A stretch of DNA of 64,000 nt, from assembly GCA_017540175.1 (NCBI GenBank), contig JAFYBN010000036.1, positions 1 to 64,000 of the forward strand. The letters are read 5' to 3'. Source of the stretch: Clostridia bacterium. Its GTDB lineage: Bacteria > Bacillota > Clostridia > Oscillospirales > CAG-272. The translations under genes and the position numbers were made by a program. Below are positions 1-64,000 of the stretch, in pieces. Under the pieces are notes generated by a model that saw nothing but the letters and a program-made list of their open reading frames with translations, was not told the origin of the DNA and searched no databases. Numbering within the stretch: the stretch's first letter is position 1; each line of letters starts with the position of its first letter.

Positions 1-80
1 CACGGGCGCGTTCAGCTTCAGCGTCATCGCTCAACAGCCTCGCGCACATGGGGGCGCTATAATCTGCTGAAACGCGAACA

Positions 81-158
81 AATTCAGCAGACAACCGCAA
101 ACTCCAATTCGCGAAGACGCACGTCGCCCTTAGCTGACAGCCAAACGCGACCTGTAAT
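81..158 (+). repeat. 78-bp imperfect direct repeat, copy A
   Basis: This block aligns without gaps to 362-439 with about a dozen mismatches (near 85 percent identity). Shared cores include GCAAACTCCAAT, CGAAGACG and CCAAACGCG. Neither copy lies in a credible coding frame. Confidence 0.7.
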
Positions 159-361
159 CAAACGCGCTCGTCTTCACGAAAGGTTTCAGCTTCAAGAAAT
201 CAGGCCGCGCTGAAGCGCGTCACTTTACAGCACAGCATCCTATTCTCGCGACAGCAAACTTAAAGATTCGTCGAACATAACCGCGGCTCCGCAGGATTCC
301 TCACCCGCGTTCGCTGAACTGGCAATAAAGCCGCATTTTGCGTCGCGCTGAAAAGGAAACA

Positions 362-439
362 GGTTCAGCAGACTATCGCAAACTCCAATCCGCGAAGACG
401 TACATCGACTTCTGCTGACAACCAAACGCGCCCTGTAAT
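362..439 (+). repeat. 78-bp imperfect direct repeat, copy B
   Basis: This is the second copy of the repeat at 81-158, in the same orientation. The 203 bp between the copies show no clear gene. Confidence 0.7.
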
Positions 440-800
440 TCGCGAATTTGGATCGCCGCGCCGACGCAGTCGCGCTCAAATTCGCGCTGGCGCGAATTGC
501 AACGTTTCAGCTGGCGATTCGAGAGCCGCAGTCGCTAAAAGTTGCTGCTGACGCCGTGCGCTTCGCAGTCGGAGCCGCTTTTGAGGATCAAGAACAATAG
601 ATTGGATGGCCAAGGTGACCCGCACGGGGCACCTTCGGCCTGAGATGGTGCCCTCCCCGCGCCGCCCGCGCAGGGCAATATAAATCCGTAATTCCCAAAC
701 ACGGAAGTTCGCGCTGCGCGCGAATTCCACGAGTTCGCTGTGCGAACTCGGGCGAAGCGTTTGTTCCTAAAATGCGCTCTTCGTTGCTCAAAGAAGCCCT

Positions 801-849
801 CTCCGTCACGCCTGCGGCGTGCCACCTCTCCCGGAGGGAGAGGCAAGGG
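801..849 (-). repeat. Double-hairpin dispersed element, copy 1
   Basis: Two adjacent perfect hairpins are visible: CACGCC/GGCGTG (807-821) and CCTCTCCC/GGGAGAGG (825-843). The same two-hairpin layout occurs in reverse orientation at 12084-12123 with different but still complementary arm sequences. That indicates a dispersed structured repeat rather than chance. Confidence 0.65.
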
Positions 850-935
850 GATAACATTCTCTTTGATACGTTTCAACAAAAATCCGCAGAGACAGCAAGC
901 CAAAAGAGGCCCGCACCGCGCAATCAAATACATAA

Positions 936-4031
<3,096 letters not shown>

Positions 4032-4325
4032 AAACCGCCTGCGGTGAGTGAAATTCCGCTTCGCGGGATAGAGGAACCACAATGAAGATACACAGGCTCT
4101 GCGTCTCCTGTCCTGCTTGAAAGCAGCACGAACGGCGAACTTTTCTTTCTGAAACCTCAACCTGAAGACTCTTCTCGACTCCTTTTGCTGTGACCGCGTT
4201 GATACAGCGCTGTGGATATCAGTCTGTTCCCAAAAGCGAAGAATTTGTTCCTGTTGCAATTATTCTTCATTTCTGCGTACTTTCCGCGATAATAATCTGA
4301 TATATTCTACATTAGCCTACATGCT
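4032..4325. other. Intergenic, no gene seen
   Basis: About 290 bp separate lacZ from the next gene. A short dyad follows the lacZ stop but has no T-run. AT content rises sharply from about 4260, where the AT-rich stretch TGATATATTC could act as a -10 region for the next genes, without a convincing -35. No coding sequence is seen. Confidence 0.5.
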
Positions 4326-4781
4326 TTGAGAAGAAAGAATCCAACAAAGGACGTTCTTGTGCATCGGAATATAAACAAAATTGCCCGAAGTGTATTCTTC
4401 GCGGTCACCGCTTTCTTTTACTTTATCTTTGGTTGTCCGATCCGTTTTTTGATCGGTGTGTCGTGCCCGGGGTGCGGTATGACGAGAGCTTTGGCTGCTG
4501 TGCTGCGACTGGACATGAAAACCGCGCTGCATTACCATCCCTTAATCGTGGTGGTACCGCTGTTTGCCATTCTGTTTTTCCTGTTCAGAAAAAGCCAGAA
4601 AAGGATGGTGGTATTGGCATACGTTTTGTGCGCGGGACTGCTCGCGGTTTATCTATGGCGCTTTTCTGCCGACGTTTCCCCGGACGTTGTGTACTTCCGT
4701 CCTGAAGAAGGCGTGATATTCAAAATTTTCAGAGGAATAAGGAGTTTTATCTATGGCTTCATCCAGAATGATTCCCTTTAA
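4326..4781 (+). CDS. DUF2752 family membrane protein
   Basis: This is a 151-aa protein with the DUF2752 hallmark CPGCGMTRA (residues 48-56), where the family has a Cys pair and Arg next to a membrane helix. About three hydrophobic segments follow: 20-45, a segment after the motif, and 95-112. The biochemical function of the family is unknown. The frame opens with TTG at 4326 without a good ribosome binding site. A GTG at 4359, preceded by AAAGGA, is an alternative start. The 3' end overlaps the next gene by 29 bp, so the two are probably translationally coupled. Base composition is clearly richer in A+T than the neighbours, which suggests a separate origin. Confidence 0.75.
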   Translation: MRRKNPTKDVLVHRNINKIARSVFFAVTAFFYFIFGCPIRFLIGVSCPGCGMTRALAAVLRLDMKTALHYHPLIVVVPLFAILFFLFRKSQKRMVVLAYVLCAGLLAVYLWRFSADVSPDVVYFRPEEGVIFKIFRGIRSFIYGFIQNDSL

Positions 4782-5280
4782 TGACGGTCAGGATCTCAAC
4801 CGTGTCATATCCATTGCTGTGCAGGATTTGCAAATGCAGGGTTACGACGTCAATTCGATTCGCATGGGAGCCACATCTGCAAAGATTACAGTCCGCAAAG
4901 ATCGCGACGGCGTCAAAAACATCCTTGGGTTAGGCATTGAGACCGCCGCAAATATTATTGTCGGAAATGGCGTTATGAACGTGAATTTCGTAGACGAATG
5001 GACCAACAAGATCGCGGCGCTTGCAGTTGGTTGGTTCCTCTGCCTTGTTCCTTTCATCACCGGCATCGTTGGCGCGGTGAATCAGTCCAAACTGGACGAT
5101 CTAATCACCACGGCTTTGACGATGGGCGTCAGCAGCGATCCCTATGCGGCAAACAGGAATCCTTATCAGCAGCGCAATTTCATGTATCAGCAGGACGGTT
5201 TCCAGCAGCCTCAGCAGACACAGTATCCGCAGCAGCCGCAGGTAAACCAGAACAACAATCAACAGAATTTCTACCAATAA
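4753..5280 (+). CDS. Hypothetical protein, membrane segment and Q/N-rich tail
   Basis: I do not recognise this 175-aa family. Residues 1-75 form a compact mixed domain. A hydrophobic hairpin follows at roughly 83-112 (ALAVGWFLCLVPFITGIVGA). The last 45 residues are almost only Gln, Asn, Pro and Tyr. A GGAG site precedes the ATG by about 9 bp. The 29-bp overlap with the DUF2752 gene indicates a two-gene unit. Codon use and A+T richness match that partner and differ from the rest of the window. A membrane-anchored protein with a disordered tail is an inference from composition only. Confidence 0.6.
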   Translation: MASSRMIPFNDGQDLNRVISIAVQDLQMQGYDVNSIRMGATSAKITVRKDRDGVKNILGLGIETAANIIVGNGVMNVNFVDEWTNKIAALAVGWFLCLVPFITGIVGAVNQSKLDDLITTALTMGVSSDPYAANRNPYQQRNFMYQQDGFQQPQQTQYPQQPQVNQNNNQQNFYQ

Positions 5281-5441
5281 TGCATGCTTCCCGATCCCAT
5301 CAGATTTTTTCAACATTCTGTCACGACCTGAACGGGCGGATAGAAGCCACATGTAAGAGGAAACAAAGTCTTTGCGTATGACATCATGATGATCAATGCC
5401 GTAGATTTCTGACGAAACGTACCTCTTGCTGCTCTCGATTT

Positions 5442-5505
5442 TCAAAACACAGCCCCGCCGCGGTTTCCGGTAAAGTCCGAAAACTGCGGCGGGGTCGCTG
5501 TTTGA
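5442..5505. terminator. Bidirectional hairpin terminator between convergent genes
   Basis: A long dyad (left arm near 5446-5466, right arm near 5480-5503, core CCCCGCCGC/GCGGCGGGG) is flanked by TTTTC and GAAAG tracts. It lies between the plus-strand gene ending at 5280 and the minus-strand gene ending at 5523. The T-runs are short, so termination efficiency is uncertain. Confidence 0.6.
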
Positions 5506-5522
5506 AAGAGTTTCGCGGTCGG

Positions 5523-5681
5523 TCAGAATTTCCGGACGGCGGCTCCGGCGGCTTTTACGGCCGCAAAGAGCGGGAAGAGAACCAGCGCGGCGACACCGGT
5601 CCAGAGAACGCTTTTCCCCGTTTTCGAAAAGCGCCTTTCCGCACAGCGGGGATTTTCAAGCGCCGCGGCAGACGTTTTCAT
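5523..5681 (-). CDS. Small membrane protein, 52 aa, coupled to SGNH hydrolase
   Basis: The start ATG overlaps the TGA stop of the SGNH hydrolase gene by 4 bp (ATGA), the usual arrangement for translational coupling. The 52-aa product has a charged N-terminus (about 25 residues, several Arg and Lys), then one hydrophobic helix (LWTGVAALVLFPLFAAV), then a short basic tail. The layout suggests a single-pass membrane protein. No family is recognised. The frame ends cleanly before the terminator hairpin at 5442-5505. A chance frame is possible, but the overlap and the membrane helix favour a real gene. Confidence 0.55.
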   Translation of the reverse strand: MKTSAAALENPRCAERRFSKTGKSVLWTGVAALVLFPLFAAVKAAGAAVRKF

Positions 5682-6397
5682 CCGACGGCCTCCGTGATCA
5701 GCCGGTCGATCAGCCGGTGTCCGTCGGGCGTGGGATGGATGCCGTCGTCGGAAAGCAGCTCAGGGATGCGGCTGAGGAACGGCGTCCTGAGGTCGATGAC
5801 CGGGCAGCCGCAGCGCGCAGCGACGCGTTCCGCCGTTCTGCTGTAGTCCTCCTGCCGCCGGAACAGACGGCTCGGGTCGCCGAGCCATTTCAGGATGTTG
5901 GAGCGGGAAAGCCCGCGGGAGATCCAGTCCATGTAGCGCGTCTCGTCGAGCGGAACGAGGGAACAGAGGAAGACGCGCGCGCCCGTGCGCTTCGCGTAAT
6001 CGACGCATTCCCCGTACCGGGCGGCGTAACGGTCCTGCGGTGTGTTCGGCAGAAACGCGCCGGAGGGATTTTCCGAAATGTCCTTCCAGCGGTAGTCGGC
6101 GTCGTTCCCGCCGTACTCGAAGATCACAACGTCTCCGCCGTCGGGCTGTTTATCCGCACTTTCCGCTTTGTCCGTGCCCTCCTGAAGTTCGGTCGCGGGC
6201 ACGCATGCGGGCTCGAGCCGCTGCTTCACGAGCCGCTCCCCGGTGGTGATCGTCGCGCCCATGATCGAGCAGTTCACGACCTCCGCGTCCTCCCGCAGAA
6301 GGGAAAACCGGTCGGCGAAGAGCTTGTGCCTGCCCGTCTCGGATGAAAAATAAACGCCTCTCAGGATCGAGTCACCGAAAATAAATATCCGCTTCAT
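5678..6397 (-). CDS. SGNH/GDSL-family hydrolase
   Basis: The 239-aa product has the blocks of the SGNH esterase/lipase family: FGDSILRG with the Ser nucleophile at residue 10, EYGGNDADY with the block III Asn, and DDGIHPTPDGH near the C-terminus carrying the Asp-His pair. It has no signal peptide, so a cytoplasmic carbohydrate or acyl esterase is likely; the substrate is not evident. The start at 6397 is chosen for its GGGAGG site 7 bp upstream; the open frame extends to 6577 but that part lacks family features. It is followed by the coupled 52-aa membrane protein. Confidence 0.85.
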   Translation of the reverse strand: MKRIFIFGDSILRGVYFSSETGRHKLFADRFSLLREDAEVVNCSIMGATITTGERLVKQRLEPACVPATELQEGTDKAESADKQPDGGDVVIFEYGGNDADYRWKDISENPSGAFLPNTPQDRYAARYGECVDYAKRTGARVFLCSLVPLDETRYMDWISRGLSRSNILKWLGDPSRLFRRQEDYSRTAERVAARCGCPVIDLRTPFLSRIPELLSDDGIHPTPDGHRLIDRLITEAVG

Positions 6398-6734
6398 CAA
6401 AAAACCTCCCTTGTCCTCTTGCACTTTCGGCCGCTTTGTGTTATCATAATACAACTGCACGCCGGCAGATCCCGGCGCAGGACGGTCGGCGGTTCGCCGG
6501 ACTCCCCGCCGGCTGCCGGACAGGCTCCCGTCCTTTCGATGGCAGGATAGCATGTTCCCCGCCCGATTGCCACCCACGGGACGGATACTCCCCTCTACGG
6601 AGGGGAAATCTGCACGCGGGAGAGCTATTTTCGGTAGAATCTCCCCCGGATAGAGCGGATTTGCACGGTTCTACTCCCGGTAGAGCGCGTTTTCGCGCCC
6701 CGGAACCACAAAAACGACGAAAAGGAGGACGCAT
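6398..6734. other. Divergent intergenic region
   Basis: About 340 bp lie between the SGNH hydrolase (minus) and the XRE regulator (plus). An AT-rich patch at 6435-6455 (TATCATAAT on plus, TATTATGAT on minus) is the only promoter-like spot, and it could serve either direction. Several short GGTAGA-type repeats occur at 6630-6700. I see no gene. Confidence 0.45.
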
Positions 6735-7352
6735 ATGGCGCGCGAAAACCTGCAGCAGATCATTGCGCGGAACATCACCCTTCTGCGCCGCGCGAACGGA
6801 ATGACCCAGGCGGGCCTTGCCGAAAAGCTCGGCTATTCCGACAAAAGCGTTTCGAAATGGGAACGCGCGGACGGCATTCCCGACGTCCTCTGCCTGAAAG
6901 CCATGGCTGACCTTTTCGGCGTGACGGTGGATTACATGCTCCAGGCGGAGCATACGGAAGACCCCGCCGCCGTCGGCGCGCTTGGGGACGCGCCCCGGTC
7001 ATCGCCGGAATACGCCGTCAGCCGCCGGCACGTCGTTCTGCTTACCGTCGCCGGGGTGTGGCTGCTCGCGGCGCTCGTCTTCCTCATCGTCAAAATCAGC
7101 GGAGCCGTGTTCGTGCTTCCCTTTGTCGCCGCCCTGCCGATCTCGGCGCTTTTGCTCGTCATATTCAATTCCATCTGGGGCAGGCGCGCGTGGCAGTTCC
7201 CCGTCGTGAGCTTTTTCGTGTGGACCGTGTTTTTCCTTTTGTGCTGGCTGCTCAGACCGGACGCGTGGCTGCTCATGCTCGTGTGCGTTCCGGCGACCCT
7301 TGTGGTCTGGCTCGCCTGCCGGGTCCGGAAAAAAACAGACCCGGAGGCTTGA
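6735..7352 (+). CDS. XRE-family regulator with membrane domain
   Basis: The N-terminal 70 residues form a Cro/CI-type helix-turn-helix (MTQAGLAEKLGYSDKSVSKW is the recognition region). The C-terminal half has four to five hydrophobic helices (about residues 100-195). Membrane-tethered XRE regulators of this layout are common in Clostridia. They often act on adjacent genes, but the target here is unknown. The ATG has a GGAGG site 8-9 bp upstream. The stop codon overlaps the -35 box of the thiT promoter, so the downstream gene is transcribed separately. Confidence 0.85.
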   Translation: MARENLQQIIARNITLLRRANGMTQAGLAEKLGYSDKSVSKWERADGIPDVLCLKAMADLFGVTVDYMLQAEHTEDPAAVGALGDAPRSSPEYAVSRRHVVLLTVAGVWLLAALVFLIVKISGAVFVLPFVAALPISALLLVIFNSIWGRRAWQFPVVSFFVWTVFFLLCWLLRPDAWLLMLVCVPATLVVWLACRVRKKTDPEA

Positions 7353-7377
7353 CAGCCGCGGGCGGATGTGCTATAAT
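7349..7377 (+). promoter_or_regulatory. Sigma-A promoter for the TPP riboswitch/thiT unit
   Basis: A perfect TTGACA (7349-7354), a 17-bp spacer and a perfect TATAAT (7372-7377) are present. The -35 box overlaps the TGA stop of the XRE gene. Transcription would begin near 7384, just before the TPP aptamer. Confidence 0.92.
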
Positions 7378-7389
7378 GTCTCCGAACAA

Positions 7390-7492
7390 ACGCAGGGGTG
7401 CTGACGGCTGAGACGACCGACGGGACGCGGATGATCCGCGCCACGGAGGTCGAACCCTTCACCTGATCCGGGTAATACCGGCGTAGGGAGCT
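7390..7492 (+). ncRNA. TPP riboswitch (THI element)
   Basis: The element has the conserved GGGGTGC, CTGAGA (7408-7413), ACCCTT and ACCTGATCCGGGTAATACCG blocks and ends with GCGTAGGGA. These are the two sensor arms of the thiamine pyrophosphate aptamer. It lies between a strong promoter and a terminator hairpin upstream of thiT, so it is expected to switch off transcription when TPP is abundant. Confidence 0.95.
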
Positions 7493-7508
7493 ATAAAACA
7501 GCTTGAAT

Positions 7509-7539
7509 GACCGCGGACTTTGTTTGCCGCGGTCTTTTT
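7509..7539 (+). terminator. Riboswitch-controlled intrinsic terminator
   Basis: An 8-bp perfect stem GACCGCGG/CCGCGGTC (7509-7516, 7527-7534) is followed by a TCTTTTT run. It sits 16 bp after the TPP aptamer and 40 bp before the thiT start, the normal position for the expression platform. Its presence also argues against the upstream in-frame start at 7503. Confidence 0.85.
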
Positions 7540-7580
7540 GCGGGCGTTCGCAAATCAAATCCGGAAGGAAGGTACTCACA

Positions 7581-8207
7581 ATGAACGAAAAAAACAAAAA
7601 GGCGGCGGGGCGCGGCAGCGTCCGCGCGCTCGTCGAATGCGCGCTGATGGTCGCGCTGGCGATCGTTTTGGATTTCATTCCGATGCCGAAATGGCCGAAC
7701 GGAGGCTCCGTTTCCATCGCGGCGGTTCCGATCATTTTCATCTCCTACCGGCACGGGATTTTCTGGGGTTTGGGCTCCGGCGTCGTTTATTCCGCCGTGC
7801 AGATGATCATGGGCTTCTATCCTCCGCCGGCCGGGACCTTCCTCGGCTATGTGGGCGTGGTGCTGCTGGACTATGTGCTGGCATTCTCCGCGTTCGGTCT
7901 TGCCGATCTCTTCGCAAAGCCGTTCAGGAAGAATAAGCTTGCGGGCTACGGCGTCGGTGCGGTCGCCGTGAACGTGATCCGGTTCTTGTGCAGCTTCCTG
8001 TCCGGCATCATCATCTGGTCCTCCTATACGCCCGAGGGCATGGAGCCGTGGTGGTACTCCCTGACGTACAACGGCGGGTACATGCTTCCGAACGCGATCC
8101 TGTGCGCCGTTGTGATCGTGGTTTTGTGCATATTTGTGAATCCGAAAACGCTGAGACCGACGAAACTGAAGAATTCATCCGCCGAGAGTCCCTCGGACGG
8201 CAGATGA
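7581..8207 (+). CDS. thiT: Thiamine transporter S component, ECF type (ThiT)
   Basis: The 208-aa protein has six hydrophobic segments. It matches ThiT, the substrate-binding S subunit of the energy-coupling-factor transporter, including the aromatic-rich C-terminal region WWYSLTYNGGYMLPNA that contributes to thiamine binding in the family. It needs the shared EcfAA'T module, which is not in this window. The ATG at 7581 follows GGAAGG by about 9 bp; an earlier in-frame start at 7503 would run through the terminator. The TPP riboswitch directly upstream supports the assignment. Confidence 0.93.
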   Translation: MNEKNKKAAGRGSVRALVECALMVALAIVLDFIPMPKWPNGGSVSIAAVPIIFISYRHGIFWGLGSGVVYSAVQMIMGFYPPPAGTFLGYVGVVLLDYVLAFSAFGLADLFAKPFRKNKLAGYGVGAVAVNVIRFLCSFLSGIIIWSSYTPEGMEPWWYSLTYNGGYMLPNAILCAVVIVVLCIFVNPKTLRPTKLKNSSAESPSDGR

Positions 8208-8224
8208 GCGGATCGCGCAAGTCA

Positions 8225-8262
8225 AAAAGCCGGAAAGGTTTTCAACCTCTCCGGCCTTTTTT
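8225..8262 (+). terminator. Intrinsic terminator of thiT
   Basis: A GCCGGA(AAGGTT)/(AACCT)CTCCGGC stem begins at 8229 and is followed by a CTTTTTT run ending at 8262. It lies 17 bp after the thiT stop. Confidence 0.85.
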
Positions 8263-8274
8263 CATATCGGCTTG

Positions 8275-8330
8275 AAAGCTTTTTGCCAGGCTTTTTCCCG
8301 AAAAAGCCGCGTACCCCGCATACCCCCGCG
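8275..8330 (-). repeat. Dispersed 3'-end hairpin element, copy 1
   Basis: Read on the minus strand, the stop codon of the ABC gene (8332) is followed by GGGGTACGCGGCTTTTTC, a short loop, GAAAAAGCCTGGCA. Related copies lie at 19309-19353 and 32966-33026. Each starts within a few bases of the stop codon of a minus-strand gene. Arm sequences differ yet remain complementary. Confidence 0.7.
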
Positions 8331-8331
8331 T

Positions 8332-10158
8332 TCAGTTCACAAACTGCGCGCTGTGGAGGTTATAGTAAAACCCTTTCAGCTCCATGAGCTCGTCGTGGCT
8401 GCCCTGTTCGATGACCCTGCCGTCCTTCAGCACAAAGATGATATCCGCCGAGCGCACGGTGGACAGGCGGTGGGCGATGACGAACGAGGTTCGCTCCCGC
8501 ATCAGCTCGTTCATGGCGGACTGGATGCGCATTTCGGTCATGCTGTCCACGTTGGAGGTCGCCTCGTCGAGGATGAGCACGGGCGCGTCCGAGATCATGG
8601 CGCGCGCGATGGTGAGCAGCTGCTTCTGACCCTTCGAGATGTTCACGCCCTCGTCCGTGAGAACGGTGTCGTACCCGTCGGGCAGCCCGCGGATGAAGGG
8701 ATTGATCCCGGCGGCGCGCGCCGCCTTCTCGATCTCTTCCCGCGAGACCTCGCGCGGGGAGCCGTAGGCGATGTTGTCCGCGATGGTGCCGCTGAAGAGC
8801 CAGGTGTCCTGAAGCACCATCGTATAGCTGCGGCGCACGGAGGAGCGGTTCGCCTCGGCGATGTTTTTCCCTTCGAGCGTGATCTCACCCGAATCGGGAT
8901 CGTAGAAGCGCATGAGCAGATTGATGATCGTGGTCTTGCCCGCCCCGGTCGGACCGACGATGGCGGCGGTCATGCCGGGCTTCACGCGGATCGTGAGATC
9001 GTGCAAAATCTCCCGTTCCTTCGTATAGCCGAAATTCACGTGATCCGTCTCCACGCGGCCGCGCACGGGGATTTCGTTCTCTCCCTCCCCGTAGACGCAG
9101 GCGTCCGGCACGTCCGGACTTTCTTCTTCCTCGTCCAGCAGGCGGAAGACGCGTTCGGCGGCGGCCGCCGCGGACTGCAGCTCGTTGATGATGTTCGCGG
9201 ATTCGTTGATCGGCCCGCTGAACTTGCGCGAATAAAGCACGAACGAGGACACGTCGCCGAGGGAAATGCCCTTCGCGAGATAGAGCAGGGAACCGAAGAC
9301 GGAGACGAGCGCGAGGGAAATATTGTTGATGAAATTCACGGTCGGCCCGACCATCGTCCCGTAGTAGTCCGCCTTGAAGTACGCGTCGGCGGCGATCTTG
9401 TTCCTCCCGGCGAAGCGGGAGATCATGACGGGCTCTTCGCTGTACGCGCGGACGGTCTTTTGCCCGCTGAGGCATTCCTCCGCGTAGCCGTTCAGCTCGC
9501 CGAGCTTGCCGGAGCGCGCGCGGAACAGAGGCCGGAAGGTATTCGCCATTTTCGTCGTCGTCAGGATGGCGAGGGGGACGGTCACCGCGAACACAAGGCA
9601 GAGCCGGGGCGAGATCGAAATCATCATCGCGAGCGAGCCGACGACGGTCACGACCGACGACGCGATCTGCACGAGGTCCGTCGACAGGGTCGCGTTGATG
9701 GTGTCGATGTCGTAGGAGATGCGGGAAATGATGTCGCCCGTCTGGTTCACGTCGAAATAGCTGACCTTCATTTTCATCAGCTTCGCGAAAATGTCCTCCC
9801 GCATGCTCTTCACGATGCCGCGGGAGAGGTTGATCATGACGTACTGCAGCACGTACGCCATGAGGGACGAAACGAGATAGGCGCCGATCATCAAAAGACA
9901 GCAGCGCACGACCCGGTCGAAATCCGCCTCTCCCGGTCCGACGCCGATCGCGTCGATGGCCTGTCCGCTGAGCTTCGGCCCCACGAGGGAGAGCAGATTC
10001 GAGCTGACGGACAGCGCGAGGGCGAGCAGATAGCCGAAACGGAAGCGGAACATGTATTTTCCGAGACGGAGCAGCACCTTCAGCCGTTTCTTTGGCATGT
10101 TGCCGACGACGGTGTCCTCCGGTCTCGTCGCTTTGGGACCCCTATTCAAACAGAGCAC
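8332..10158 (-). CDS. ABC exporter half-transporter, canonical catalytic Glu subunit
   Basis: This 608-aa protein joins a six-helix exporter membrane domain (about residues 35-340) to an ATPase domain with Walker A GPTGAGKTT, Walker B VLILDEATSNVD and H-loop IAHRLS. The signature motif is ISKGQKQ rather than LSGGQ. It overlaps the upstream exporter gene by 17 bp and begins with GTG at 10158; an internal ATG 20 codons later is an alternative start. The partner has a degenerate Walker B and H-loop but a good LSGGQ. The pair therefore forms a heterodimeric exporter with one active site, like BmrCD or TM287/288. Substrates of such pumps are drugs, lipids or peptides; this one is unknown. Confidence 0.9.
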   Translation of the reverse strand: MLCLNRGPKATRPEDTVVGNMPKKRLKVLLRLGKYMFRFRFGYLLALALSVSSNLLSLVGPKLSGQAIDAIGVGPGEADFDRVVRCCLLMIGAYLVSSLMAYVLQYVMINLSRGIVKSMREDIFAKLMKMKVSYFDVNQTGDIISRISYDIDTINATLSTDLVQIASSVVTVVGSLAMMISISPRLCLVFAVTVPLAILTTTKMANTFRPLFRARSGKLGELNGYAEECLSGQKTVRAYSEEPVMISRFAGRNKIAADAYFKADYYGTMVGPTVNFINNISLALVSVFGSLLYLAKGISLGDVSSFVLYSRKFSGPINESANIINELQSAAAAAERVFRLLDEEEESPDVPDACVYGEGENEIPVRGRVETDHVNFGYTKEREILHDLTIRVKPGMTAAIVGPTGAGKTTIINLLMRFYDPDSGEITLEGKNIAEANRSSVRRSYTMVLQDTWLFSGTIADNIAYGSPREVSREEIEKAARAAGINPFIRGLPDGYDTVLTDEGVNISKGQKQLLTIARAMISDAPVLILDEATSNVDSMTEMRIQSAMNELMRERTSFVIAHRLSTVRSADIIFVLKDGRVIEQGSHDELMELKGFYYNLHSAQFVN

Positions 10159-11881
10159 CCCCCATCTGCGAATCGCTGATTTCCCGGTAGAGCGGGCAGG
10201 TTTCGAGCAGCTCGGCGTGCTTTCCCCGTCCCGTGATCCTGCCTTCCTCCATGACGAGGATGAGGTCGCTGTGCAGTATGGACGAGATGCGCTGGGCGAC
10301 GATGACGGACGTCGTCGCGCGCCCTTCCTTGGCGAACCGCTCCCGGATCGCCATGCGCAGCCGCGCGTCGGTGGCGTAATCGAGGGCGGAGCTCGAGTCG
10401 TCGAGGACGAGGATCTCGGGATCCCCGGCGAGCGCGCGGCTCAGGATCATCCGCTGCTTCTGCCCGCCGGAGAGGTTCGCGCCCTTGATGGCGAGCTCGA
10501 AATCGAGGCCTCCCGGCTTTTCCGCGATCACGGGGATCGCCTGCGCGTCCCGGGCGGCGTCGATGAGCGCGGCGTCGGAGAGCCCGCGCCCGAAATCGAT
10601 GTTGGTGCGCACCGTGTCAGCGAACAGGAAATCGTTCTGGAACGCCGCGCCGAATTTCTTTGAGATCTCGTCCCGGCTCATGGCGCGCACGTCCACGCCG
10701 TCGAGCCGGACCGAGCCGGAATCCACGTCGTACTGCCGCATCATCAGGGCGATGAGGGTTGTTTTGCCCGCGCCGGTCGGCCCGATGACGCCGAGGGTCT
10801 CGCCCGGATTCAAGGTAAAGCTCACGTCGTCCACGTCGTTGCGAACGCCGTTGTAAGAGAAAGAGACGTGATCGAATTCGATCTTCGGCGCGCCCTCGGG
10901 CGGCTCCGCGGGGGCGTAGGCGGCGTCGGGCTCCATGTCTTCGGGGGTGTCAAGCACCTCTGCGATGCGGTTCGCGGAGGCGATGCCGCGGGAGGACATG
11001 ATGAAAATGCGGGTCACGCTCATGAGGGCGTTGAGGATGATCGTGAAATACGAGGTGAAGGCGATGATCTTGCCCGTCTCGCTCAGCCCGCCGTTGACGC
11101 GGACCGCGCCGACGAAGATGACCGCGACCAGCCCGAAGTTCAGAAACAGGTTCATGAGGGGGGAGGTCAGCGCCATGTTGAGGGCGGCGCGCTTTTCCGC
11201 CCGGTTGAGCGCGGTGTTCGAGCCGTGGAAGCGCTCTCTTTCCGCGCCCTCCTTCCCGAGCGCCTTGATGATGCGGATGCCCTGCGCGTTTTCGCGCACG
11301 ACCCGGGTCATGTCGTCGGTCGCGACCTGCTGGGCGTTGAACAGCGGGATGCCGCGCTTCGTGATGAGGTAAACCGATACGGCGATGAAGGGCATGACGG
11401 CGATGAGCACGAGGGTCAGAACGGGCTCGAGCAGGAAGGTGATGATCACGCCGCCGATGAGGAGGCAGGGCGCGCGCACGCCCAGGCGCTGCACCATGCC
11501 GACCATCTGGTGGATGTTGTAGGTGTCGGAGGTCAGGCGGGACTCGAGCGAGGGAACGGTGAACGCGTCGATCTGCCGCGCGGAAAGATAGGATATGCGC
11601 GCGAACAGATCGTTGCGGATCTTTTCCGTGGTGTCCCGCGCGACCCGCGCCGCGATCCGGTTCGCGCCCACGTTGCCGAGAATGGCGAGGACGGAGCACA
11701 CGAACATGAGCCCGCCCGCGAGGTAGATCATGGTCCGGTTCCCGGTGGGGACGATGTCGTCGATGATGACGGACAGAAGCAGCGGCAGAAAAAGGTCCAT
11801 CACGGTGCCGCCGAATTTGATGACAAATCCGAACGCCATCTTTTTGAAAAAGGGTCTGACATAGGAGAAAACGTGCTTCAA
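10142..11881 (-). CDS. ABC exporter half-transporter, degenerate-site subunit
   Basis: The 579-aa product has a six-helix membrane domain and an ATPase domain with Walker A GPTGAGKTT and signature LSGGQKQ. The residue after Walker B is Asp (VLDDSSSALD) and the H-loop His is Gln (VAQRIS). These changes mark the inactive-site subunit of heterodimeric exporters. The start is taken as TTG at 11881, which follows AGGAGG by 8 bp and gives the usual length of about 580 aa. The ATG at 11885 is out of frame, and the upstream open frame crosses repeat DNA. It is the first gene of a two-gene unit with the downstream exporter. Confidence 0.88.
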   Translation of the reverse strand: MKHVFSYVRPFFKKMAFGFVIKFGGTVMDLFLPLLLSVIIDDIVPTGNRTMIYLAGGLMFVCSVLAILGNVGANRIAARVARDTTEKIRNDLFARISYLSARQIDAFTVPSLESRLTSDTYNIHQMVGMVQRLGVRAPCLLIGGVIITFLLEPVLTLVLIAVMPFIAVSVYLITKRGIPLFNAQQVATDDMTRVVRENAQGIRIIKALGKEGAERERFHGSNTALNRAEKRAALNMALTSPLMNLFLNFGLVAVIFVGAVRVNGGLSETGKIIAFTSYFTIILNALMSVTRIFIMSSRGIASANRIAEVLDTPEDMEPDAAYAPAEPPEGAPKIEFDHVSFSYNGVRNDVDDVSFTLNPGETLGVIGPTGAGKTTLIALMMRQYDVDSGSVRLDGVDVRAMSRDEISKKFGAAFQNDFLFADTVRTNIDFGRGLSDAALIDAARDAQAIPVIAEKPGGLDFELAIKGANLSGGQKQRMILSRALAGDPEILVLDDSSSALDYATDARLRMAIRERFAKEGRATTSVIVAQRISSILHSDLILVMEEGRITGRGKHAELLETCPLYREISDSQMGGALFE

Positions 11882-11949
11882 CCATGCGCCTCCTCTCGGT
11901 GGGGGGTCTTTCTTGATCCAGTATAGCGGGAACTGTTTTGACAAAGTGC

Positions 11950-12215
11950 GGCGGGGCAGGGGAACGACTCCCTCAGCCGCCGTGCCGACGCGGCCGCACT
12001 TGGCGCCAGTTCCCTCGAGTGCGGCGTCGTGCCGACACAGTCGCACTCGCACAAGTGAGCCAAGGGCTGAGTCTCTCCATAAGCCTCCCTCTTTGAGGGA
12101 GGTGTCACGGCGCAAGCCGTGACGGAAGGAGTCAAATGCGCTTTCAGCTCAACTTTGCCCTCTCCGGTATCGTCTTGACGCCGGCGGGGCAGGGGAACGA
12201 CTCCCTCAGCCGCCG
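11950..12215. repeat. 33-bp direct repeat flanking a repeat-rich segment
   Basis: A 33-bp sequence beginning GGCGGGGCAGGGGAACGACT is present identically at 11950-11982 and 12183-12215, in the same orientation. The 200 bp between the copies hold the double-hairpin element at 12084-12123. The block lies between a minus-strand promoter (12228-12256) and the ABC exporter genes, so it would form part of their leader RNA. Confidence 0.7.
12084..12123 (+). repeat. Double-hairpin dispersed element, copy 2
   Basis: Two neighbouring perfect hairpins are seen: CCTCCCTC/GAGGGAGG (12084-12102) and GTCACGGC/GCCGTGAC (12104-12123). The layout mirrors the element at 807-843 in inverse orientation. I recall closely similar elements from other clostridial intergenic regions. 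Confidence 0.7.
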
Positions 12216-12227
12216 CGGGTTTTCTCC

Positions 12228-12256
12228 ATTATACCACGTTCCCGGCGAACATGCAA
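12228..12256 (-). promoter_or_regulatory. Minus-strand sigma-A promoter toward the ABC exporter
   Basis: On the minus strand this reads TTGCAT (12256-12251), a 17-bp spacer and TATAAT (12233-12228). It would produce a leader of about 350 nt, containing the repeat segment, before the exporter start at 11881. Confidence 0.7.
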
Positions 12257-12322
12257 TGAATTTCTTAAGAATCGCGGAGAATTTTAAGAATACGCCGCGG
12301 CAAATCCCCGGCATCGGACTGC

Positions 12323-12352
12323 TTGACACGCCGCCGCTTTTTGTGCTATAAT
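12323..12352 (+). promoter_or_regulatory. Sigma-A promoter for trkA-trkH
   Basis: TTGACA (12323-12328), an 18-bp spacer and TATAAT (12347-12352) lie 46 bp upstream of the trkA start. Confidence 0.88.
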
Positions 12353-12397
12353 ATAAAATACCATTTTTGTGTGATCGTGTTTCCGGAGGGAATGCCC

Positions 12398-13762
12398 ATG
12401 AACATCATCATCTGCGGCTGCGGCAAAATCGGCGCCGCCCTGATCGACGCGCTTGCCGCCGAGGGTCACAACGTAACGGCGCTCGACAACGATCCCGCCG
12501 TGCTGACCGAGATGACTAACGTCCACGACGTGATCGGCGTATGCGGCAACGGCGCGGACTGCGAGACCCTGGAGGAAACCGGCGTCCGGCAGGCCGAGCT
12601 GTTTGTCGCCGTGACGGGCTCGGACGAGCTCAACATGCTGGCGTGCTTCCTCGCGAAACGCATGGGGGCGCTCCACACCATCGCGCGGATCCGGAATCCC
12701 GAATACAACGACTCCTCCCTCGATTTCATGAAGCGGGAGCTCGGGCTTTCGATGGCGATCAATCCGGAGCTTCTTGCGGCACGGGAGCTTTTCGACGTGC
12801 TCCGCATGCCCTCTGCGGCGAAGATCGAAACCTTTTCCGGGCGCACGTTCGAGATCGCGGAGCTTCGTCTGAAGGACGATTCCGTGCTGGACGGGCTGAC
12901 GCTCAGGGATCTGCGGAACACCTATAAGACCCAGGTCCTCGTCTGCACGGTACAGCGGGGCGAGGACGTTTTCATCCCCTCCGGCGATTTCGTTCTGAAA
13001 AGCGGGGACCGCATCGGCATCACGTCCTCCCCCGCGGAAATCGTGAAATTCATGCGCCAGATCGGGCTGCTGCAGAAAAAAGCGCGGTCCGTCATGCTGC
13101 TCGGCGGCTCGCGGACGGCGTACTACCTCGCGAAAATGCTCGTGTCTTCCGGCGCGGACGTGAAGATCATCGAGAGGGACATGGCGGTCGCGCAGCTGTT
13201 TTCGGACGAGATCCCCGGCGCTTCGGTCGTGCTGGGCGACGGCGCGCAGCAGGAGCTGCTCCTCGAGGAGGGCATCCGCGACACGGACGCCTTCGTCTCC
13301 CTCACGGGCATGGACGAGGAAAACATCCTGATCTCGATCTACGCCTCGTCGCAGAACGTGCCCAAGGTTATCTCCAAAATCAACCGGGACGAGCTCATGC
13401 CGATGGCGGAAAAGCTCGGACTCGATACCTTCATCTCCCCACGGCGCATCATCGCGGACGTCCTCGTGCAGTACGCGCGCGCCCTCGAGAATTCCCGCGG
13501 CAGTCAGGTCGAAACCATGTACAAGCTCATGGACGGATGCGTCGAGGCGCTGGAGTTCCGGGTCACGCAGGAGGCGGCGGGGCTGACCGGCGTGGAACTG
13601 AGAAGCATGAAGCGCAAGCCCCAGATCCTCATCGCCGGCATCATCCGCGGCAGGCGCACGATCGTCCCCGGCGGCGAAGACGTGATCCACGTCGGCGACC
13701 GCGTCATCGTCCTCGCGGGCGCGGGACACCGGCTCGGCGACCTTTCGGACATTCTCGCGTAG
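12398..13762 (+). CDS. trkA: Trk potassium uptake regulatory subunit TrkA
   Basis: TrkA is the cytoplasmic gating ring of the Trk K+ transporter. The 454-aa protein has two tandem RCK units. The first begins with the nucleotide-binding loop GCGKIG at residues 7-12. The second begins around residue 230 with LLGGSRTAYYLA. Each is followed by a TrkA-C domain. The ATG at 12398 is preferred over 12392 because the GGAGG site lies about 9 bp upstream of it. trkH follows after 52 bp, so both subunits come from one unit driven by the promoter at 12323-12352. Confidence 0.95.
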   Translation: MNIIICGCGKIGAALIDALAAEGHNVTALDNDPAVLTEMTNVHDVIGVCGNGADCETLEETGVRQAELFVAVTGSDELNMLACFLAKRMGALHTIARIRNPEYNDSSLDFMKRELGLSMAINPELLAARELFDVLRMPSAAKIETFSGRTFEIAELRLKDDSVLDGLTLRDLRNTYKTQVLVCTVQRGEDVFIPSGDFVLKSGDRIGITSSPAEIVKFMRQIGLLQKKARSVMLLGGSRTAYYLAKMLVSSGADVKIIERDMAVAQLFSDEIPGASVVLGDGAQQELLLEEGIRDTDAFVSLTGMDEENILISIYASSQNVPKVISKINRDELMPMAEKLGLDTFISPRRIIADVLVQYARALENSRGSQVETMYKLMDGCVEALEFRVTQEAAGLTGVELRSMKRKPQILIAGIIRGRRTIVPGGEDVIHVGDRVIVLAGAGHRLGDLSDILA

Positions 13763-13814
13763 CGGACCGCCGCGCCCCGCTCCTTCAAGTTTTGTTTTCC
13801 CTCGGGAGGACTCT

Positions 13815-15260
13815 ATGAACTGGAAAATGATCCTCAAAAATCTCGGCATGATCGTGACGATCGAGGGCGGGCTGATGCTGCTCCCGACCGTCTGCGCCTT
13901 GTGTTACCGCGAATGGTTCGTCGCGCTCATGTTCCTTGCGACGGCGGCCGTCGCCGCCGCGGCCGGCACGACGGTCGTGCTCTTGACGCGCAAAGGCGAC
14001 GACGTCATTTTCGCGAAGGAGGGCTTCGTCATCACCGCGCTCGCGTGGGTCCTCATGGGCGTGATCGGGGCCGTCCCGTTTCTGCTCACCGGGGACATCA
14101 CATCCCCCGCGGACGCCTTTTTCGAGACGGTCAGCGGTCTGACGACGACCGGGGCGTCGATTCTGAGGGACGTCACCGCCATGAGCCGGGGCTGCCAGTT
14201 CTGGCGCAGCTTCACGCACTGGATCGGCGGCATGGGCGTGCTCGTGCTCATGATGGCGCTCGTGTCCGACGCGAGCGGGCGCTCCATCCACATCATGCGC
14301 GCGGAAATGCCGGGACCGGTCGTGGACAAGATCGTCCCCCGCGTCCGCGACACCGCGAAGATCCTCTACCTCATTTATATTGCCCTGACCGCCGCGGAAA
14401 CGGTTTTCCTGCTCGCGGGCGGCATGAATTTGTTTGAATCCCTGATCCATTCGTTCGGAACGGCGGGCACGGGCGGCTTCAGCGTCCGCTCGGAGAGCAT
14501 CGGCGCTTATTCCCCCTATATCGTCTGGGTGGTCACCGTCTTCATGCTCCTGTTCGGTGTGAACTTCAACCTGTATTTCCTCCTGCTCATCAAGAAATTC
14601 CGCGCCGCCTTCGGAAGCGAGGAGCTGAAAGTCTATTTCGGCATCGTCGGCGTCTCCGTCGCGGTCATCACGGCGAACACGCTGAAAATCGCGGGCAATT
14701 TCTCCGACGCTCTGAGAAACGCGGCGTTCCAGGTCGCGTCCATCGCCACCACCACAGGCTACGCCACGACGGACTTCAACCTCTGGCCCGGGCTTTCGAA
14801 GATGATTCTGCTTCTGCTCATGTTCGTGGGCGGATGCGCGGGCTCCACGGCGGGCGGCCTCAAGGTCGCGCGGGTCGCCATTCTCGTCAAGTCCGCGCGG
14901 CGGGAGCTCGCGAAGCTGCTGCATCCCCGCTCGGTCAGCTCCGTGCGGTTTGAGAAAAAGCCCCTCGGCGACCCGGTCCGCTTCAGCGTAACGAATTATT
15001 TCGCCCTCTACGCCCTTCTGCTCGCGGGAACCCTCGTGCTCATCGCGGGCGAGCCCTTCGATCTCGAAACGAACATTTCGGCGGCGGTCGCGTGCTTCAA
15101 CAACGTCGGACCGGGCTTCTCCGCCGTGGGGCCGATGGGGAACTACGCCGATTACGGCGTGTTCGCGAAAATCGTTCTCTCCGCGGCGATGCTGCTCGGG
15201 CGGCTTGAGATCTATCCCCTCGTGCTCACCTTCATGCCGTCGACGTGGACGAAGAAATAA
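13815..15260 (+). CDS. trkH: Trk potassium uptake membrane subunit TrkH
   Basis: TrkH is the ion-conducting membrane subunit. The 481-aa protein has the four pore loops of the family, each with a selectivity-filter Gly: TTTGASIL, GTGGFSVR, TTTGYATT and NNVGPGFS. About ten hydrophobic helices are present. A GGGAGG site precedes the ATG. It follows trkA by 52 bp and forms the complete two-subunit transporter with it. Confidence 0.95.
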   Translation: MNWKMILKNLGMIVTIEGGLMLLPTVCALCYREWFVALMFLATAAVAAAAGTTVVLLTRKGDDVIFAKEGFVITALAWVLMGVIGAVPFLLTGDITSPADAFFETVSGLTTTGASILRDVTAMSRGCQFWRSFTHWIGGMGVLVLMMALVSDASGRSIHIMRAEMPGPVVDKIVPRVRDTAKILYLIYIALTAAETVFLLAGGMNLFESLIHSFGTAGTGGFSVRSESIGAYSPYIVWVVTVFMLLFGVNFNLYFLLLIKKFRAAFGSEELKVYFGIVGVSVAVITANTLKIAGNFSDALRNAAFQVASIATTTGYATTDFNLWPGLSKMILLLLMFVGGCAGSTAGGLKVARVAILVKSARRELAKLLHPRSVSSVRFEKKPLGDPVRFSVTNYFALYALLLAGTLVLIAGEPFDLETNISAAVACFNNVGPGFSAVGPMGNYADYGVFAKIVLSAAMLLGRLEIYPLVLTFMPSTWTKK

Positions 15261-15311
15261 CACGGCGGGATTAAGAACCGATTAAACTTTTCCCCCACCC
15301 CTCCCAGACCA

Positions 15312-15340
15312 TTGCATTTTCGGAAAAGACCTGATATAAT
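15312..15340 (+). promoter_or_regulatory. Sigma-A promoter for ireB
   Basis: TTGCAT (15312-15317), a 17-bp spacer and TATAAT (15335-15340) lie about 50 bp upstream of the ireB start. Confidence 0.8.
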
Positions 15341-15391
15341 AGAAAACCGGAAGATTCAGACAAGCCCGAACCCTGCGAAGGAGGTACCGAG

Positions 15392-15649
15392 ATGAAAGAC
15401 GAAATGAGCAAGACGATCACCTTTTCCATCCGCGAGGAAGAAAGGGACAGAGAGCGCAAGGCGCTTCTCAGAGCCGTTTACGACGCGCTGAGCGAAAAGG
15501 GCTACAACCCCATCAACCAGCTCGTCGGCTATGTCCTTACCGAGGACCCGACCTATATCACGAACCATAAGAACGCCCGGGGCCTGATCCGCCGCATCGA
15601 CCGGGACGAGCTGATGGCGGCGCTGCTCAAGGAGTATCTGGGGCTTTGA
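15392..15649 (+). CDS. ireB: IreB-family regulatory phosphoprotein (UPF0297)
   Basis: The 85-aa protein has the family core YNPINQLVGYVLTEDPTYI (residues 38-56) and the C-terminal HKNARGLIRRIDRDEL. In Enterococcus, IreB is the substrate of the PASTA kinase IreK and controls cephalosporin resistance. The N-terminal Thr/Ser region (SKTITFS) is where phosphorylation occurs in that system. The family normally neighbours ruvX and a DUF1292 gene; here it is coupled instead to an aldo/keto reductase by a 4-bp TTGA overlap. Confidence 0.93.
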   Translation: MKDEMSKTITFSIREEERDRERKALLRAVYDALSEKGYNPINQLVGYVLTEDPTYITNHKNARGLIRRIDRDELMAALLKEYLGL

Positions 15650-16704
15650 GAAAGGTCTCGCTTTCCCCCCGCCTGCCGGAGGTCTCCCGGCTTGCCATAG
15701 GCTCGCTCACCGTCTCGGGGATGCAGCGCGATCTGCCCCCGGAGGAGGCGGCGGCCGTCCTTGCCTACGCGTTCGACCGGGGCGTGAATTTCGTGGATAC
15801 GGCGCAGTATTACGAGAACTACGGCCTGATCCGCCGCGCGCTCGAGCTGTGCCGCGACCCCGATTCCGTCGTCCTCTCCACCAAAACCTACGCGTGGTCG
15901 AAAAAGCTCGCCGAGGAAGCGGTCGAGGAAGCGAGACAGAAGACCGGGCGGGACGTGATCGACCTGTTCCTGTTGCACGAGCAGGAGAGCTACGATACCC
16001 TCCGCGGACATCGGGAAGCCCTCGAATACCTGCTCGATTGCCGCGAGCGGGGCGTTGTCCGCGCCCTCGGCGCGTCCACCCACCACGTCGCGCTCGTGCG
16101 GGGCCTTTTGCGGCTCGCCGACGAGGGCACGGCAGTCGACGTGTGCCATCCGCTCTACAACAAGGCGGGCATCGGCATCGCGGACGGCACGGAAGCGGAT
16201 ATGGCACAGGCTCTCACCGAGCTGCACGCCCGGGGCGTCGGCGTTTTTGCCATGAAGGCGCTCGGCGGAGGCCACCTCGCCGAAAGCGCCGAAGACGCGC
16301 TCCGGTTCGTGCTCGAAAAGGATTTCATCGACGCGGTCGCCGTGGGGATGCAGTCCGAAGCGGAGATCGACGCGAACATCCGCTTTTTCGAAGAAGGCGC
16401 TTTCTCGGACGACGACCGCGAACGCCTGTCGCACGCGAACCGGACCCTGCACGTCGAAGAATACTGCGAGGGCTGCGGCGCGTGCGTGCGCCGCTGCGCC
16501 GCGGGAGCCCTGCGCCTCGTTGAGACCGCGGATTCCGAAGAAGAACGCCGAGAAGGAGACCTCGCCGACGAATTTCTGCGCGAACTTGACTCCGGCTCGC
16601 TTCACAGACCGCCCCGCCTGCGCGCCGAACCAGACGACCGAAAATGCGTCCGATGCGGCTACTGCACGAAGGTCTGCCCGGTGTTTGCCCTGAAGATTTA
16701 CTGA
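15646..16704 (+). CDS. Aldo/keto reductase with C-terminal two-cluster ferredoxin domain
   Basis: The 352-aa protein starts with an aldo/keto reductase barrel containing NFVDTAQYYENYG (catalytic Asp and Tyr), the Lys of STKTYAW and the nucleotide-binding C-terminal half. The last 90 residues carry two CxxCxxCxxxC motifs (CEGCGACVRRC, CVRCGYCTKVC), which bind two [4Fe-4S] clusters. Such fusions are common in anaerobes and presumably couple aldehyde or ketone reduction to ferredoxin-type carriers; the substrate is unknown. The TTG start overlaps the ireB TGA by 4 bp, so translation is coupled. Confidence 0.88.
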   Translation: MRKVSLSPRLPEVSRLAIGSLTVSGMQRDLPPEEAAAVLAYAFDRGVNFVDTAQYYENYGLIRRALELCRDPDSVVLSTKTYAWSKKLAEEAVEEARQKTGRDVIDLFLLHEQESYDTLRGHREALEYLLDCRERGVVRALGASTHHVALVRGLLRLADEGTAVDVCHPLYNKAGIGIADGTEADMAQALTELHARGVGVFAMKALGGGHLAESAEDALRFVLEKDFIDAVAVGMQSEAEIDANIRFFEEGAFSDDDRERLSHANRTLHVEEYCEGCGACVRRCAAGALRLVETADSEEERREGDLADEFLRELDSGSLHRPPRLRAEPDDRKCVRCGYCTKVCPVFALKIY

Positions 16705-16795
16705 GCTCCGCGCGGCGGGTTTCCGAGGCAAGCGATCCCCCCGGCCGCTCGCGCCGCTTTTTTCACACCCATCCGGATTTGCCCGTGAGATTGCC

Positions 16796-17785
16796 ATGAC
16801 AAAAATCCAATCCCTGAAAGACCGCGCGCCGCGCGAAATCCCGCCGGGAGCGGTCTTCGTACTCGGTTATTTTGACGGGGTGCACCTCGGTCACCGCGCG
16901 CTGCTCGGCGAAGCGGCGCGCCTTGGAGCATCCCTCTCTGCCCCCGCCGCGGTCTGGACGCTCGAAAAGCCCGAGTCCCCCGGGAGCTGCCTGACGACGG
17001 CGGATGAAAAATGCCGTCTTTTTCTCGCGTACGGCGCGGACTATGCCGTCAGCGATCCCTTCGAAGAGATCCGCGGCATGGAGGGGGAGGAGTTCTTCTC
17101 GAGCCTCATCGCGGACCGCTTCCGCCCCGCCGCCGTGATCTGCGGGTATAATTTCACCTTCGGACGCGGCGCTTCCTGCCGCGCAGACGATCTCAGACGC
17201 TTCGCCGAAGCCCGCGGGATCGCCGTCTCCGTCCTTGACGCCGTCGAAGCGGACGGCGCGCCCGTCTCGTCCACACGCATCCGCGCGCTCATTGCCCGCG
17301 GAGGAATGGAGGAGGCCGCGCGGCTGCTCGGACGGCCGTATTTTGTCGACGCGCCCGTCGTAAAGGGCATGCGGCTGGGACATGCGCTCGGCTTCCCGAC
17401 CGTGAACCAAAGACCCCCGGCGGAGAAGCTTCTGCCTCCGCGCGGCGTGTACGTCTCCCTCGTGCGGACGGAGACGGGGGAGCGCTACGAGGGCGTTTCC
17501 AATCTCGGCTCCCGCCCCACGGTCAACGACGACGGGGAGGACGTGACGCTCGAGACGACCCTGTTCGGCAACCCGGGCGACCTCTACGGACATAAGATCA
17601 CGACCTCGCTCGTGAAATATCTGAGAGAAGAAATGCGTTTTTCGTCCCTGGACGCCCTCGAGGAGCGGATCGCAAAGGACGCGGACGGGGCGCGGGCATA
17701 CTGGAAAACGATGAAAACCCGGCGGGAAAGCACCCCCGCCGCAATGCCGGAGGACACGGCGGGGAAGGAGGAAGAGGCGTTTTGA
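16796..17785 (+). CDS. ribF: Bifunctional riboflavin kinase/FAD synthetase RibF
   Basis: RibF converts riboflavin to FMN and then to FAD. The 329-aa protein has the FAD synthetase nucleotidyltransferase motifs GYFDGVHLGH (residues 23-32) and SSTRIR, and the riboflavin kinase motif GFPTVN, a variant of the usual GFPTAN. The length is close to the 310-330 aa family norm. The gene is normally next to truB or rpsO; here its stop overlaps the TTG start of a D-Ala carboxypeptidase-like gene by 4 bp. No FMN riboswitch is seen upstream. Confidence 0.95.
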   Translation: MTKIQSLKDRAPREIPPGAVFVLGYFDGVHLGHRALLGEAARLGASLSAPAAVWTLEKPESPGSCLTTADEKCRLFLAYGADYAVSDPFEEIRGMEGEEFFSSLIADRFRPAAVICGYNFTFGRGASCRADDLRRFAEARGIAVSVLDAVEADGAPVSSTRIRALIARGGMEEAARLLGRPYFVDAPVVKGMRLGHALGFPTVNQRPPAEKLLPPRGVYVSLVRTETGERYEGVSNLGSRPTVNDDGEDVTLETTLFGNPGDLYGHKITTSLVKYLREEMRFSSLDALEERIAKDADGARAYWKTMKTRRESTPAAMPEDTAGKEEEAF

Positions 17786-19119
17786 AAAAGAATCTCAAAC
17801 GCGCGTTCGCGGCAGCCGCCGCGCTTCTCTTCGTTCTGCCCCTTCTCGCAGCTCTCCCTGCGTCCGCCGCCGATACGCTCACGGTGGAAAACTGCACCTC
17901 GGCGTATCTGTACAATTTCGAAAACGACCGCGCGCTGTTCGAGTACCGCGCGAACGAGAGAGCCTTCCCAGCCTCCACGGTCAAGCTCATGACCGCCCTT
18001 GTCGTCTGCGACGCGTTCGGCGACGCGCTCGACACGCCGGTCACGGTGACGTGGGACATGCTGAGCGAGGTCGCGGGCAACAGCGTTGAGTTTTTCGAGG
18101 GCGAGGTCGTCACGGTGCGCCAGCTTCTCAACTGCATGCTCGTGAATTCCGCGAACGATGCCGCCATCATCCTCGCGTACGCCGTCGCGGGCTCGACGTC
18201 CGCGTTCGTCGCCCGGATGAACGAAAAAGCCGAGGCGCTCGGCATGGCGAACACGACCTATACCAACTGCACCGGAATGCACGATCCGAAAATGATCACC
18301 ACGGCAGCGGACACGGCGCGCGCCGCGAAGGCGCTGTACGCGATCCCGGGGGTGATCGACATCACATCCCAGCAGAAATACGTCATGCCCGCGACCAATA
18401 TGAGCGCGGAGCGGGTCGTCTTCAACCGCAACGGACTGATTTCAAAGTATTATACCACCGGTTATTATTACCCCGCCGCGATCGGCATGAACGCGGGCGC
18501 GACGGAGCAGGGCGGGTACTCCCTCTGCGCGGCGGCACGGGAAGAGGACACGGGCCTCACCTATCTCGCCGTGGTGCTCGGCGGGCTCGAATCGGACGGC
18601 AAGCTCTGGCATTACGAAAACGGACGCAGAATGTTCGACTGGGCGTTCAGCGCCTATTCCTACCGGCCGGTGCTCTCCACCACGCAGGTCATCTGCGAGA
18701 TCCCGGTGCGTCTTTCGTCCACGGTCGATTACGTGACCCTCGTGCCGAAGGAAACCGTCACGGTGTACCTCCCCGTTGCGATGGACATCGACAAGGAGGT
18801 CATCTACAGCTACAATACCTTCGAGGACGAGATGGACGCGCCCATCGAAGCGGGCGAGGAGGCGGGCGTCATCACGGTCGTGTACGGGGATGAGATCATC
18901 GGGACCTGTCCCCTCGTCACCACCGTGAGCGTGACGCGGAGCGAATTCCTCTACTTCCTGAAACAGATCGAAAGCTTCACAAAGAGCCGCTTCTTCTTCG
19001 GGACCGTCATCGCGGTCGTGGTCCTGACGCTGATTTACGTATTCGCGCAGGCGGCGTTCCGCGAAAAGCGCATCCGGAAAATGTCCGGACGCGGCATGGA
19101 CCGAAGAAGGCAGAGATAG
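17782..19119 (+). CDS. D-alanyl-D-alanine carboxypeptidase-like protein (peptidase S11)
   Basis: The family trims D-Ala from peptidoglycan stem peptides. The 445-aa protein has a signal peptide (residues 1-29), the SxxK motif with S65 and K68 (ASTVKLM), SAN at 123-125, a C-terminal beta-rich domain and a membrane helix near residues 405-428. The third motif, normally KTG, reads NAG at 237-239 (GMNAGAT), so the conserved Lys is missing. Activity may be altered or lost. The TTG start overlaps the ribF stop (TTGA) and follows GGAGG by about 11 bp. Confidence 0.88.
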   Translation: MKKNLKRAFAAAAALLFVLPLLAALPASAADTLTVENCTSAYLYNFENDRALFEYRANERAFPASTVKLMTALVVCDAFGDALDTPVTVTWDMLSEVAGNSVEFFEGEVVTVRQLLNCMLVNSANDAAIILAYAVAGSTSAFVARMNEKAEALGMANTTYTNCTGMHDPKMITTAADTARAAKALYAIPGVIDITSQQKYVMPATNMSAERVVFNRNGLISKYYTTGYYYPAAIGMNAGATEQGGYSLCAAAREEDTGLTYLAVVLGGLESDGKLWHYENGRRMFDWAFSAYSYRPVLSTTQVICEIPVRLSSTVDYVTLVPKETVTVYLPVAMDIDKEVIYSYNTFEDEMDAPIEAGEEAGVITVVYGDEIIGTCPLVTTVSVTRSEFLYFLKQIESFTKSRFFFGTVIAVVVLTLIYVFAQAAFREKRIRKMSGRGMDRRRQR

Positions 19120-19145
19120 GAGCCGCGGCTCTTCAATTCACATCC

Positions 19146-19188
19146 AACACAAAAAACAGGCGAGGTGACTCAGCCTGTTTTTTGTGTT
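19146..19188. terminator. Bidirectional intrinsic terminator
   Basis: A perfect 16-bp stem runs from AACACAAAAAACAGGC (19146-19161) to GCCTGTTTTTTGTGTT (19173-19188). A-run and T-run are built into the arms. It lies between convergent genes ending at 19119 (plus) and 19357 (minus). Confidence 0.88.
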
Positions 19189-19308
19189 ATACGCTCCTCA
19201 TGTGAAACCGACAATGTCAACATGAAGAATTCGAAAACGGTTCACCGTGCGCTTCACGTTGCCCCGAGCTGCACTTTGAGCAGTTCGCTGCACCAGTCGT
19301 ATGAAAGT

Positions 19309-19353
19309 TCTATGCCAGGCTTTCTTTCGGGGAAAGCCGCGTTTCCCCTGTTA
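19309..19353 (-). repeat. Dispersed 3'-end hairpin element, copy 2
   Basis: On the minus strand, directly after the RNase Z stop codon, the sequence reads GGGGAAACGCGGCTTTCCCC then GAAAGAAAGCCTGGCA. It matches the layout and flanks of the copies at 8275-8330 and 32966-33026. Confidence 0.65.
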
Positions 19354-19356
19354 GGT

Positions 19357-20247
19357 TTATTCCTCAAACCGCACGGTTTTGCGGATCCCGTCACAGCCGA
19401 GCACGGCGGCGGGGAAGACGGAGAGGGCTTCCCCGAAGCAGACGGTCGGGTCCGGCAGGGCGGGGCTGAAATGCGTCAGCCACAGCTCGCGGCACTCCGC
19501 GTTCTTCGCGAGGTTTGCCGCCTCTTCCATGGTGGAGTGCGAGGATTCCCGCGCCCGGTCCCGTTTGTCCCGCTCGAACATGCCCTCGCAGATCAGAAGA
19601 TCCGCGTCGGACGCCATCGTCGATATGATTTCCACGGGTCTCGTGTCCGTCGCGTAGGTCACGTGGATGCCGCGCCGCGCGTCTCCCAGGACATCCGCGG
19701 GGGTGAAGCCCTCGAGGGATTCCCCCTTCTGGAGCCGGGACCACAGCCGCTGCGGAACGCCGTTCGCCGCCGCCTTTTCCACGTCGAAGCGCCCGGGACG
19801 GCGGATGCGCACGTCGTAGCCGAGGCAGGGGGAGGAGTGCTTCAGCTCGAACGCGGTCACGGAGAACCCGTTCTGCTCCACCGTATCGAAATCGCCGAGG
19901 GCGCGGGTCTTCACCCGGAACGGAAGCTCCGGGGCGATCGTCGTGAGCGCCTTCACGATCTCGTCCACGCCGCGGGGACCGCAGATCAAAAGGGGATCGG
20001 TGTGCCCCTCGTTTCCCATGGAAAGAAGGAGACCCGGAAGGCCGCTGCAGTGATCGGCGTGAAAATGCGTCAGAAGGATGAGATCGATCTTGCCGAGGGA
20101 AAACCCGGCCTTCTTCACCGCGAGCTGGGTCCCCTCGCCGCAGTCGATGAGGAGTCCCTTTCCTTCGAAACGCATGTAGCAGCAGCTCAGGAACCGATCG
20201 AGCATCGGGACCGCGCCGCCCGTTCCGGGAAGACAAACATCAAGCAT
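19357..20247 (-). CDS. rnz: Ribonuclease Z
   Basis: RNase Z cleaves the 3' trailer of tRNA precursors. The 296-aa protein is a metallo-beta-lactamase-fold enzyme with the zinc motif THFHADH (H61, H63, D65, H66), a GTG(G/T) N-terminal turn and a late TDTRP block, typical of the ElaC/RNase Z group. The start at 20247 follows AAAGGAT. The open frame extends upstream to 20388, but that part is a tandem repeat. It stands alone, with a four-copy repeat in its leader and a hairpin element just after its stop. Confidence 0.9.
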   Translation of the reverse strand: MLDVCLPGTGGAVPMLDRFLSCCYMRFEGKGLLIDCGEGTQLAVKKAGFSLGKIDLILLTHFHADHCSGLPGLLLSMGNEGHTDPLLICGPRGVDEIVKALTTIAPELPFRVKTRALGDFDTVEQNGFSVTAFELKHSSPCLGYDVRIRRPGRFDVEKAAANGVPQRLWSRLQKGESLEGFTPADVLGDARRGIHVTYATDTRPVEIISTMASDADLLICEGMFERDKRDRARESSHSTMEEAANLAKNAECRELWLTHFSPALPDPTVCFGEALSVFPAAVLGCDGIRKTVRFEE

Positions 20248-20284
20248 ATCGTATCCTTTCTCGCCGGACGGCGGGAGGTCATAA

Positions 20285-20388
20285 GATCCGTCGTCCGGCG
20301 GGGGTTCAAAAATCCGTCGTCGGCAGGGGTTCAAAAAATCCGTCGTCGGCGGGGGTTCAAAAAATCCGTCGTCGGCGGGGGTTCGCAA
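20285..20388. repeat. 27-28 bp tandem repeat, four copies
   Basis: The unit ATCCGTCGTCGGCGGGGGTT plus CAAAAA is repeated four times with few changes. It ends about 38 bp upstream of the rnz start codon, so it lies in the leader or promoter region of that gene. Confidence 0.85.
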
Positions 20389-20682
20389 TCCGGCACCGGA
20401 GATAGAATTTGTCTGCGTGATTCTTTTCTCAAGACAAAGAAATCCCGCGGTGCCGTTTCAAAATGAACGTATAGAAACCCTGCTTGCGCAAGGACGGTGC
20501 CCTCTCCGGCGGTTTGTGCTCCCAGCGTCCTGATCGCTGCGGCGGCGCGGAATGCGTCTCACGGCGGCGGAGGGAGGTCTGCATACCCCACGTCGGAAGT
20601 CCAGGCCCCTTTTTACTCTTAGTGGGTTTTTACGTTCACTTCTATCTCGAACACCGCAGGATGCGATGAACTCGTCGGGGGA
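20389..20682. other. Intergenic, no gene seen
   Basis: About 290 bp lie between the rnz leader repeat and the DUF1292 gene. No credible frame, RNA element or terminator is visible. No -10/-35 pair for rnz stands out. Confidence 0.4.
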
Positions 20683-21018
20683 TCAGTCTTCGTCGTACAG
20701 AAGATCGGCGAACTCGTCGTCGAAAATATCCGCGATGCGGTCGAACTCGTCGTCGTCCTCGATGGTCTCGAGCACGTCCTCGCCGTTCTCGTCGACCGTG
20801 CATTTCAGGATGACGTATTCGCTGCTCTCTTCTTCGCCGTCCTCGCCCACGGGGATGAGGGCCTTGTACACGCCGCCCTCGTGCTCGAGCGTTCCGAGCA
20901 GGGCGAAGTTCAGCTCATTGCCGTCCTCGTCGGTAAGGGTGTATATCTCCGGATCGTATTCCTCGTTTTCCTCGATTTCGTCCGGGGTCTTCTCGAAGAG
21001 CTCGTCTTCGTTTTTCAT
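20683..21018 (-). CDS. DUF1292 family protein
   Basis: This small, very acidic 111-aa protein has the DUF1292 core: YTLTDEDGNELNF, then YKALIPV and YVILKCTVDENGE. The family is widespread in Bacillota and its function is unknown. It is usually found in the alaS-ireB-ruvX-DUF1292 neighbourhood. Here ireB lies about 5 kb away and ruvX is absent from the window. A sigma-A promoter lies 40-70 bp upstream. Confidence 0.88.
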   Translation of the reverse strand: MKNEDELFEKTPDEIEENEEYDPEIYTLTDEDGNELNFALLGTLEHEGGVYKALIPVGEDGEEESSEYVILKCTVDENGEDVLETIEDDDEFDRIADIFDDEFADLLYDED

Positions 21019-21057
21019 AGAGGCAGATTCCTTTTCTAAACATTTTGTTCTGTTTCT

Positions 21058-21086
21058 ATTTTACCCGAAGTTTTCGCGTTTGTCAA
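21058..21086 (-). promoter_or_regulatory. Minus-strand promoter for the DUF1292 gene
   Basis: On the minus strand it reads TTGACA (21086-21081), a 17-bp spacer and TAAAAT (21063-21058), about 40 bp before the start codon. Confidence 0.75.
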
Positions 21087-21287
21087 GGGGGAGAGCGCGG
21101 TTGCCGGGCGATTTTTATGGGAAACTTCTCCGGAAAATGGAGCGGGACGGACAAAAACCCCCGCGCGCCGCGGCGCGCGGCGGGAAAACGCTCCCGTCCG
21201 GCGGACGCCGCGCGGGGGAAAATCGGTAAGATTTGACGATTTCCGCGCTGCCGTCCCGAAATTGATGCAAAAGTTTCGTCAAACCCC

Positions 21288-21316
21288 TTGACGATTCATT
21301 TTCGTCATATTATAAT
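21288..21316 (+). promoter_or_regulatory. Sigma-A promoter of the 21380-29745 sugar cluster
   Basis: TTGACG (21288-21293), a 17-bp spacer and TATAAT (21311-21316) lie 64 bp upstream of the first gene of the cluster. No operator dyad is obvious. Confidence 0.82.
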
Positions 21317-21379
21317 GAAATCAAAACGGCGAAGTCTTCGGAGTTGCCGGAACCAACAATCAAAGAGGAGAAATTTGCG

Positions 21380-22240
21380 ATGCTCAACCTCGGGATCACC
21401 TCCCGCTCTTTCGGCGGCTTGACGATTTCCGACGCGGCGCAGAGAATGGCGCAGGTGGGCTTTTCCTGCACGGAGCTGTGCTTCGTCCATGAGGACCTTT
21501 CCGGCTGGACCTACAACGGCATCGGTCCGCTCGAGGACATCACGCCGGCGCGCGTGAAGGACGCCGTGCGGGAATTCACGTCCCGCGGGATCTCGGTCAC
21601 GTCCCTCGGCATGTTCACCGATCTGCGAAACCCCGAGCCCTCCGCCCGCCAGGCGGCGGTCGAATACGCGAAGCGCTATACGGAATTCGCGGCGGAATGC
21701 TCCGTTCCCTATATCGCGAGCGAATGCGGGTTCACCCCGGGAAAACGGGGCGTGAACGCGGACACCTACGAAAGCGATTACGAAAACCTCAAAAGCACGC
21801 TGCGCGAGATCTGCCTCGAGGCGGAGAAGAGCGGCGTCCACATGGCGCTGGAGGCGTGCGTGCTCGACGTCATCCCGTCCCCCAGACGGCTGAAAAACCT
21901 CATCGAGGAGCTGGAGGCGGAGACACGGGTCCGGCTCGGCTCGCTGCTCGATCCCGCGAACTTCCTCGCCAATTCCGACGAGGAGGGGATGTTCTACTAC
22001 CTCAAGCACGACGTGAGCTATTTCCACGGAAAGGACCGAAAGATGAACGCGGCCTACGGGGTCAACCTCGGCGACGGCGACATCGACTGGATCAAATTCA
22101 TGGAGTGCTACATCCGCTTCACGGGCAAGAAGCCCTTCATTCTCGAGTACTGCAACAAGGACAACTGCGCCGAGATCAAGCGCCGCGCCGAGGACTATTA
22201 CGAAGCGGCGTTCCAGCGCCTGATCTCACGCATCAATTGA
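21380..22240 (+). CDS. Sugar phosphate isomerase/epimerase-like TIM barrel protein
   Basis: The 286-aa protein belongs to the xylose isomerase-like/AP endonuclease 2 fold. Metal-ligand-type acidic residues appear in LEACVLD (strand 5 region), LLDPANFLA and the C-terminal FILEYCN. Members isomerise or epimerise sugars, inositols or keto acids; the substrate cannot be read from sequence. The ATG at 21380 follows GAGGAG by about 9 bp, which decides against the earlier start at 21344. It opens a co-directional cluster of sugar and glycan genes and resembles the second isomerase at 22396-23193 only in fold. Confidence 0.85.
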   Translation: MLNLGITSRSFGGLTISDAAQRMAQVGFSCTELCFVHEDLSGWTYNGIGPLEDITPARVKDAVREFTSRGISVTSLGMFTDLRNPEPSARQAAVEYAKRYTEFAAECSVPYIASECGFTPGKRGVNADTYESDYENLKSTLREICLEAEKSGVHMALEACVLDVIPSPRRLKNLIEELEAETRVRLGSLLDPANFLANSDEEGMFYYLKHDVSYFHGKDRKMNAAYGVNLGDGDIDWIKFMECYIRFTGKKPFILEYCNKDNCAEIKRRAEDYYEAAFQRLISRIN

Positions 22241-22330
22241 TCTTCGATCAATATGATGCCGGATCAATTGATCCCGGATCAACTGATCTTCGATCAACCG
22301 ATCCGTCCCCCGGTTGATAGGATCCCCCGT
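22238..22330. repeat. GATC-rich interspersed short repeat
   Basis: Nine GATC tetramers fall within about 93 bp. They form imperfect copies of GGATCAATTGATC and TGATCTTCGATCAA, many of them self-complementary. The block lies between two cluster genes and begins at the stop codon of the first. Confidence 0.7.
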
Positions 22331-22395
22331 TTTCCCGTCGTCCGATCCGACCGATTCTGAACTTAAATCCATTCCATAAAGAAAGGACAACCAGC

Positions 22396-23193
22396 ATGAT
22401 CAAATTAGGCGTGAATTCGGTACTGTTCAAAGCGTTTTCCTTCCGGGAAGCCGCGGAGGCGATCAAGGCGTGCGGGTACGACGGCGTCGAGATCTCCGCG
22501 ATCGGGGGCATGTGCGAACACCTCAACCTCGATAACTGGAAGGCGCAGAAGGACGAGCTCTGCGCGATCCGCGACGAACTCGGCCTGCCGTTCCTCTCCA
22601 CGGAGGTCGCGTCCCACGATCCCGAGCGCCTGCACAAGGCGTTTGAGGCATGCGCGGAAATCGGCATCCCGGTCGTCAACATCGGCCCCGGCGGGCAGAT
22701 GAACAACGAAGAGACCTTCACCGCCTGCATGGCGCACATCGAGACCCTCTGCGAGGACGCGGAGCAGTTCGGCGTCTCCCTCTGCGTCAAGGCGCACGTC
22801 GGCGCTTGCGTGTATTCCACGCCGACCACGCTGCGCATGATGGAGGCGATCAAGTCTCCCGCGTTCGGCGTGGACATGGATCCCTCGCACATCCACCGCG
22901 CGGGCGAGAATCCCGCCGTCGCCCTTCCCGCCGTGCTCTCCAAAATGAAGCACATCCACATCCGGGACTGCAAGGGACCGGGCCCCTCGCCGGGAGCGCC
23001 GACCGATCAGGCGTGCGGCCGCGGTGAAATCGATCTCTGGGGCTATTTCAAGGCCATGGTCGATCAGAACTATTCGGGTCCCGTCTGCCTCGAGGTCATC
23101 GGGCCGGAGCAGACCATGCCCGACGCCGTCCGCATCGCGGCGGAAAGCTACGGCTACATGAACGCCGTGCTGAAGCAGCTCGGCGCGAGATGA
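22396..23193 (+). CDS. Sugar phosphate isomerase/epimerase-like TIM barrel protein
   Basis: The 265-aa protein has the same fold class as its upstream neighbour. Family features are CGYDGVEIS (residues 26-34), the metal-site strands GVDMDPSHIH and HIHIRDCKG, and the late CLEVIGPE. These give the His/Glu/Asp set seen in hydroxypyruvate isomerase and inosose or sugar epimerase groups. The start has an AAAGGA site. A repeat-rich 155-bp gap precedes it, but promoter signals are weak, so I place it in the same cluster transcript. Confidence 0.85.
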   Translation: MIKLGVNSVLFKAFSFREAAEAIKACGYDGVEISAIGGMCEHLNLDNWKAQKDELCAIRDELGLPFLSTEVASHDPERLHKAFEACAEIGIPVVNIGPGGQMNNEETFTACMAHIETLCEDAEQFGVSLCVKAHVGACVYSTPTTLRMMEAIKSPAFGVDMDPSHIHRAGENPAVALPAVLSKMKHIHIRDCKGPGPSPGAPTDQACGRGEIDLWGYFKAMVDQNYSGPVCLEVIGPEQTMPDAVRIAAESYGYMNAVLKQLGAR

Positions 23194-23240
23194 CCGACTC
23201 CCGTTCCTCCATCATCCAAAAACCATAAGGAGACTGTATT

Positions 23241-24614
23241 ATGGCGAACAAATATCCGAACATCCTCTTCTTCGGCATCGACTCCCTTCGGAGCGACCAC
23301 ATGTCCCTCTACGGTTATCCCCGTCTAACGACGCCCCACATCGACGCGTTCATCGAGGACGGCGGCGTCACCTTCGACCGTATGTACAGCCCGTCCATCC
23401 CCACCACGCCGGGCTACGCCTCCATGCTGACCGGCATGGACTGCTTCTCTACCAACGTCGTCGCGCTCCGCCACGAGGGCGGACTCACCGACGCCGTCAC
23501 CACCATGCCGGAGATCCTCCGCGAATACGGCTACACCTCCACCTACATCGGCGGACACGCCTGCCGCGGCTGCGACAAGTACATCAATTACCCCGACTGG
23601 AACCCGAACAAGGCGGAGGAGCTCAATAAGGTCGCCATTCCGGAGCTCGAGCGCCTCGCCGCGCAGGACAAGCCCTGGGTGCTGTTCATGCGCCACATGG
23701 ATCCCCATTCCCCCTACTACACGAAGGAGCCCTTCACGAGAATGTTCTACGAGGGCAACGAATTCGATCCGAACAACAAGTCGCTCAAGCCCGTCTATGA
23801 GTTCAAGCCCTTCCGCGACTACTTCCTCACCTGGTTCCCGGAGGGCTGCACGGACGCGGAATTCATCATCGCGCAGTACGACGCCTCGGTCGCCTACATG
23901 GATCTGTGCATCAGCCACATCCTCACACGCCTGAAGGAGCTCGGACTCGAGGAAGACACCATCGTCGTCTTCACCTCCGACCACGGCGAGACCCTCTACG
24001 ACCACGACTGCTATTTCGATCACCACTCCATTTACGACAACGTCCTGAACGTGCCCTTCATGTTCAAGTACCCGAAATTCGGCTATGAGGGCCATGTGGA
24101 CGACATCACCCAGACGAAGGATGTTCTGCCGACCATTCTCTCCCTCTGCGGCATCGACGCGGGCATCAAATTCGACGGCCGCGACATGACGAAGGCGATC
24201 ACGGGAGAGGGCGTGCGGCAGGAGCCGGAATTCTACATCACCGAGGCGACCTGGATGCGCAAGCACGGCTGGAGAACGCCGGAATGGAAGCTCATCGTCG
24301 CGCTCGAGCCGGACTTCCACTTCAAGCCGCCGCTTGAGCTCTACAATCTCATCGAGGATCCGGGCGAAAATCACAACGTCGCCGACGAGAATCCCGAGGT
24401 TGTCGAATGCCTCAAGGCGAGAATGGAAGCGCACATCAAGAAGCGCGAGGCGGAGGTGGGGCATCCCGACCCGATCTACACGAACCTCAACTGGAACGGC
24501 TTCGGCCGCCCGTTCGAGAGCTCCGAGGAGGCGTACAACACCCTGCACATCGGAGATCCCGCCGCGGCGCAGAAGCTGCAGGACAAGCTCAAGGAAATGG
24601 GCGTCGAGGACTGA
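23241..24614 (+). CDS. Sulfatase-fold hydrolase/transferase with Thr at the nucleophile position
   Basis: The 457-aa protein has the alkaline phosphatase/sulfatase fold: N-terminal metal-binding NILFFGIDSLRSDH (D14) and the second metal site TSDHGE (D247, H248). The sulfatase active-site pattern C/S-x-P-x-R is replaced by T55-T-P-G-Y, so the formylglycine residue and the Arg are absent. Thr at this place is used by LtaS-type and phosphoethanolamine transferases and by phosphodiesterases of the superfamily. A phosphoester or altered sulfoester substrate is therefore possible. No signal peptide or membrane helix is present, so it is cytoplasmic. GH18 follows 3 bp after the stop. Confidence 0.85.
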   Translation: MANKYPNILFFGIDSLRSDHMSLYGYPRLTTPHIDAFIEDGGVTFDRMYSPSIPTTPGYASMLTGMDCFSTNVVALRHEGGLTDAVTTMPEILREYGYTSTYIGGHACRGCDKYINYPDWNPNKAEELNKVAIPELERLAAQDKPWVLFMRHMDPHSPYYTKEPFTRMFYEGNEFDPNNKSLKPVYEFKPFRDYFLTWFPEGCTDAEFIIAQYDASVAYMDLCISHILTRLKELGLEEDTIVVFTSDHGETLYDHDCYFDHHSIYDNVLNVPFMFKYPKFGYEGHVDDITQTKDVLPTILSLCGIDAGIKFDGRDMTKAITGEGVRQEPEFYITEATWMRKHGWRTPEWKLIVALEPDFHFKPPLELYNLIEDPGENHNVADENPEVVECLKARMEAHIKKREAEVGHPDPIYTNLNWNGFGRPFESSEEAYNTLHIGDPAAAQKLQDKLKEMGVED

Positions 24615-24617
24615 GAC

Positions 24618-25679
24618 ATGAAGCTTTGCGCCTATGTCGCCGGACACCTCGGCGAAGTCTCCGACGGGGACGTCTCGAAGCTTGACGTCATCAACCTCGC
24701 CTTCGGCGTTCTGCGGGACGGCATCCTCTTCTACCGCGACGCGGAGGAGGCGGGAGCCGCGATCCGCCGCTGGAAGGCCGTGAACCCGAAGCTCTCCGTG
24801 CTGCTCTCCGTCGGAGGATGGGGCGCGGGCGGCTTCTCCACCATGGCGAAGACGGAGGCGGGCATCGCCGCGTTCGTCGCGTCCGCCGTGGAGATGACAA
24901 AGCGGATCGGGCTGGACGGCATCGATCTCGACTGGGAGTATCCGACCATCGGCTCCGCGGGCATCGATCACGCGCCGGAGGACAAGCAGAACTTCACCGC
25001 TCTGCTCGCCGCGCTCCGGAAAGCACAGGACGAGGAATTCCCCGACGCGTATAAAATGCTCACCATCGCCGCCGGGGCGGGCCGCTACTACCTCGACGCG
25101 GTGGAGATCGAAAAGATCGTCCCGCTGCTCGACTATATTTCCGTCATGACCTACGACATGGCGGGCGCGTGGACCCCGGCGAGCCACCACACCGCGCTCT
25201 ATCCGACGACTCTCCCGGGGCTGAACCGCCCCGCGGGAAGCGTGGACACCTCGGTGCGCGCCTACCGCGCGGCGGGCGTCCCGGCCGAAAAGCTCATCAT
25301 CGGCGCGGCCTTTTACTCGAGACGCTGGACCCATGTGAAGCCCGGCGCAAGCCGCGGCTTCGGCGAACGGTGCTACGATCCCGAGGATAAGGAAAGCGGC
25401 TTCTGGGGACCGGGCTTCGGCGAGATCGCCGAAAAGCTGCTCGACCACGCTTCCCCGGACAGCGTCGGATGGACGCTGAACGAAGACCTTAGTGCGCACG
25501 CGCGCTGGCTTTACAACGAGGAGAAAGAAGAATTCCTCAGCTTCGACGACGAAAAGAGCGTGCGGGAAAAGGCGAAATACGCCGCGGAAAAGAATCTGTG
25601 CGGCGTTATGTACTGGGAACACAGCTGCGATCCGACGCGGAGACTGCTAGACGCTCTCGCCGCGGAGATCAAGGGCTGA
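24618..25679 (+). CDS. Glycoside hydrolase family 18 (chitinase/endo-GlcNAcase type)
   Basis: The 353-aa single-domain protein has the GH18 catalytic motif DGIDLDWEYP with DxxDxDxE at D100-E107, the earlier SVGGWG strand and the YDMAGAW strand that carries substrate-contacting residues. Family members cleave beta-1,4 bonds next to N-acetylglucosamine in chitin-like or N-glycan substrates. It has no signal peptide, so it should act on imported oligosaccharides. It begins 3 bp after the sulfatase-fold gene and 20 bp before the next dehydrogenase, clearly in one operon. Confidence 0.92.
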   Translation: MKLCAYVAGHLGEVSDGDVSKLDVINLAFGVLRDGILFYRDAEEAGAAIRRWKAVNPKLSVLLSVGGWGAGGFSTMAKTEAGIAAFVASAVEMTKRIGLDGIDLDWEYPTIGSAGIDHAPEDKQNFTALLAALRKAQDEEFPDAYKMLTIAAGAGRYYLDAVEIEKIVPLLDYISVMTYDMAGAWTPASHHTALYPTTLPGLNRPAGSVDTSVRAYRAAGVPAEKLIIGAAFYSRRWTHVKPGASRGFGERCYDPEDKESGFWGPGFGEIAEKLLDHASPDSVGWTLNEDLSAHARWLYNEEKEEFLSFDDEKSVREKAKYAAEKNLCGVMYWEHSCDPTRRLLDALAAEIKG

Positions 25680-25698
25680 GGGACCCGAGGAGGAAATC

Positions 25699-26709
25699 AT
25701 GCAAAGAACCGTTGTCGTGGGCATGGGGCCGATCGGACACCGCCATGCCCGCGCCTATACCGAATCTCCGAAAGCCGAGCTGGTCGCCGTCTGCGACCGG
25801 GTCCCCGAGCTTGCGAAAGCGGCGGGAGAGAAATTCGGCGTTCCGTATTTCACGAAAGCGACGGACATGTTCGCCGCCATGGCTCCGGATATCTGCTCGG
25901 TCACGACGGGCGGGTACGAATACGCGAGCGATCACTACGAGCCCACCATGCAGGCGTTTGAGGCGGGATGCCACGTGCTCGGCGAAAAGCCCATCTCCAA
26001 CGATCTGAAATGCGCGCTCGAGATGGTCGAGTGCGCGGAAAAGAAGGGGCTGTGCTACGGCATCGACATGAACCACCGCTTCACCCCCGCGGCGCGGCAG
26101 GCGAAGAAATGGCAGGACGAGGGCAAAATCGGCTCGCTGCTGTTCTGCAACATGGCGCTCTGGATCGGCAAATTCATGCCGCTGGACTCTGTGTACTACC
26201 ATTTCAAGGCGCTGAACCCGCACAGCGTGAACATCATGCAGTATTTCTGCGGACCCATCCGGGAGGTCGCGACCTTCGCCATGAAGGCGCCGGGCAGGGA
26301 CATCTGGTCGACGCAGTCCACGGCGATGCGGTTCGAAAACGGCGCGGTGGGGCATCTCACCTCGTCCTACGACATCCGCCGCGGCCATCCCATGGAGCGC
26401 TGCGAGGTCGCCGGCGTGGACGGGCGCTTCGTGTTCGAGGACATGTGGCGGGAGGCGACGCTTTACTCCGCGCACACCCTCGTGAAGGAAGTGTACACGA
26501 ATCCGGTGTTCGACGGCTTCGAGGGCTTTTACGACACCTTCCGCGACCGCATCCACTTCTTTGTGGATCAGGTGGACTCCGGCGCGAAGCCGGAGGAGAT
26601 CGACGGGTCCGGTCGTGAAGGGCTCGAGGCGAGCCGCGTCATCCACGCCATGATCCGCTCGAACGAGAACGGCGGCGCGGTCGTGAAGGTCAGCGAGATC
26701 ACAGAATAA
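25699..26709 (+). CDS. Gfo/Idh/MocA family oxidoreductase
   Basis: The 336-aa NAD(P)-dependent dehydrogenase has an N-terminal Rossmann fold (VVGMGPIGHRHA, a G-x-G-x-x-G variant) and the family EKP motif in GEKPISN. The C-terminal alpha/beta domain carries the substrate site; the NPHSVNIMQYF helix contributes in this family. Members oxidise sugars, inositols or amino sugars. A second family member lies at 27767-28852 on the other side of the AraC gene. GGAGG precedes the ATG. It is part of the glycan cluster; the substrate is not identifiable. Confidence 0.92.
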   Translation: MQRTVVVGMGPIGHRHARAYTESPKAELVAVCDRVPELAKAAGEKFGVPYFTKATDMFAAMAPDICSVTTGGYEYASDHYEPTMQAFEAGCHVLGEKPISNDLKCALEMVECAEKKGLCYGIDMNHRFTPAARQAKKWQDEGKIGSLLFCNMALWIGKFMPLDSVYYHFKALNPHSVNIMQYFCGPIREVATFAMKAPGRDIWSTQSTAMRFENGAVGHLTSSYDIRRGHPMERCEVAGVDGRFVFEDMWREATLYSAHTLVKEVYTNPVFDGFEGFYDTFRDRIHFFVDQVDSGAKPEEIDGSGREGLEASRVIHAMIRSNENGGAVVKVSEITE

Positions 26710-26742
26710 TTCCACCGCGGAATTCAGAAAAGAGGTGCCTCC

Positions 26743-27762
26743 GTGGCAGACGTTCTCCGTCACGAAACCTTAATCAGCGACGGACCGGTCATCGCAATCG
26801 TTCCGGCGGAGCATCACGGGCGCATGCACACGCATTCGCACGATTTTACAGAAATCGTTTATGTGGCGGACGGCTTCACGCTGCACGCCGCGGACGGGGC
26901 GATCCACCTGCTGGTGGCGGGCGATCTCTTCTACGTCCGTCCCGGCGAGGAACACTCCTACCTCAACGCGTATCAGACGAAGCTCTATAATCTCATCTTC
27001 CGCGCCTCCGAGCTCGGTTCCGTGAGGGACGAGCTGATCGGTTTGCCGGGGCTGGGCGAAATGCTCGGCGATACGTCCGCCGCTCCGAAGCACCGGGTCG
27101 TCGCAGACACCCGGGTCGTCGCAGACACCCGGGACGTCGCGGACACCCGGGCCGTCACCCCGGACGCCGCTCATCCGGACCTGCTCCCCGACGATCCCGA
27201 GGATCGGGGGCGGGAACGCATCTTCCACGTCCCGATGAACGAGCGGCACGGCATCGAATCCGCGCTCAAGGGGATCGCGGAGGAGAGGGAGACGCGCCGG
27301 TGCGGATGGGAGACCTCGCTGAAGGTACGGCTGGCGTCCTTCCTCATCCGGTACGCCCGCATGGTGGAAGGGAACCGCTTCAGCCGGGCTGCCGTGACGG
27401 ACGATTATTACGGCTACATTTACCGCATTCTCTGCTACGTCGACGCGCATTACGCCGAAAACCTGACAATGAACGATCTTTCGCGGGTCACGGGTCTTTC
27501 GCCGGACTACATGACGCGGCGCTTCAAGACGGCGCTCCACATGACGCCGTCGGAGTACGTGCGCAAATTCCGGATCGCCCGCGCGATGGAGCTTCTCTCC
27601 GGCACGGAGCTTTCGGTGGCGCAGGTGGCAAAGCAGACGGGCTTTTCAGACGTATCGCTGTTTTCGCGGGTTTTCCGGCGGGCGGTGGGCATTCCCCCGG
27701 CGTCCTACCGGAAATACGCGGCGGAACAGGACAATTCCGGAAACGGAAAACAGAAAGGATGA
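26743..27762 (+). CDS. AraC-family transcriptional regulator with cupin domain
   Basis: The 339-aa protein has an N-terminal cupin sensor (HTHSHDFTEIVYV, then GDLFYVRPGEEHSY) and a C-terminal double helix-turn-helix (MNDLSRVTGLSPDYMTRRFK and VAQVAKQTGFSDVSLFSRVF). It probably controls the surrounding cluster in response to a sugar. GTG at 26743 is the start, with AGAGGTG upstream. The linker contains three tandem six-residue units of the VVADTR type (residues 119-136). It lies between the two Gfo/Idh/MocA genes, with only a 4-bp gap before the second. Confidence 0.9.
   Translation: MADVLRHETLISDGPVIAIVPAEHHGRMHTHSHDFTEIVYVADGFTLHAADGAIHLLVAGDLFYVRPGEEHSYLNAYQTKLYNLIFRASELGSVRDELIGLPGLGEMLGDTSAAPKHRVVADTRVVADTRDVADTRAVTPDAAHPDLLPDDPEDRGRERIFHVPMNERHGIESALKGIAEERETRRCGWETSLKVRLASFLIRYARMVEGNRFSRAAVTDDYYGYIYRILCYVDAHYAENLTMNDLSRVTGLSPDYMTRRFKTALHMTPSEYVRKFRIARAMELLSGTELSVAQVAKQTGFSDVSLFSRVFRRAVGIPPASYRKYAAEQDNSGNGKQKG
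27097..27150 (+). repeat. 18-bp tandem repeat inside the AraC-family gene
   Basis: Three in-frame 18-bp units (GTCGTCGCAGACACCCGG and variants) encode VVADTR, VVADTR and DVADTR in the linker between the sensor and DNA-binding domains. The first two units are identical. Confidence 0.88.
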
Positions 27763-27766
27763 AATC

Positions 27767-28852
27767 ATGTCTAAAATCTTCAAGGCAGCCGTCGTCGGTA
27801 TGGGCGGCATCGGACACACCCACGCGACCTGCATCCAGAACGATCCCCTCGCCGAGCTCGTGGCGGTCTGCGACGTCGTCAAGGCGAAGGCGGACGCAGC
27901 GGCGGAGAAATTCGGCGTTCCCGCGTACTATTTGCTGAAGGACATGCTCGCGGCGAAGCCGGAGATCGAGGTGGTGCACGTTACGACTTCCGGTTTTGAA
28001 AACGGTTCGTGGCACTATGTCCCGACGATGGAAGCCCTGGACGCGGGACGGCACGTGCTCGTTGAGAAGCCGATCTCGAACCGCATCGACGAGGCGCGTG
28101 AAATGGTGGACTACGCGGCGAAGAAGGGGCTCTACCTCGGCTGCGATCTGAACCACTATTTCTCCGGCCCGGCGTTTGAGGCGGACCGGCTGATCAAGGA
28201 GAATCAGGTGGGCGAGCAGGTTTATTCGCTCACGAAGGTCGGCTTCAACGGCAGCGCCGTGAACGTCAGCTCCGTCGACCGCAATTCCCGCTGGCAGATG
28301 CCCTACTCCCACGCGAAGGCATTCCTGACGCATCCGTTCTCGGTCATGCGGCATTACAGCGGCGACATCACCCATGTGCAGGCGTTCATGGAAAAGCCGG
28401 GCGCTCGCCGTCAGAGCGAGGACCTCATGCTCTCCATCCAGTCGGTGCACGTCAAGTTCCAGAACGGCGCGGTGGGCTATCTGCTCAGCCAGCGCGGCGA
28501 CGCCTGCTTCGGGCTGGGCGGCTGGTGGTCGTTCGAGCTCGCGGGCACGCGCGGGACGTTCTGCATCGAGAACTGCGTCGAAAAGCTCACCTACTGGAAG
28601 GCGGGCGCAGAACCCACGGTCATGAACACCGGCGTGACGGATTTCGGCGCGACGTTCCCGATCCGCATCCACGCGTTCTACGAGGACCTTTCGAACAATG
28701 TTCCGCTCGAGCATCTCCGCGCCTCCGGACGCGACGCGCTCGCGACCATGGAATACATCTTCGCCGCCATCGATTCCTATGAGTCCGGCGGTCAGATCGT
28801 CCGTCCGCACGCCCTCCCGGCGTACCACGGCGACCCGACGATCATTCATTAA
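27767..28852 (+). CDS. Gfo/Idh/MocA family oxidoreductase
   Basis: The 361-aa protein has the Rossmann motif VVGMGGIGHTHA and the EKP motif in VEKPISN, then the family C-terminal domain. It is paralogous to the enzyme at 25699-26709: both have the G-x-G-x-I-GH-x-HA start and the HVLxEKPISN block. Two paralogues in one cluster suggest an oxidation-elimination-reduction cycle, as in some glycoside-processing pathways that use transient 3-keto intermediates; that is inference. An AAAGGA site precedes the ATG, 4 bp after the AraC stop. Confidence 0.92.
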   Translation: MSKIFKAAVVGMGGIGHTHATCIQNDPLAELVAVCDVVKAKADAAAEKFGVPAYYLLKDMLAAKPEIEVVHVTTSGFENGSWHYVPTMEALDAGRHVLVEKPISNRIDEAREMVDYAAKKGLYLGCDLNHYFSGPAFEADRLIKENQVGEQVYSLTKVGFNGSAVNVSSVDRNSRWQMPYSHAKAFLTHPFSVMRHYSGDITHVQAFMEKPGARRQSEDLMLSIQSVHVKFQNGAVGYLLSQRGDACFGLGGWWSFELAGTRGTFCIENCVEKLTYWKAGAEPTVMNTGVTDFGATFPIRIHAFYEDLSNNVPLEHLRASGRDALATMEYIFAAIDSYESGGQIVRPHALPAYHGDPTIIH

Positions 28853-28860
28853 AAAGGCCT

Positions 28861-28898
28861 CGCGGACGGATGAGGAGCGTTTTCCTCTTCCGTCCGCG
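28861..28898. terminator. Hairpin between dehydrogenase and SGNH hydrolase genes
   Basis: The arms CGCGGACGGA (28861-28870) and TCCGTCCGCG (28889-28898) are perfectly complementary, with further pairing inside. No T-run follows, so it may attenuate or stabilise the mRNA rather than end transcription. Confidence 0.5.
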
Positions 28899-28935
28899 GA
28901 AGTGTTTCAGGTGAAACACACGGGAAAGGAGCAAA

Positions 28936-29745
28936 ATGGACATCACAAAGTATTACGCGTCGCCGGACGAACAGCCCCTCGACGTGCTGAAGCCGGACGG
29001 CGGCTTCACGGGCATTTTCCGCACCATCGCGTGCGTGGGAGACAGCCTCGCCTCCGGGGAATTCGAGTCGACCCAGCCGGACGGCTCGAAGGGCTATCAC
29101 GACCTCTATGAGTATTCCTGGGGTCAGTACATGGCGCGCGCCGCCGGATGCACCGCGTATAATTTCTCCCGCGGCGGCATGACGGCGAAATGGTACCTCG
29201 AAAGCTGGGGCGAGGAAAACGACGTCTGGAACCCCGACAAGGCGGCGCAGGCTTATGTGATCGCGCTCGGCTGCAACGATCTCTTCGGGCTGAAACAGGA
29301 GCTCGGGACCGCAGACGACATCGACCTCGAAAACCCGGAGAACAACGCGCCCACTTTCGCGGGGATGTACGGCAAAATCATTCAGAAATATCTCGCGATC
29401 CAGTCGAAGGCGCGCTTCTTCCTCGTGACCATGCCGCGCGAGTCCGCCGTCCCGTCGGTGAATCCCGGCGACGTCGTCCGGGCGGCGCACGCGAAGCTCC
29501 TCTGGGACATCGCGGCGAAATTCCCGTTTGCTTACGTCATTGACCTCCATCGGTACGCGCCGGTCTATGACGCGAAGTTCAAGGAATACTTCTGGCTCGG
29601 CGGACATCTGAACGCCGCGGGCTATCTTCTGACTGCGCAGATGATGATGACCTACATCGATTATTATGTGAGGAAATACCCGGACGACTTCGCGCAGGTC
29701 GGCTTCATCGGCACGCCCTGGCACAACGCAGGGCGGAAGTGGTGA
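28936..29745 (+). CDS. SGNH/GDSL-family hydrolase
   Basis: The 269-aa protein has ACVGDSLASG (block I Ser), NFSRGGM, the block III motif ALGCNDL and the C-terminal GGHLNAAGY with the catalytic His. The family contains carbohydrate esterases and lipases; next to glycan genes a deacetylase or de-esterification role is plausible. No signal peptide is present. The ribosome binding site is GGAAAGGAG. It closes the cluster that starts at 21380, separated from the preceding gene by a hairpin. Confidence 0.85.
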   Translation: MDITKYYASPDEQPLDVLKPDGGFTGIFRTIACVGDSLASGEFESTQPDGSKGYHDLYEYSWGQYMARAAGCTAYNFSRGGMTAKWYLESWGEENDVWNPDKAAQAYVIALGCNDLFGLKQELGTADDIDLENPENNAPTFAGMYGKIIQKYLAIQSKARFFLVTMPRESAVPSVNPGDVVRAAHAKLLWDIAAKFPFAYVIDLHRYAPVYDAKFKEYFWLGGHLNAAGYLLTAQMMMTYIDYYVRKYPDDFAQVGFIGTPWHNAGRKW

Positions 29746-29874
29746 CGGAAGAAGACCGTTTTCGGGGTTGAGGCGATCCCGCGATCCCGCTGCTCCGGGA
29801 ACCCGCGTACCCGCGTACCCGCGGAAGGGAAGAAAATCAATTTTCTGAAGGATGCATAAGGAGGGTGACTGATT

Positions 29875-31104
29875 ATGGGAGACAAGATCTGTTCGAAATG
29901 CGGCGCGTCCATGCCCGCCGCGAGCAAATTCTGCACCGAGTGCGGCGCGCCGTTCCCGGAACCCGCGGCGAATCCCGCGGTGAATCCCGCGGTGAATCTC
30001 GCGGCGAATCCCGCGGTGAGTCCCGCGGCGCCGGAGCGTCCGGAGCCGGAGCCGCCGGCACCGGAGCCGCCGGCACCGGAGAAGCCGGCACCGGAGAAGC
30101 CGGCACCGGAGATGCCTGAGCCGGAGCTTCCGGAGTTCGCGCCGGAGGCGGAAAAAGAGCGGGAACCGGCGTCCGCTCCCGATGCGGAACAAAAGCCGGA
30201 ACTAAACAAGGAGCCCGAGCCGGAGCTGCCCCGTCCCGCGCAGGCAAAGGCGACCTGGGAACCGTATGTGCTGTCGAACGGGGTCAACGCGGCGGCGAAC
30301 GCGGCGAACGCCGCCAACACGGCGGTACACACGACGAATGCGGCGGCCAACACGGCGGCGAATGCGGCCATGCACACAGCCAACGCGGCGGTGCACACGG
30401 CGAACGCGGCGGCCAACTCGGCGGTGCACGCAGCCGGACAGAATCCCGCATTCCATCAGCCGTACCAGCCGCCGCAGCAGCAGACCCCGGCAGCTTATCC
30501 GCAGCAGCAGGCCCCGGCAGCTTATCCGCAGCAGCAGACACCTGCGGGATACCGGCAGCAGACCCCGAACGGGTATGCGCAGCAGGCCCCGAACGGGTAC
30601 GCGCAGCAGGCCCCGAACGGGTACGCGCAGCAGGGATATCCGCAGCAGGCACCGACAGCTCCTGCAGCCCCGGCAGCTCCCGCGGGATACCCGCCGCAGA
30701 CGCCCCCCGCAGGACCGTCCCAGGCCGCGCCACAGAGCCCGCCTTCGTTCGTTGTCGTCGACAATTCTCCGGCAAAGAACACCGGTGCGCACAGCGGCAA
30801 TACCGCGGCGAAAGCGAAGAAGGATACCATTTCGATCGCCGGATGGGTCGGCATCCTTCTGATCATGCTCATTCCCGTCGTCCGCTTTGTGGTGACCCTG
30901 ATCTGGGCGTGCGGCGGATGCCGGAAGGAAGCCAAGAGGAAGTTCGCGATCGGGGCGTGCATCGTGTCCCTGATCCTGCTCGTCCTTCTCGTGGGAGGCG
31001 GCGTCACGCTGGGCATCCTGTTCAAGGAACAGTTTGCGCAGATCGACATCGCGCAGATCCTGAACGCGCTCCTGAATCCGTTCGATCTGGAGTTCGTGAT
31101 GTAA
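29875..31104 (+). CDS. Zinc-ribbon membrane protein with low-complexity repeats
   Basis: The 409-aa protein begins with a zinc ribbon (CSKCGASMPAASKFCTECG, residues 6-24). A long disordered stretch follows, built of Pro/Ala/Glu repeats (PAPEKPAPEKPAPE type), Asn/Ala/His repeats (NAANAAN, VHTANAA) and Gln/Tyr/Pro repeats (PNGYAQQA x3, PAAYPQQQ). The C-terminus has two membrane helices (about 318-343 and 363-388). Such zinc-ribbon plus membrane proteins are common in Clostridia; their function is unknown. An AGGAGGGTG site precedes the ATG. Confidence 0.8.
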   Translation: MGDKICSKCGASMPAASKFCTECGAPFPEPAANPAVNPAVNLAANPAVSPAAPERPEPEPPAPEPPAPEKPAPEKPAPEMPEPELPEFAPEAEKEREPASAPDAEQKPELNKEPEPELPRPAQAKATWEPYVLSNGVNAAANAANAANTAVHTTNAAANTAANAAMHTANAAVHTANAAANSAVHAAGQNPAFHQPYQPPQQQTPAAYPQQQAPAAYPQQQTPAGYRQQTPNGYAQQAPNGYAQQAPNGYAQQGYPQQAPTAPAAPAAPAGYPPQTPPAGPSQAAPQSPPSFVVVDNSPAKNTGAHSGNTAAKAKKDTISIAGWVGILLIMLIPVVRFVVTLIWACGGCRKEAKRKFAIGACIVSLILLVLLVGGGVTLGILFKEQFAQIDIAQILNALLNPFDLEFVM

Positions 31105-31134
31105 TACCGAGCCGCTCAAACCGCGTCACGGCAT

Positions 31135-31192
31135 AACAAACTGCCGCGTCTCGTCCCGAACTTGGGAAGAGACGCGGCAGACGTTTGTTTTT
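31135..31192. terminator. Bidirectional intrinsic terminator
   Basis: A perfect 12-bp stem CTGCCGCGTCTC/GAGACGCGGCAG is extended outward by AACAAA and the TTTGTTTTT run. It lies between the plus gene ending at 31104 and the minus GH51 gene ending at 31217. Confidence 0.88.
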
Positions 31193-31193
31193 A

Positions 31194-32810
<1,617 letters not shown>

Positions 32811-32825
32811 TCAAACTTGTTCGCT

Positions 32826-33007
32826 GTACTTTTTCTCCTTTAGCGAGGAGAAAAAGTACCAAAAAGAGGAACTTTTTCAGAAGTCTTGGGTGTTTCGACC
32901 TCTGCGGAGGTCGACAAGGGACTCCGTCCCTTGACCCTGCCGCCTTTTGAAAAAGGCGGGCGAAAACTTTTATAAAGTTTCTTGCCAGGCTTCTTTTCAA
33001 AGAAGCC
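32826..33007. repeat. Array of six perfect hairpins, including 3'-end element copy 3
   Basis: Six perfect stems follow one another: 32826-32859 (14 bp), 32896-32913 (7 bp), 32916-32932 (7 bp), 32941-32958 (8 bp), 32964-32980 (7 bp) and 32988-33007 (9 bp). The last belongs to the dispersed 3'-end element also found at 8275-8330 and 19309-19353. It lies just after the topoisomerase stop (33027, minus strand). No protein frame is present. Confidence 0.8.
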
Positions 33008-33026
33008 GCGTACCCCTCGTCCCCCC

Positions 33027-35024
33027 TCAGATATCCGCGTCCCTGAGATACTTCGCCCCGTTTTCCGCGATGAAGCGCTTGCGGCCCGCGAGGTCGTCGC
33101 CGAGCATGAGATCGAACATGCGGGCGGTGGCGGCGGCGTCGGCGGGGGAGACGCGGATGAGGCGGCGGGAGGCGGGGTTCATGGTGGTTTTCGCCATCAT
33201 GTCGGGAGAGTTCTCGCCAAGACCTTTCGAGCGCTGCAGGGTGTATTTCTTTCCCTTTGCCTCGAGCTTTGCGACAAGGTCGGCTTTTTCAAATTCGTTG
33301 TAGGCGTATTCGGACTCCCCGCCCGCCGGGGTGATTTCGTAGAGCGGGGTTTCGGCGATATAGACCCTACCCTCCCTGAGCAGGGTGGGGAGGAGCCGGT
33401 AGAAGAGCGTCAGAAGCAGGGTGCGGATCTGGAAGCCGTCCTCGTCCGCGTCGGTGCAGATGATGATCTTCGACCAGCGCAGGTTCGCAAGATCGAACGC
33501 CACCATGTCCGCCTTGTGCTTGGTCTGGATCTCCACGCCGCACCCGATCACGCGGAGCAGATCGAGGATGATGTCGCTCTTGAAGATGCGGTCGTAGGTC
33601 GCCTTCATGCAGTTCAGGGTCTTGCCGCGCACGGGGATGATCGCCTGAAAATCCGCGTTCCGGGCGAGCTTGACCGAGGTCATCGCGGAGTCGCCCTCCA
33701 CGATGTAGACCTCTCTGAGTTCGGGGTCCTTCGAGCGGCACGCGACGAATTTCTCGACCCGGTGCGCCACGTCCATGCTTGTGGCGAGCTTTTTCTTCAG
33801 ATCGAGGCGGGCGCTCTCCGCCTGCTCGCGGGAGCGCTTGTTGACCAGCACCTGATTCAGGAAGCGGTCGGAATCGACGGGATTCTCCGCGAAGAAGTAT
33901 TCGAGCTGATTTTTTAAAAACTCGTTCATCGCGTCCGCGATGAAGGTGTTCGTGATCGCCTTTTTCGTCTGGTTCGCGTAGGACGGGCGGGTGGAAAAGC
34001 TGTTCGTGACGAGGACGAGGCAGTCCTCGATGTCCGGGAACGTGATTTTCGACTCGTTCTTGTTGTATTTCCCCGCCGCCTTGAGCCTCTTGTCCACGGC
34101 GGAGACGAACGCGAGGCGCACCGCCTTGTCCGGGGAGCCGCCGTGCTCGAGCCAGGAGGAGTTGTGATAGTGTTCGATGAGGGAGACGGTTTTCGACATG
34201 GTCCACGCCACGTCGGCGACGAGCTTGTAGTCGTTCATGTCCGCGCGGTCGCGGCCCTTCGTTTCGAGATGGAACAGGGCGATCTTCGTCTCCGCGGTGT
34301 CTCCGGCGACTTCGGCGATGTAGTCCGTGATGCCGTTCTCATAGCAGAATTCTTCCGTGGTGAACGAACCGTCCGCCTCTTCCCATTTGAACACGAAGCG
34401 GACGTGGGCGTTGACGACCGCCTGCCTTTTCAGCATGTCGAGGTAGTATTCGCGCGGAATGTCGATTTCGGTGAAGACCTCGAGGTCGGGACGCCAGCGC
34501 TGCACCGTGCCGGTGCGCCGCTCCTTTTTCTCGAGGGGACGGACGCGCAGCTCGGTCACGGGCTCGCCCTTTTTGAAGGAGATCGCCGACTCGTTCACGC
34601 CGTCGTAGGAGCGCACTTCGTAGTATTCGCTCGCGTACTGGGTCGCGCACGCGCCCAGCCCATTGAGACCGAGGGAATACTCGTATGCCGCGTCGCCGGA
34701 GTTGTTGTCGTATTTGCCGCCCGCGTACAGCTCGCAGTAAACGAGCTCCCAGTTCCAGCGCTGTTCGCTCTCGTTCCAGCCGAGGGGGACGCCGCGCCCG
34801 AAGTCCTCCACCTCGACGGATTTGTCGCGGAAGGCGGTGAGGTTGATGACGCTGCCGTAGCCCTCGCGCGCCTCGTCGACGGAGTTGGACAGAATCTCGA
34901 AAACGGAATGCTCCGCGCCCTCCAGCCCGTCCGAGCCGAAGATGACCGCCGGTCTTTTTCGCACGCGGTCCGCGCCTTTTAAGGAAGTAATGGATTGGTT
35001 GTTGTAAGTCTCTTTTTTCTTCAT
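33027..35024 (-). CDS. Type IIA DNA topoisomerase B subunit (GyrB/ParE type), divergent
   Basis: The B subunit binds ATP and supplies the Toprim domain of gyrase or topoisomerase IV. The 665-aa protein has the GHKL ATPase motifs (EILSNSVDEA, GRGVPLG, GLNGLGA), the transducer domain and the Toprim motifs VEGDSA and TDADEDG (the common form is DADVDG). The C-terminal RSKGLGE block is also present. It is shorter and more divergent than housekeeping GyrB, and I cannot decide between ParE and GyrB. No A subunit (gyrA/parC) is adjacent. The putative SecB-like gene lies 16 bp upstream on the same strand. Confidence 0.88.
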   Translation of the reverse strand: MKKKETYNNQSITSLKGADRVRKRPAVIFGSDGLEGAEHSVFEILSNSVDEAREGYGSVINLTAFRDKSVEVEDFGRGVPLGWNESEQRWNWELVYCELYAGGKYDNNSGDAAYEYSLGLNGLGACATQYASEYYEVRSYDGVNESAISFKKGEPVTELRVRPLEKKERRTGTVQRWRPDLEVFTEIDIPREYYLDMLKRQAVVNAHVRFVFKWEEADGSFTTEEFCYENGITDYIAEVAGDTAETKIALFHLETKGRDRADMNDYKLVADVAWTMSKTVSLIEHYHNSSWLEHGGSPDKAVRLAFVSAVDKRLKAAGKYNKNESKITFPDIEDCLVLVTNSFSTRPSYANQTKKAITNTFIADAMNEFLKNQLEYFFAENPVDSDRFLNQVLVNKRSREQAESARLDLKKKLATSMDVAHRVEKFVACRSKDPELREVYIVEGDSAMTSVKLARNADFQAIIPVRGKTLNCMKATYDRIFKSDIILDLLRVIGCGVEIQTKHKADMVAFDLANLRWSKIIICTDADEDGFQIRTLLLTLFYRLLPTLLREGRVYIAETPLYEITPAGGESEYAYNEFEKADLVAKLEAKGKKYTLQRSKGLGENSPDMMAKTTMNPASRRLIRVSPADAAATARMFDLMLGDDLAGRKRFIAENGAKYLRDADI

Positions 35025-35040
35025 GGTTTTGTCCCCGGCT

Positions 35041-35742
35041 TTATCTCGGACTGACGGGGAGGATCGGCGTGCCGTTGGCGTTGGTGATCTCCGCGATGAG
35101 CAGAGCGGTCTTCGTGATCATGGCCTGCGTGAGTCCCGGGCATTTCCGCTTGAACAGCTCCGCCATGTCGAGGTTTTTCCATTCGACCTCGGCGAGCGTT
35201 GCAGGATTGAAAATGAGAAGCACGGAAAACGAGACGGAAAGCGTGAACGGTCCGTCCGGCTCAAAGCGCAGCATGCGGTTGTAGGTGATCTTGACCCCGG
35301 TGTGACCGAGAAGCTGCGCGACGATGGTGTCCTTCACGTTCAGGCGGAGCTGTCCGCTCGCGATGGCGGGCCGCTGGGTCTCATAGCTGACGTTTTCGAG
35401 CACGATGCGGCGCTCCGGGAGAAAATACCGGTCGAAATCGAAATTGTCCGGTACGCGCGGAGAGGGCTTCTGCTCGTTTTTGGGCGCGGGCGCGTGCCCG
35501 GGGAAAAGCGGCATCTGCATGTTGACATCGGCGGGTTCATAGGTCCCTCCCGCCGGTTCGCCGTCCCGCGGCTCGTGCGGTTCACGCGGCGCAGATTCGG
35601 GGCTGCGCGGCTCTGCGGGTTCGGGGGCGTGCGGCAAGACAAGCTCCGGCTTCTTCGGCTCCGCGGGCTTTTCGGCCGGTTTGCCCTCGGCGAGGTCGTT
35701 TTTGTCTTTATCGTTGTTTTTGTTTCGTCCGAACAGAGGCAT
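35041..35742 (-). CDS. Hypothetical protein, possibly SecB-like
   Basis: The 233-aa protein has a low-complexity, charged and Pro-rich N-terminal half. The ordered C-terminal domain (about residues 115-233) alternates beta-strand-like segments and ends with an amphipathic helix and the tail NANGTPILPVSP. That profile resembles the SecB chaperone fold, which also ends in a Gly-Pro/Leu-rich segment, but no diagnostic motif is certain. The start at 35742 is the first Met with an AGGA site upstream. The gene sits between the WG-repeat protein and the topoisomerase in a tight minus-strand unit. Confidence 0.55.
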   Translation of the reverse strand: MPLFGRNKNNDKDKNDLAEGKPAEKPAEPKKPELVLPHAPEPAEPRSPESAPREPHEPRDGEPAGGTYEPADVNMQMPLFPGHAPAPKNEQKPSPRVPDNFDFDRYFLPERRIVLENVSYETQRPAIASGQLRLNVKDTIVAQLLGHTGVKITYNRMLRFEPDGPFTLSVSFSVLLIFNPATLAEVEWKNLDMAELFKRKCPGLTQAMITKTALLIAEITNANGTPILPVSPR

Positions 35743-35765
35743 GATGTGAATCCGTCCTTTCTTCG

Positions 35766-37601
35766 TTATTCTTCCGATGCCTTCCCCATGAGTCTCATCG
35801 CCGTCCAGCCGTTTTGTTCGCTGTAAGCGGCGACGACGCCGCTCGATACCTGCGAGATATCGTCGTACACAAAGGGAAGAACGAGATTTCCCGCGGTGTC
35901 GATCATTCCCCAGCGTCCGTCCTCGGTCATGAGCTCGGCGAGCCCGCCGACAAAGGGCTTCGCGTCGGCGTAGATCGGCTGCGCGATCCACGCGCCGGTG
36001 TAATCCAGAAAGCCGAGGCGTCCGTCCTTCTCAAGCAGGATCATTCCCTCCGAATAAGCGACGAGGGAGTACCCCGCGGGCAGGGCGTATTCCGAGCCGT
36101 CGGCCCGGATGAGGAGGTCGTAATCCTCCACGACGCGGACGAGGGATCCCCGCGGACGCATGAAGTAGTACCAGTAGTCGATGACCTGACGGCGCACGCG
36201 GGTCAGCCCGTGGTCAAAATAGAAGAATCCGATCGATTCGAAGCCGTTCGTCAGCGGGGGCATGAAGCTCGAATTGACGTAGCGGTCGAATTCGTTGTAG
36301 TAGTTGAAATAGGTCGGGAACGCGCTTTCCCCGCTTTCGGCGCTGATGAAGAAATACCCGCCGCGGTTCTTCGCGGTCGTGACGGCGGCAAGGCCGCTCG
36401 TGAAGGGGTGCGCGGACGTGAAGCGGTACTCCGTGAGCTTCACCGGCTGGGGCGGCAGGGGTTCTTCCTCTTTATCGTTATCGTTCTGAGAGGTTTCGTT
36501 CTCGCCGGTTTGCCGGGACGCCGGTTCTTCCGAGTCGCCGGACGGAGCCTCAGCGTCCTGTTCCGCTTCGGGCAGGGGTTCGGGCTCCGGCAGGGGTTCG
36601 GGTTCCGGCTCCGGCAGGGGCTCCGGCGGGAGCAGGTAGCCGTACAGCCCGGTGGTCCCGTCCCGGTCGAGGGTGATCTCATCCTGATCGGACTTTCCGA
36701 ATCCGGGCGGATAATCGAAGCGCAGTCCGCGCGTATCGAGCGTCTCGTCGTAATCGGTCATGACAAAGGCTTTCCCGTTGTCGGACAGCCGGAAAAAGAG
36801 CTTTTTCCCGTCGTTCGGCCGGACGCGGCAGAAGAGGGGACGGTCCTCGTTGTCCCGCGCGTAGGCGAGCTGATACCGGTCGGGCGCGACGGAGCAGAGC
36901 GGCTTGCCGTCGGAGGAACAGATCACGAGCTTGTCCCCCGTGTCGATCAGGAGATAGCCCATATAGCATTCCACCGCCGGCCGGGCCTCTTCCGCACTCA
37001 CGACCTCGGCGTATTTCTGCTGCGCGATCTCGAGCGTCGTCACGTTGTCCTCGGGCTGGACGACGACCTGCTTTTCCACCGTGCGGACGCTCGCCGAGCG
37101 TACCGTGGGGAGCTTGAAATCAAAGACGATCCGACCGAGCGCGCTGGAGCCGGGGACATAGACGTCGTCCGGTCCGAGAAGGGCATATCCCTGCGCGCCG
37201 AGCTCGGTGACGGTGCTGATCCGCGTTCTTTGCGCGGGCAGAGCCGAGGCGGAAAAGACCGCCGACAGCGTCACGGGCTTTTGAGCGGCGGGAATCTGTG
37301 CCGCGGGCTCGTCCTCGGAGACGGGTTCGGTCTCGGAGGGCATATCCCCGTCGGTTTCCGCCGCGCGGTCCGCCTCGAGAGAATTCATGAGGGAGGTAAA
37401 CGGATCGGACGGCGTTTCGCGGTCCTCGCCCTCGCGGAGGAAATCGATCTGCTGCCGATAGCGGTCGAGATACCGGTCGAGGAAGGAGAAGTCGAAGTAT
37501 CCGAAATAGTACAGCAGCACGACAAGAGCTATTCCGAAAACAAGGAGCAGCTCAAGAAGCGCTTTGACGGGTTTTTTGATTTTGCTGAGGCGGTATTTCA
37601 T
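35766..37601 (-). CDS. WG-repeat membrane protein
   Basis: The 611-aa protein has an N-terminal membrane helix (about residues 13-33) and an extracytoplasmic region. Near the C-terminus are WG-type beta repeats: DGRLGFLDYTGAWI and DGRWGMIDTAGNLVLPFVYDD are the usual half-repeats. A Pro/Glu tandem stretch (PLPEPEPEPLPEPEP type, about residues 330-350) separates two parts. WG-repeat proteins are common in Bacillota and Bacteroidota, with no defined biochemical role. It lies 18 bp downstream of rlmH on the same strand. Confidence 0.82.
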   Translation of the reverse strand: MKYRLSKIKKPVKALLELLLVFGIALVVLLYYFGYFDFSFLDRYLDRYRQQIDFLREGEDRETPSDPFTSLMNSLEADRAAETDGDMPSETEPVSEDEPAAQIPAAQKPVTLSAVFSASALPAQRTRISTVTELGAQGYALLGPDDVYVPGSSALGRIVFDFKLPTVRSASVRTVEKQVVVQPEDNVTTLEIAQQKYAEVVSAEEARPAVECYMGYLLIDTGDKLVICSSDGKPLCSVAPDRYQLAYARDNEDRPLFCRVRPNDGKKLFFRLSDNGKAFVMTDYDETLDTRGLRFDYPPGFGKSDQDEITLDRDGTTGLYGYLLPPEPLPEPEPEPLPEPEPLPEAEQDAEAPSGDSEEPASRQTGENETSQNDNDKEEEPLPPQPVKLTEYRFTSAHPFTSGLAAVTTAKNRGGYFFISAESGESAFPTYFNYYNEFDRYVNSSFMPPLTNGFESIGFFYFDHGLTRVRRQVIDYWYYFMRPRGSLVRVVEDYDLLIRADGSEYALPAGYSLVAYSEGMILLEKDGRLGFLDYTGAWIAQPIYADAKPFVGGLAELMTEDGRWGMIDTAGNLVLPFVYDDISQVSSGVVAAYSEQNGWTAMRLMGKASEE

Positions 37602-37619
37602 AGGGGGTGCTCCGCGGGG

Positions 37620-38102
37620 TCATTTGTGATATTTTCCGCCCGTATTGATTTCATACGCCCGGTAAAGCTGTTCGAGCAGCATGACGCGGAACAGCTCGTG
37701 GGGGAAGGTCATGGCGGAGAGGGACAGACGGAGATCGGCGCGCGCCTTGACCTCCGGGGAGAGGCCGTGGGACGAGCCGATGAGAAAACAGATTTCTCCC
37801 GCGCCGGCGGAGAAGGTCCTGTCGAGCCACGCGGCGAAGGCGGGGGAGGTCATGGACTTTCCTTCCACGCACAAGGCGACCGCGGCGGCGCGGGGCGGGA
37901 TTTCGTCAAGGATGCGCGCGCCCTCCTTCCCGAGCGCCCGCTCGATTTCGGCGGGGGAGGGATCGGCGGGCAGGGGCTCGGGCTTCGGTTCGGCGACGGA
38001 GAGGGAGCAGAAGCGGGAGAGCCGCTTCTGATACAGCTCCGCAGACGCGCGCAGCGGAGCCTCCGTGAGCCTGCCCATGGCGATGAGACGGATTTTCTGC
38101 AT
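37620..38102 (-). CDS. rlmH: 23S rRNA (pseudouridine1915-N3)-methyltransferase RlmH
   Basis: RlmH is a SPOUT-class methyltransferase that modifies helix 69 of 23S rRNA using S-adenosylmethionine. The 160-aa protein has the cofactor knot motif FLIGSSHGL and the near-invariant C-terminus MTFPHELFRVMLLEQLYRAY followed by EINTGGKYHK. The length equals the family norm. It lies 3 bp after a small membrane protein gene and 18 bp before the WG-repeat gene. Confidence 0.97.
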   Translation of the reverse strand: MQKIRLIAMGRLTEAPLRASAELYQKRLSRFCSLSVAEPKPEPLPADPSPAEIERALGKEGARILDEIPPRAAAVALCVEGKSMTSPAFAAWLDRTFSAGAGEICFLIGSSHGLSPEVKARADLRLSLSAMTFPHELFRVMLLEQLYRAYEINTGGKYHK

Positions 38103-38105
38103 GGA

Positions 38106-38480
38106 TTATTTGAAAAACGTGAGTTCGATATAGCTGATGGACAGCGAGACGATGAGCGGCAGGAGGATATAGATCAGTTTTTTCGCTTTTTCGCGGTTGG
38201 CGGGCAGCTTTTCGAGATATTCCCGCTTCTTTTCCTCGGACCAGCGGTCGGGAAGGTCCTCGGGCTCGTAGTCCGGCTTGTTGAACGTATAGCCGTTCAA
38301 GACGAAGAACGCGATGATGAGCCCGCCCGCGAGCAGACCGTAGGATACCGTGCCGATCTTGTAGACCCAGACCGCGCCCGTGTGCTCGCCGATCGCGATG
38401 ATGGCGCGAAGGAGCGCGTAGAACAGCACGAAATTGAGAAAGAGGATCCCGACCTTTTTGAGTATTTCCTTTTTTTTCAT
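38106..38480 (-). CDS. Small three-helix membrane protein
   Basis: The 124-aa protein has three hydrophobic helices (about residues 10-32, 44-64 and 100-122) and a charged loop between the last two (DYEPEDLPDRWSEEKKREYL). No family is recognised. The ATG at 38480 follows AGGAGG by 6-7 bp; the open frame extends to 38543 but without signals. rlmH starts 3 bp after its stop, so the two are likely co-translated. Confidence 0.75.
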   Translation of the reverse strand: MKKKEILKKVGILFLNFVLFYALLRAIIAIGEHTGAVWVYKIGTVSYGLLAGGLIIAFFVLNGYTFNKPDYEPEDLPDRWSEEKKREYLEKLPANREKAKKLIYILLPLIVSLSISYIELTFFK

Positions 38481-38600
38481 GCGCGCCTCCTCTCCGGGCG
38501 TTTTATGGGATGCGTCGGACGGGCCGAATAAGGCTTTCCGCACCGGTGCGGGTGCCGCCCGCTTCCGTTCGCGGGATAACCGCGTTTTCTTCCGCGCTCC

Positions 38601-39899
38601 TTACAGGATCTTCGACGCCCCGTCCCTGCGGACGCTGAGGATGTGGCACGCGCCTTCTCCGAAGACCGCGTTCATCTTTTTCTCGTAGGCCGCGGTGAGT
38701 TCGGCGGGGACGAACGCCTGGATCGTGCCCGCGAAGCCGCCGCCGTGCACCCGGCAGACGCCGCCGGTGCCGCGGAGGAATTCCTCGGTCAGGCAGAGCG
38801 CGAGGGACAGACCCTGCTCGGAGACGTTTTTCGTCGTATAGACGTTCTGCAGGAAGCGGAAGCTCGAGTTCCCGGACGCCGTGACGCCCGCCTTGAAGCC
38901 TTCGAGGTCTCCCGCGCGCAGCGCTTCGACCTGCGCCGCAACCCGTTCGTTTTCGGCGAAGAAGTGGTACGCTCTGAGGATCGCTCTGTCGCCCAGCTTC
39001 GCGCGCAGATCGGCCGCTTTTTCCTCCAGCAGCGCGTCGAGGGCCTCCCGCGAGGTCTCGCGCAGGACGGAGACGCCCAGCTCGCGCGCGACGGATTTCA
39101 TTTCGGCGGGAACGGAGGCGTAATCGTCGGTCAGGTCGGCGTGGTTTCCGCCCGTGTCGACGACGCAGAGGCGGTAGCCCGCCGCCGTGAGGTCGAAGCC
39201 GAGCTTTTCGATGACGGGATTCTTCGGGTCGGCGAAGTCGATCGTGATGAAGCCGCCCACCGCGCACGCCGTCTGGTCCATCAGACCGCAGGGCTTGCCG
39301 AAATAGACGTTTTCGGAGAACTGTGCCATTTTCGCGATCTCAACGTTCGAGACCTTGCCGTCGTTGTACAGGTGGTTCAGGATATTGCCCACCATGACCT
39401 CGAACGCCGCGGACGAGGAAAGCCCGGAGCCCTTGAGCACGTTCGAGGTGGTGTACGCGTCGAAGCCGCCGATCCTGTAGCCGGCGTTGAGGAACGCCTT
39501 TTCCATCCCGGCGATGATGGCGGAGGATTTGCCGTAGTCCGCCGGGTTCGGCTGCTCGACCGCGGACGGGGGAACGACGTCCTCCGGGAAGCCCGCGGAC
39601 TGAATGCGCACCGTGCCGTCCGACGTGGGCTTCACGACGGCGAGGATGTCGAGGTTCACGGACGCCGCGATGACGCGCCCGTGGTTGTGGTCGGTGTGGT
39701 TGCCGGAGATCTCGCTGCGCCCGCCGACGGAATAGAGGGAGACGTCGCCGTCGCCGTATTTCGCGAGGAAGGCGTCCGCGGCGTCCGCGTAACGGGTCCT
39801 CTGCGCGCTCACCGCCTCGGGGGAGACGGACAGCGCCTCGGTCAGAACGGCGTCGATGCCGCCGGAGAGAATGGTTTGCTTCAGTTCGCAGATCGTCAT
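38601..39899 (-). CDS. galK: Galactokinase (GHMP family)
   Basis: GalK phosphorylates galactose at C1 in the Leloir pathway. The 432-aa protein has the galactokinase signature GRSEISGNHTDHNHG (family form GRVNLIGEHTDYN), the GHMP ATP loop GSGLSSSAAFEV and the C-terminal GGGFAGTIQAF motif. The catalytic Asp occurs in GLMDQTAC. It is somewhat longer than typical bacterial GalK (about 390 aa) because of an N-terminal helix. galT and galE are not nearby. It has its own upstream promoter and would use galactose released by LacZ. Confidence 0.93.
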   Translation of the reverse strand: MTICELKQTILSGGIDAVLTEALSVSPEAVSAQRTRYADAADAFLAKYGDGDVSLYSVGGRSEISGNHTDHNHGRVIAASVNLDILAVVKPTSDGTVRIQSAGFPEDVVPPSAVEQPNPADYGKSSAIIAGMEKAFLNAGYRIGGFDAYTTSNVLKGSGLSSSAAFEVMVGNILNHLYNDGKVSNVEIAKMAQFSENVYFGKPCGLMDQTACAVGGFITIDFADPKNPVIEKLGFDLTAAGYRLCVVDTGGNHADLTDDYASVPAEMKSVARELGVSVLRETSREALDALLEEKAADLRAKLGDRAILRAYHFFAENERVAAQVEALRAGDLEGFKAGVTASGNSSFRFLQNVYTTKNVSEQGLSLALCLTEEFLRGTGGVCRVHGGGFAGTIQAFVPAELTAAYEKKMNAVFGEGACHILSVRRDGASKIL

Positions 39900-39987
39900 A
39901 ATCAGTTCCCTTTCTGTATGTCGGAATGTCGGAAATCATGTTCGGTGATCGGGGGATGGGCGCTGTGCCGCGGATGCGTTAATTTTC

Positions 39988-40015
39988 ATTATATCACAGA
40001 TTTTTTTCGTTACAA
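39988..40015 (-). promoter_or_regulatory. Minus-strand promoter for galK
   Basis: On the minus strand it reads TTGTAA (40015-40010), a 16-bp spacer and TATAAT (39993-39988), about 90 bp before the galK start. Confidence 0.7.
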
Positions 40016-40054
40016 GGAGCAGATTGTAAATAAAATTTGGGACGGCGCGCCTTC

Positions 40055-41248
40055 CTATTCCGACGTGTCGGCGGAACGGGACGCTGAACCGCCGTCCCCG
40101 GCAGGCAGGGGGGCGGAACCGTCTGGAAGCGGGGGTTCGGCATCCTCCGAAGACGGAGATTCAGAATCTTCCGCAGGCAGGGGTTCGGTGCCGCCCGCAG
40201 GCAGGGATTCGATATCCTCCGAAGGCGGAGGGGCGGTTTCCCCGTCGGATCCCTCCGCGGCGGGGAAGGGATCGCCGTTTTCATCGACCGCACCGGCGTC
40301 GGCCTCGGCGTCGGCGGCGTCCGTGCTGAGAAATTCGAGTTCTTCCGTCAGCTCCTCGTTTTGCAGGGCGCGGCGCTTTGCGGCGCGCTTCACGAAAAAG
40401 AGGAACAGAGTGAGGGCGAGCAGGACTGCGGCGGCGATCAGGGCGTAAACGGCAAGCGCTTCGCCGTCCGAGACAAACCGCTTCATGAGGGGCTGCCATA
40501 CCGGATCAAAGGTCGATTCCGGAAGCCGCAGCCGCCCGAGCAGGGCGGCCCTCTCGGAGGCAAGCAAGGCGGGGGAGAGGCGCAGGAGCAAACCGGAGCC
40601 GGCGAGGGCGAAGGCCGATATGGTCAGGGCGGGCAGCAGGCGCAGGCGTCGGGACACGAGGATCAAGAGGATCAGCATGAGCGCGGCGGCGCAGGCGAAG
40701 ACGAAGGCGCCCGGCTCGATCAGGGGGCGGACGGGGTCGAGAGCCTCGAGGCGTTCCCCGAGCTGCGACGGCTCGAGAAGCCGGTCGAACGCGGCGGCAA
40801 TCAAGGCGACGGGATCGACAAAATAGCCGAGCACCTGCGCCACGAGCGGATCGAGGCGTTCGAAGACACGCTCTGCCATCGCGTCGGCATCGATCCGGGG
40901 CTCCGGTCCGTAATCGAGGAGCCAGCTCCGCAGCTCGAGCAGATGGTCCTCCACCAGCGCGTCGGCGCCCAGCTCGCGCATCAGCTCCTCGAAGCGGTCG
41001 TCCTTGAGATCGACCCCGGCGCTTTTTAAGACCCGGTTGAAAAACCCCGGCAAGGTCTCAAATCCGCCGAACCCGTCCGGGATCCGGACTTCCGAGTACC
41101 GCGCACCCCGGGCGGCTTCGGAGACAAACTCCTCGGTATAGGTGCGGCGCACGCTCCGGATGCCTGCCGCGCACGCGCCCGTTATGACAAGAAGGACGGC
41201 GAGCGCCAGGGTCAGAAGCGCGGACAGGAGCTTCCATGCAGTTTTCAT
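40055..41248 (-). CDS. Membrane protein with acidic repeat tail
   Basis: The 397-aa protein has an N-terminal membrane helix (about 6-28), an extracytoplasmic domain of about 150 residues, three more helices (about 190-210, 214-232 and 268-290) and a long acidic cytoplasmic tail rich in Glu, Pro and Ser. The tail repeats units like LPAGGTEPLPAEDSESPSSE. I do not recognise a family. The start at 41248 has GGAGG upstream and a sigma-A promoter at 41304-41332. It is divergent from the solute-binding lipoprotein gene. Confidence 0.75.
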   Translation of the reverse strand: MKTAWKLLSALLTLALAVLLVITGACAAGIRSVRRTYTEEFVSEAARGARYSEVRIPDGFGGFETLPGFFNRVLKSAGVDLKDDRFEELMRELGADALVEDHLLELRSWLLDYGPEPRIDADAMAERVFERLDPLVAQVLGYFVDPVALIAAAFDRLLEPSQLGERLEALDPVRPLIEPGAFVFACAAALMLILLILVSRRLRLLPALTISAFALAGSGLLLRLSPALLASERAALLGRLRLPESTFDPVWQPLMKRFVSDGEALAVYALIAAAVLLALTLFLFFVKRAAKRRALQNEELTEELEFLSTDAADAEADAGAVDENGDPFPAAEGSDGETAPPPSEDIESLPAGGTEPLPAEDSESPSSEDAEPPLPDGSAPLPAGDGGSASRSADTSE

Positions 41249-41303
41249 ACCGCCTCCGTGGTTTCGAGATGTTTCGGCAGGATCCGCTTTTATTCCATCT
41301 TCA

Positions 41304-41332
41304 ATTATAACAAAAAAAGCGCACAATGTCAA
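41304..41332 (-). promoter_or_regulatory. Minus-strand promoter for the acidic-tail membrane protein
   Basis: On the minus strand it reads a perfect TTGACA (41332-41327), a 17-bp spacer and a perfect TATAAT (41309-41304). Confidence 0.9.
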
Positions 41333-41362
41333 TGCCGGTTTCGCCCGGCTGAGATTTCTCCG

Positions 41363-41391
41363 TTGACAGTTTTTTCCGTTTGTGCTATAAT
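41363..41391 (+). promoter_or_regulatory. Promoter for the solute-binding lipoprotein
   Basis: A perfect TTGACA (41363-41368), a 17-bp spacer and a perfect TATAAT (41386-41391) are present. The -35 box is only 30 bp from that of the divergent minus-strand promoter, so a regulator bound between them could control both. Confidence 0.92.
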
Positions 41392-41456
41392 CGGGGTATG
41401 ACGGAGGCCGCAGCGGCCTGCCGATCTTCAAAAAATCAACATCGGAGGAAATCATT

Positions 41457-43013
41457 ATGAAGAAGACTCTCTCTATCCTCCTTGCGCTTCTCTTCACCCT
41501 CACCGCGGTCCTCACGGGGTGTTCCGAGAAGCAGGGCGAAACGACTGACGCCGCCGCTCCGACTGGGAGCGCCGAAGCCGCGGTCAGCCCCGGCGAAGAG
41601 GCGGAAGATGAAACCGAGTTCGTCGATCCCTTCGCAGGCACCGATCTCGGCGGGCGCGATTTCCGCGTCTACACCTCGGTCGACACGTCCGACGCGACCA
41701 ACGGCGACGCCTTCATCCGCGGCTCGGGCGAAATCAACGGCGAGGCGGTGAACGACGCCGTCTTCGAGCGCAACGCCTACGTGTCCCAACTTCTGAACGT
41801 CAATCTCGCGTTTGAGGAGGCGAACTACTCCTACGGCAACGCCGAGTCGAGCATCAAGAAACTCGTGCAGGCGGGCGACGACCAGTGGGACGTCATGGCA
41901 AACGATATCCGCTCCCTCGCGAACCTCTCCCGCGACGGCTACATCCGCAACGTGTACAACTCTACGATCTTCGATCTCACAAAGACCTATTGGTACGCGG
42001 ACGCCATGCGCGACTGCCAGTTCCTCGAGGGCGGCATGTACCTGCTCATCGGCGACTACTTCACCGACGCGCTCCAATCCACGCACGCGCTCTTTGCGAA
42101 CGAATCCATGCTGAACAACTACTACGGCGATACCGAATACATCAACGCGATGGTCTTCGACGGCAAATGGACCTTCGACAACATGATCAAAATCGTGGAC
42201 GAATGCAAGCGCGATCTCAACGGCGACGGCAAGATGACGGACGGCGACCAGTTCGGCTTTATGTGCCTCGGCATGTGGGGCTCGATGGTCCCCTTCGTCA
42301 TCGGCACGGACATCCAGTTCATCGAGCGCACCGACGGCGGCATCGAATTCTGCTTCAACAACGAGCGCTCCGTGACCATCCTTGAAAAGCTGAACGAGCT
42401 CTTCTATCAGGGCGGGGAGGGCACGCAAAACTCCGGCACGCAGACCGCTCCGTCGGCCACGAGCGACGCGGGCGGACTGAGGACGCACTTCGCAAACGGC
42501 GAAGCCCTGATCATGGGCTATAACCGCCTCGGCGACCTCGCCAATATGCGCGACATCGAGTTCGGCGTGGGCATCATCCCCTATCCGAAGCTCGACGAGG
42601 CCCAGGCGGATTACGTCTCCTCCATGCACGACGTGAGCGAGGTCGGCGCGATCCCCGGGACCCTGCCCGATACGAGCGTTGAGTTCTGCCACACCGTGCT
42701 CGAGGTGCTCGCCCGCGAGACCGGCCGCACGGTCATTCCGAAGTATTACGAAGAGGGCCTCAAGGTCAAGTACTCCGACGGGCAGGACGACGCGAAGATG
42801 ATCGACCTCATCCACGACGCGATCACCGGCCCGTTCCCGGTCGCGTATGACTCCATGCTTTCGAATTTCATGCTCCAGAGCACCTTCTCGTCCCAGCTCC
42901 AGAGCCACAGCAACGATTTCGCCTCCGCATACAAGAAGATGGAAAAGGCGGCGAAGAAGATGCTTGATAAGGTCTCGACCTCGTTCGCGAACAACCTTGC
43001 GAACGGGAACTGA
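41457..43013 (+). CDS. Extracellular solute-binding lipoprotein (sugar ABC type)
   Basis: The 518-aa protein has a lipoprotein signal with lipobox LTGC (C22), then an acidic linker. The large two-domain region resembles family 1 solute-binding proteins (LNVNLAFEEANY, DQWDVMANDIRSLANL, LYQGGEG-like blocks). It should capture an oligosaccharide and deliver it to an ABC permease, but no permease or ATPase gene is adjacent in this window. It has a strong promoter and GGAGG site. The neighbouring pseudouridine synthase and beta-helix genes do not complete a transporter. Confidence 0.82.
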   Translation: MKKTLSILLALLFTLTAVLTGCSEKQGETTDAAAPTGSAEAAVSPGEEAEDETEFVDPFAGTDLGGRDFRVYTSVDTSDATNGDAFIRGSGEINGEAVNDAVFERNAYVSQLLNVNLAFEEANYSYGNAESSIKKLVQAGDDQWDVMANDIRSLANLSRDGYIRNVYNSTIFDLTKTYWYADAMRDCQFLEGGMYLLIGDYFTDALQSTHALFANESMLNNYYGDTEYINAMVFDGKWTFDNMIKIVDECKRDLNGDGKMTDGDQFGFMCLGMWGSMVPFVIGTDIQFIERTDGGIEFCFNNERSVTILEKLNELFYQGGEGTQNSGTQTAPSATSDAGGLRTHFANGEALIMGYNRLGDLANMRDIEFGVGIIPYPKLDEAQADYVSSMHDVSEVGAIPGTLPDTSVEFCHTVLEVLARETGRTVIPKYYEEGLKVKYSDGQDDAKMIDLIHDAITGPFPVAYDSMLSNFMLQSTFSSQLQSHSNDFASAYKKMEKAAKKMLDKVSTSFANNLANGN

Positions 43014-43153
43014 ATTGTGATTTCCGACTGCCGCGCACGCGCTCCCTCACAGGGCTCCGCGCGGCAGTCCTTTGTTTTCACACATCACACGCGATACGCG
43101 GCACGCGGCGTACGGCAAAACGGCGCCGCGAGAGAATGACACGGGAGGCGGAT

Positions 43154-43873
43154 ATGCTCGAAATCATCGCGCGCGAAGAAGAATGGATCGTCGCCGTCAA
43201 GCCCTTCGGCGTCCTGTCCGAGGACAGAGCGGAAGGGGGAGCGGGGGAGGCGGGCATGCCCGCGCTCATCCGGGAAGCTCTCCCTGAGGCGGAGCCGGGA
43301 CAGCCGTCTCCGGAGGTCCGGCCCGTGCACCGGCTCGACCGCACCACGGAGGGTCTGATGGTGTACGCGCTCACGAAGCGCGCCGCCGCGGAGCTTTCCC
43401 GTGCCGTCGCGGACGGAGAATTTCACAAAACCTACCGCGCGTACCTGACCGCCGATCCGGCGCTGCCCCCCTCCGGGGAGATGCGCGACCGGCTCTTCTT
43501 CGACCGGAGGCGGGACAAGGCGTTCATCGTTTCCGCGGATAAAGCCCGTCCGGGCGCGAAGGAGGCGATTCTGCGCTACACCCTCGGCGAGCCATTTTTG
43601 TGGCGCGGCCAGACGGTTACCCCCGCCGACATCGAGCTTGTCACGGGCCGCACCCACCAGATCCGCGCTCAGTTCGGCGCGCGAAAATCCCCCATCCTCG
43701 GAGACGGCAAGTACGGCAGCCGCGTGAATTACAAGGCCCCGTCCCTCTTCTGCACGGCGATCTCCTTTCCGTGGAAGGGCCGGACGAGGTCGTTCAGCCG
43801 GCCGGCGGCCGGTCCGCCGGCGGCCGGTCCGCCGGCGGATGGCACACCGGGGACCGGCCCGGCGGGGGACTGA
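43154..43873 (+). CDS. RluA-family pseudouridine synthase
   Basis: The 239-aa protein has the RluA motif I/II region VHRLDRTTEGLMVYA with the catalytic Asp in HRLDR, plus GRTHQIRAQF and GDGKYGS blocks. It converts uridine to pseudouridine in rRNA or tRNA; the target cannot be read. The ATG at 43154, 6 bp after GGGAGG, is preferred to the one at 43136. No S4 domain is present. The C-terminus ends in a Pro/Ala/Gly repeat tail (AAGPPAAGPPADG) encoded by a 15-bp tandem repeat. Confidence 0.88.
   Translation: MLEIIAREEEWIVAVKPFGVLSEDRAEGGAGEAGMPALIREALPEAEPGQPSPEVRPVHRLDRTTEGLMVYALTKRAAAELSRAVADGEFHKTYRAYLTADPALPPSGEMRDRLFFDRRRDKAFIVSADKARPGAKEAILRYTLGEPFLWRGQTVTPADIELVTGRTHQIRAQFGARKSPILGDGKYGSRVNYKAPSLFCTAISFPWKGRTRSFSRPAAGPPAAGPPADGTPGTGPAGD
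43797..43837 (+). repeat. 15-bp tandem repeat in the pseudouridine synthase tail
   Basis: The unit CCGGCGGCCGGTCCG occurs twice with a partial third copy, encoding the AAGPP-type tail of the protein. It is in frame. Confidence 0.7.
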
Positions 43874-43954
43874 AGCTGAGAAAACTCATAAAAAAGAACG
43901 CCCGCGGCACGGCGCGCGGCGGGCGAAACAAACGAAAACCGGGAGGACTCTTTT

Positions 43955-45025
43955 ATGTCGAATCTTTTCAACATTCTTGATTTCGGCGCGGCCGCGGATG
44001 GGGAAACCGATTCCACGGCGGCGATCCAGCGAGCGCTCGACGCCGCGGGCGAATGCATGGGCGAGGTGATCGTCCCGCCCGGGGTCTATCTGACCGGGCG
44101 GCTGACCATGCGCCCGCAGACGAAGCTCTCGGGCTCGTCCTCGTGGCTGTTCAACGGCTACGGCGGCTCGATTTTCCGCCTCAACACGGACGAGACGGAC
44201 TGCATGATCGATATCACCGGCGCGTTCGGCGTTCAGATCTCCGGCATGAATCTGGACGGGGGTCGGCGCGGAGAGGGGATCCACGGGGTGAAGCTGTACT
44301 GGCCCGTGTACAACGGCGGCGGAAAGGAGGACACCCCGACGATCGACGACTGCCGGATCGGGCATTTCACCGGGGACGGCGTACACCTCGAGCACATCTG
44401 GTGCTTTTCCGTACGGCACAGCATGCTCTGCTTCAACGCGCGGGCGGGGCTGTACATCGACGGATGGGACGGGTTCATCCTCGACAACTGGTTCTCCGGC
44501 AACGGCGGGGGCGGCATCCTCGGCGGGCCGCTCGCGTGCTCCGTCACGGCGACGGGGAACCGTGTCGAATGGAACCGGGTCGGCGGGTTCGTGATCCCGT
44601 GCGGCAATACCATGAACATCACCGGGAATTATTTCGACCGCAGCGGCGGGCCGGCGCTGAAGCTCGGCGCGCCCGGGGGCGGGATGGAATCGGTGACGGT
44701 CACGGGGAATCTCATCAACCGCAGCGGCAAGCCCGGGCCGGGACTGGAAACCGAGGAGGAGAATTCCCACGTCCTGATGGAGAAATGCGTCAACGTGACC
44801 TTCACGGGCAACACCCTGCGGCGCGGACGGGACGACAACGGGGGCGGCGTGTGGAGCCCGGACATCTCCCTCGTGATCCGGGACTGCGACTACTGCATCT
44901 TCGCGAACAACGCGATGCACCACGGCTCCATGAAGGAGACCGTGCGCTGGGACGGAAAAGGAAACTGCCGGTTTGAGGGGAATCTCGGGGAGCCCGTGGG
45001 AGAAGAGCCGCCCGAGGCGCCGTGA
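43955..45025 (+). CDS. Right-handed parallel beta-helix protein (pectate lyase/GH28-like fold)
   Basis: The 356-aa protein opens with NILDFGAAADGETDSTAAIQ, the typical start of pectate-lyase-superfamily beta-helix proteins. It continues with short repeating strands (VTATGNRVEWN, MNITGNYFDRSG, VTVTGNLINRSG, VTFTGNTLRRG) that form helix coils. It has no signal peptide. Members act as polysaccharide lyases, glycosidases or binding proteins. No confident GH28 catalytic motif is visible, so the activity is unknown. Confidence 0.82.
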   Translation: MSNLFNILDFGAAADGETDSTAAIQRALDAAGECMGEVIVPPGVYLTGRLTMRPQTKLSGSSSWLFNGYGGSIFRLNTDETDCMIDITGAFGVQISGMNLDGGRRGEGIHGVKLYWPVYNGGGKEDTPTIDDCRIGHFTGDGVHLEHIWCFSVRHSMLCFNARAGLYIDGWDGFILDNWFSGNGGGGILGGPLACSVTATGNRVEWNRVGGFVIPCGNTMNITGNYFDRSGGPALKLGAPGGGMESVTVTGNLINRSGKPGPGLETEEENSHVLMEKCVNVTFTGNTLRRGRDDNGGGVWSPDISLVIRDCDYCIFANNAMHHGSMKETVRWDGKGNCRFEGNLGEPVGEEPPEAP

Positions 45026-45135
45026 ATTCTCGCCGACGGGCGGGGAAAGGGAAACGGTACGAACGCCGACGTCCCGCATTATCTTTGAGCGCCGGTGAAA
45101 AATCTTCTTCTCAACATCCCCTCGCTTACGCAGAA

Positions 45136-45176
45136 AAACGGGCCGATGTGCCGCTTCGGGCTCATCGGTCCGTTTT
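45136..45176. terminator. Bidirectional hairpin terminator
   Basis: The arms AAAACGGGCCGATG and CATCGGTCCGTTTT pair with one bulge around a GCCGCTTCGGGCT loop. It lies between convergent genes ending at 45025 (plus) and 45176 (minus), with A- and T-runs at the ends. Confidence 0.78.
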
Positions 45177-45451
45177 CAGTCTTTCAGTCCTTCCTCGTAC
45201 AGCTCGTTGATTTTCGCCTGCGCCTCCTCGGCGCGGTGCTTCGCCGTGAAGCGGTCCCGCTCCTCGATGATCGCGAGCATCTCGTCGGCGAATTCCTCCG
45301 GCGGGACCAGCCCGGCGCGGCTCACGTAGAGGAGCATGCGGCGGGCGAGGTATTCGGTGTTCATTTCGCGGGCGACCCCGAGGGCGAACTCGGCGGGATA
45401 ACCCTCGCGCACCATCAGGCGGTACAGGGACAGGGACACGTCGGTTTCCAT
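45176..45451 (-). CDS. Small helical protein, unknown
   Basis: The 91-aa acidic protein is predicted to be mostly helical (LYRLMVREGYPAEFALGVAR, EEFADEMLAIIEERDRF, then a coiled-coil-like C-terminus). It has no signal peptide or membrane helix and no recognised family. The ATG at 45451 follows a G-rich site (AGGGGGGC). It ends inside the right arm of the terminator at 45136-45176. A regulatory or toxin-antitoxin-type role cannot be argued from sequence. Confidence 0.65.
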   Translation of the reverse strand: METDVSLSLYRLMVREGYPAEFALGVAREMNTEYLARRMLLYVSRAGLVPPEEFADEMLAIIEERDRFTAKHRAEEAQAKINELYEEGLKD

Positions 45452-45470
45452 CTTTGCCGCCCCCCTTAAA

Positions 45471-45556
45471 AAGTAATAGGTAAGAGTGAATAGTGAAGAG
45501 GTACGCCCGCCGGGGGCGATCGCAGGTAAGAGGTAAGAGTGAATAGTGAATAGGGC
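45471..45556. repeat. AGTGAATAGTGAA-type short repeat, two copies
   Basis: The sequence GGTAAGAGTGAATAGTGAA occurs twice (about 45479-45497 and 45531-45549) between the stop of the DUF1295 gene and the small helical protein. A related block is at 61496-61528. Such AATAGTGAA strings occur in many bacterial intergenic regions. Confidence 0.75.
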
Positions 45557-46555
45557 TTACGCACGGGTCTTTTCGGGCTCTTCGGCGGGGGTCGGCTCGG
45601 CGCGCAGCTCCGGGTCGAAGCGTCTCAGCGGCAGGTATTTGAAGACCTGCCGGATGTAGTCCGCGTACCGGGGATACTTTTTTGAGGAGATCTTTTCCGC
45701 GAGCGTCGAGCTTCCCATGAACAGGAGAACGAGAAGCAGCGGTCCGATCATCGTCCAGTGGAAGACGCCGCGTGTCACGCCGGCGCCGACCGCCGTGAAA
45801 TACAGACTGAGCCAGACGCCCTGCTCGCCGAGGTAATTCGGATGCCGCATCACGCCCCACGGACCGATGGTGTCAAAGCCGAGATCATACGGCGCGGGCA
45901 GATTTTCGAGGGAGCCTTTTTCCGTGAGCAGCGCCTTTTTGGTCCGATGGAACTTCCACTGCACCTCGTCCGACACGGTCTCGAGGACGAGGAAGAAGAC
46001 GGCGAAGGCGGCGGCGAGCAGATCCCACATCCCGAGCGGCGCGGCGGATTCCATCCCGGCGAGCGCGGGCAGGCAGATCGCGAGGACGAGAAGATTCTGA
46101 TACGCGGAGATGAAGAAGAGGTTGAACGCCGTCCACGCGAGCCGATGCCGGAAGAAACGCGCGCCGTGCACGATCGACCAGCGGTAATCCTCCTCGCCCG
46201 ACCAGAATTTCAGGCTGTACGCGCCCTTGCGCGCGAAATTGACCGTCAGCCGGATCCCCCACGCGGTCACGATGAGCGCGAAGAGGACGGGGCGGAGCCG
46301 CATTCCGCCGCGCGCGGCGACGATCCACGTATACGCGATCGGAAGCAGGCTCCAGAGCTTGTCCATCTGGGAGAAGTTCTGTGCGAGCTCTCCCACGATG
46401 AAGCAGTAAGCGATGCTCGCGACGCAAACGATCAAAAGGACGTTCAGCGTCTGGAGCTGATTCGCGGTCATGGCGAAATCGGCGGTGAAGAGACACGCGG
46501 CGACAAGGGTCAGAACGATGAGGGCGCATAAAACGGTTGCGGCGATGTTTTTCAT
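45557..46555 (-). CDS. DUF1295 family membrane protein (steroid 5-alpha-reductase-like)
   Basis: The 332-aa protein has about eight hydrophobic helices and the DUF1295/isoprenylcysteine methyltransferase-like C-terminal motif GVMRHPNYLGEQGVW followed by a conserved Y-x-x-Y region (KKYPRYADYIRQV). Members are assigned to the steroid 5-alpha-reductase-like fold. Bacterial functions are mostly unknown and probably involve lipid or quinone-like substrates. It is alone between repeats and has its own promoter at 46619-46647. Confidence 0.85.
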   Translation of the reverse strand: MKNIAATVLCALIVLTLVAACLFTADFAMTANQLQTLNVLLIVCVASIAYCFIVGELAQNFSQMDKLWSLLPIAYTWIVAARGGMRLRPVLFALIVTAWGIRLTVNFARKGAYSLKFWSGEEDYRWSIVHGARFFRHRLAWTAFNLFFISAYQNLLVLAICLPALAGMESAAPLGMWDLLAAAFAVFFLVLETVSDEVQWKFHRTKKALLTEKGSLENLPAPYDLGFDTIGPWGVMRHPNYLGEQGVWLSLYFTAVGAGVTRGVFHWTMIGPLLLVLLFMGSSTLAEKISSKKYPRYADYIRQVFKYLPLRRFDPELRAEPTPAEEPEKTRA

Positions 46556-46618
46556 ATGCTTTCTCCGATCGACGTGTTTGAGCGGCAGAAAACGCCGCCC
46601 GGCGCAAAAACCGACCTT

Positions 46619-46647
46619 ATTATACTTTGTTTTTTCCGTTTTTTCAA
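46619..46647 (-). promoter_or_regulatory. Minus-strand promoter for the DUF1295 gene
   Basis: On the minus strand it reads TTGAAA (46647-46642), a 17-bp A-rich spacer and TATAAT (46624-46619). Confidence 0.8.
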
Positions 46648-46702
46648 GAGGTTTTCGGCATAAAAGAAAATGGGATCGGGGTGGATTCGACGCGCCTCCC
46701 GA

Positions 46703-46731
46703 TTGACGCGCCCCGTTTTCCGTGTTATAAT
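46703..46731 (+). promoter_or_regulatory. Promoter for the second GH51 gene
   Basis: TTGACG (46703-46708), a 17-bp spacer and TATAAT (46726-46731) lie 75 bp upstream of the start codon at 46806. Confidence 0.85.
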
Positions 46732-46805
46732 AAAGAGCAAACGCAGGACCCGGCGGCGGACCGATCCCGGAAAGCCCTTTTGCCGGGCATCAAGGAGGCA
46801 AACCG

Positions 46806-48710
46806 ATGAACTTCACCTTCGACACGAAGCACACCGTGCCCCTTTCCCCCTATGTCTTCGGATACAATCTCGAGCACACCCGGTCCGCCGTGGGCGGCTC
46901 GGGCGGGCTGAGCGCGCAGATGCTCCGCAACCGCAAATTCGCGGGAAAGCCCGCGAAAAACAGCGGCGTCGCCGCCGAATGGACGGGCGTGGGCGACCGG
47001 GCGTTCTTCCAGACCGGCGGCAGGGCATGCTATACCCGGCATATCGGGTGCGAGCGGATGCGGCGGGGCAACGAGCTGCAGTCCCAGAGCGTACAGAACG
47101 TGCACGGAGGTCTCTGCGGCATCGCGCAGGGCGGTCTGTGCCTCAAGGCGGGCGGAACCTACGAAATGCGCTCGGTCACCCTGTGCTCCGTCCCCGTCAC
47201 GCTCGCGGCGGAGCTGACCGATCGGGACGGCGGGGTCGTCTACGCGCGGCGGGAGCTCTCCCTCGTCCCCGGCGGCTGGCAGACGAGCGAGTTCACGCTC
47301 ACCTCCTCTGCGTCCGACGGCGAGGCATCGGTCCGCTTCGTTTTCTCCGAGCGGGCGGAGGTGATCTTCGGCGCGCTCTCCATGCTGCCCGCAGGGCATT
47401 TTCACGGGATGCGCGCGGACGTTGTGAAGCTGTTCAAGGAGCTCGGACCCGCCGTCATCCGCTGGCCGGGCGGCAATTTCGCGGGAGAATACCGCTGGAA
47501 GGACGGTCTGCTGCCCTCCGACATGCGCGGACCGCTGCAGGCGGCGACCGAGATCGAGACGCAGCCCCATTCCCACGGCTACGACTATCACGAAATCTCC
47601 ACGGACGATTTTGTCGCCCTCTGCCGCGAGGTGGGCGCGGAGCCGTTTCTGACGATCAACCTCGTGTGGAACAGCCCGCAGGACAGCGCGGACTGGGTCG
47701 AATACGTGAACGGCTCGCCCGACACGGAATACGGAAAAAAGAGGGCGGAGAACGGTTCTCCCGAACCGTATCGCGTCCGCTTCTGGTCCCTCGGGAACGA
47801 AATGGGCTACGGGCACATGGAAGGGCCGATGCGCCCGGAGGATTACGCGGCCCTTGCCGAAGAGCACATTGCCGCCATGCGCGCGGTCGATCCGGAGATC
47901 GAGCTCTTCTCCTCCGGTCCCTATCCGAACGACGACTGGGCGGAAAACTCCGCGTCAAAGCTGGCTGATACCGTCCGGTACGTCTCCCTGCATCACTACG
48001 CCGGCGCGGCGATGGACTACACGAGCCCGGAAAAGATCGCCGAGACCTATCGCGCCATTGTCTCCGCTTCCGCCGGAGCCCGGAACCACGCCCGGAACAT
48101 GCGCGCGTGCCTCGACCGACAGGAGAAGGGGAAAACGCTGCTCATTTCCTTCGACGAGTGGAATTTCTGGTACGCTTGGTACCGCCCGTCCTGCGTGGGA
48201 GAGGGGATCTTCACGGCGAAGACGCTCCACATGCTGCTTGAGGAATCCGCGCCGCTCGCCATGCCGTTCTGCTGCTATTTCCAGCCGATCGGCGAGGGGG
48301 CGATCCTGATCGAGCCGGATTCGGCGCGGCTGAGTGCGAACGGACAGGTCTTTTCCCTGCTGAAGGATCACCGCGGCGGCGCGCTCTGCCCGCTTGCGCC
48401 GTGCGGCGCCGACCGTGCGGACGACGGCGATGTGCGTGCGGACGACGGTGAGGTCCTTGCCACCGTGAAGGACGGCGTTCTGACGGTGACGCTCGTGAAC
48501 GACGCCTATGACGAACCGCGGGAATTCCGGCTCGGCGGATGCGCGGGAGAGGTGACCGACGCCGTGCTGCTTTCTTCGGACGAGGTCACGCCGCACTCGT
48601 ATTTCACCGCGTCTCCGCTCGAAGTCACGTCGACGTCGGACGGGAGCGGTCTCTGCGCCGTCCTGCCGCCGCACAGCGTGGGGAAGATCACCGTGCGGAT
48701 GGCGGAATAA
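46806..48710 (+). CDS. GH51-type alpha-L-arabinofuranosidase with inserted N-terminal domain
   Basis: The 634-aa protein has the GH51 acid/base E332 in LGNEMGYGHMEG and the nucleophile E451 in SFDEWNFW. A beta-sandwich-like region (about residues 55-195) sits between the first strand and the barrel (HFHGMRADVV, PAVIRWPGGNFAGEYRW), making it longer than the GH51 at 31217-32729. It has no signal peptide, so arabinosides must be imported. The C-terminal domain is beta-rich, as in the family. A short ADDGDVRADDGEV duplication occurs near residue 540. Confidence 0.88.
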   Translation: MNFTFDTKHTVPLSPYVFGYNLEHTRSAVGGSGGLSAQMLRNRKFAGKPAKNSGVAAEWTGVGDRAFFQTGGRACYTRHIGCERMRRGNELQSQSVQNVHGGLCGIAQGGLCLKAGGTYEMRSVTLCSVPVTLAAELTDRDGGVVYARRELSLVPGGWQTSEFTLTSSASDGEASVRFVFSERAEVIFGALSMLPAGHFHGMRADVVKLFKELGPAVIRWPGGNFAGEYRWKDGLLPSDMRGPLQAATEIETQPHSHGYDYHEISTDDFVALCREVGAEPFLTINLVWNSPQDSADWVEYVNGSPDTEYGKKRAENGSPEPYRVRFWSLGNEMGYGHMEGPMRPEDYAALAEEHIAAMRAVDPEIELFSSGPYPNDDWAENSASKLADTVRYVSLHHYAGAAMDYTSPEKIAETYRAIVSASAGARNHARNMRACLDRQEKGKTLLISFDEWNFWYAWYRPSCVGEGIFTAKTLHMLLEESAPLAMPFCCYFQPIGEGAILIEPDSARLSANGQVFSLLKDHRGGALCPLAPCGADRADDGDVRADDGEVLATVKDGVLTVTLVNDAYDEPREFRLGGCAGEVTDAVLLSSDEVTPHSYFTASPLEVTSTSDGSGLCAVLPPHSVGKITVRMAE

Positions 48711-48745
48711 AGGCGGATCATTGAAACCGAAGCCAAGCGGCAAGA

Positions 48746-48791
48746 AGAAAGAGCGCCCGGGTCAAACCGTAAGCGCTCTTTCTTTCTCTCC
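48746..48791. terminator. Terminator hairpin
   Basis: A perfect 11-bp stem AGAAAGAGCGC/GCGCTCTTTCT (48746-48756, 48773-48783) is followed by a T/C-rich run. It lies between convergent genes ending at 48710 (plus) and 48874 (minus). Confidence 0.75.
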
Positions 48792-48873
48792 CCGGAGGAA
48801 ATCCCGCCGGGCTTTTCCCGCGCCGCCTTCTCCGGGCCGCCGTGTGCATCGGCATGCCCGCCTCTTTTCTCTT

Positions 48874-49851
48874 CTACGGCTCCCTCGGATTGAGCACGAC
48901 GAGATCACGCTCCTGCATCCGGTTTGAGACCGCGCCGGTCGCCATCTCCGGCGTGAGCACGTTTCCTGCCTCCTCTTTCGCGCGGACCTTCTCGTTCCAC
49001 TCCCGGTTGTATGCCGCGCGGTACGCGACGAACTCATCCAGTTCGACCTTATAGTCAAACGTCGGACAGGGATACCCGGTTTCCTCGAGCGCGGCAAGGA
49101 TATCCCAGTCCTTGTAGTCCTTATACATCCGGTTTTCTTCCTCGTCCGTGATCTCAATCTTGAAATCCAGCGCGTCGAGCGTGCTTTCCATGGAATAGAG
49201 GTATTCCGTGCCGTCGATATCCTGGATTTCAAAGAGATACGTCGGGTGATACGCGTAATCCTCCCCGTATTCCCGCCAGTTCAGAAGAAGCCGCAGATCG
49301 GCGTCGACGAGCAGATATTCCTCCCCGACCGCCGGACGCGCAAATCCCCACGTATAGTACATCGGCGCGCCGTATGTGTCAAAGAGATAGGCGTCCTGCT
49401 CTATGACCTCCCCGCTTTCCTCGTCCCGGAGGACTTCGATGTGATAAACGGTTTTCGGCCAGTCGGTGTCATACACGCTGCGTACGCGTGTCGTGACATA
49501 TTTCTCGATTTCCGTGATCCGGATGCGGTAGGAGTGCCGATAGGCAAGGCGTTCGACCAGCGTTCCGTTCGGAAACCAGCCGGGATGTTCCGTCAAGCGG
49601 TCGATGCTCTTTTTGAAGGGATGGAAGAAATCGACCTGCCTCCCCTTGCCCGTCGTGTCGTCGATGGCGGTCGCCGTACTTTTGGTGTCCTCGCCGAACT
49701 CTGGGGACCAGAAGGACTGAAAGCGCAGTTCTTTCGGAATCTCCTTCACCTCATGTCCGTTCCAGCCGATCTCGGGTGATTTTTCCGCGGAGCAGCCGCT
49801 GAAAAGAAACAGAGTAAGCATTGCCCAAAGAAAGCAGAAGAATCGTTTCAT
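48874..49851 (-). CDS. Lipoprotein, unknown
   Basis: The 325-aa protein has a lipoprotein signal with lipobox FSGC (C20). The mature part is acidic, beta-rich at first (RIRITEIEKYVTTRV, KTVYHIEVLRDE) and helical at the end. I recognise no family. It is the last gene of a minus-strand run of two further lipoproteins and a large permease, 24 bp after the gene at 49876-51114, so it may be an accessory of that putative membrane complex. Confidence 0.75.
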   Translation of the reverse strand: MKRFFCFLWAMLTLFLFSGCSAEKSPEIGWNGHEVKEIPKELRFQSFWSPEFGEDTKSTATAIDDTTGKGRQVDFFHPFKKSIDRLTEHPGWFPNGTLVERLAYRHSYRIRITEIEKYVTTRVRSVYDTDWPKTVYHIEVLRDEESGEVIEQDAYLFDTYGAPMYYTWGFARPAVGEEYLLVDADLRLLLNWREYGEDYAYHPTYLFEIQDIDGTEYLYSMESTLDALDFKIEITDEEENRMYKDYKDWDILAALEETGYPCPTFDYKVELDEFVAYRAAYNREWNEKVRAKEEAGNVLTPEMATGAVSNRMQERDLVVLNPREP

Positions 49852-49875
49852 GTTTGTTCCCCCTTTATTATGCCG

Positions 49876-51114
49876 TCAGTTCAGCCACTGCGCGGTTGCC
49901 ATGGTGATTTTTCCAGTCTGCCGGCTGATCCAGCCCATTTCCCAGTTCAGCCGGGGATTGTAGATCCCGCCGTAGAACACGATTTTGTCCTCCCCCTCCT
50001 CAGCGAAGGCGATCGCCTGAACATTGAACCCTTCCGCCGGGATCGTCTCAACAAGGCGCATGTCCGCCGTATCGAAAACATCGACGCCGGGGTTGCGCAC
50101 GACGGGATAGACGAGCGACCCGTCGTTTCGTTCATATACCCCGGCGGCCTGCGGATCGAAATGGTGAAGGTACAGGGTTTGCCCGTCCTCCGAGAGATAC
50201 CCCCACGCCGTGGTCTGGACCTTCGTTTCCGTCCGCGCGAGGACCTCGCCGGTCCCTCGGTCGACCTTCGCGACGGAATAAAGGGAGTAGGTGTTTGTCC
50301 GCTCCTCTTCCGGAATCATCTCATCCCCGTCCCAGGGAGCTGTGACCTCGACGGATTCCCGGCTGTCGAACAGATAGAGGAAATCCCCGTCGATATAGCA
50401 GTCCGTGGATTCGCCCGAAACGAAGGTGTGAATAACTTCCCTTGTGTTCCCGTCGGAGAGGGGTTCGGATGTCTTTCCGTTCAGGGAAACGGCGACGAGC
50501 GTGCGGTCATACGCGCCGAGCAGGTATAGGGTTTCCGTGTCCGCGCCCGCGAAATACCAGTCGTTGTCCGGCAGATCGAGCGCCTTGACGCGCCCGCCCC
50601 TCAGAGACACGGAGCAGACGTGATACGCGCCGCTCTGCTCGCCGTCTTCCTTCTGTTCGTCCTTCATCTGACTGAGAAAATACAGCCGGGAGCCGACAAC
50701 CATCATCGCACCGATGCTGTTCGGGTATTCGTGCAGTACATACCGCCGCTCTCCGCTCGAAGGAGAAACGGAAATCACATTGTACGCGGATGGGTTGTCA
50801 TCGGAACGGGCTGCCGCAAGAAGATTTCCTTCTCCGTCCATCGTCATGGCGCCGAAACCCCAGCCGACGTAGGCGCCGCAGGAAGGATCGTTCATGCCGT
50901 GGGAGCAGGACGGGTCCGCGCAGAGAGGACCGTATACGCCGTTGTCCACGGACAGGGATGTGATCTGTGTCCCCCCGATCCCGCCGTAGACGCGGTGTCC
51001 GTCGAACTGGACGGGTGTGTGGCGCGAGCTGACATAGCCCGTCGCCTGCGAACAGGAACAAAGAAGAAGGACGGCGGCGAGGCAGGCGAGCAGGGCTTTC
51101 CGTTTCGTTTTCAT
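49876..51114 (-). CDS. Beta-propeller-like lipoprotein with CxDPxCxH motif
   Basis: The 412-aa protein has lipobox LCSC (C21). The mature part contains CADPSCSHGMNDPSC at about residues 64-78, a Cys/His motif shared in form with the lipoprotein at 53555-54844. About six repeated beta units follow (for example GSRLYFLSQM, DTETLYLLGAY, DGDFLYLFDSR, DGQTLYLHHFD), suggesting a propeller. The ATG at 51114 lies 5 bp after GGAGG. The Cys/His set could bind a metal or form disulfides; that is inference. Confidence 0.78.
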   Translation of the reverse strand: MKTKRKALLACLAAVLLLCSCSQATGYVSSRHTPVQFDGHRVYGGIGGTQITSLSVDNGVYGPLCADPSCSHGMNDPSCGAYVGWGFGAMTMDGEGNLLAAARSDDNPSAYNVISVSPSSGERRYVLHEYPNSIGAMMVVGSRLYFLSQMKDEQKEDGEQSGAYHVCSVSLRGGRVKALDLPDNDWYFAGADTETLYLLGAYDRTLVAVSLNGKTSEPLSDGNTREVIHTFVSGESTDCYIDGDFLYLFDSRESVEVTAPWDGDEMIPEEERTNTYSLYSVAKVDRGTGEVLARTETKVQTTAWGYLSEDGQTLYLHHFDPQAAGVYERNDGSLVYPVVRNPGVDVFDTADMRLVETIPAEGFNVQAIAFAEEGEDKIVFYGGIYNPRLNWEMGWISRQTGKITMATAQWLN

Positions 51115-51215
51115 AGTTGCCTCCAAGGAGTCGAACTCACGTTCTTTTCTGAATGGATTTTTCTAAAAACCTGTCTGCGATTCGGGAGAGCGGGCTTTGT
51201 GCCGGCTGTTCTGTT

Positions 51216-53558
51216 CTATCTCCCCGCCGCTGCCGCCGTCAGGAAAACGGGGAGCGCGGCAAAGACGCCGATGAGGATCCATCCCTCCCGTCCCGCCGTT
51301 ATAAGCGGGGTCGCGCGGAACAAGGCCGAAAAATCGAAAAACCGCAGGACGGAGACGCCGAGCGTTCTGAGGATCCCCGGCAGCGCGGTCAAAACGACCG
51401 AAAACAGGGCGACGGGGATGGGACCGCGCAAAAGAGCGGACAGGGAACAGACGAGCAGGACGAGAACGATCCCCGCGGCGATCCGCACCGCGGCATACAG
51501 CGCGAACGCCTGCCCGACCGATAGGCTGAAGCCGCTGCCGCCGCTGCCGCCGATCGTTCCGAAAATTTCAAGGGAGCGCACGGGAGCGTCCGCCATGGGA
51601 AGAGGATATCGGGACAGAGCCGCCCAAAGCTCCGCGCCGATCCAGACCGCGCTCATGACAACCGAAGCAGCGGCGGCAGTCATGTATTTTCGGGAAAACG
51701 TTCGCCTCCTGCCGTGCTTTGCCGCGCGCAGAACGGGAGAAAATCCTCCGCCCGCGCCGAACTCGATCCCGAAGGAGGTCATTCCGAAGAGAAGCAGGAT
51801 CCCGTACAGAAGCCAGTCGCTGTCCCGCGAAAACAGGCGGAGCCAGCCGGTGTCATACACGAACCAGCCCTCTTTTCCCCGTGCCGAAAGGCGGTCCAAA
51901 TACGTGAGGCGGCTTTCGATTTCCGTGAAGACGTCCCGGCGGCTGTAAACCCTTGCATATTCCTTCAGATATTCCTGATACTCCTCCGCCGAAAGCTCAC
52001 CGCGGATATAGGCAGCCCGCGTATCGTCAAAACGGCTGAGGATGTCGGCAATGTGCGCCCGTTCCTCGCGGATCGCGGTTCGTTTTTCGTCCGTCACCGG
52101 TCCGGCGAGCGTTTCCAAATACTCCTTGTACACCGTCTCACTGAAAGAGAGCGAATTCTTGCCCTCTTCGGCGATCAGGATCCCCTGCGCAAGCATGAGC
52201 GTGAGGATCAATAGAACGGTCCTTCCCGCAAAGAAGAGCTTATATGCCTCATATCCGGCGAGGGACAGCGTATGGGACCGGAACGCGGCTCTTTTCGCAG
52301 CACGTCCGGGTTTGAGCCCGGTAAGACGGATTCTGGCCGCCCTCTTTTTCTGTCCGGCACAGCGGGACCAGAAGAAAAGGGACACGGCGGCTGAGATAAG
52401 AAGCGCGAAGATCGAGACGATGGCGGCGGCATGGGCGGACGGGAGCGGGAACTCAAACAGGCGGACGACCCGGTATTGCCCGAGATACACGCCCGCATTC
52501 GCCGTCTTCAAAGCGTTCAGAAGGCTGAGCGGATTCTCGTGACGCGGGAAAGCATACAGCTCGGCGAGGAACATCAGCCCCGCGCCGCCCGCGCCCGTGA
52601 GCAGGGAGCGGACGGGAGAGCGAAACCATGTGCAGAGAAATGCCGCGAATCCGGCAAAGAGCATGGCGCCGAGTGTGCGGAACAGCAGAACGAAGAAGAA
52701 TCCCTCGCAAATCGAGAAAGCAAAGGGACACATCGCAAAGGATCCGATCGTCTGGATCGCGTTTTCCGCTCCGCCGAGCCCGTTTGTCAGCGCGACAATG
52801 AGAAGGACTTCGCCGCGGAACAGGACGGAGAGGAAGAGAACCGAAAGCAGAAGCGCGGCAAGCTTCGAGAAAAACACCGGCATTCTGCCCTTTTGGGTTG
52901 AACGGAGCAGGGGTACGAACTTCACCGAAAAATCATGAGTGAACAGAAATACAGCTATCACAAGGACCGAGAGAAAAAGAAACGCGCAGTCGAGGTCATA
53001 CGAGAAGACTTTATCCCAGCCTCGGACGAAATCCCCTGTGAAGGAAACCTCGTTCAGCGCGCGCGAATAGACCAAGATCACGTCTTCCGCATAGCTTCGG
53101 AGGAAGCCGGTCTCCCCTCTGCTTTCGTAGTCGACGACCCGCCGCCGCGCGTCCCGGATCACACCCTCGACCTTCTCCCGAAAAGATCGCTCGATCCCGA
53201 TCCTTGCCATCGCTTCCGCGAGGATCATCCGGTCCGTAAAGCCATTCGGCGCGTAACGGTTCGGGAGCTTCACGGGCTCCGCGTCCGCTGCGGGTGCGGA
53301 GAGACCCTGCCGCATCCGCTGTACGGTCAGAATTTCCTGTTCTCTTTGGAAGGCGATGAGGTTTTCATACGCCGCCGTCATGCCTTCTTCATCGGCAAGG
53401 AAGAGCTCATATACCTCCTCGAGCGCGTCGGGCGGCAGCTCCCGTTCCTTCACGCTGACCTGACCAAAACAGACGAGAGCGTTCAGAACAAGAAGGGTCA
53501 ACAGAGCTGCGGCGACGACGCGCTCGTGGAGGAGTTTCTGAAATTCGCAGCGGATCAT
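51216..53558 (-). CDS. Large ABC-2-type permease-like membrane protein
   Basis: The 780-aa protein is built of two halves. Each has an N-terminal anchor helix, a soluble extracytoplasmic loop of about 130 residues and a bundle of five to six helices. The first half starts CEFQKLLHERVVAAALLTLL and the second near residue 430 with SLAGYEAYKLFFAGRTVLLI. This resembles a fused pair of ABC-2 export permeases. No ATPase gene is adjacent, so the energy source is unknown. The start overlaps the stop of the upstream lipoprotein gene by 4 bp (ATGA). Confidence 0.72.
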   Translation of the reverse strand: MIRCEFQKLLHERVVAAALLTLLVLNALVCFGQVSVKERELPPDALEEVYELFLADEEGMTAAYENLIAFQREQEILTVQRMRQGLSAPAADAEPVKLPNRYAPNGFTDRMILAEAMARIGIERSFREKVEGVIRDARRRVVDYESRGETGFLRSYAEDVILVYSRALNEVSFTGDFVRGWDKVFSYDLDCAFLFLSVLVIAVFLFTHDFSVKFVPLLRSTQKGRMPVFFSKLAALLLSVLFLSVLFRGEVLLIVALTNGLGGAENAIQTIGSFAMCPFAFSICEGFFFVLLFRTLGAMLFAGFAAFLCTWFRSPVRSLLTGAGGAGLMFLAELYAFPRHENPLSLLNALKTANAGVYLGQYRVVRLFEFPLPSAHAAAIVSIFALLISAAVSLFFWSRCAGQKKRAARIRLTGLKPGRAAKRAAFRSHTLSLAGYEAYKLFFAGRTVLLILTLMLAQGILIAEEGKNSLSFSETVYKEYLETLAGPVTDEKRTAIREERAHIADILSRFDDTRAAYIRGELSAEEYQEYLKEYARVYSRRDVFTEIESRLTYLDRLSARGKEGWFVYDTGWLRLFSRDSDWLLYGILLLFGMTSFGIEFGAGGGFSPVLRAAKHGRRRTFSRKYMTAAAASVVMSAVWIGAELWAALSRYPLPMADAPVRSLEIFGTIGGSGGSGFSLSVGQAFALYAAVRIAAGIVLVLLVCSLSALLRGPIPVALFSVVLTALPGILRTLGVSVLRFFDFSALFRATPLITAGREGWILIGVFAALPVFLTAAAAGR

Positions 53559-54844
53559 GAATCCGTCTCCAGAATACGGACCGAACCGTTCTCGACGTCA
53601 ATGCGCATGATCCCGAATCGACCGTCTGCGTCGCTCTTCATCACCTCGCCGTCGTCGATCGCGCCGTCGCCGTTTACGTCATCATATCGGGTAAAGAGTC
53701 CGTAAATATAGTTGTCGACCGCGAGCCAGTGCCGGATCTGCCATGAACCGTAATCTCCCTCGAACGAAAAGACAAGTTCATCGCCCAAGCCGTCATGCGC
53801 GCATCGGCGCAGTTCCTTTCCGTACAATTCGACTTCATCCCCGTCATAACCGTCCAGACGGTTCTTTCCGGCAGAGCGGGTCTGTCCGTCCAGATAGTAG
53901 ATATACCGGCCGGTGAGCGTCCAGTTCGTACACCCTTCTATGATCCGCGCCGCGCTTTCCGCGTCATTCGGATCGGTCATGCGGTACACATCCAGCGTTC
54001 CGTCCGCACGTCGATCAAAAAAGATGTCCGTCCCGTCCGTCATGGCGACATTGTCGAATTGGCCCGTCGAGTGCGTGATTTCATCCGTGTTTTCAAGCGT
54101 TCTCGAATAGAGCCGGACCCCGTCCGTAAAATAGATGCGTTCGTTCAGGACGAAGAGAAACCGCTCGAACACACCGTCGGCATTGTTTTCGCCGCCGATC
54201 ACCACCGACTTTTCCGACGCGATGTCCAGCCGGCAGATTTTGAGAATGTATTTGTCGAGCTCCTCGCTGTACACATGATCGCAATAGTATCGGCGCCCGT
54301 TATAAAAGAGCTGAAGGGTATAATCCGAGAAGCCTTTTTTGTCATAGGTTTCAAGCACATGGACCTTCCCGCTCTCCGTGTCATAGAAAACGGAATCCTG
54401 AATGTCCACCCGATACCGAGGCGTTCCGTCCGGGTTTCGGTAAGTATAGCTCGTCATTCGTTTATAGAAAATCTTTCCGTCGCAGACATAGAACAGCGGA
54501 ACAATCCCATAAAAGGGACAGTCCGGCGTCGCGTGGTCGCAGAGGGGATCAGGGCATACCGAGGTGATCATGCCCGTCTTTAGGTTCAGCGTCATGAGCG
54601 TTTGATCCCGTTTCCCGTTTGATCCGTTCAGGAAATACAGCCGACCGCCGTCATATTGGAGCTGCTTTCCGCCGTCAATACAGTTGTCGGGACAGGGTTT
54701 GTCGTCCGCTTCGACGTATTCCCAATCCTCCGGGGCGTACCCGGTCTCTGCTGCCGAAGCGGGCAAAGCGGGCTCATGTTCTCCGCCGCAGGAGCAAAGA
54801 ACAAAAAAGAGGAAAAACAGCGTCAGGAATAACTTAGGGTTCAT
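53555..54844 (-). CDS. Beta-propeller-like lipoprotein with CxDPxCxH motif
   Basis: The 429-aa protein has lipobox LCSC (C19). It carries CPDPLCDHATPDCPF (about residues 97-111), the same C-x-D-P-x-C-x-H layout as the lipoprotein at 49876-51114. Repeated DGRLYF/DGKIFY-like beta units follow. Near the C-terminus, DVNGDGAIDDGEV resembles a dockerin or EF-hand calcium loop. The ATG at 54844 follows AAAGGTG. Its stop overlaps the permease start by 4 bp. It heads the minus-strand run down to 48874. Confidence 0.78.
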   Translation of the reverse strand: MNPKLFLTLFFLFFVLCSCGGEHEPALPASAAETGYAPEDWEYVEADDKPCPDNCIDGGKQLQYDGGRLYFLNGSNGKRDQTLMTLNLKTGMITSVCPDPLCDHATPDCPFYGIVPLFYVCDGKIFYKRMTSYTYRNPDGTPRYRVDIQDSVFYDTESGKVHVLETYDKKGFSDYTLQLFYNGRRYYCDHVYSEELDKYILKICRLDIASEKSVVIGGENNADGVFERFLFVLNERIYFTDGVRLYSRTLENTDEITHSTGQFDNVAMTDGTDIFFDRRADGTLDVYRMTDPNDAESAARIIEGCTNWTLTGRYIYYLDGQTRSAGKNRLDGYDGDEVELYGKELRRCAHDGLGDELVFSFEGDYGSWQIRHWLAVDNYIYGLFTRYDDVNGDGAIDDGEVMKSDADGRFGIMRIDVENGSVRILETDS

Positions 54845-55189
54845 TGTCGGCACCTTTCCGTCCGTCCGCAGACGGATCCCGTGAATTTGATCGATCTATG
54901 ATGGATAACCACCGACGAGCCTGTTTCGTTACATGCACACGAAAACTTTTTTCGCTCTCCCGTCTTCCGGCAAGGCGCAAAAACCGGTGCCAGTGCGCCG
55001 GGCAGATGGGGGGCATCTGAGCGGATGGCTGGGCGGCGGATGCTTCCGCGGCGGATGCTTCCGCGGCGGATGCTTCCGCGGGCGGAGAGTCCCGCGGGCG
55101 GGAAAAAGCGTTTCGGTTTCCTGTTGGGATCTTTCCGCCTTCTTTATTCCATATAACCCCGCAAAGTGGCAAAACGTTACGTCGGGGCG
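54845..55189. other. Intergenic with a 15-bp tandem repeat
   Basis: About 345 bp separate the lipoprotein gene start (54844) from the fucI terminator. No credible gene is present. Three copies of the 15-bp unit GGCGGATGCTTCCGC lie at 55035-55079. I found no clear promoter for the lipoprotein cluster, though AT-rich patches occur near 54895-54950. Confidence 0.5.
55035..55079. repeat. 15-bp tandem repeat, three copies
   Basis: The unit GGCGGATGCTTCCGC is repeated three times without change. Each unit is partly self-complementary (GCGGA/TCCGC). Confidence 0.88.
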
Positions 55190-55236
55190 CAAAAAACCGC
55201 CGCGGGTTTTCCATTTTCGGGAAAATCCGCGGCGGA
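55190..55236 (-). terminator. Intrinsic terminator of fucI
   Basis: On the minus strand a stem CCGCCGCGG/CCGCGGCGG with inner pairing of TTTTCCC and GGAAAAC is followed by TTTTTT (55196-55191). It begins 23 bp after the fucI stop. Confidence 0.88.
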
Positions 55237-55258
55237 AGGTATTCGGTTTTGCGGTCGC

Positions 55259-57067
55259 TTATTTCGTCGTTCTCTTGAACTGCGGGCCGTAGTTCGCGCA
55301 GGCTCTGTAATCCGCGCCTTCCGGATCGGAGCCGAAGAGGTTCCACGCGGCGGGACGGAAGAGCTTTTCCTCGGGCACGTTGTGCGTCGCGACCGGGATG
55401 CGCAGGATGGAGCAGAGCGTGATGAGGTCCGCGCCGATGTGGCCGTAGCTGATCGCGCCGTGGTTGGCTCCCCACGAGTTCATGAGGTCGTAGGCGGAGC
55501 GGAACGCGCCCTTGCCGGTGCAGCGGGGCGTGAACCAGGTGCAGGGCCAGGTGTAGTCCGTTCTCTTCCAGAGGATGTCGTTGACTTCGTCGGGCAGGGC
55601 GACCGTCCAGCCCTCGGCGATCTGGAGCACGGGACCGAGCCCCTGCACGAGGTCGAGGCGGATCATGGTGGCGGGCATTTCATACTTCGTCACGAAGCGG
55701 GAGGAATAGCCGCCCCCGCGGAAGTAACCGAGGTCGGCGGGGTTCCACGTGGTGGCCGCGAGGATCTTGTCCGCGTCCTCCTCGGTGACGTTGAACCACT
55801 GCTTCATGAGGTGCTCGCCGGTCTTTTCGCAGACCGCTTCGCCGCAGGCGTCGAGGCACGCCGCGCCGGAGTTGATGAGGTGGATGAAGCCGTCCGCGTC
55901 CTTCGAGTGGCCTTCGATCTCGTAGCCGGTCGCTCTCTTCACCGCGGCGCCGGACCAGTAGGTGCGGACGTCGGCGAAGATCTGCGGGCGGTTCGTGAGC
56001 AGCTTCATGAAGAGCATGCCGAGGCCGTTCAGCACGTCGTTCTCGGTGGCAAGGATGTAGGGCTCGCGGATGCCGTCCCAGTCGAAGGAGGTGTTGAGCA
56101 GCGCTTCCGCGAAGTCGCAGTTCGGATAGAAGTCCGTCCACTGGCGCTGGCCCTGGAAGCCCGCCGCGATGGCGTTGTGACCGACCATTTCCTCTTCGCG
56201 GCCGGCGGGGAGGTTCGGGTTGCCGTTCATGAGGTCCTTGATGATGACCATCATCTTCACGACGAATTCCCACTGCTCGTCCTTGACCTCGCGGGTGTTC
56301 TGCAGCTCGGCAGGGTTCTTGTCGAAGCCCTCGGTGCATTTCGCCTTCGTCCACGCCATGGCCTTTTCGAATTCGGCCTTGTCGTAGATCTCCTCGGTCA
56401 TGCGGCGGATGATTTCGACTTCATCCACGGATTCCACGCGCATTCCGAGGTATTCCTCGATGAAGCGGGGATCGATGATGGAGCCGCCGATGCCCATCGT
56501 GACGGAACCGATCTGGAGGTAGCTCTTGCCGCGCATGGTGGCGGCGGCGACGGCGGCGCGTCCGAAGCGGAGCAGCTTTTCGCGCACGTCGTCCGGAATG
56601 GAGGTGTCGTCCGCATCCTGGACCTCATGTCCGTAAATGCCGAACGCGGGCAGACCCTTCTGGGCGTGGGTGGCGAGAACGGAGGCGAGGTAGACCGCGC
56701 CGGGACGCTCCGTGCCGTTGAAGCCCCAGACCGCCTTGATGGTGTTCGGGTCGGTGTCCATGGTTTCGGAGCCGTAGCACCAGCACGGGGTGACGGTGAG
56801 CGTGATGTCCACGCCCGCCTTCTTGAACTTGTCCGCGCAGGCGGCGGATTCCGCGACGCGGCCGATGGTGGTGTCCGCGATGACGACCTTCACGGGTTCG
56901 CCGTTCGAGTAGCGGAGGTTTTCTTCAAAGAGCTTCGCGGCGGACTTCGCCATGTTCATGGTCTGATCCTCGAGGGATTCGCGCACCTTGAGGGCGCCGC
57001 GCCGTCCGTCGATGGTGGGGCGGATGCCGATCACGGGATAATCGCCGATGAGTCTGGATTTTGCCAT
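55259..57067 (-). CDS. fucI: L-fucose isomerase
   Basis: FucI converts L-fucose to L-fuculose (and D-arabinose to D-ribulose) with Mn2+. The 602-aa length matches the E. coli enzyme (591 aa). Family blocks are [45 protein letters not shown] and [11 protein letters not shown], which carries the catalytic Glu and Asp region. The start at 57067 has an AAAGGA site; the open frame extends to 57370 but crosses the promoter. No fucK, fucA or fucP is nearby, so fuculose handling must be encoded elsewhere. Confidence 0.96.
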
Positions 57068-57137
57068 ACCTGAGATTCCTTTCTTCAAGTCAAACTGGAT
57101 TTCGGTTTCGGCAGAACTGCCTTTATTTGCTGTATCC

Positions 57138-57166
57138 ATTATAGCACGGCGCGGGAGCAAATGCAA
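57138..57166 (-). promoter_or_regulatory. Minus-strand promoter for fucI
   Basis: On the minus strand it reads TTGCAT (57166-57161), a 17-bp spacer and TATAAT (57143-57138), 71 bp before the fucI start. Confidence 0.82.
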
Positions 57167-57363
57167 GGGAAAAAACACGCTTTTGGGGGAGGAAATGCGC
57201 GTTTGCCGCGTCGGTTTTTGGCGATGCGCCGCCGCCCGGGGACCCACGCCGAAGCCGCGCGCCCCCGCTCTCAACCCCGCCGCGGCGCAGGCCTGCGGTC
57301 CCTCTCCGCCGTTGTGTCGGAAAAGCGGCGCGGCGGAGCGGGAATTTTCGGCGGAATTGCGGC

Positions 57364-57392
57364 TTGACATTCCGTCCGGGGAATGATATACT
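57364..57392 (+). promoter_or_regulatory. Promoter for the PurF-like/fhs unit
   Basis: TTGACA (57364-57369), a 17-bp spacer and TATACT (57387-57392) lie about 180 bp upstream of the PurF-like start. This leaves a long leader that contains the riboswitch candidate. Confidence 0.85.
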
Positions 57393-57419
57393 TAAGGAGC
57401 ATGAATGCCGTTCTTTGCT

Positions 57420-57515
57420 ACTGACGGACTGCGCGGAAACCCGCGCGTGGAGTCCCGGACATGCTCCGGGTCAACCACATGGAACAAAGAATGTATGCCG
57501 ACCGTCTGGGCGCGG
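57420..57515 (+). ncRNA. Candidate ZTP riboswitch (pfl motif)
   Basis: The leader has a P1-like helix GGACT (57426-57430)/AGTCC (57451-57455) enclosing a GC-rich GAAAC-loop hairpin and the junction GTGGAG. A second hairpin CCCGGA/CTCCGGG follows. After a variable linker comes GCCGACCGTCTGGGC (57497-57511), close to the pfl consensus 3' part GCCG...CCGCCUGGGC. The downstream genes (purF-like, fhs) are classical ZTP riboswitch targets. The match is by memory of the consensus, so a covariance search is needed. No obvious terminator separates it from the gene. Confidence 0.65.
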
Positions 57516-57575
57516 AACTTCGTTGATCCTCGGAAGCTCTGCACCCTTTTGTCTTTTTCGGGAAAGGATTTGAAC

Positions 57576-59000
57576 ATGGGCGGATTTTTTGGCGCGGTCA
57601 ACACGCGCGACGCGATCCACGACGTATTTTTCGGAACCGATTATCACTCCCATCTCGGCACCAAGCGCAGCGGCGTCGCGGCGTGGGATCCCGAGATCGG
57701 GCTTCAGCGGGACATTCACAACATCGAGAATTCCCCGTTTCGGACCAAGTTCGAGCACATCTGGGAAGAAATGCGGGGCACCGCCGCTATCGGCTGCATC
57801 AGCGATTACGATCCCCAGCCCCTTCTGATCCGCTCCCGCCTCGGCGCATACGCGATCTGCGTCGTCGGCATGGTCTCGAACGCACCCGAGCTCATTCGGG
57901 ACTATCTCTCGAAAACGGGAGACCACTTCGACGCGATGACCGGGGGCGGCGTCAACTCCACGGAGCTGGTCGCCGCGCTCATCAACCAGCGCACGGACTT
58001 CGTGGAAGGCATCCGCTTCGCGCAGGAGAAGATCGAGGGCTCCGCGTGCATCCTCATCCTGCGGGACGACGGCGTGATCGTCGCGGCGCGCGACCGGTAC
58101 GGGAGGCTGCCCATGCTCGTCGGACGCTCCGAGAGCGGATACTGCGTTTCGTTCGAGTCCTTCGCCTACGAAAAGCTCGGGTACGAATCCGTGCGCGAGC
58201 TCGGTCCCGGCGAGATCGTTTCGCTTTCCGCCGATAAAATGGAAGAGCTTTCGCCCCCCGGCGAGACCATGCGCATCTGCTCCTTCCTCTGGACCTATTA
58301 CGGCTATCCGAACTCCTCCTACGAGGGCGTGAACGTCGAGTGCATGCGCTACCGCAACGGCGAGATCCTCGCGGAGAACGACCGGAAGGCGGGCCTTGAC
58401 GGGGAGCTCGATTATGTGAGCGGCGTTCCCGATTCGGGCACGCCCCACGCCATCGGCTACGCGAACAATTCCCACGTTCCCTTCGCGCGCCCGTTCATCA
58501 AATACACCCCGACCTGGTCCCGCTCCTTCATGCCCACGAGGCAGAACGAGCGCAACACGGTCGCGAAAATGAAGCAGATCCCCGTCACCGAGCTCATCAA
58601 GGACAAGAATCTCCTGTTCGTGGACGACTCCATCGTCCGCGGGACCCAGCTCAAGGAGACGGTCGAATTCCTTTACGACAACGGCGCGAAATCGGTGCAC
58701 ATGCGCTCCGCGTGCCCGCCCATCCTCTACGCTTGCAAATATCTGAATTTCTCCCGCTCGAACAGCGAAATGGAGCTGATCGCCCGCAGGACCATCATGG
58801 AGCTTGAGGGCGAGGAGGGCTTTAAGCACATCGACGAGTACAGCGACGGCTCGACCGAGCGCGGCAAGAAGCTGCGCCGCCACATCGCCGAAAAGCTCAA
58901 TTTCGCCTCCCTCGAATTCCAGACCCTCGACGGCGTCGTCCGCGCCATCGGACTGCCGGAGTGCAAGCTCTGCACGTATTGCTGGAACGGGAAGGAATGA
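57576..59000 (+). CDS. Amidophosphoribosyltransferase-like protein lacking the catalytic Cys
   Basis: The 474-aa protein resembles PurF: an N-terminal Ntn-hydrolase-type glutaminase domain, then a type I phosphoribosyltransferase domain with the PRPP loop LLFVDDSIVRGTQ. PurF requires Cys as mature residue 1, usually in CGVFGI. Here the protein starts MGGFFGAVNTRD, with Gly in that place, so the standard glutaminase mechanism is absent. The C-terminal CKLCTYC resembles the Cys ligands of the Fe-S cluster in Bacillus PurF. The start at 57576 follows AAAGGAT; the upstream frame runs through the riboswitch. fhs follows 97 bp later. Confidence 0.8.
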   Translation: MGGFFGAVNTRDAIHDVFFGTDYHSHLGTKRSGVAAWDPEIGLQRDIHNIENSPFRTKFEHIWEEMRGTAAIGCISDYDPQPLLIRSRLGAYAICVVGMVSNAPELIRDYLSKTGDHFDAMTGGGVNSTELVAALINQRTDFVEGIRFAQEKIEGSACILILRDDGVIVAARDRYGRLPMLVGRSESGYCVSFESFAYEKLGYESVRELGPGEIVSLSADKMEELSPPGETMRICSFLWTYYGYPNSSYEGVNVECMRYRNGEILAENDRKAGLDGELDYVSGVPDSGTPHAIGYANNSHVPFARPFIKYTPTWSRSFMPTRQNERNTVAKMKQIPVTELIKDKNLLFVDDSIVRGTQLKETVEFLYDNGAKSVHMRSACPPILYACKYLNFSRSNSEMELIARRTIMELEGEEGFKHIDEYSDGSTERGKKLRRHIAEKLNFASLEFQTLDGVVRAIGLPECKLCTYCWNGKE

Positions 59001-59007
59001 CCCCTTG

Positions 59008-59029
59008 CTTTTATAACTCTTTATAAAAG
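59008..59029 (+). promoter_or_regulatory. AT-rich hairpin between the PurF-like gene and fhs
   Basis: A 9-bp perfect stem CTTTTATAA/TTATAAAAG lies 7 bp after the PurF-like stop. It resembles the AT-rich hairpin at 32964-32980. It lacks a T-run, so a processing or stability role is more likely than termination. Confidence 0.4.
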
Positions 59030-59097
59030 ACCGGACCCCCGCGGCGGGATCAAACACATATCAAATGAAAAAATAAGAACTCATCAAGGAGGCAAAA

Positions 59098-60774
59098 ATG
59101 GCATATCTTTCCGACATCGAGATCGCCCAGAGCTGTGAGCTGAGCCCCATCACGGAGATCGCGAAAAAGGCGCGCGTGGACGAAAAGTACCTCGAACCCT
59201 ACGGCAAAAACAAAGCGAAGATCGACCTCTCCCTCCTCGGCGAAACGAAGCGTGAAAACGGAAAGCTCGTCCTTGTGACGGCGATCACCCCCACTCCGGC
59301 GGGAGAGGGGAAGACCACCACCACCATCGGGCTGGCGGACGGTCTCAGAAAAATCGGAAAGGAATCCATCGTGGCGCTCCGCGAGCCCTCCCTCGGACCC
59401 GTCTTCGGGCTGAAGGGCGGCGCGGCGGGCGGCGGCTACGCGCAGGTCGTCCCGATGGAGGACATCAACCTCCACTTCACGGGCGATTTCCACGCCATCG
59501 GCGCGGCGAACAACCTTCTCGCCGCCATGCTGGACAACCACATTCAGCAGGGCAATTCCCTCGGCATCGACGTGAAGAAGATCACGTGGAAGCGCTGCGT
59601 GGACATGAACGACCGTCAGCTGAGAAACATCGTGGACGGGCTCGGCGGGCGCGCGAACGGCGTTCCCCGCGAGGACGGCTTCGACATCACGGTCGCGTCC
59701 GAGATCATGGCGGTGCTCTGCCTCGCGACCTCCGTGCGCGATCTGAAAGAGCGGCTTTCCCGCATCATTGTGGGCTATACCTATGACGACAAGCCCGTGA
59801 CGGCGGCGGACCTCAAGGCGGCGGGCGCGATGGCAGCCCTGCTCAAGGACGCTCTGAAACCCAATCTCGTGCAGACCCTCGAGGGGACGCCCGCGTTCGT
59901 GCACGGCGGTCCCTTCGCGAACATCGCCCACGGCTGCAACTCCGTCATGGCGACGAAGATGGCGCTGAAGCTGGGCGAATATACCGTCACCGAGGCGGGC
60001 TTCGGCGCGGACCTCGGCGCGGAGAAATTCCTCGACATCAAGTGCCGCATGGCGGGACTGACTCCCGACGCGGTGGTCATCGTCGCGACGGTTCGCGCGC
60101 TCAAGATGCACGGCGGCAAGGCGAAGACCGAGCTCGCCGGAGAGGACCTCGAAGCGCTCGAAAGAGGCATTCCGAATCTGCTCCGCCATGTCTCGAACAT
60201 CAAAAACGTGTATCACCTGCCCGCCGTGGTCGCCGTCAACCGCTTCCCGACGGATACGGACGCGGAGATCTCGTTCATCATCGAAAAATGCCGCGCGCTC
60301 GGCGTGAACACCGTTCTGTCCACGGTCTGGGCGGACGGCGGCGAGGGCGGCCGCGCGCTTGCCGAAGAGGTCGTGCGCCTCTGCGAGGGCGAAAAGGAGA
60401 CCTTCACCTTCTCCTATGAGGACGGCATGACGATCTCCGAGAAGATCGGGGCGCTCGTGACGAAGATCTACGGCGGCGCGGGCGTGAACATCCTCCCGGC
60501 GGCGAAGAAGCAGATCGAGCAGATCGAATCGCTCGGCTTCGGCTCCTGCCCCATCTGCGTGGCGAAGACGCAGTACTCCCTCAGCGACGATCCTCTGAAG
60601 CTCGGCGCGCCCGAAGGCTTCACCGTGACGGTGCGCGGCGCGAAGATCTGCGCGGGCGCGGGCTTCGTCGTGATTTACACCGGCGACATCCTCACGATGC
60701 CCGGACTTCCGAAGGTCCCCGCGGCGGAGAAGATCGACGTCGATGACAATGGACGGATCAGTGGGCTGTTCTGA
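59098..60774 (+). CDS. fhs: Formate-tetrahydrofolate ligase
   Basis: Fhs makes 10-formyl-tetrahydrofolate from formate, ATP and tetrahydrofolate, feeding purine synthesis and acetogenic one-carbon metabolism. The 558-aa length is standard. The P-loop [16 protein letters not shown] and the region [19 protein letters not shown] are diagnostic. AAGGAGG precedes the ATG. It shares the leader of the PurF-like gene, so the ZTP riboswitch candidate would raise 10-formyl-THF supply when ZTP accumulates. Confidence 0.97.
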
Positions 60775-60833
60775 TACCGAAAGGCGACAATACAAGCTCC
60801 GGCAAGACCCGAAGACGAACGTCACGAACAAAA

Positions 60834-60881
60834 GCCGCCGCATCTCACGCGCAAAAACGGAGAAATGCGGCGGCCCTTTTG
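60834..60881 (+). terminator. Intrinsic terminator of fhs
   Basis: A perfect 10-bp stem GCCGCCGCAT/ATGCGGCGGC (60834-60843, 60865-60874) is followed by CCTTTTG. Confidence 0.85.
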
Positions 60882-60958
60882 TTGATTCGCTGAACGCCCG
60901 GCGGACGGCGTCCGGTGGGCGGTTGTGACGCAAACGGAGGATCGCGGGCGGATGATCC

Positions 60959-60988
60959 TTGACTTCTCTTCCGTTTTCGTGGTATAAT
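60959..60988 (+). promoter_or_regulatory. Promoter for the DUF3592/Nudix unit
   Basis: TTGACT (60959-60964), an 18-bp spacer and TATAAT (60983-60988) lie about 95 bp upstream of the start at 61082. Confidence 0.82.
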
Positions 60989-61081
60989 GCAGATACGGTC
61001 GGCGCAGCGCGAACCGGATCAAAGACGGAGAAGCCTGCGCCCGGACGGCGACTCGTTTCATCAACACAGGGAGGTTTTCGG

Positions 61082-61510
61082 ATGGAAAAGCTCATCGTAT
61101 GGTTCCGGTGCATGGGAAGGATGCGGTTCTTCATCCCCGTCGGACTCTTTCTCCTCGCAGCCGGCGTTTTGATCCTTGTCACGTCCCCGAAGGAGTACGC
61201 GGAGACGACCGCCGTGGTCACGCGCTGCGAACAGGAGCCCTATGACCCGGAGGAGGGGGAAAGCTATGAGGTCTGGTTCGAATACACGGTCGACGGCAGG
61301 AAATACGAAAACTCGTTCGGAGCGAGAGCGAGGGAAATGCGCCCGGGCGAGGAGATGCAGATTTATTACGATCCGGCAAAGCCCGAATCCGTGACGAACT
61401 CGAAGCACGGCGGAGTCATCGCCGTCGTCCTGCTCGTCCTCGGCACGGCGGCGCTCGGGTTTGCCTGCTGGCAGGCGACACGGGCATACAAGGAGTTGAA
61501 GAGTGAATAG
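61082..61510 (+). CDS. DUF3592-type membrane protein
   Basis: The 142-aa protein has two membrane helices (about 15-34 and 105-128) around an extracytoplasmic beta domain. That domain contains YEVWFEYTVDGRKYENSF and MQIYYDPAKPESV, the typical DUF3592 pattern. Function is unknown. The start at 61082 has GGGAGG about 8 bp upstream; the earlier frame start at 60959 lies in the promoter. The stop lies in an AGTGAATAGTGAA repeat that separates it from the Nudix gene. Confidence 0.75.
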   Translation: MEKLIVWFRCMGRMRFFIPVGLFLLAAGVLILVTSPKEYAETTAVVTRCEQEPYDPEEGESYEVWFEYTVDGRKYENSFGARAREMRPGEEMQIYYDPAKPESVTNSKHGGVIAVVLLVLGTAALGFACWQATRAYKELKSE

Positions 61511-61528
61511 TGAAGAGTGAAGAGAGGT
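61496..61528. repeat. AGTGAATAGTGAA-type short repeat, second locus
   Basis: GAAGAGTGAATAGTGAAGAGTGAAGAG repeats the 45471-45556 motif, here covering the stop codon of the DUF3592 gene. Confidence 0.7.
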
Positions 61529-61566
61529 CGGGGCGCGATGCCGCACGGCGGAAGGAGGGCAAAAAG

Positions 61567-62001
61567 GTGAGCCGCTGCAATGTGATCATGATTTTCAGCC
61601 CGGACAAGAGCCGGATGCTGATGTGCAAACGTCTCAGGGAGCCGTTCAAGGGGAAGTTCAACATGGTCGGCGGGCACATCGAACCCGGGGAGAGCGACGA
61701 CGAGGCGGCGTACCGGGAGCTCTTTGAGGAGACCGGGATCACGAAGGACGACGTGCGCCTCGTGCACGCGATGGATTTCTTCTACCGCTTCGAGGATTTC
61801 GAGATGCAGGTGTACGCCGGACGGCTGAAAAGAGAAATCGAGCCGGTCGGGGAGGAAAACCCCCTCTTCTGGCTCGACGTGAAGGAAAACTATTTCGATT
61901 ATTCCCGATTCGCGGGCAACGGAAGCATCGGGCACCTGCTCATCGAGGTGCTCGAAAGCGGGATCTTGGACGAGGATCCGGGCTCCGCGGCGGCGGGGTG
62001 A
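61567..62001 (+). CDS. Nudix hydrolase (MutT/8-oxo-dGTPase-like)
   Basis: The 144-aa protein has a full Nudix box GHIEPGESDDEAAYRELFEE followed by TGI (GX5EX7REUXEEXGU). Nearby KGKFNMVGGH and the aromatic-rich FFYRFEDFEM suggest the 8-oxo-dGTP or related nucleotide subgroup. The GTG at 61567 is chosen because AAGGAGG lies 7-8 bp upstream; the frame is open from 61510, inside the repeat. Substrate specificity is not certain. Confidence 0.88.
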   Translation: MSRCNVIMIFSPDKSRMLMCKRLREPFKGKFNMVGGHIEPGESDDEAAYRELFEETGITKDDVRLVHAMDFFYRFEDFEMQVYAGRLKREIEPVGEENPLFWLDVKENYFDYSRFAGNGSIGHLLIEVLESGILDEDPGSAAAG

Positions 62002-62005
62002 ACGC

Positions 62006-63031
62006 TCAACGCATGCTCTTCATATCCGCGATCACGGGCGCTTTTTCGACGAAGAACGCCCGTATTTTTTCGGCAGTTTCGGCGTCGGGCCGGACCGTGT
62101 ACTGCCTGCCGTCCGACTGATAGACGGTCATGGCGAGGGGATCGTCGAAGGTGCGGCCGGACGGGAAGCGCTTCAGCTTTTCTTCGAGCGGCTCGAAGAA
62201 CGCGGCGAAATCCGCCCAGATCTCGTCGCTGACGATTTTCGTCACGTCCCGCTTCTCCCCCTTTTTCTTTGCGGCGGGGGTTTCGTAGTACCGCGCGATG
62301 AAATAATAGGTCCCTTCGTCGAAACGGGTGCACTGGAGGCTTTCTTCGTTCTTTTTGTCGTAGTAGAACACGCCGGAGATCACGGGCGCTTCGTACCAGA
62401 CGATCTCCCTGCCGATGGGTTCGGCAAGCTCCATGAGAAGGGACATGAGCGTTTGCTCGCGGCGGTCGGAGGTATTGTAATACTGCACCGTTTTGTCCCC
62501 GTCCGCGGTGCGCCACGTGAGATACAGCAGCCAGTAATCCCCGCCGTCGAGGATTTCGATATCTTCTCCGTCAAGCAGGGCTTCGTCCTCTCCCGGCGTC
62601 TTTTCCGGCACGGGCCTGAGCTCTTCAAAGAGATCGCCCACAATGCGGACGAGATCCCCCCACTGCGCTTCGGTCACGGGGACGTGCTCCTTGCGGGTGA
62701 TGTCGATGCCGTAATCCTCCTCAGGCCAGTATTCCGCCCACACGATCTCGTCCGGGGTGACCTCGATCCCGAATTCCGAATGGAAATTCATCGATCCCCC
62801 GCTCATCTCGAACCGGATACCGACGAGCTCGCCGGGCGGCGTGCCGGGCATGCCGCCGTCATTCGCCGGGTCGGTTTCGACCGCGCCGGCCGTCTCCGGC
62901 GCGTTCTGCGGCGCGTCGGTTCCCGGACCCGCCGGATCCTTTCTGCCGAAGCAGCCGGATAAAAAGCTCAAAAGACCAGCCATCAGTATTACCTCCGAGA
63001 GTATTGCCGTCAGGATGCGGCGATTTTTCAT
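62006..63031 (-). CDS. Lipoprotein, unknown
   Basis: The 341-aa protein has a signal with lipobox LSGC (C27), a Pro/Thr/Asp-rich linker (residues 30-60) and a mature domain with alternating beta segments (GIRFEMSGGSMNFHSEFGIEV, TKIVSDEIWADFAAFFEPL). I recognise no family. It begins 1 bp after the stop of the RNase M5-like gene, so translation is probably coupled. GGAGG precedes the ATG by about 9 bp. The functional link to RNA processing genes is not evident. Confidence 0.72.
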   Translation of the reverse strand: MKNRRILTAILSEVILMAGLLSFLSGCFGRKDPAGPGTDAPQNAPETAGAVETDPANDGGMPGTPPGELVGIRFEMSGGSMNFHSEFGIEVTPDEIVWAEYWPEEDYGIDITRKEHVPVTEAQWGDLVRIVGDLFEELRPVPEKTPGEDEALLDGEDIEILDGGDYWLLYLTWRTADGDKTVQYYNTSDRREQTLMSLLMELAEPIGREIVWYEAPVISGVFYYDKKNEESLQCTRFDEGTYYFIARYYETPAAKKKGEKRDVTKIVSDEIWADFAAFFEPLEEKLKRFPSGRTFDDPLAMTVYQSDGRQYTVRPDAETAEKIRAFFVEKAPVIADMKSMR

Positions 63032-63032
63032 T

Positions 63033-63722
63033 TCAGTGAACCTCCCCTCTGTTCGGATCCGCTGTGCGCGGCGGAATGAGTGCCTCCTCCGGCGCGTCCG
63101 GGGATTGTGGGCTGCCCGCGAGCCGCCGCACCTCCTCCTCGTCCGAGATGAGATCGAGCGCCGCGGCAAACGCGCCCGCCGTCATGTCGGGGGGCAGACC
63201 GAGCTTTTTGGCGAGCCGCCTGCGCGCGTTCGATGCGTCCGGGCCTCCGTTCAGCCCGAGCTCGTAAAGGAGCGCGCGCGTGACGGGGCGTTTTTCTTTT
63301 TGTTCGTCCGGACAGCCGCCCCCTTCGGCGGTCAGCTCCGGGTGGGCGGCGGCGAATTTCTCGAAGATCGCAGAGAGGATTTCGTTCGGCACGCCCTCCA
63401 CGCCGAGCACGCCCGCCTTGGAAGGCGCTTTTTTGCGCGCCTCCTTCCCGGCGATGAGGGGGGTATAGAGATCATGGACCGGCGCGCTGCCGAGCATGCC
63501 GCGGAGATGGGACCGGATGAGCCGCCCGCCTCCGTCGCTGTCGCAGAGCAGGATCACGCCGTCCCCGCCGATTTTGCGCAGCAGGGCGCGCTTTTCCTCG
63601 TTTTTGAAGATCGCGAAGCCGTCCGTCGTGAAAATGGGCGCGTCGATCACGGACGAGAGCCGCGCCTTGTCGTATTTCCCCTCCACGATAACGGGGATTT
63701 TCAGCCGGATGCGGCCGCTCAT
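63033..63722 (-). CDS. Toprim-domain protein, RNase M5-like
   Basis: The 229-aa protein starts with a Toprim fold: IPVIVEGKYDKARLSSVIDA (catalytic Glu in VEGKYD), then TTDGFAIF and the Asp pair in LLCDSDGGG. RNase M5 (rnmV) matures 5S rRNA in Bacillota and has this Toprim layout with a DUF4093 C-terminal part, which is present here. The ATG overlaps the holA stop by 4 bp (ATGA). Toprim of another role is possible, but size and domain order favour RNase M5. Confidence 0.82.
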   Translation of the reverse strand: MSGRIRLKIPVIVEGKYDKARLSSVIDAPIFTTDGFAIFKNEEKRALLRKIGGDGVILLCDSDGGGRLIRSHLRGMLGSAPVHDLYTPLIAGKEARKKAPSKAGVLGVEGVPNEILSAIFEKFAAAHPELTAEGGGCPDEQKEKRPVTRALLYELGLNGGPDASNARRRLAKKLGLPPDMTAGAFAAALDLISDEEEVRRLAGSPQSPDAPEEALIPPRTADPNRGEVH

Positions 63723-64000
63723 TTCCGCACCCCGCTCTCCGGACGCCGGATCAGCGCCTGCGCGCAAATCAGCTTTTCGATCTCGGAATACCCGACGGAG
63801 CCGGATTTCATGCCGCGGTCCGCCGCGGCGCAGGCCTCCACGGCGGCGGCAAAGCGCTCGGGCGAGCCCTTCGCCGCGGCGCGCCAGCACAGCCCGGCGC
63901 GGTAATCGTTGATTTTCATGGCGCGGGCGAAATCCGTCCGGTCCCGCCCGTCGGCGAGAAAGAGGGACGCCGCCGCGAGATCGGTGAAGGTGCGCGTGAT
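63719..64000 (-). CDS. holA: DNA polymerase III delta subunit C-terminus (partial)
   Basis: The gene enters from beyond the right end; only the last 93 residues are seen. They run from ITRTFTDLAAASLF through FARAMKINDYRA to the C-terminal helices KSGSVGYSEIEKLICAQAL. This helical clamp-loader collar region resembles HolA C-termini (a basic residue-rich FRARK-like helix, then ADLALKSGS-like). The stop overlaps the RNase M5-like start by 4 bp. The ATG at 63919 is internal, since the frame stays open to 64000. Confidence 0.65.
   Translation of the reverse strand: MTRTFTDLAAASLFLADGRDRTDFARAMKINDYRAGLCWRAAAKGSPERFAAAVEACAAADRGMKSGSVGYSEIEKLICAQALIRRPESGVRK

Follow-up and report, generated by a model that had tools for sequence, protein, structure and literature searches.

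A ZTP-type riboswitch ahead of a PurF paralog without a glutamine site and fhs in a Clostridia bacterium points to ammonia-dependent entry into purine synthesis

The window analysed here, the first 64,000 nucleotides of a contig from a Clostridia bacterium of the order Oscillospirales (JAFYBN010000036.1), probably carries a ZTP-switched unit in which an ammonia-using PurF paralog, here called PurFg, is combined with fhs; response to the ligand, use of ammonia and a division of labour by nitrogen supply are all parts of this prediction. In textbooks, purine synthesis begins with PurF, which depends on glutamine. We lean slightly towards the broader view that PurFg represents a second type of PurF, widespread among anaerobes of the gut and elsewhere, which would start purine synthesis with free ammonia and would have displaced the glutamine-using PurF outright in many lineages. 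Where both forms occur, they would split the task by nitrogen supply, the ammonia enzyme being encoded in the purine operon, often behind a ZTP riboswitch, and its glutamine-using counterpart in a nitrogen-assimilation cluster. The unit comprises the following features:

57364..57392, + strand: sigma-70-type promoter, TTGACA-17-TATACT (consensus scan, 11/12 matches, TG before the second hexamer)
57407..57518, + strand: predicted ZMP/ZTP riboswitch aptamer (RF01750; 36.5 bits, same place in 7/7 relatives tested)
57508..57558, + strand: intrinsic terminator (stem 57508-57546, T-run 57547-57558)
57561..57568, + strand: ribosome-binding-site-like GGAAAGGA (direct reading)
57576..59000, + strand: PurFg, a 474-aa PurF paralog that begins MGGFFG, has lost the glutamine site and retains the PRPP loop and the four cluster-type cysteines
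59098..60774, + strand: fhs, formate-tetrahydrofolate ligase (558-aa ORF, named by eye from sequence)
60834..60881, + strand: terminator-like hairpin and T-run, end of the unit (direct reading)

As an earlier sequence-only reading of this DNA had proposed, the leader lies upstream of both the PurF-like gene (57576-59000) and fhs (59098-60774), and an fhs match is also present downstream of PurFg in loci L012, L013, L017, L018 and L025 (the same record as L112). The promoter ahead of the leader is strong; the consensus scan found this one site, against a mean of 0.6 in shuffled sequences. Translation of PurFg is taken to start at the ATG at 57576, which is preceded by GGAAAGGA at 57561 and gives a protein beginning MGGFFG. 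The ATG at 57405, which opens the longest ORF, was rejected because it lies inside the aptamer and would add 57 residues across it. The 5' arm of the intrinsic terminator reuses the GGGC at the 3' end of the aptamer (57508-57511), and the same overlap is found in all eight leaders of the genus. The terminator fold has a predicted energy of -17.5 kcal/mol, equalled in 15 of 200 shuffles (4 of 200 using a shorter stretch), and was not listed by a simple consensus scan with a loop limit of 8. An expression platform that overlaps the 3' end of the aptamer is of the RF01750 type, and PMC7337938 and PMC2864571 describe a terminator sharing the aptamer 3' end as a design of the ZTP class.

By its sequence, the leader is a ZTP/ZMP riboswitch, presumably responsive to its ligand. 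The covariance search suggested in the sequence-only reading, which had recognized a ZTP-type leader here, aligns the leader with the entire RF01750 model (positions 1-86) 58 bp upstream of the PurFg gene; the score of 36.5 bits (E 7.3e-4 in a 2-kb search), however, lies below the gathering score of 39, so the aptamer is missing from a gathering-level Rfam scan. The conserved RF01750 block CCGNCUGGGC is present and identical in 8/8 leaders of the genus. Searching the host genome with the same model yielded two sites, the window leader and G000:C60:15814-15906, the latter over the gathering score at 57.5 bits. Among seven same-genus relatives, picked for having the 3' motif close to the gene, all match at the same place with 35.9-54.5 bits. 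The loci with the 3' motif at a distance from the gene, likewise preselected by that motif, are over the gathering score in 13/13 cases (13 of 14 were tested, with L091 left out). The leader resembles the ZMP/ZTP riboswitch (pfl RNA) in its whole-model match, in the kinds of genes it precedes (purine synthesis, fhs) and in its terminator, and differs from it in scoring slightly under the gathering level and in directly preceding a Cys-less PurF. It is extremely improbable that the leader is a relic rather than a functioning riboswitch. The low score, the long inserts of variable size seen in the leader alignment of the genus and the minimum-energy fold of the isolated window leader, which differs from the ZTP architecture, would all suit decay, but the core block GCCGACCGTCTGGGC is invariant and the terminator is retained across 8/8 leaders, and 4 of the 7 relatives exceed the gathering score, with 39.3-54.5 bits.

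In the window protein Cys1 is replaced by Gly, while the PRPP loop VDDSIVRGT and the four cluster-type cysteines are retained, all of which had been noticed from the sequence alone. The description as a single Cys1 change nevertheless understated the loss, as all 60 aligned proteins of the family have lost the entire glutamine site. The window PurFg scores 174 bits against TIGR01134, short of the curated cut-off of 350, and its closest solved structure is 1ao0 (E 5.8e-39), which, like 1gph, we take to be the canonical PurF of B. subtilis.

Residues were compared in an alignment of 60 PurFg proteins, namely the window protein and 59 from the best 80 of at least 596 loci, with 69 canonical PurFs obtained from 78 loci (9 not extracted). 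The canonical proteins were selected with a pattern requiring an N-terminal Cys, so Cys1 is present in 69/69 of them by construction, which does not apply to the other residues. At this position PurFg has Gly in 59 and Ser in one of the 60 proteins; Arg75 and Tyr76, which we take to correspond to Arg73 and Tyr74 of E. coli, are deleted in every one; and Asn104 and Asp129 are kept in none, with Asn at the latter position in five. Accordingly, the N-terminal Cys and glutamine-binding residues that define canonical PurF (Cys1, Arg75, Asn104, Asp129) are kept in 0/60, and the clade has lost Cys1, the Arg73 loop, Asn101 and Asp127. The residues of the PRPP loop (DDSIVRGT), also characteristic of canonical PurF, are each kept in 59-60 of the 60 proteins, and Cys246, Cys392, Cys441 and Cys444 in all of them. 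In a wider set of 134 distinct PurFg proteins, whose starts were located by a pattern permitting Cys, the first mature residue is Gly in 126, Ser in 8 and Cys in none. Three motifs are absent from canonical PurF: DYHSHLGT, KYTPTW.R and a Gln after VRGT, the constancy of the first two being partly by construction because both served as search patterns. In a tree of 111 rows, a single long branch (support 100) divides PurFg and canonical PurF, and a recent loss of Cys1 was rejected because PurFg makes up one side of that branch. Despite sharing the two-domain layout, the PRPP loop and the four cluster-type cysteines with canonical PurF (TIGR01134), PurFg is, on this comparative evidence, an old and distinct clade, not PurF minus one residue.

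A normal purF, for which a search of the genome had been recommended, is present elsewhere in the host genome (G000:C125:50428-51777, 493 bits against the cut-off of 350), in a nitrogen-assimilation cluster. Among 148 genomes of the host's order, 52 have both forms, 32 only PurFg, 59 only the canonical form and 5 neither. A cultured bacterium that carries both genes is Flavonifractor sp. An112 (L110). None of the 32 PurFg-only genomes has a TIGR01134 match over the cut-off, and 31 of them have purD over its cut-off. These genomes are at least 95% complete and represent 25 genera, which makes an artefact of incomplete assembly unlikely; any single absence of canonical PurF may be an assembly gap. 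In ten of them, a further TIGR01134 match that covers the glutaminase part scores 87-119 bits, and a hidden purF was rejected there on reading the proteins, which are GlmS-like (MCGI.G...AKSVTVE). Further weak matches in PurFg-only genomes have 35-47 bits and fall in ORFs of 372-660 aa.

PurFg mostly directly precedes purM, which is the usual slot of purF, and in 75 of the best 80 of at least 596 loci a purM gene is located no more than 3 kb downstream; among the 20 neighbourhoods examined from the 32 PurFg-only genomes, 7 have no adjoining purine gene. Of the 52 two-copy genomes, 14 have the canonical gene no more than 5 kb away from PurFg. In 37 of the other 38 (the host genome was left out), canonical purF is found in a purine operon in 2 cases and near nitrogen genes in 25, as opposed to 28 and 11, respectively, of 40 genomes without PurFg; the latter were drawn from the 59 canonical-only genomes, leaving out 10 multicopy and 9 single-copy genomes. 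Proximity to nitrogen genes was scored as a tblastn match to GltA1, GltA2, GlnA, Amt, AsnB, NadE, CarA or CarB of the host genome within ~8.5 kb, and the counts include contigs that end early as well as calls based on a single gene, namely AsnB (L181, L200), NadE (L184), one Glt part (L179) and GlnA (L236). The names of nitrogen-cluster and purine genes were read from the sequences, with no family scan behind them. When the 14 adjacent cases are counted as purine-operon copies, the contrast weakens to 16/51 versus 28/40 (p 3e-4). Per genus, the purine operon houses canonical purF in 2/29 with PurFg versus 20/29 without it (p 1.5e-6), and nitrogen genes are nearby in 21/29 versus 9/29 (p 0.0035). 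Families f125 and f14 depart from the nitrogen-gene pattern.

We propose that the unit is an ON switch acting on transcription, which controls both the entry into purine synthesis and the supply of one-carbon units. Upon shortage of 10-formyl-THF, ZMP/ZTP would accumulate and bind the aptamer; the bound ligand would hold P3 and the pseudoknot folded, blocking the overlapping terminator and allowing transcription of PurFg and fhs. Fhs produces 10-formyl-THF from formate, and PurFg is predicted to be a phosphoribosylamine synthase in which free ammonia replaces glutamine, the Ntn domain serving as a scaffold that splits no glutamine and the phosphoribosyltransferase domain joining PRPP and NH3. 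The host's glutamine-using PurF would be retained in its separate cluster, probably for ammonia-poor conditions. Of the three roles suggested in the sequence-only reading (use of free ammonia, use of another amine, regulation), the first is favoured because PurFg is the sole PurF found in 32 of the 148 genomes, with purD in 31 of the 32, and the best reading of this co-occurrence is that PurFg makes phosphoribosylamine. PMC3261824 cites Mei and Zalkin 1989 for the finding that E. coli PurF remains able to use ammonia when Cys1 is missing. Since, according to PMC3485032, ribose 5-phosphate and ammonia can also yield phosphoribosylamine without an enzyme and TrpD is able to make it, the absence of canonical PurF is in itself no proof that PurFg makes this compound, and the KYTPTW.R loop of its PRPP domain, unlike canonical PurF, makes another product possible.

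Because canonical PurF accompanies PurFg in 52 of the 84 PurFg genomes of the order and in 15/15 of a phylum sample, PurFg could be accessory in two-copy genomes. This co-occurrence, and the closeness of the two genes (up to 5 kb) in 14 of 52 such genomes, would fit a pseudoenzyme that associates with canonical PurF or regulates it, binding PRPP as a signal while making no phosphoribosylamine, a role that appears quite unlikely given the 32 genomes in which PurFg is present and canonical PurF was not found, nearly all with purD, and the retention of the PRPP loop and cluster-type cysteines in 59-60 of the 60 aligned proteins. It is also unlikely that PurFg makes phosphoribosylamine with ammonia delivered by a separate glutaminase or other ammonia-releasing partner instead of drawing on the free pool. 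The T-protein (gcvT) releases ammonia, and pepT and gcvT follow PurFg in two Bacteroidales records (Bacteroides finegoldii and Parabacteroides distasonis), but such a partner was rejected for Clostridia, as loci up to L166, which include 144 with PurFg (138 distinct PurFg proteins) and many of which span only 1.5 kb per side, contain no pepT or gcvT match. The motifs without counterpart in canonical PurF could instead mark a phosphoribosyltransferase that only resembles PurF and acts on a different amine or base, such as a ZMP-linked one; the position of PurFg right before purM and its presence alone in genomes that hold the pathway make this very unlikely.

If the ammonia-using role of PurFg holds, many gut anaerobes would couple purine synthesis to ambient ammonia, glutamine analogues would miss the PurFg step in such organisms, and the label 'amidophosphoribosyltransferase' on PurFg-type proteins would be wrong on the nitrogen donor. 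No paper on a Cys-less bacterial PurF clade was found among the open-access records listed, a scope that excludes subscription papers and preprints and provides no proof of absence. An ammonia-dependent PRPP aminotransferase has been proposed, and was left untested, for crenarchaeal PurF' in Brown et al. 2011 (PMC3261824). As defined in that text, PurF' is a paralog without the N-terminal Cys located near purine genes, which also describes the PurFg clade, the neighbour in the window being fhs; a difference is that the archaeal form is described as an extra copy alongside canonical PurF. PurFg offers a direct test of the role proposed for PurF'.

Proteins annotated as 'amidophosphoribosyltransferase' in Bacteroidales and Peptoclostridium acidaminophilum belong to the same family as PurFg, to which they are 48.5-54% identical. 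They start with MGGFFG or MGGLFG, possess KYTPTW.R and DDSIVRGTQ and, like PurFg, are without RYAT, HNG and SDTE, but their genes have other neighbours (pepT, gcvT) than the window gene. One named record of this group labels its protein as hypothetical.

The predicted riboswitch, the gene for a Cys-less PurF paralogue (PurFg, a name also used for its clade) and fhs are laid out as follows:

57364–57392, +, promoter TTGACA-17-TATACT (consensus scan)
57407–57518, +, ZTP/ZMP aptamer RF01750 (covariance match, 36.5 bits)
57508–57558, +, terminator (hairpin, then T-run)
57561, +, ribosome-binding-like GGAAAGGA (direct reading)
57576–59000, +, PurFg, 474 aa (ORF)
59098–60774, +, fhs, named from the sequence by eye (ORF)

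A consensus scan of the window listed no forward terminator-like site between PurFg and fhs and one within the PurFg gene, at 58202. This gene order is local: an fhs match lies 3′ of PurFg in the same-genus loci L012, L013, L017, L018 and L025, none was seen inside the stretch examined in L014–L016, and among the best 80 of at least 596 PurFg loci fhs is present in a single one (L112, the same record as L025).

The purF family profile (cut-off 350) gives PurFg 174 bits, and among solved structures PurF 1ao0 is the nearest (E 5.8e-39). We aligned 60 PurFg proteins with 69 canonical, glutamine-using PurFs of the same order, the latter selected by their N-terminal Cys. The sequence-only reading, that Cys1 is replaced by Gly while the PRPP loop and Cys cluster remain, was borne out (Gly in 59/60, Ser in 1/60; PRPP-loop residues conserved in 59–60/60; C246, C392, C441 and C444, own-genome PurF numbering, in 60/60), but the change is wider, with the whole glutamine site lost in 60/60. 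Arg75 and Tyr76, which we take to be Arg73 and Tyr74 of E. coli, fall inside a deletion in all 60, N104 is always replaced by V, I, T or L, and the D129 position holds S, T, A, N, Q, M or G (D in 0/60). The lost residues are presumably those that the E. coli work assigns to glutamine binding and the oxyanion, and the four cysteines presumably correspond to the cluster cysteines of B. subtilis PurF. The motifs DYHSHLGT and KYTPTW.R are also constant, partly by construction because both were used as search patterns. A tree with 71 PurFg rows and 40 canonical ones separates the two groups by one long branch (support 100), which argues for an old family and rules out a recently broken purF.

Other members of the genus, the family and the order carry a second PurFg subclade, 53–57% identical to the window's protein (L030–L034, L140, L144, L156). 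No purM adjoins these genes (L030–L034 cover at most 1.5 kb per side), and in L140, L144 and L156 the N-terminus reads MSGFFG, with Ser for Gly.

In a phylum sample of 249 genomes, PurFg was found in 15 (E 1e-90 or better), all of which also carry canonical PurF (E 8.5e-148 or better); the latter exceeds its cut-off in 244/249. The order sample comprised 148 genomes, requested at a completeness of at least 95%, the own genome (93.5%) being one of the 148. Here PurFg is present in 84 and canonical PurF in 111 (both, 52; PurFg only, 32; canonical only, 59; neither, 5), an avoidance with Fisher p 1.8e-5, uncorrected for relatedness. The 32 PurFg-only genomes yielded no match over the purF cut-off, the top match being PurFg itself; ten next-best matches, read as proteins, were GlmS-like, so that none of these ten is a hidden purF. 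PurD, which uses phosphoribosylamine, is over its cut-off in 31 of the 32. PurFg members of 48.5–54% identity also occur on plasmid-collection records of Bacteroides finegoldii, Parabacteroides distasonis, Phocaeicola massiliensis and Peptoclostridium acidaminophilum. In the control genome Bacteroides ihuae, a purF-family match seen at looser limits was absent at 1e-70, and Bacteroides may also lack canonical PurF over the cut-off.

Within the best 80 of at least 596 PurFg loci, purM lies no more than 3 kb downstream in 75, so PurFg occupies the usual slot of purF; canonical PurF shares the locus in 9. Among 20 of the 32 PurFg-only genomes examined, purine genes stand beside PurFg in 13 and none do in 7. 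In Bacteroides finegoldii and Parabacteroides distasonis (L245, L246) pepT and gcvT come next after PurFg, and pepT is also 3′ of it in Peptoclostridium acidaminophilum (L244); the GcvT reaction gives ammonia and a one-carbon unit.

A normal purF, sought elsewhere in the genome, was found on contig C125 (L010). The genes around it were read as parts of glutamate synthase, glnA, amt, asnB, nadE, carA and carB; judged by sequence, this is a nitrogen-assimilation cluster in which purF, carA and carB accompany glutamine and ammonia genes. Where both genes occur apart (n=37), canonical purF is beside purine-operon genes in 2 genomes and nitrogen genes in 25, versus 28 and 11 of 40 genomes without PurFg. 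Counted per genus, purine-operon neighbours number 2/29 versus 20/29 and nitrogen neighbours 21/29 versus 9/29. Within families, canonical purF is in the purine operon in 0/3 versus 4/4 (f122) and 0/7 versus 3/3 (f126); f125 and f14 depart from the nitrogen pattern (nitrogen neighbours 9/10 versus 4/5 and 2/7 versus 2/3). With 14 adjacent PurFg/purF pairs counted as purine-operon copies, the figures are 16/51 versus 28/40 (p 3e-4).

E. coli PurF without Cys1 is described as unable to use glutamine while still using ammonia (Mei and Zalkin 1989, cited in PMC3261824). The simplest reading is that PurFg would be an ammonia-dependent phosphoribosylamine synthase, because the whole glutamine site is lost, the PRPP loop is strictly conserved and PurFg replaces PurF in 32 genomes. 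That it occurs alone speaks strongly, though not conclusively, for phosphoribosylamine synthesis: this compound also arises non-enzymatically from ribose 5-phosphate and ammonia (PMC3485032). Gut or rumen contents are the source named in many record titles of the best 80 of at least 596 PurFg loci. Such contents are ammonia-rich. The place of the glutamine-using PurF in the nitrogen cluster would then fit a split by nitrogen supply, with this enzyme serving during ammonia shortage.

The leader had been read as a likely ZTP riboswitch. A covariance search of a 2-kb stretch alone agrees (RF01750, E 7.3e-4; next family, E 0.38), but the 36.5 bits are below the gathering score of 39, so a scan of the window at gathering level lists a TPP riboswitch and 6S RNA but not RF01750. 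All 7 same-genus relatives tested, chosen for a common 3′ motif, match RF01750 at the same place (35.9–54.5 bits, above 39 in 4). The block GCCGACCGTCTGGGC is identical across the eight aligned genus leaders, and in each a hairpin that precedes a T-run takes the block's GGGC as its 5′ arm. In the ZTP class, aptamer and terminator are described as mutually exclusive and ligand raises expression (PMC2864571, PMC7337938); because the leader shows this design, it is likely ON at high ZMP/ZTP. Counting against this, when the leader is folded by itself its lowest-energy structure, equalled or bettered in stability by only 4/200 shuffles, differs from the ZTP architecture, and the terminator hairpin is equalled by 15/200 shuffles (4/200 for a shorter stretch).

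The only other RF01750 site in the genome (C60:15814–15906, 57.5 bits) is 5′ of genes read from sequence as purE-purM-purN-purO-like-purH-like-purD. Across the order, under stricter filters that lose weak matches, a ZTP match lies within 4 kb upstream of 25/84 PurFg genes, including 18/32 PurFg-only ones, versus near canonical purF in 9/111 genomes, with one genome (G285) counted on both sides; 5 further PurFg genes have a match slightly downstream.

Crenarchaeota have a Cys-less PurF′, for which an ammonia-dependent enzyme was proposed without test (Brown et al. 2011, PMC3261824); as described there it is a second copy beside PurF, whereas PurFg stands alone in some genomes. Our search of the open-access literature found no account of a bacterial Cys-less PurF clade. 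Added here are such a clade with the whole glutamine site lost, its solo occurrence and gene-slot swap with purF, the tie between canonical purF and nitrogen genes, and the predicted direct ZTP control of PurFg.

The other RNAs in the window are:

7384–7506, +, TPP riboswitch (58.6 bits)
20438–20665, −, 6S RNA (48.4 bits; gathering score 46.4)

The TPP riboswitch is followed by a 234-aa membrane-protein-like ORF (7503–8207), which by eye looks like a thiamine-transporter component.
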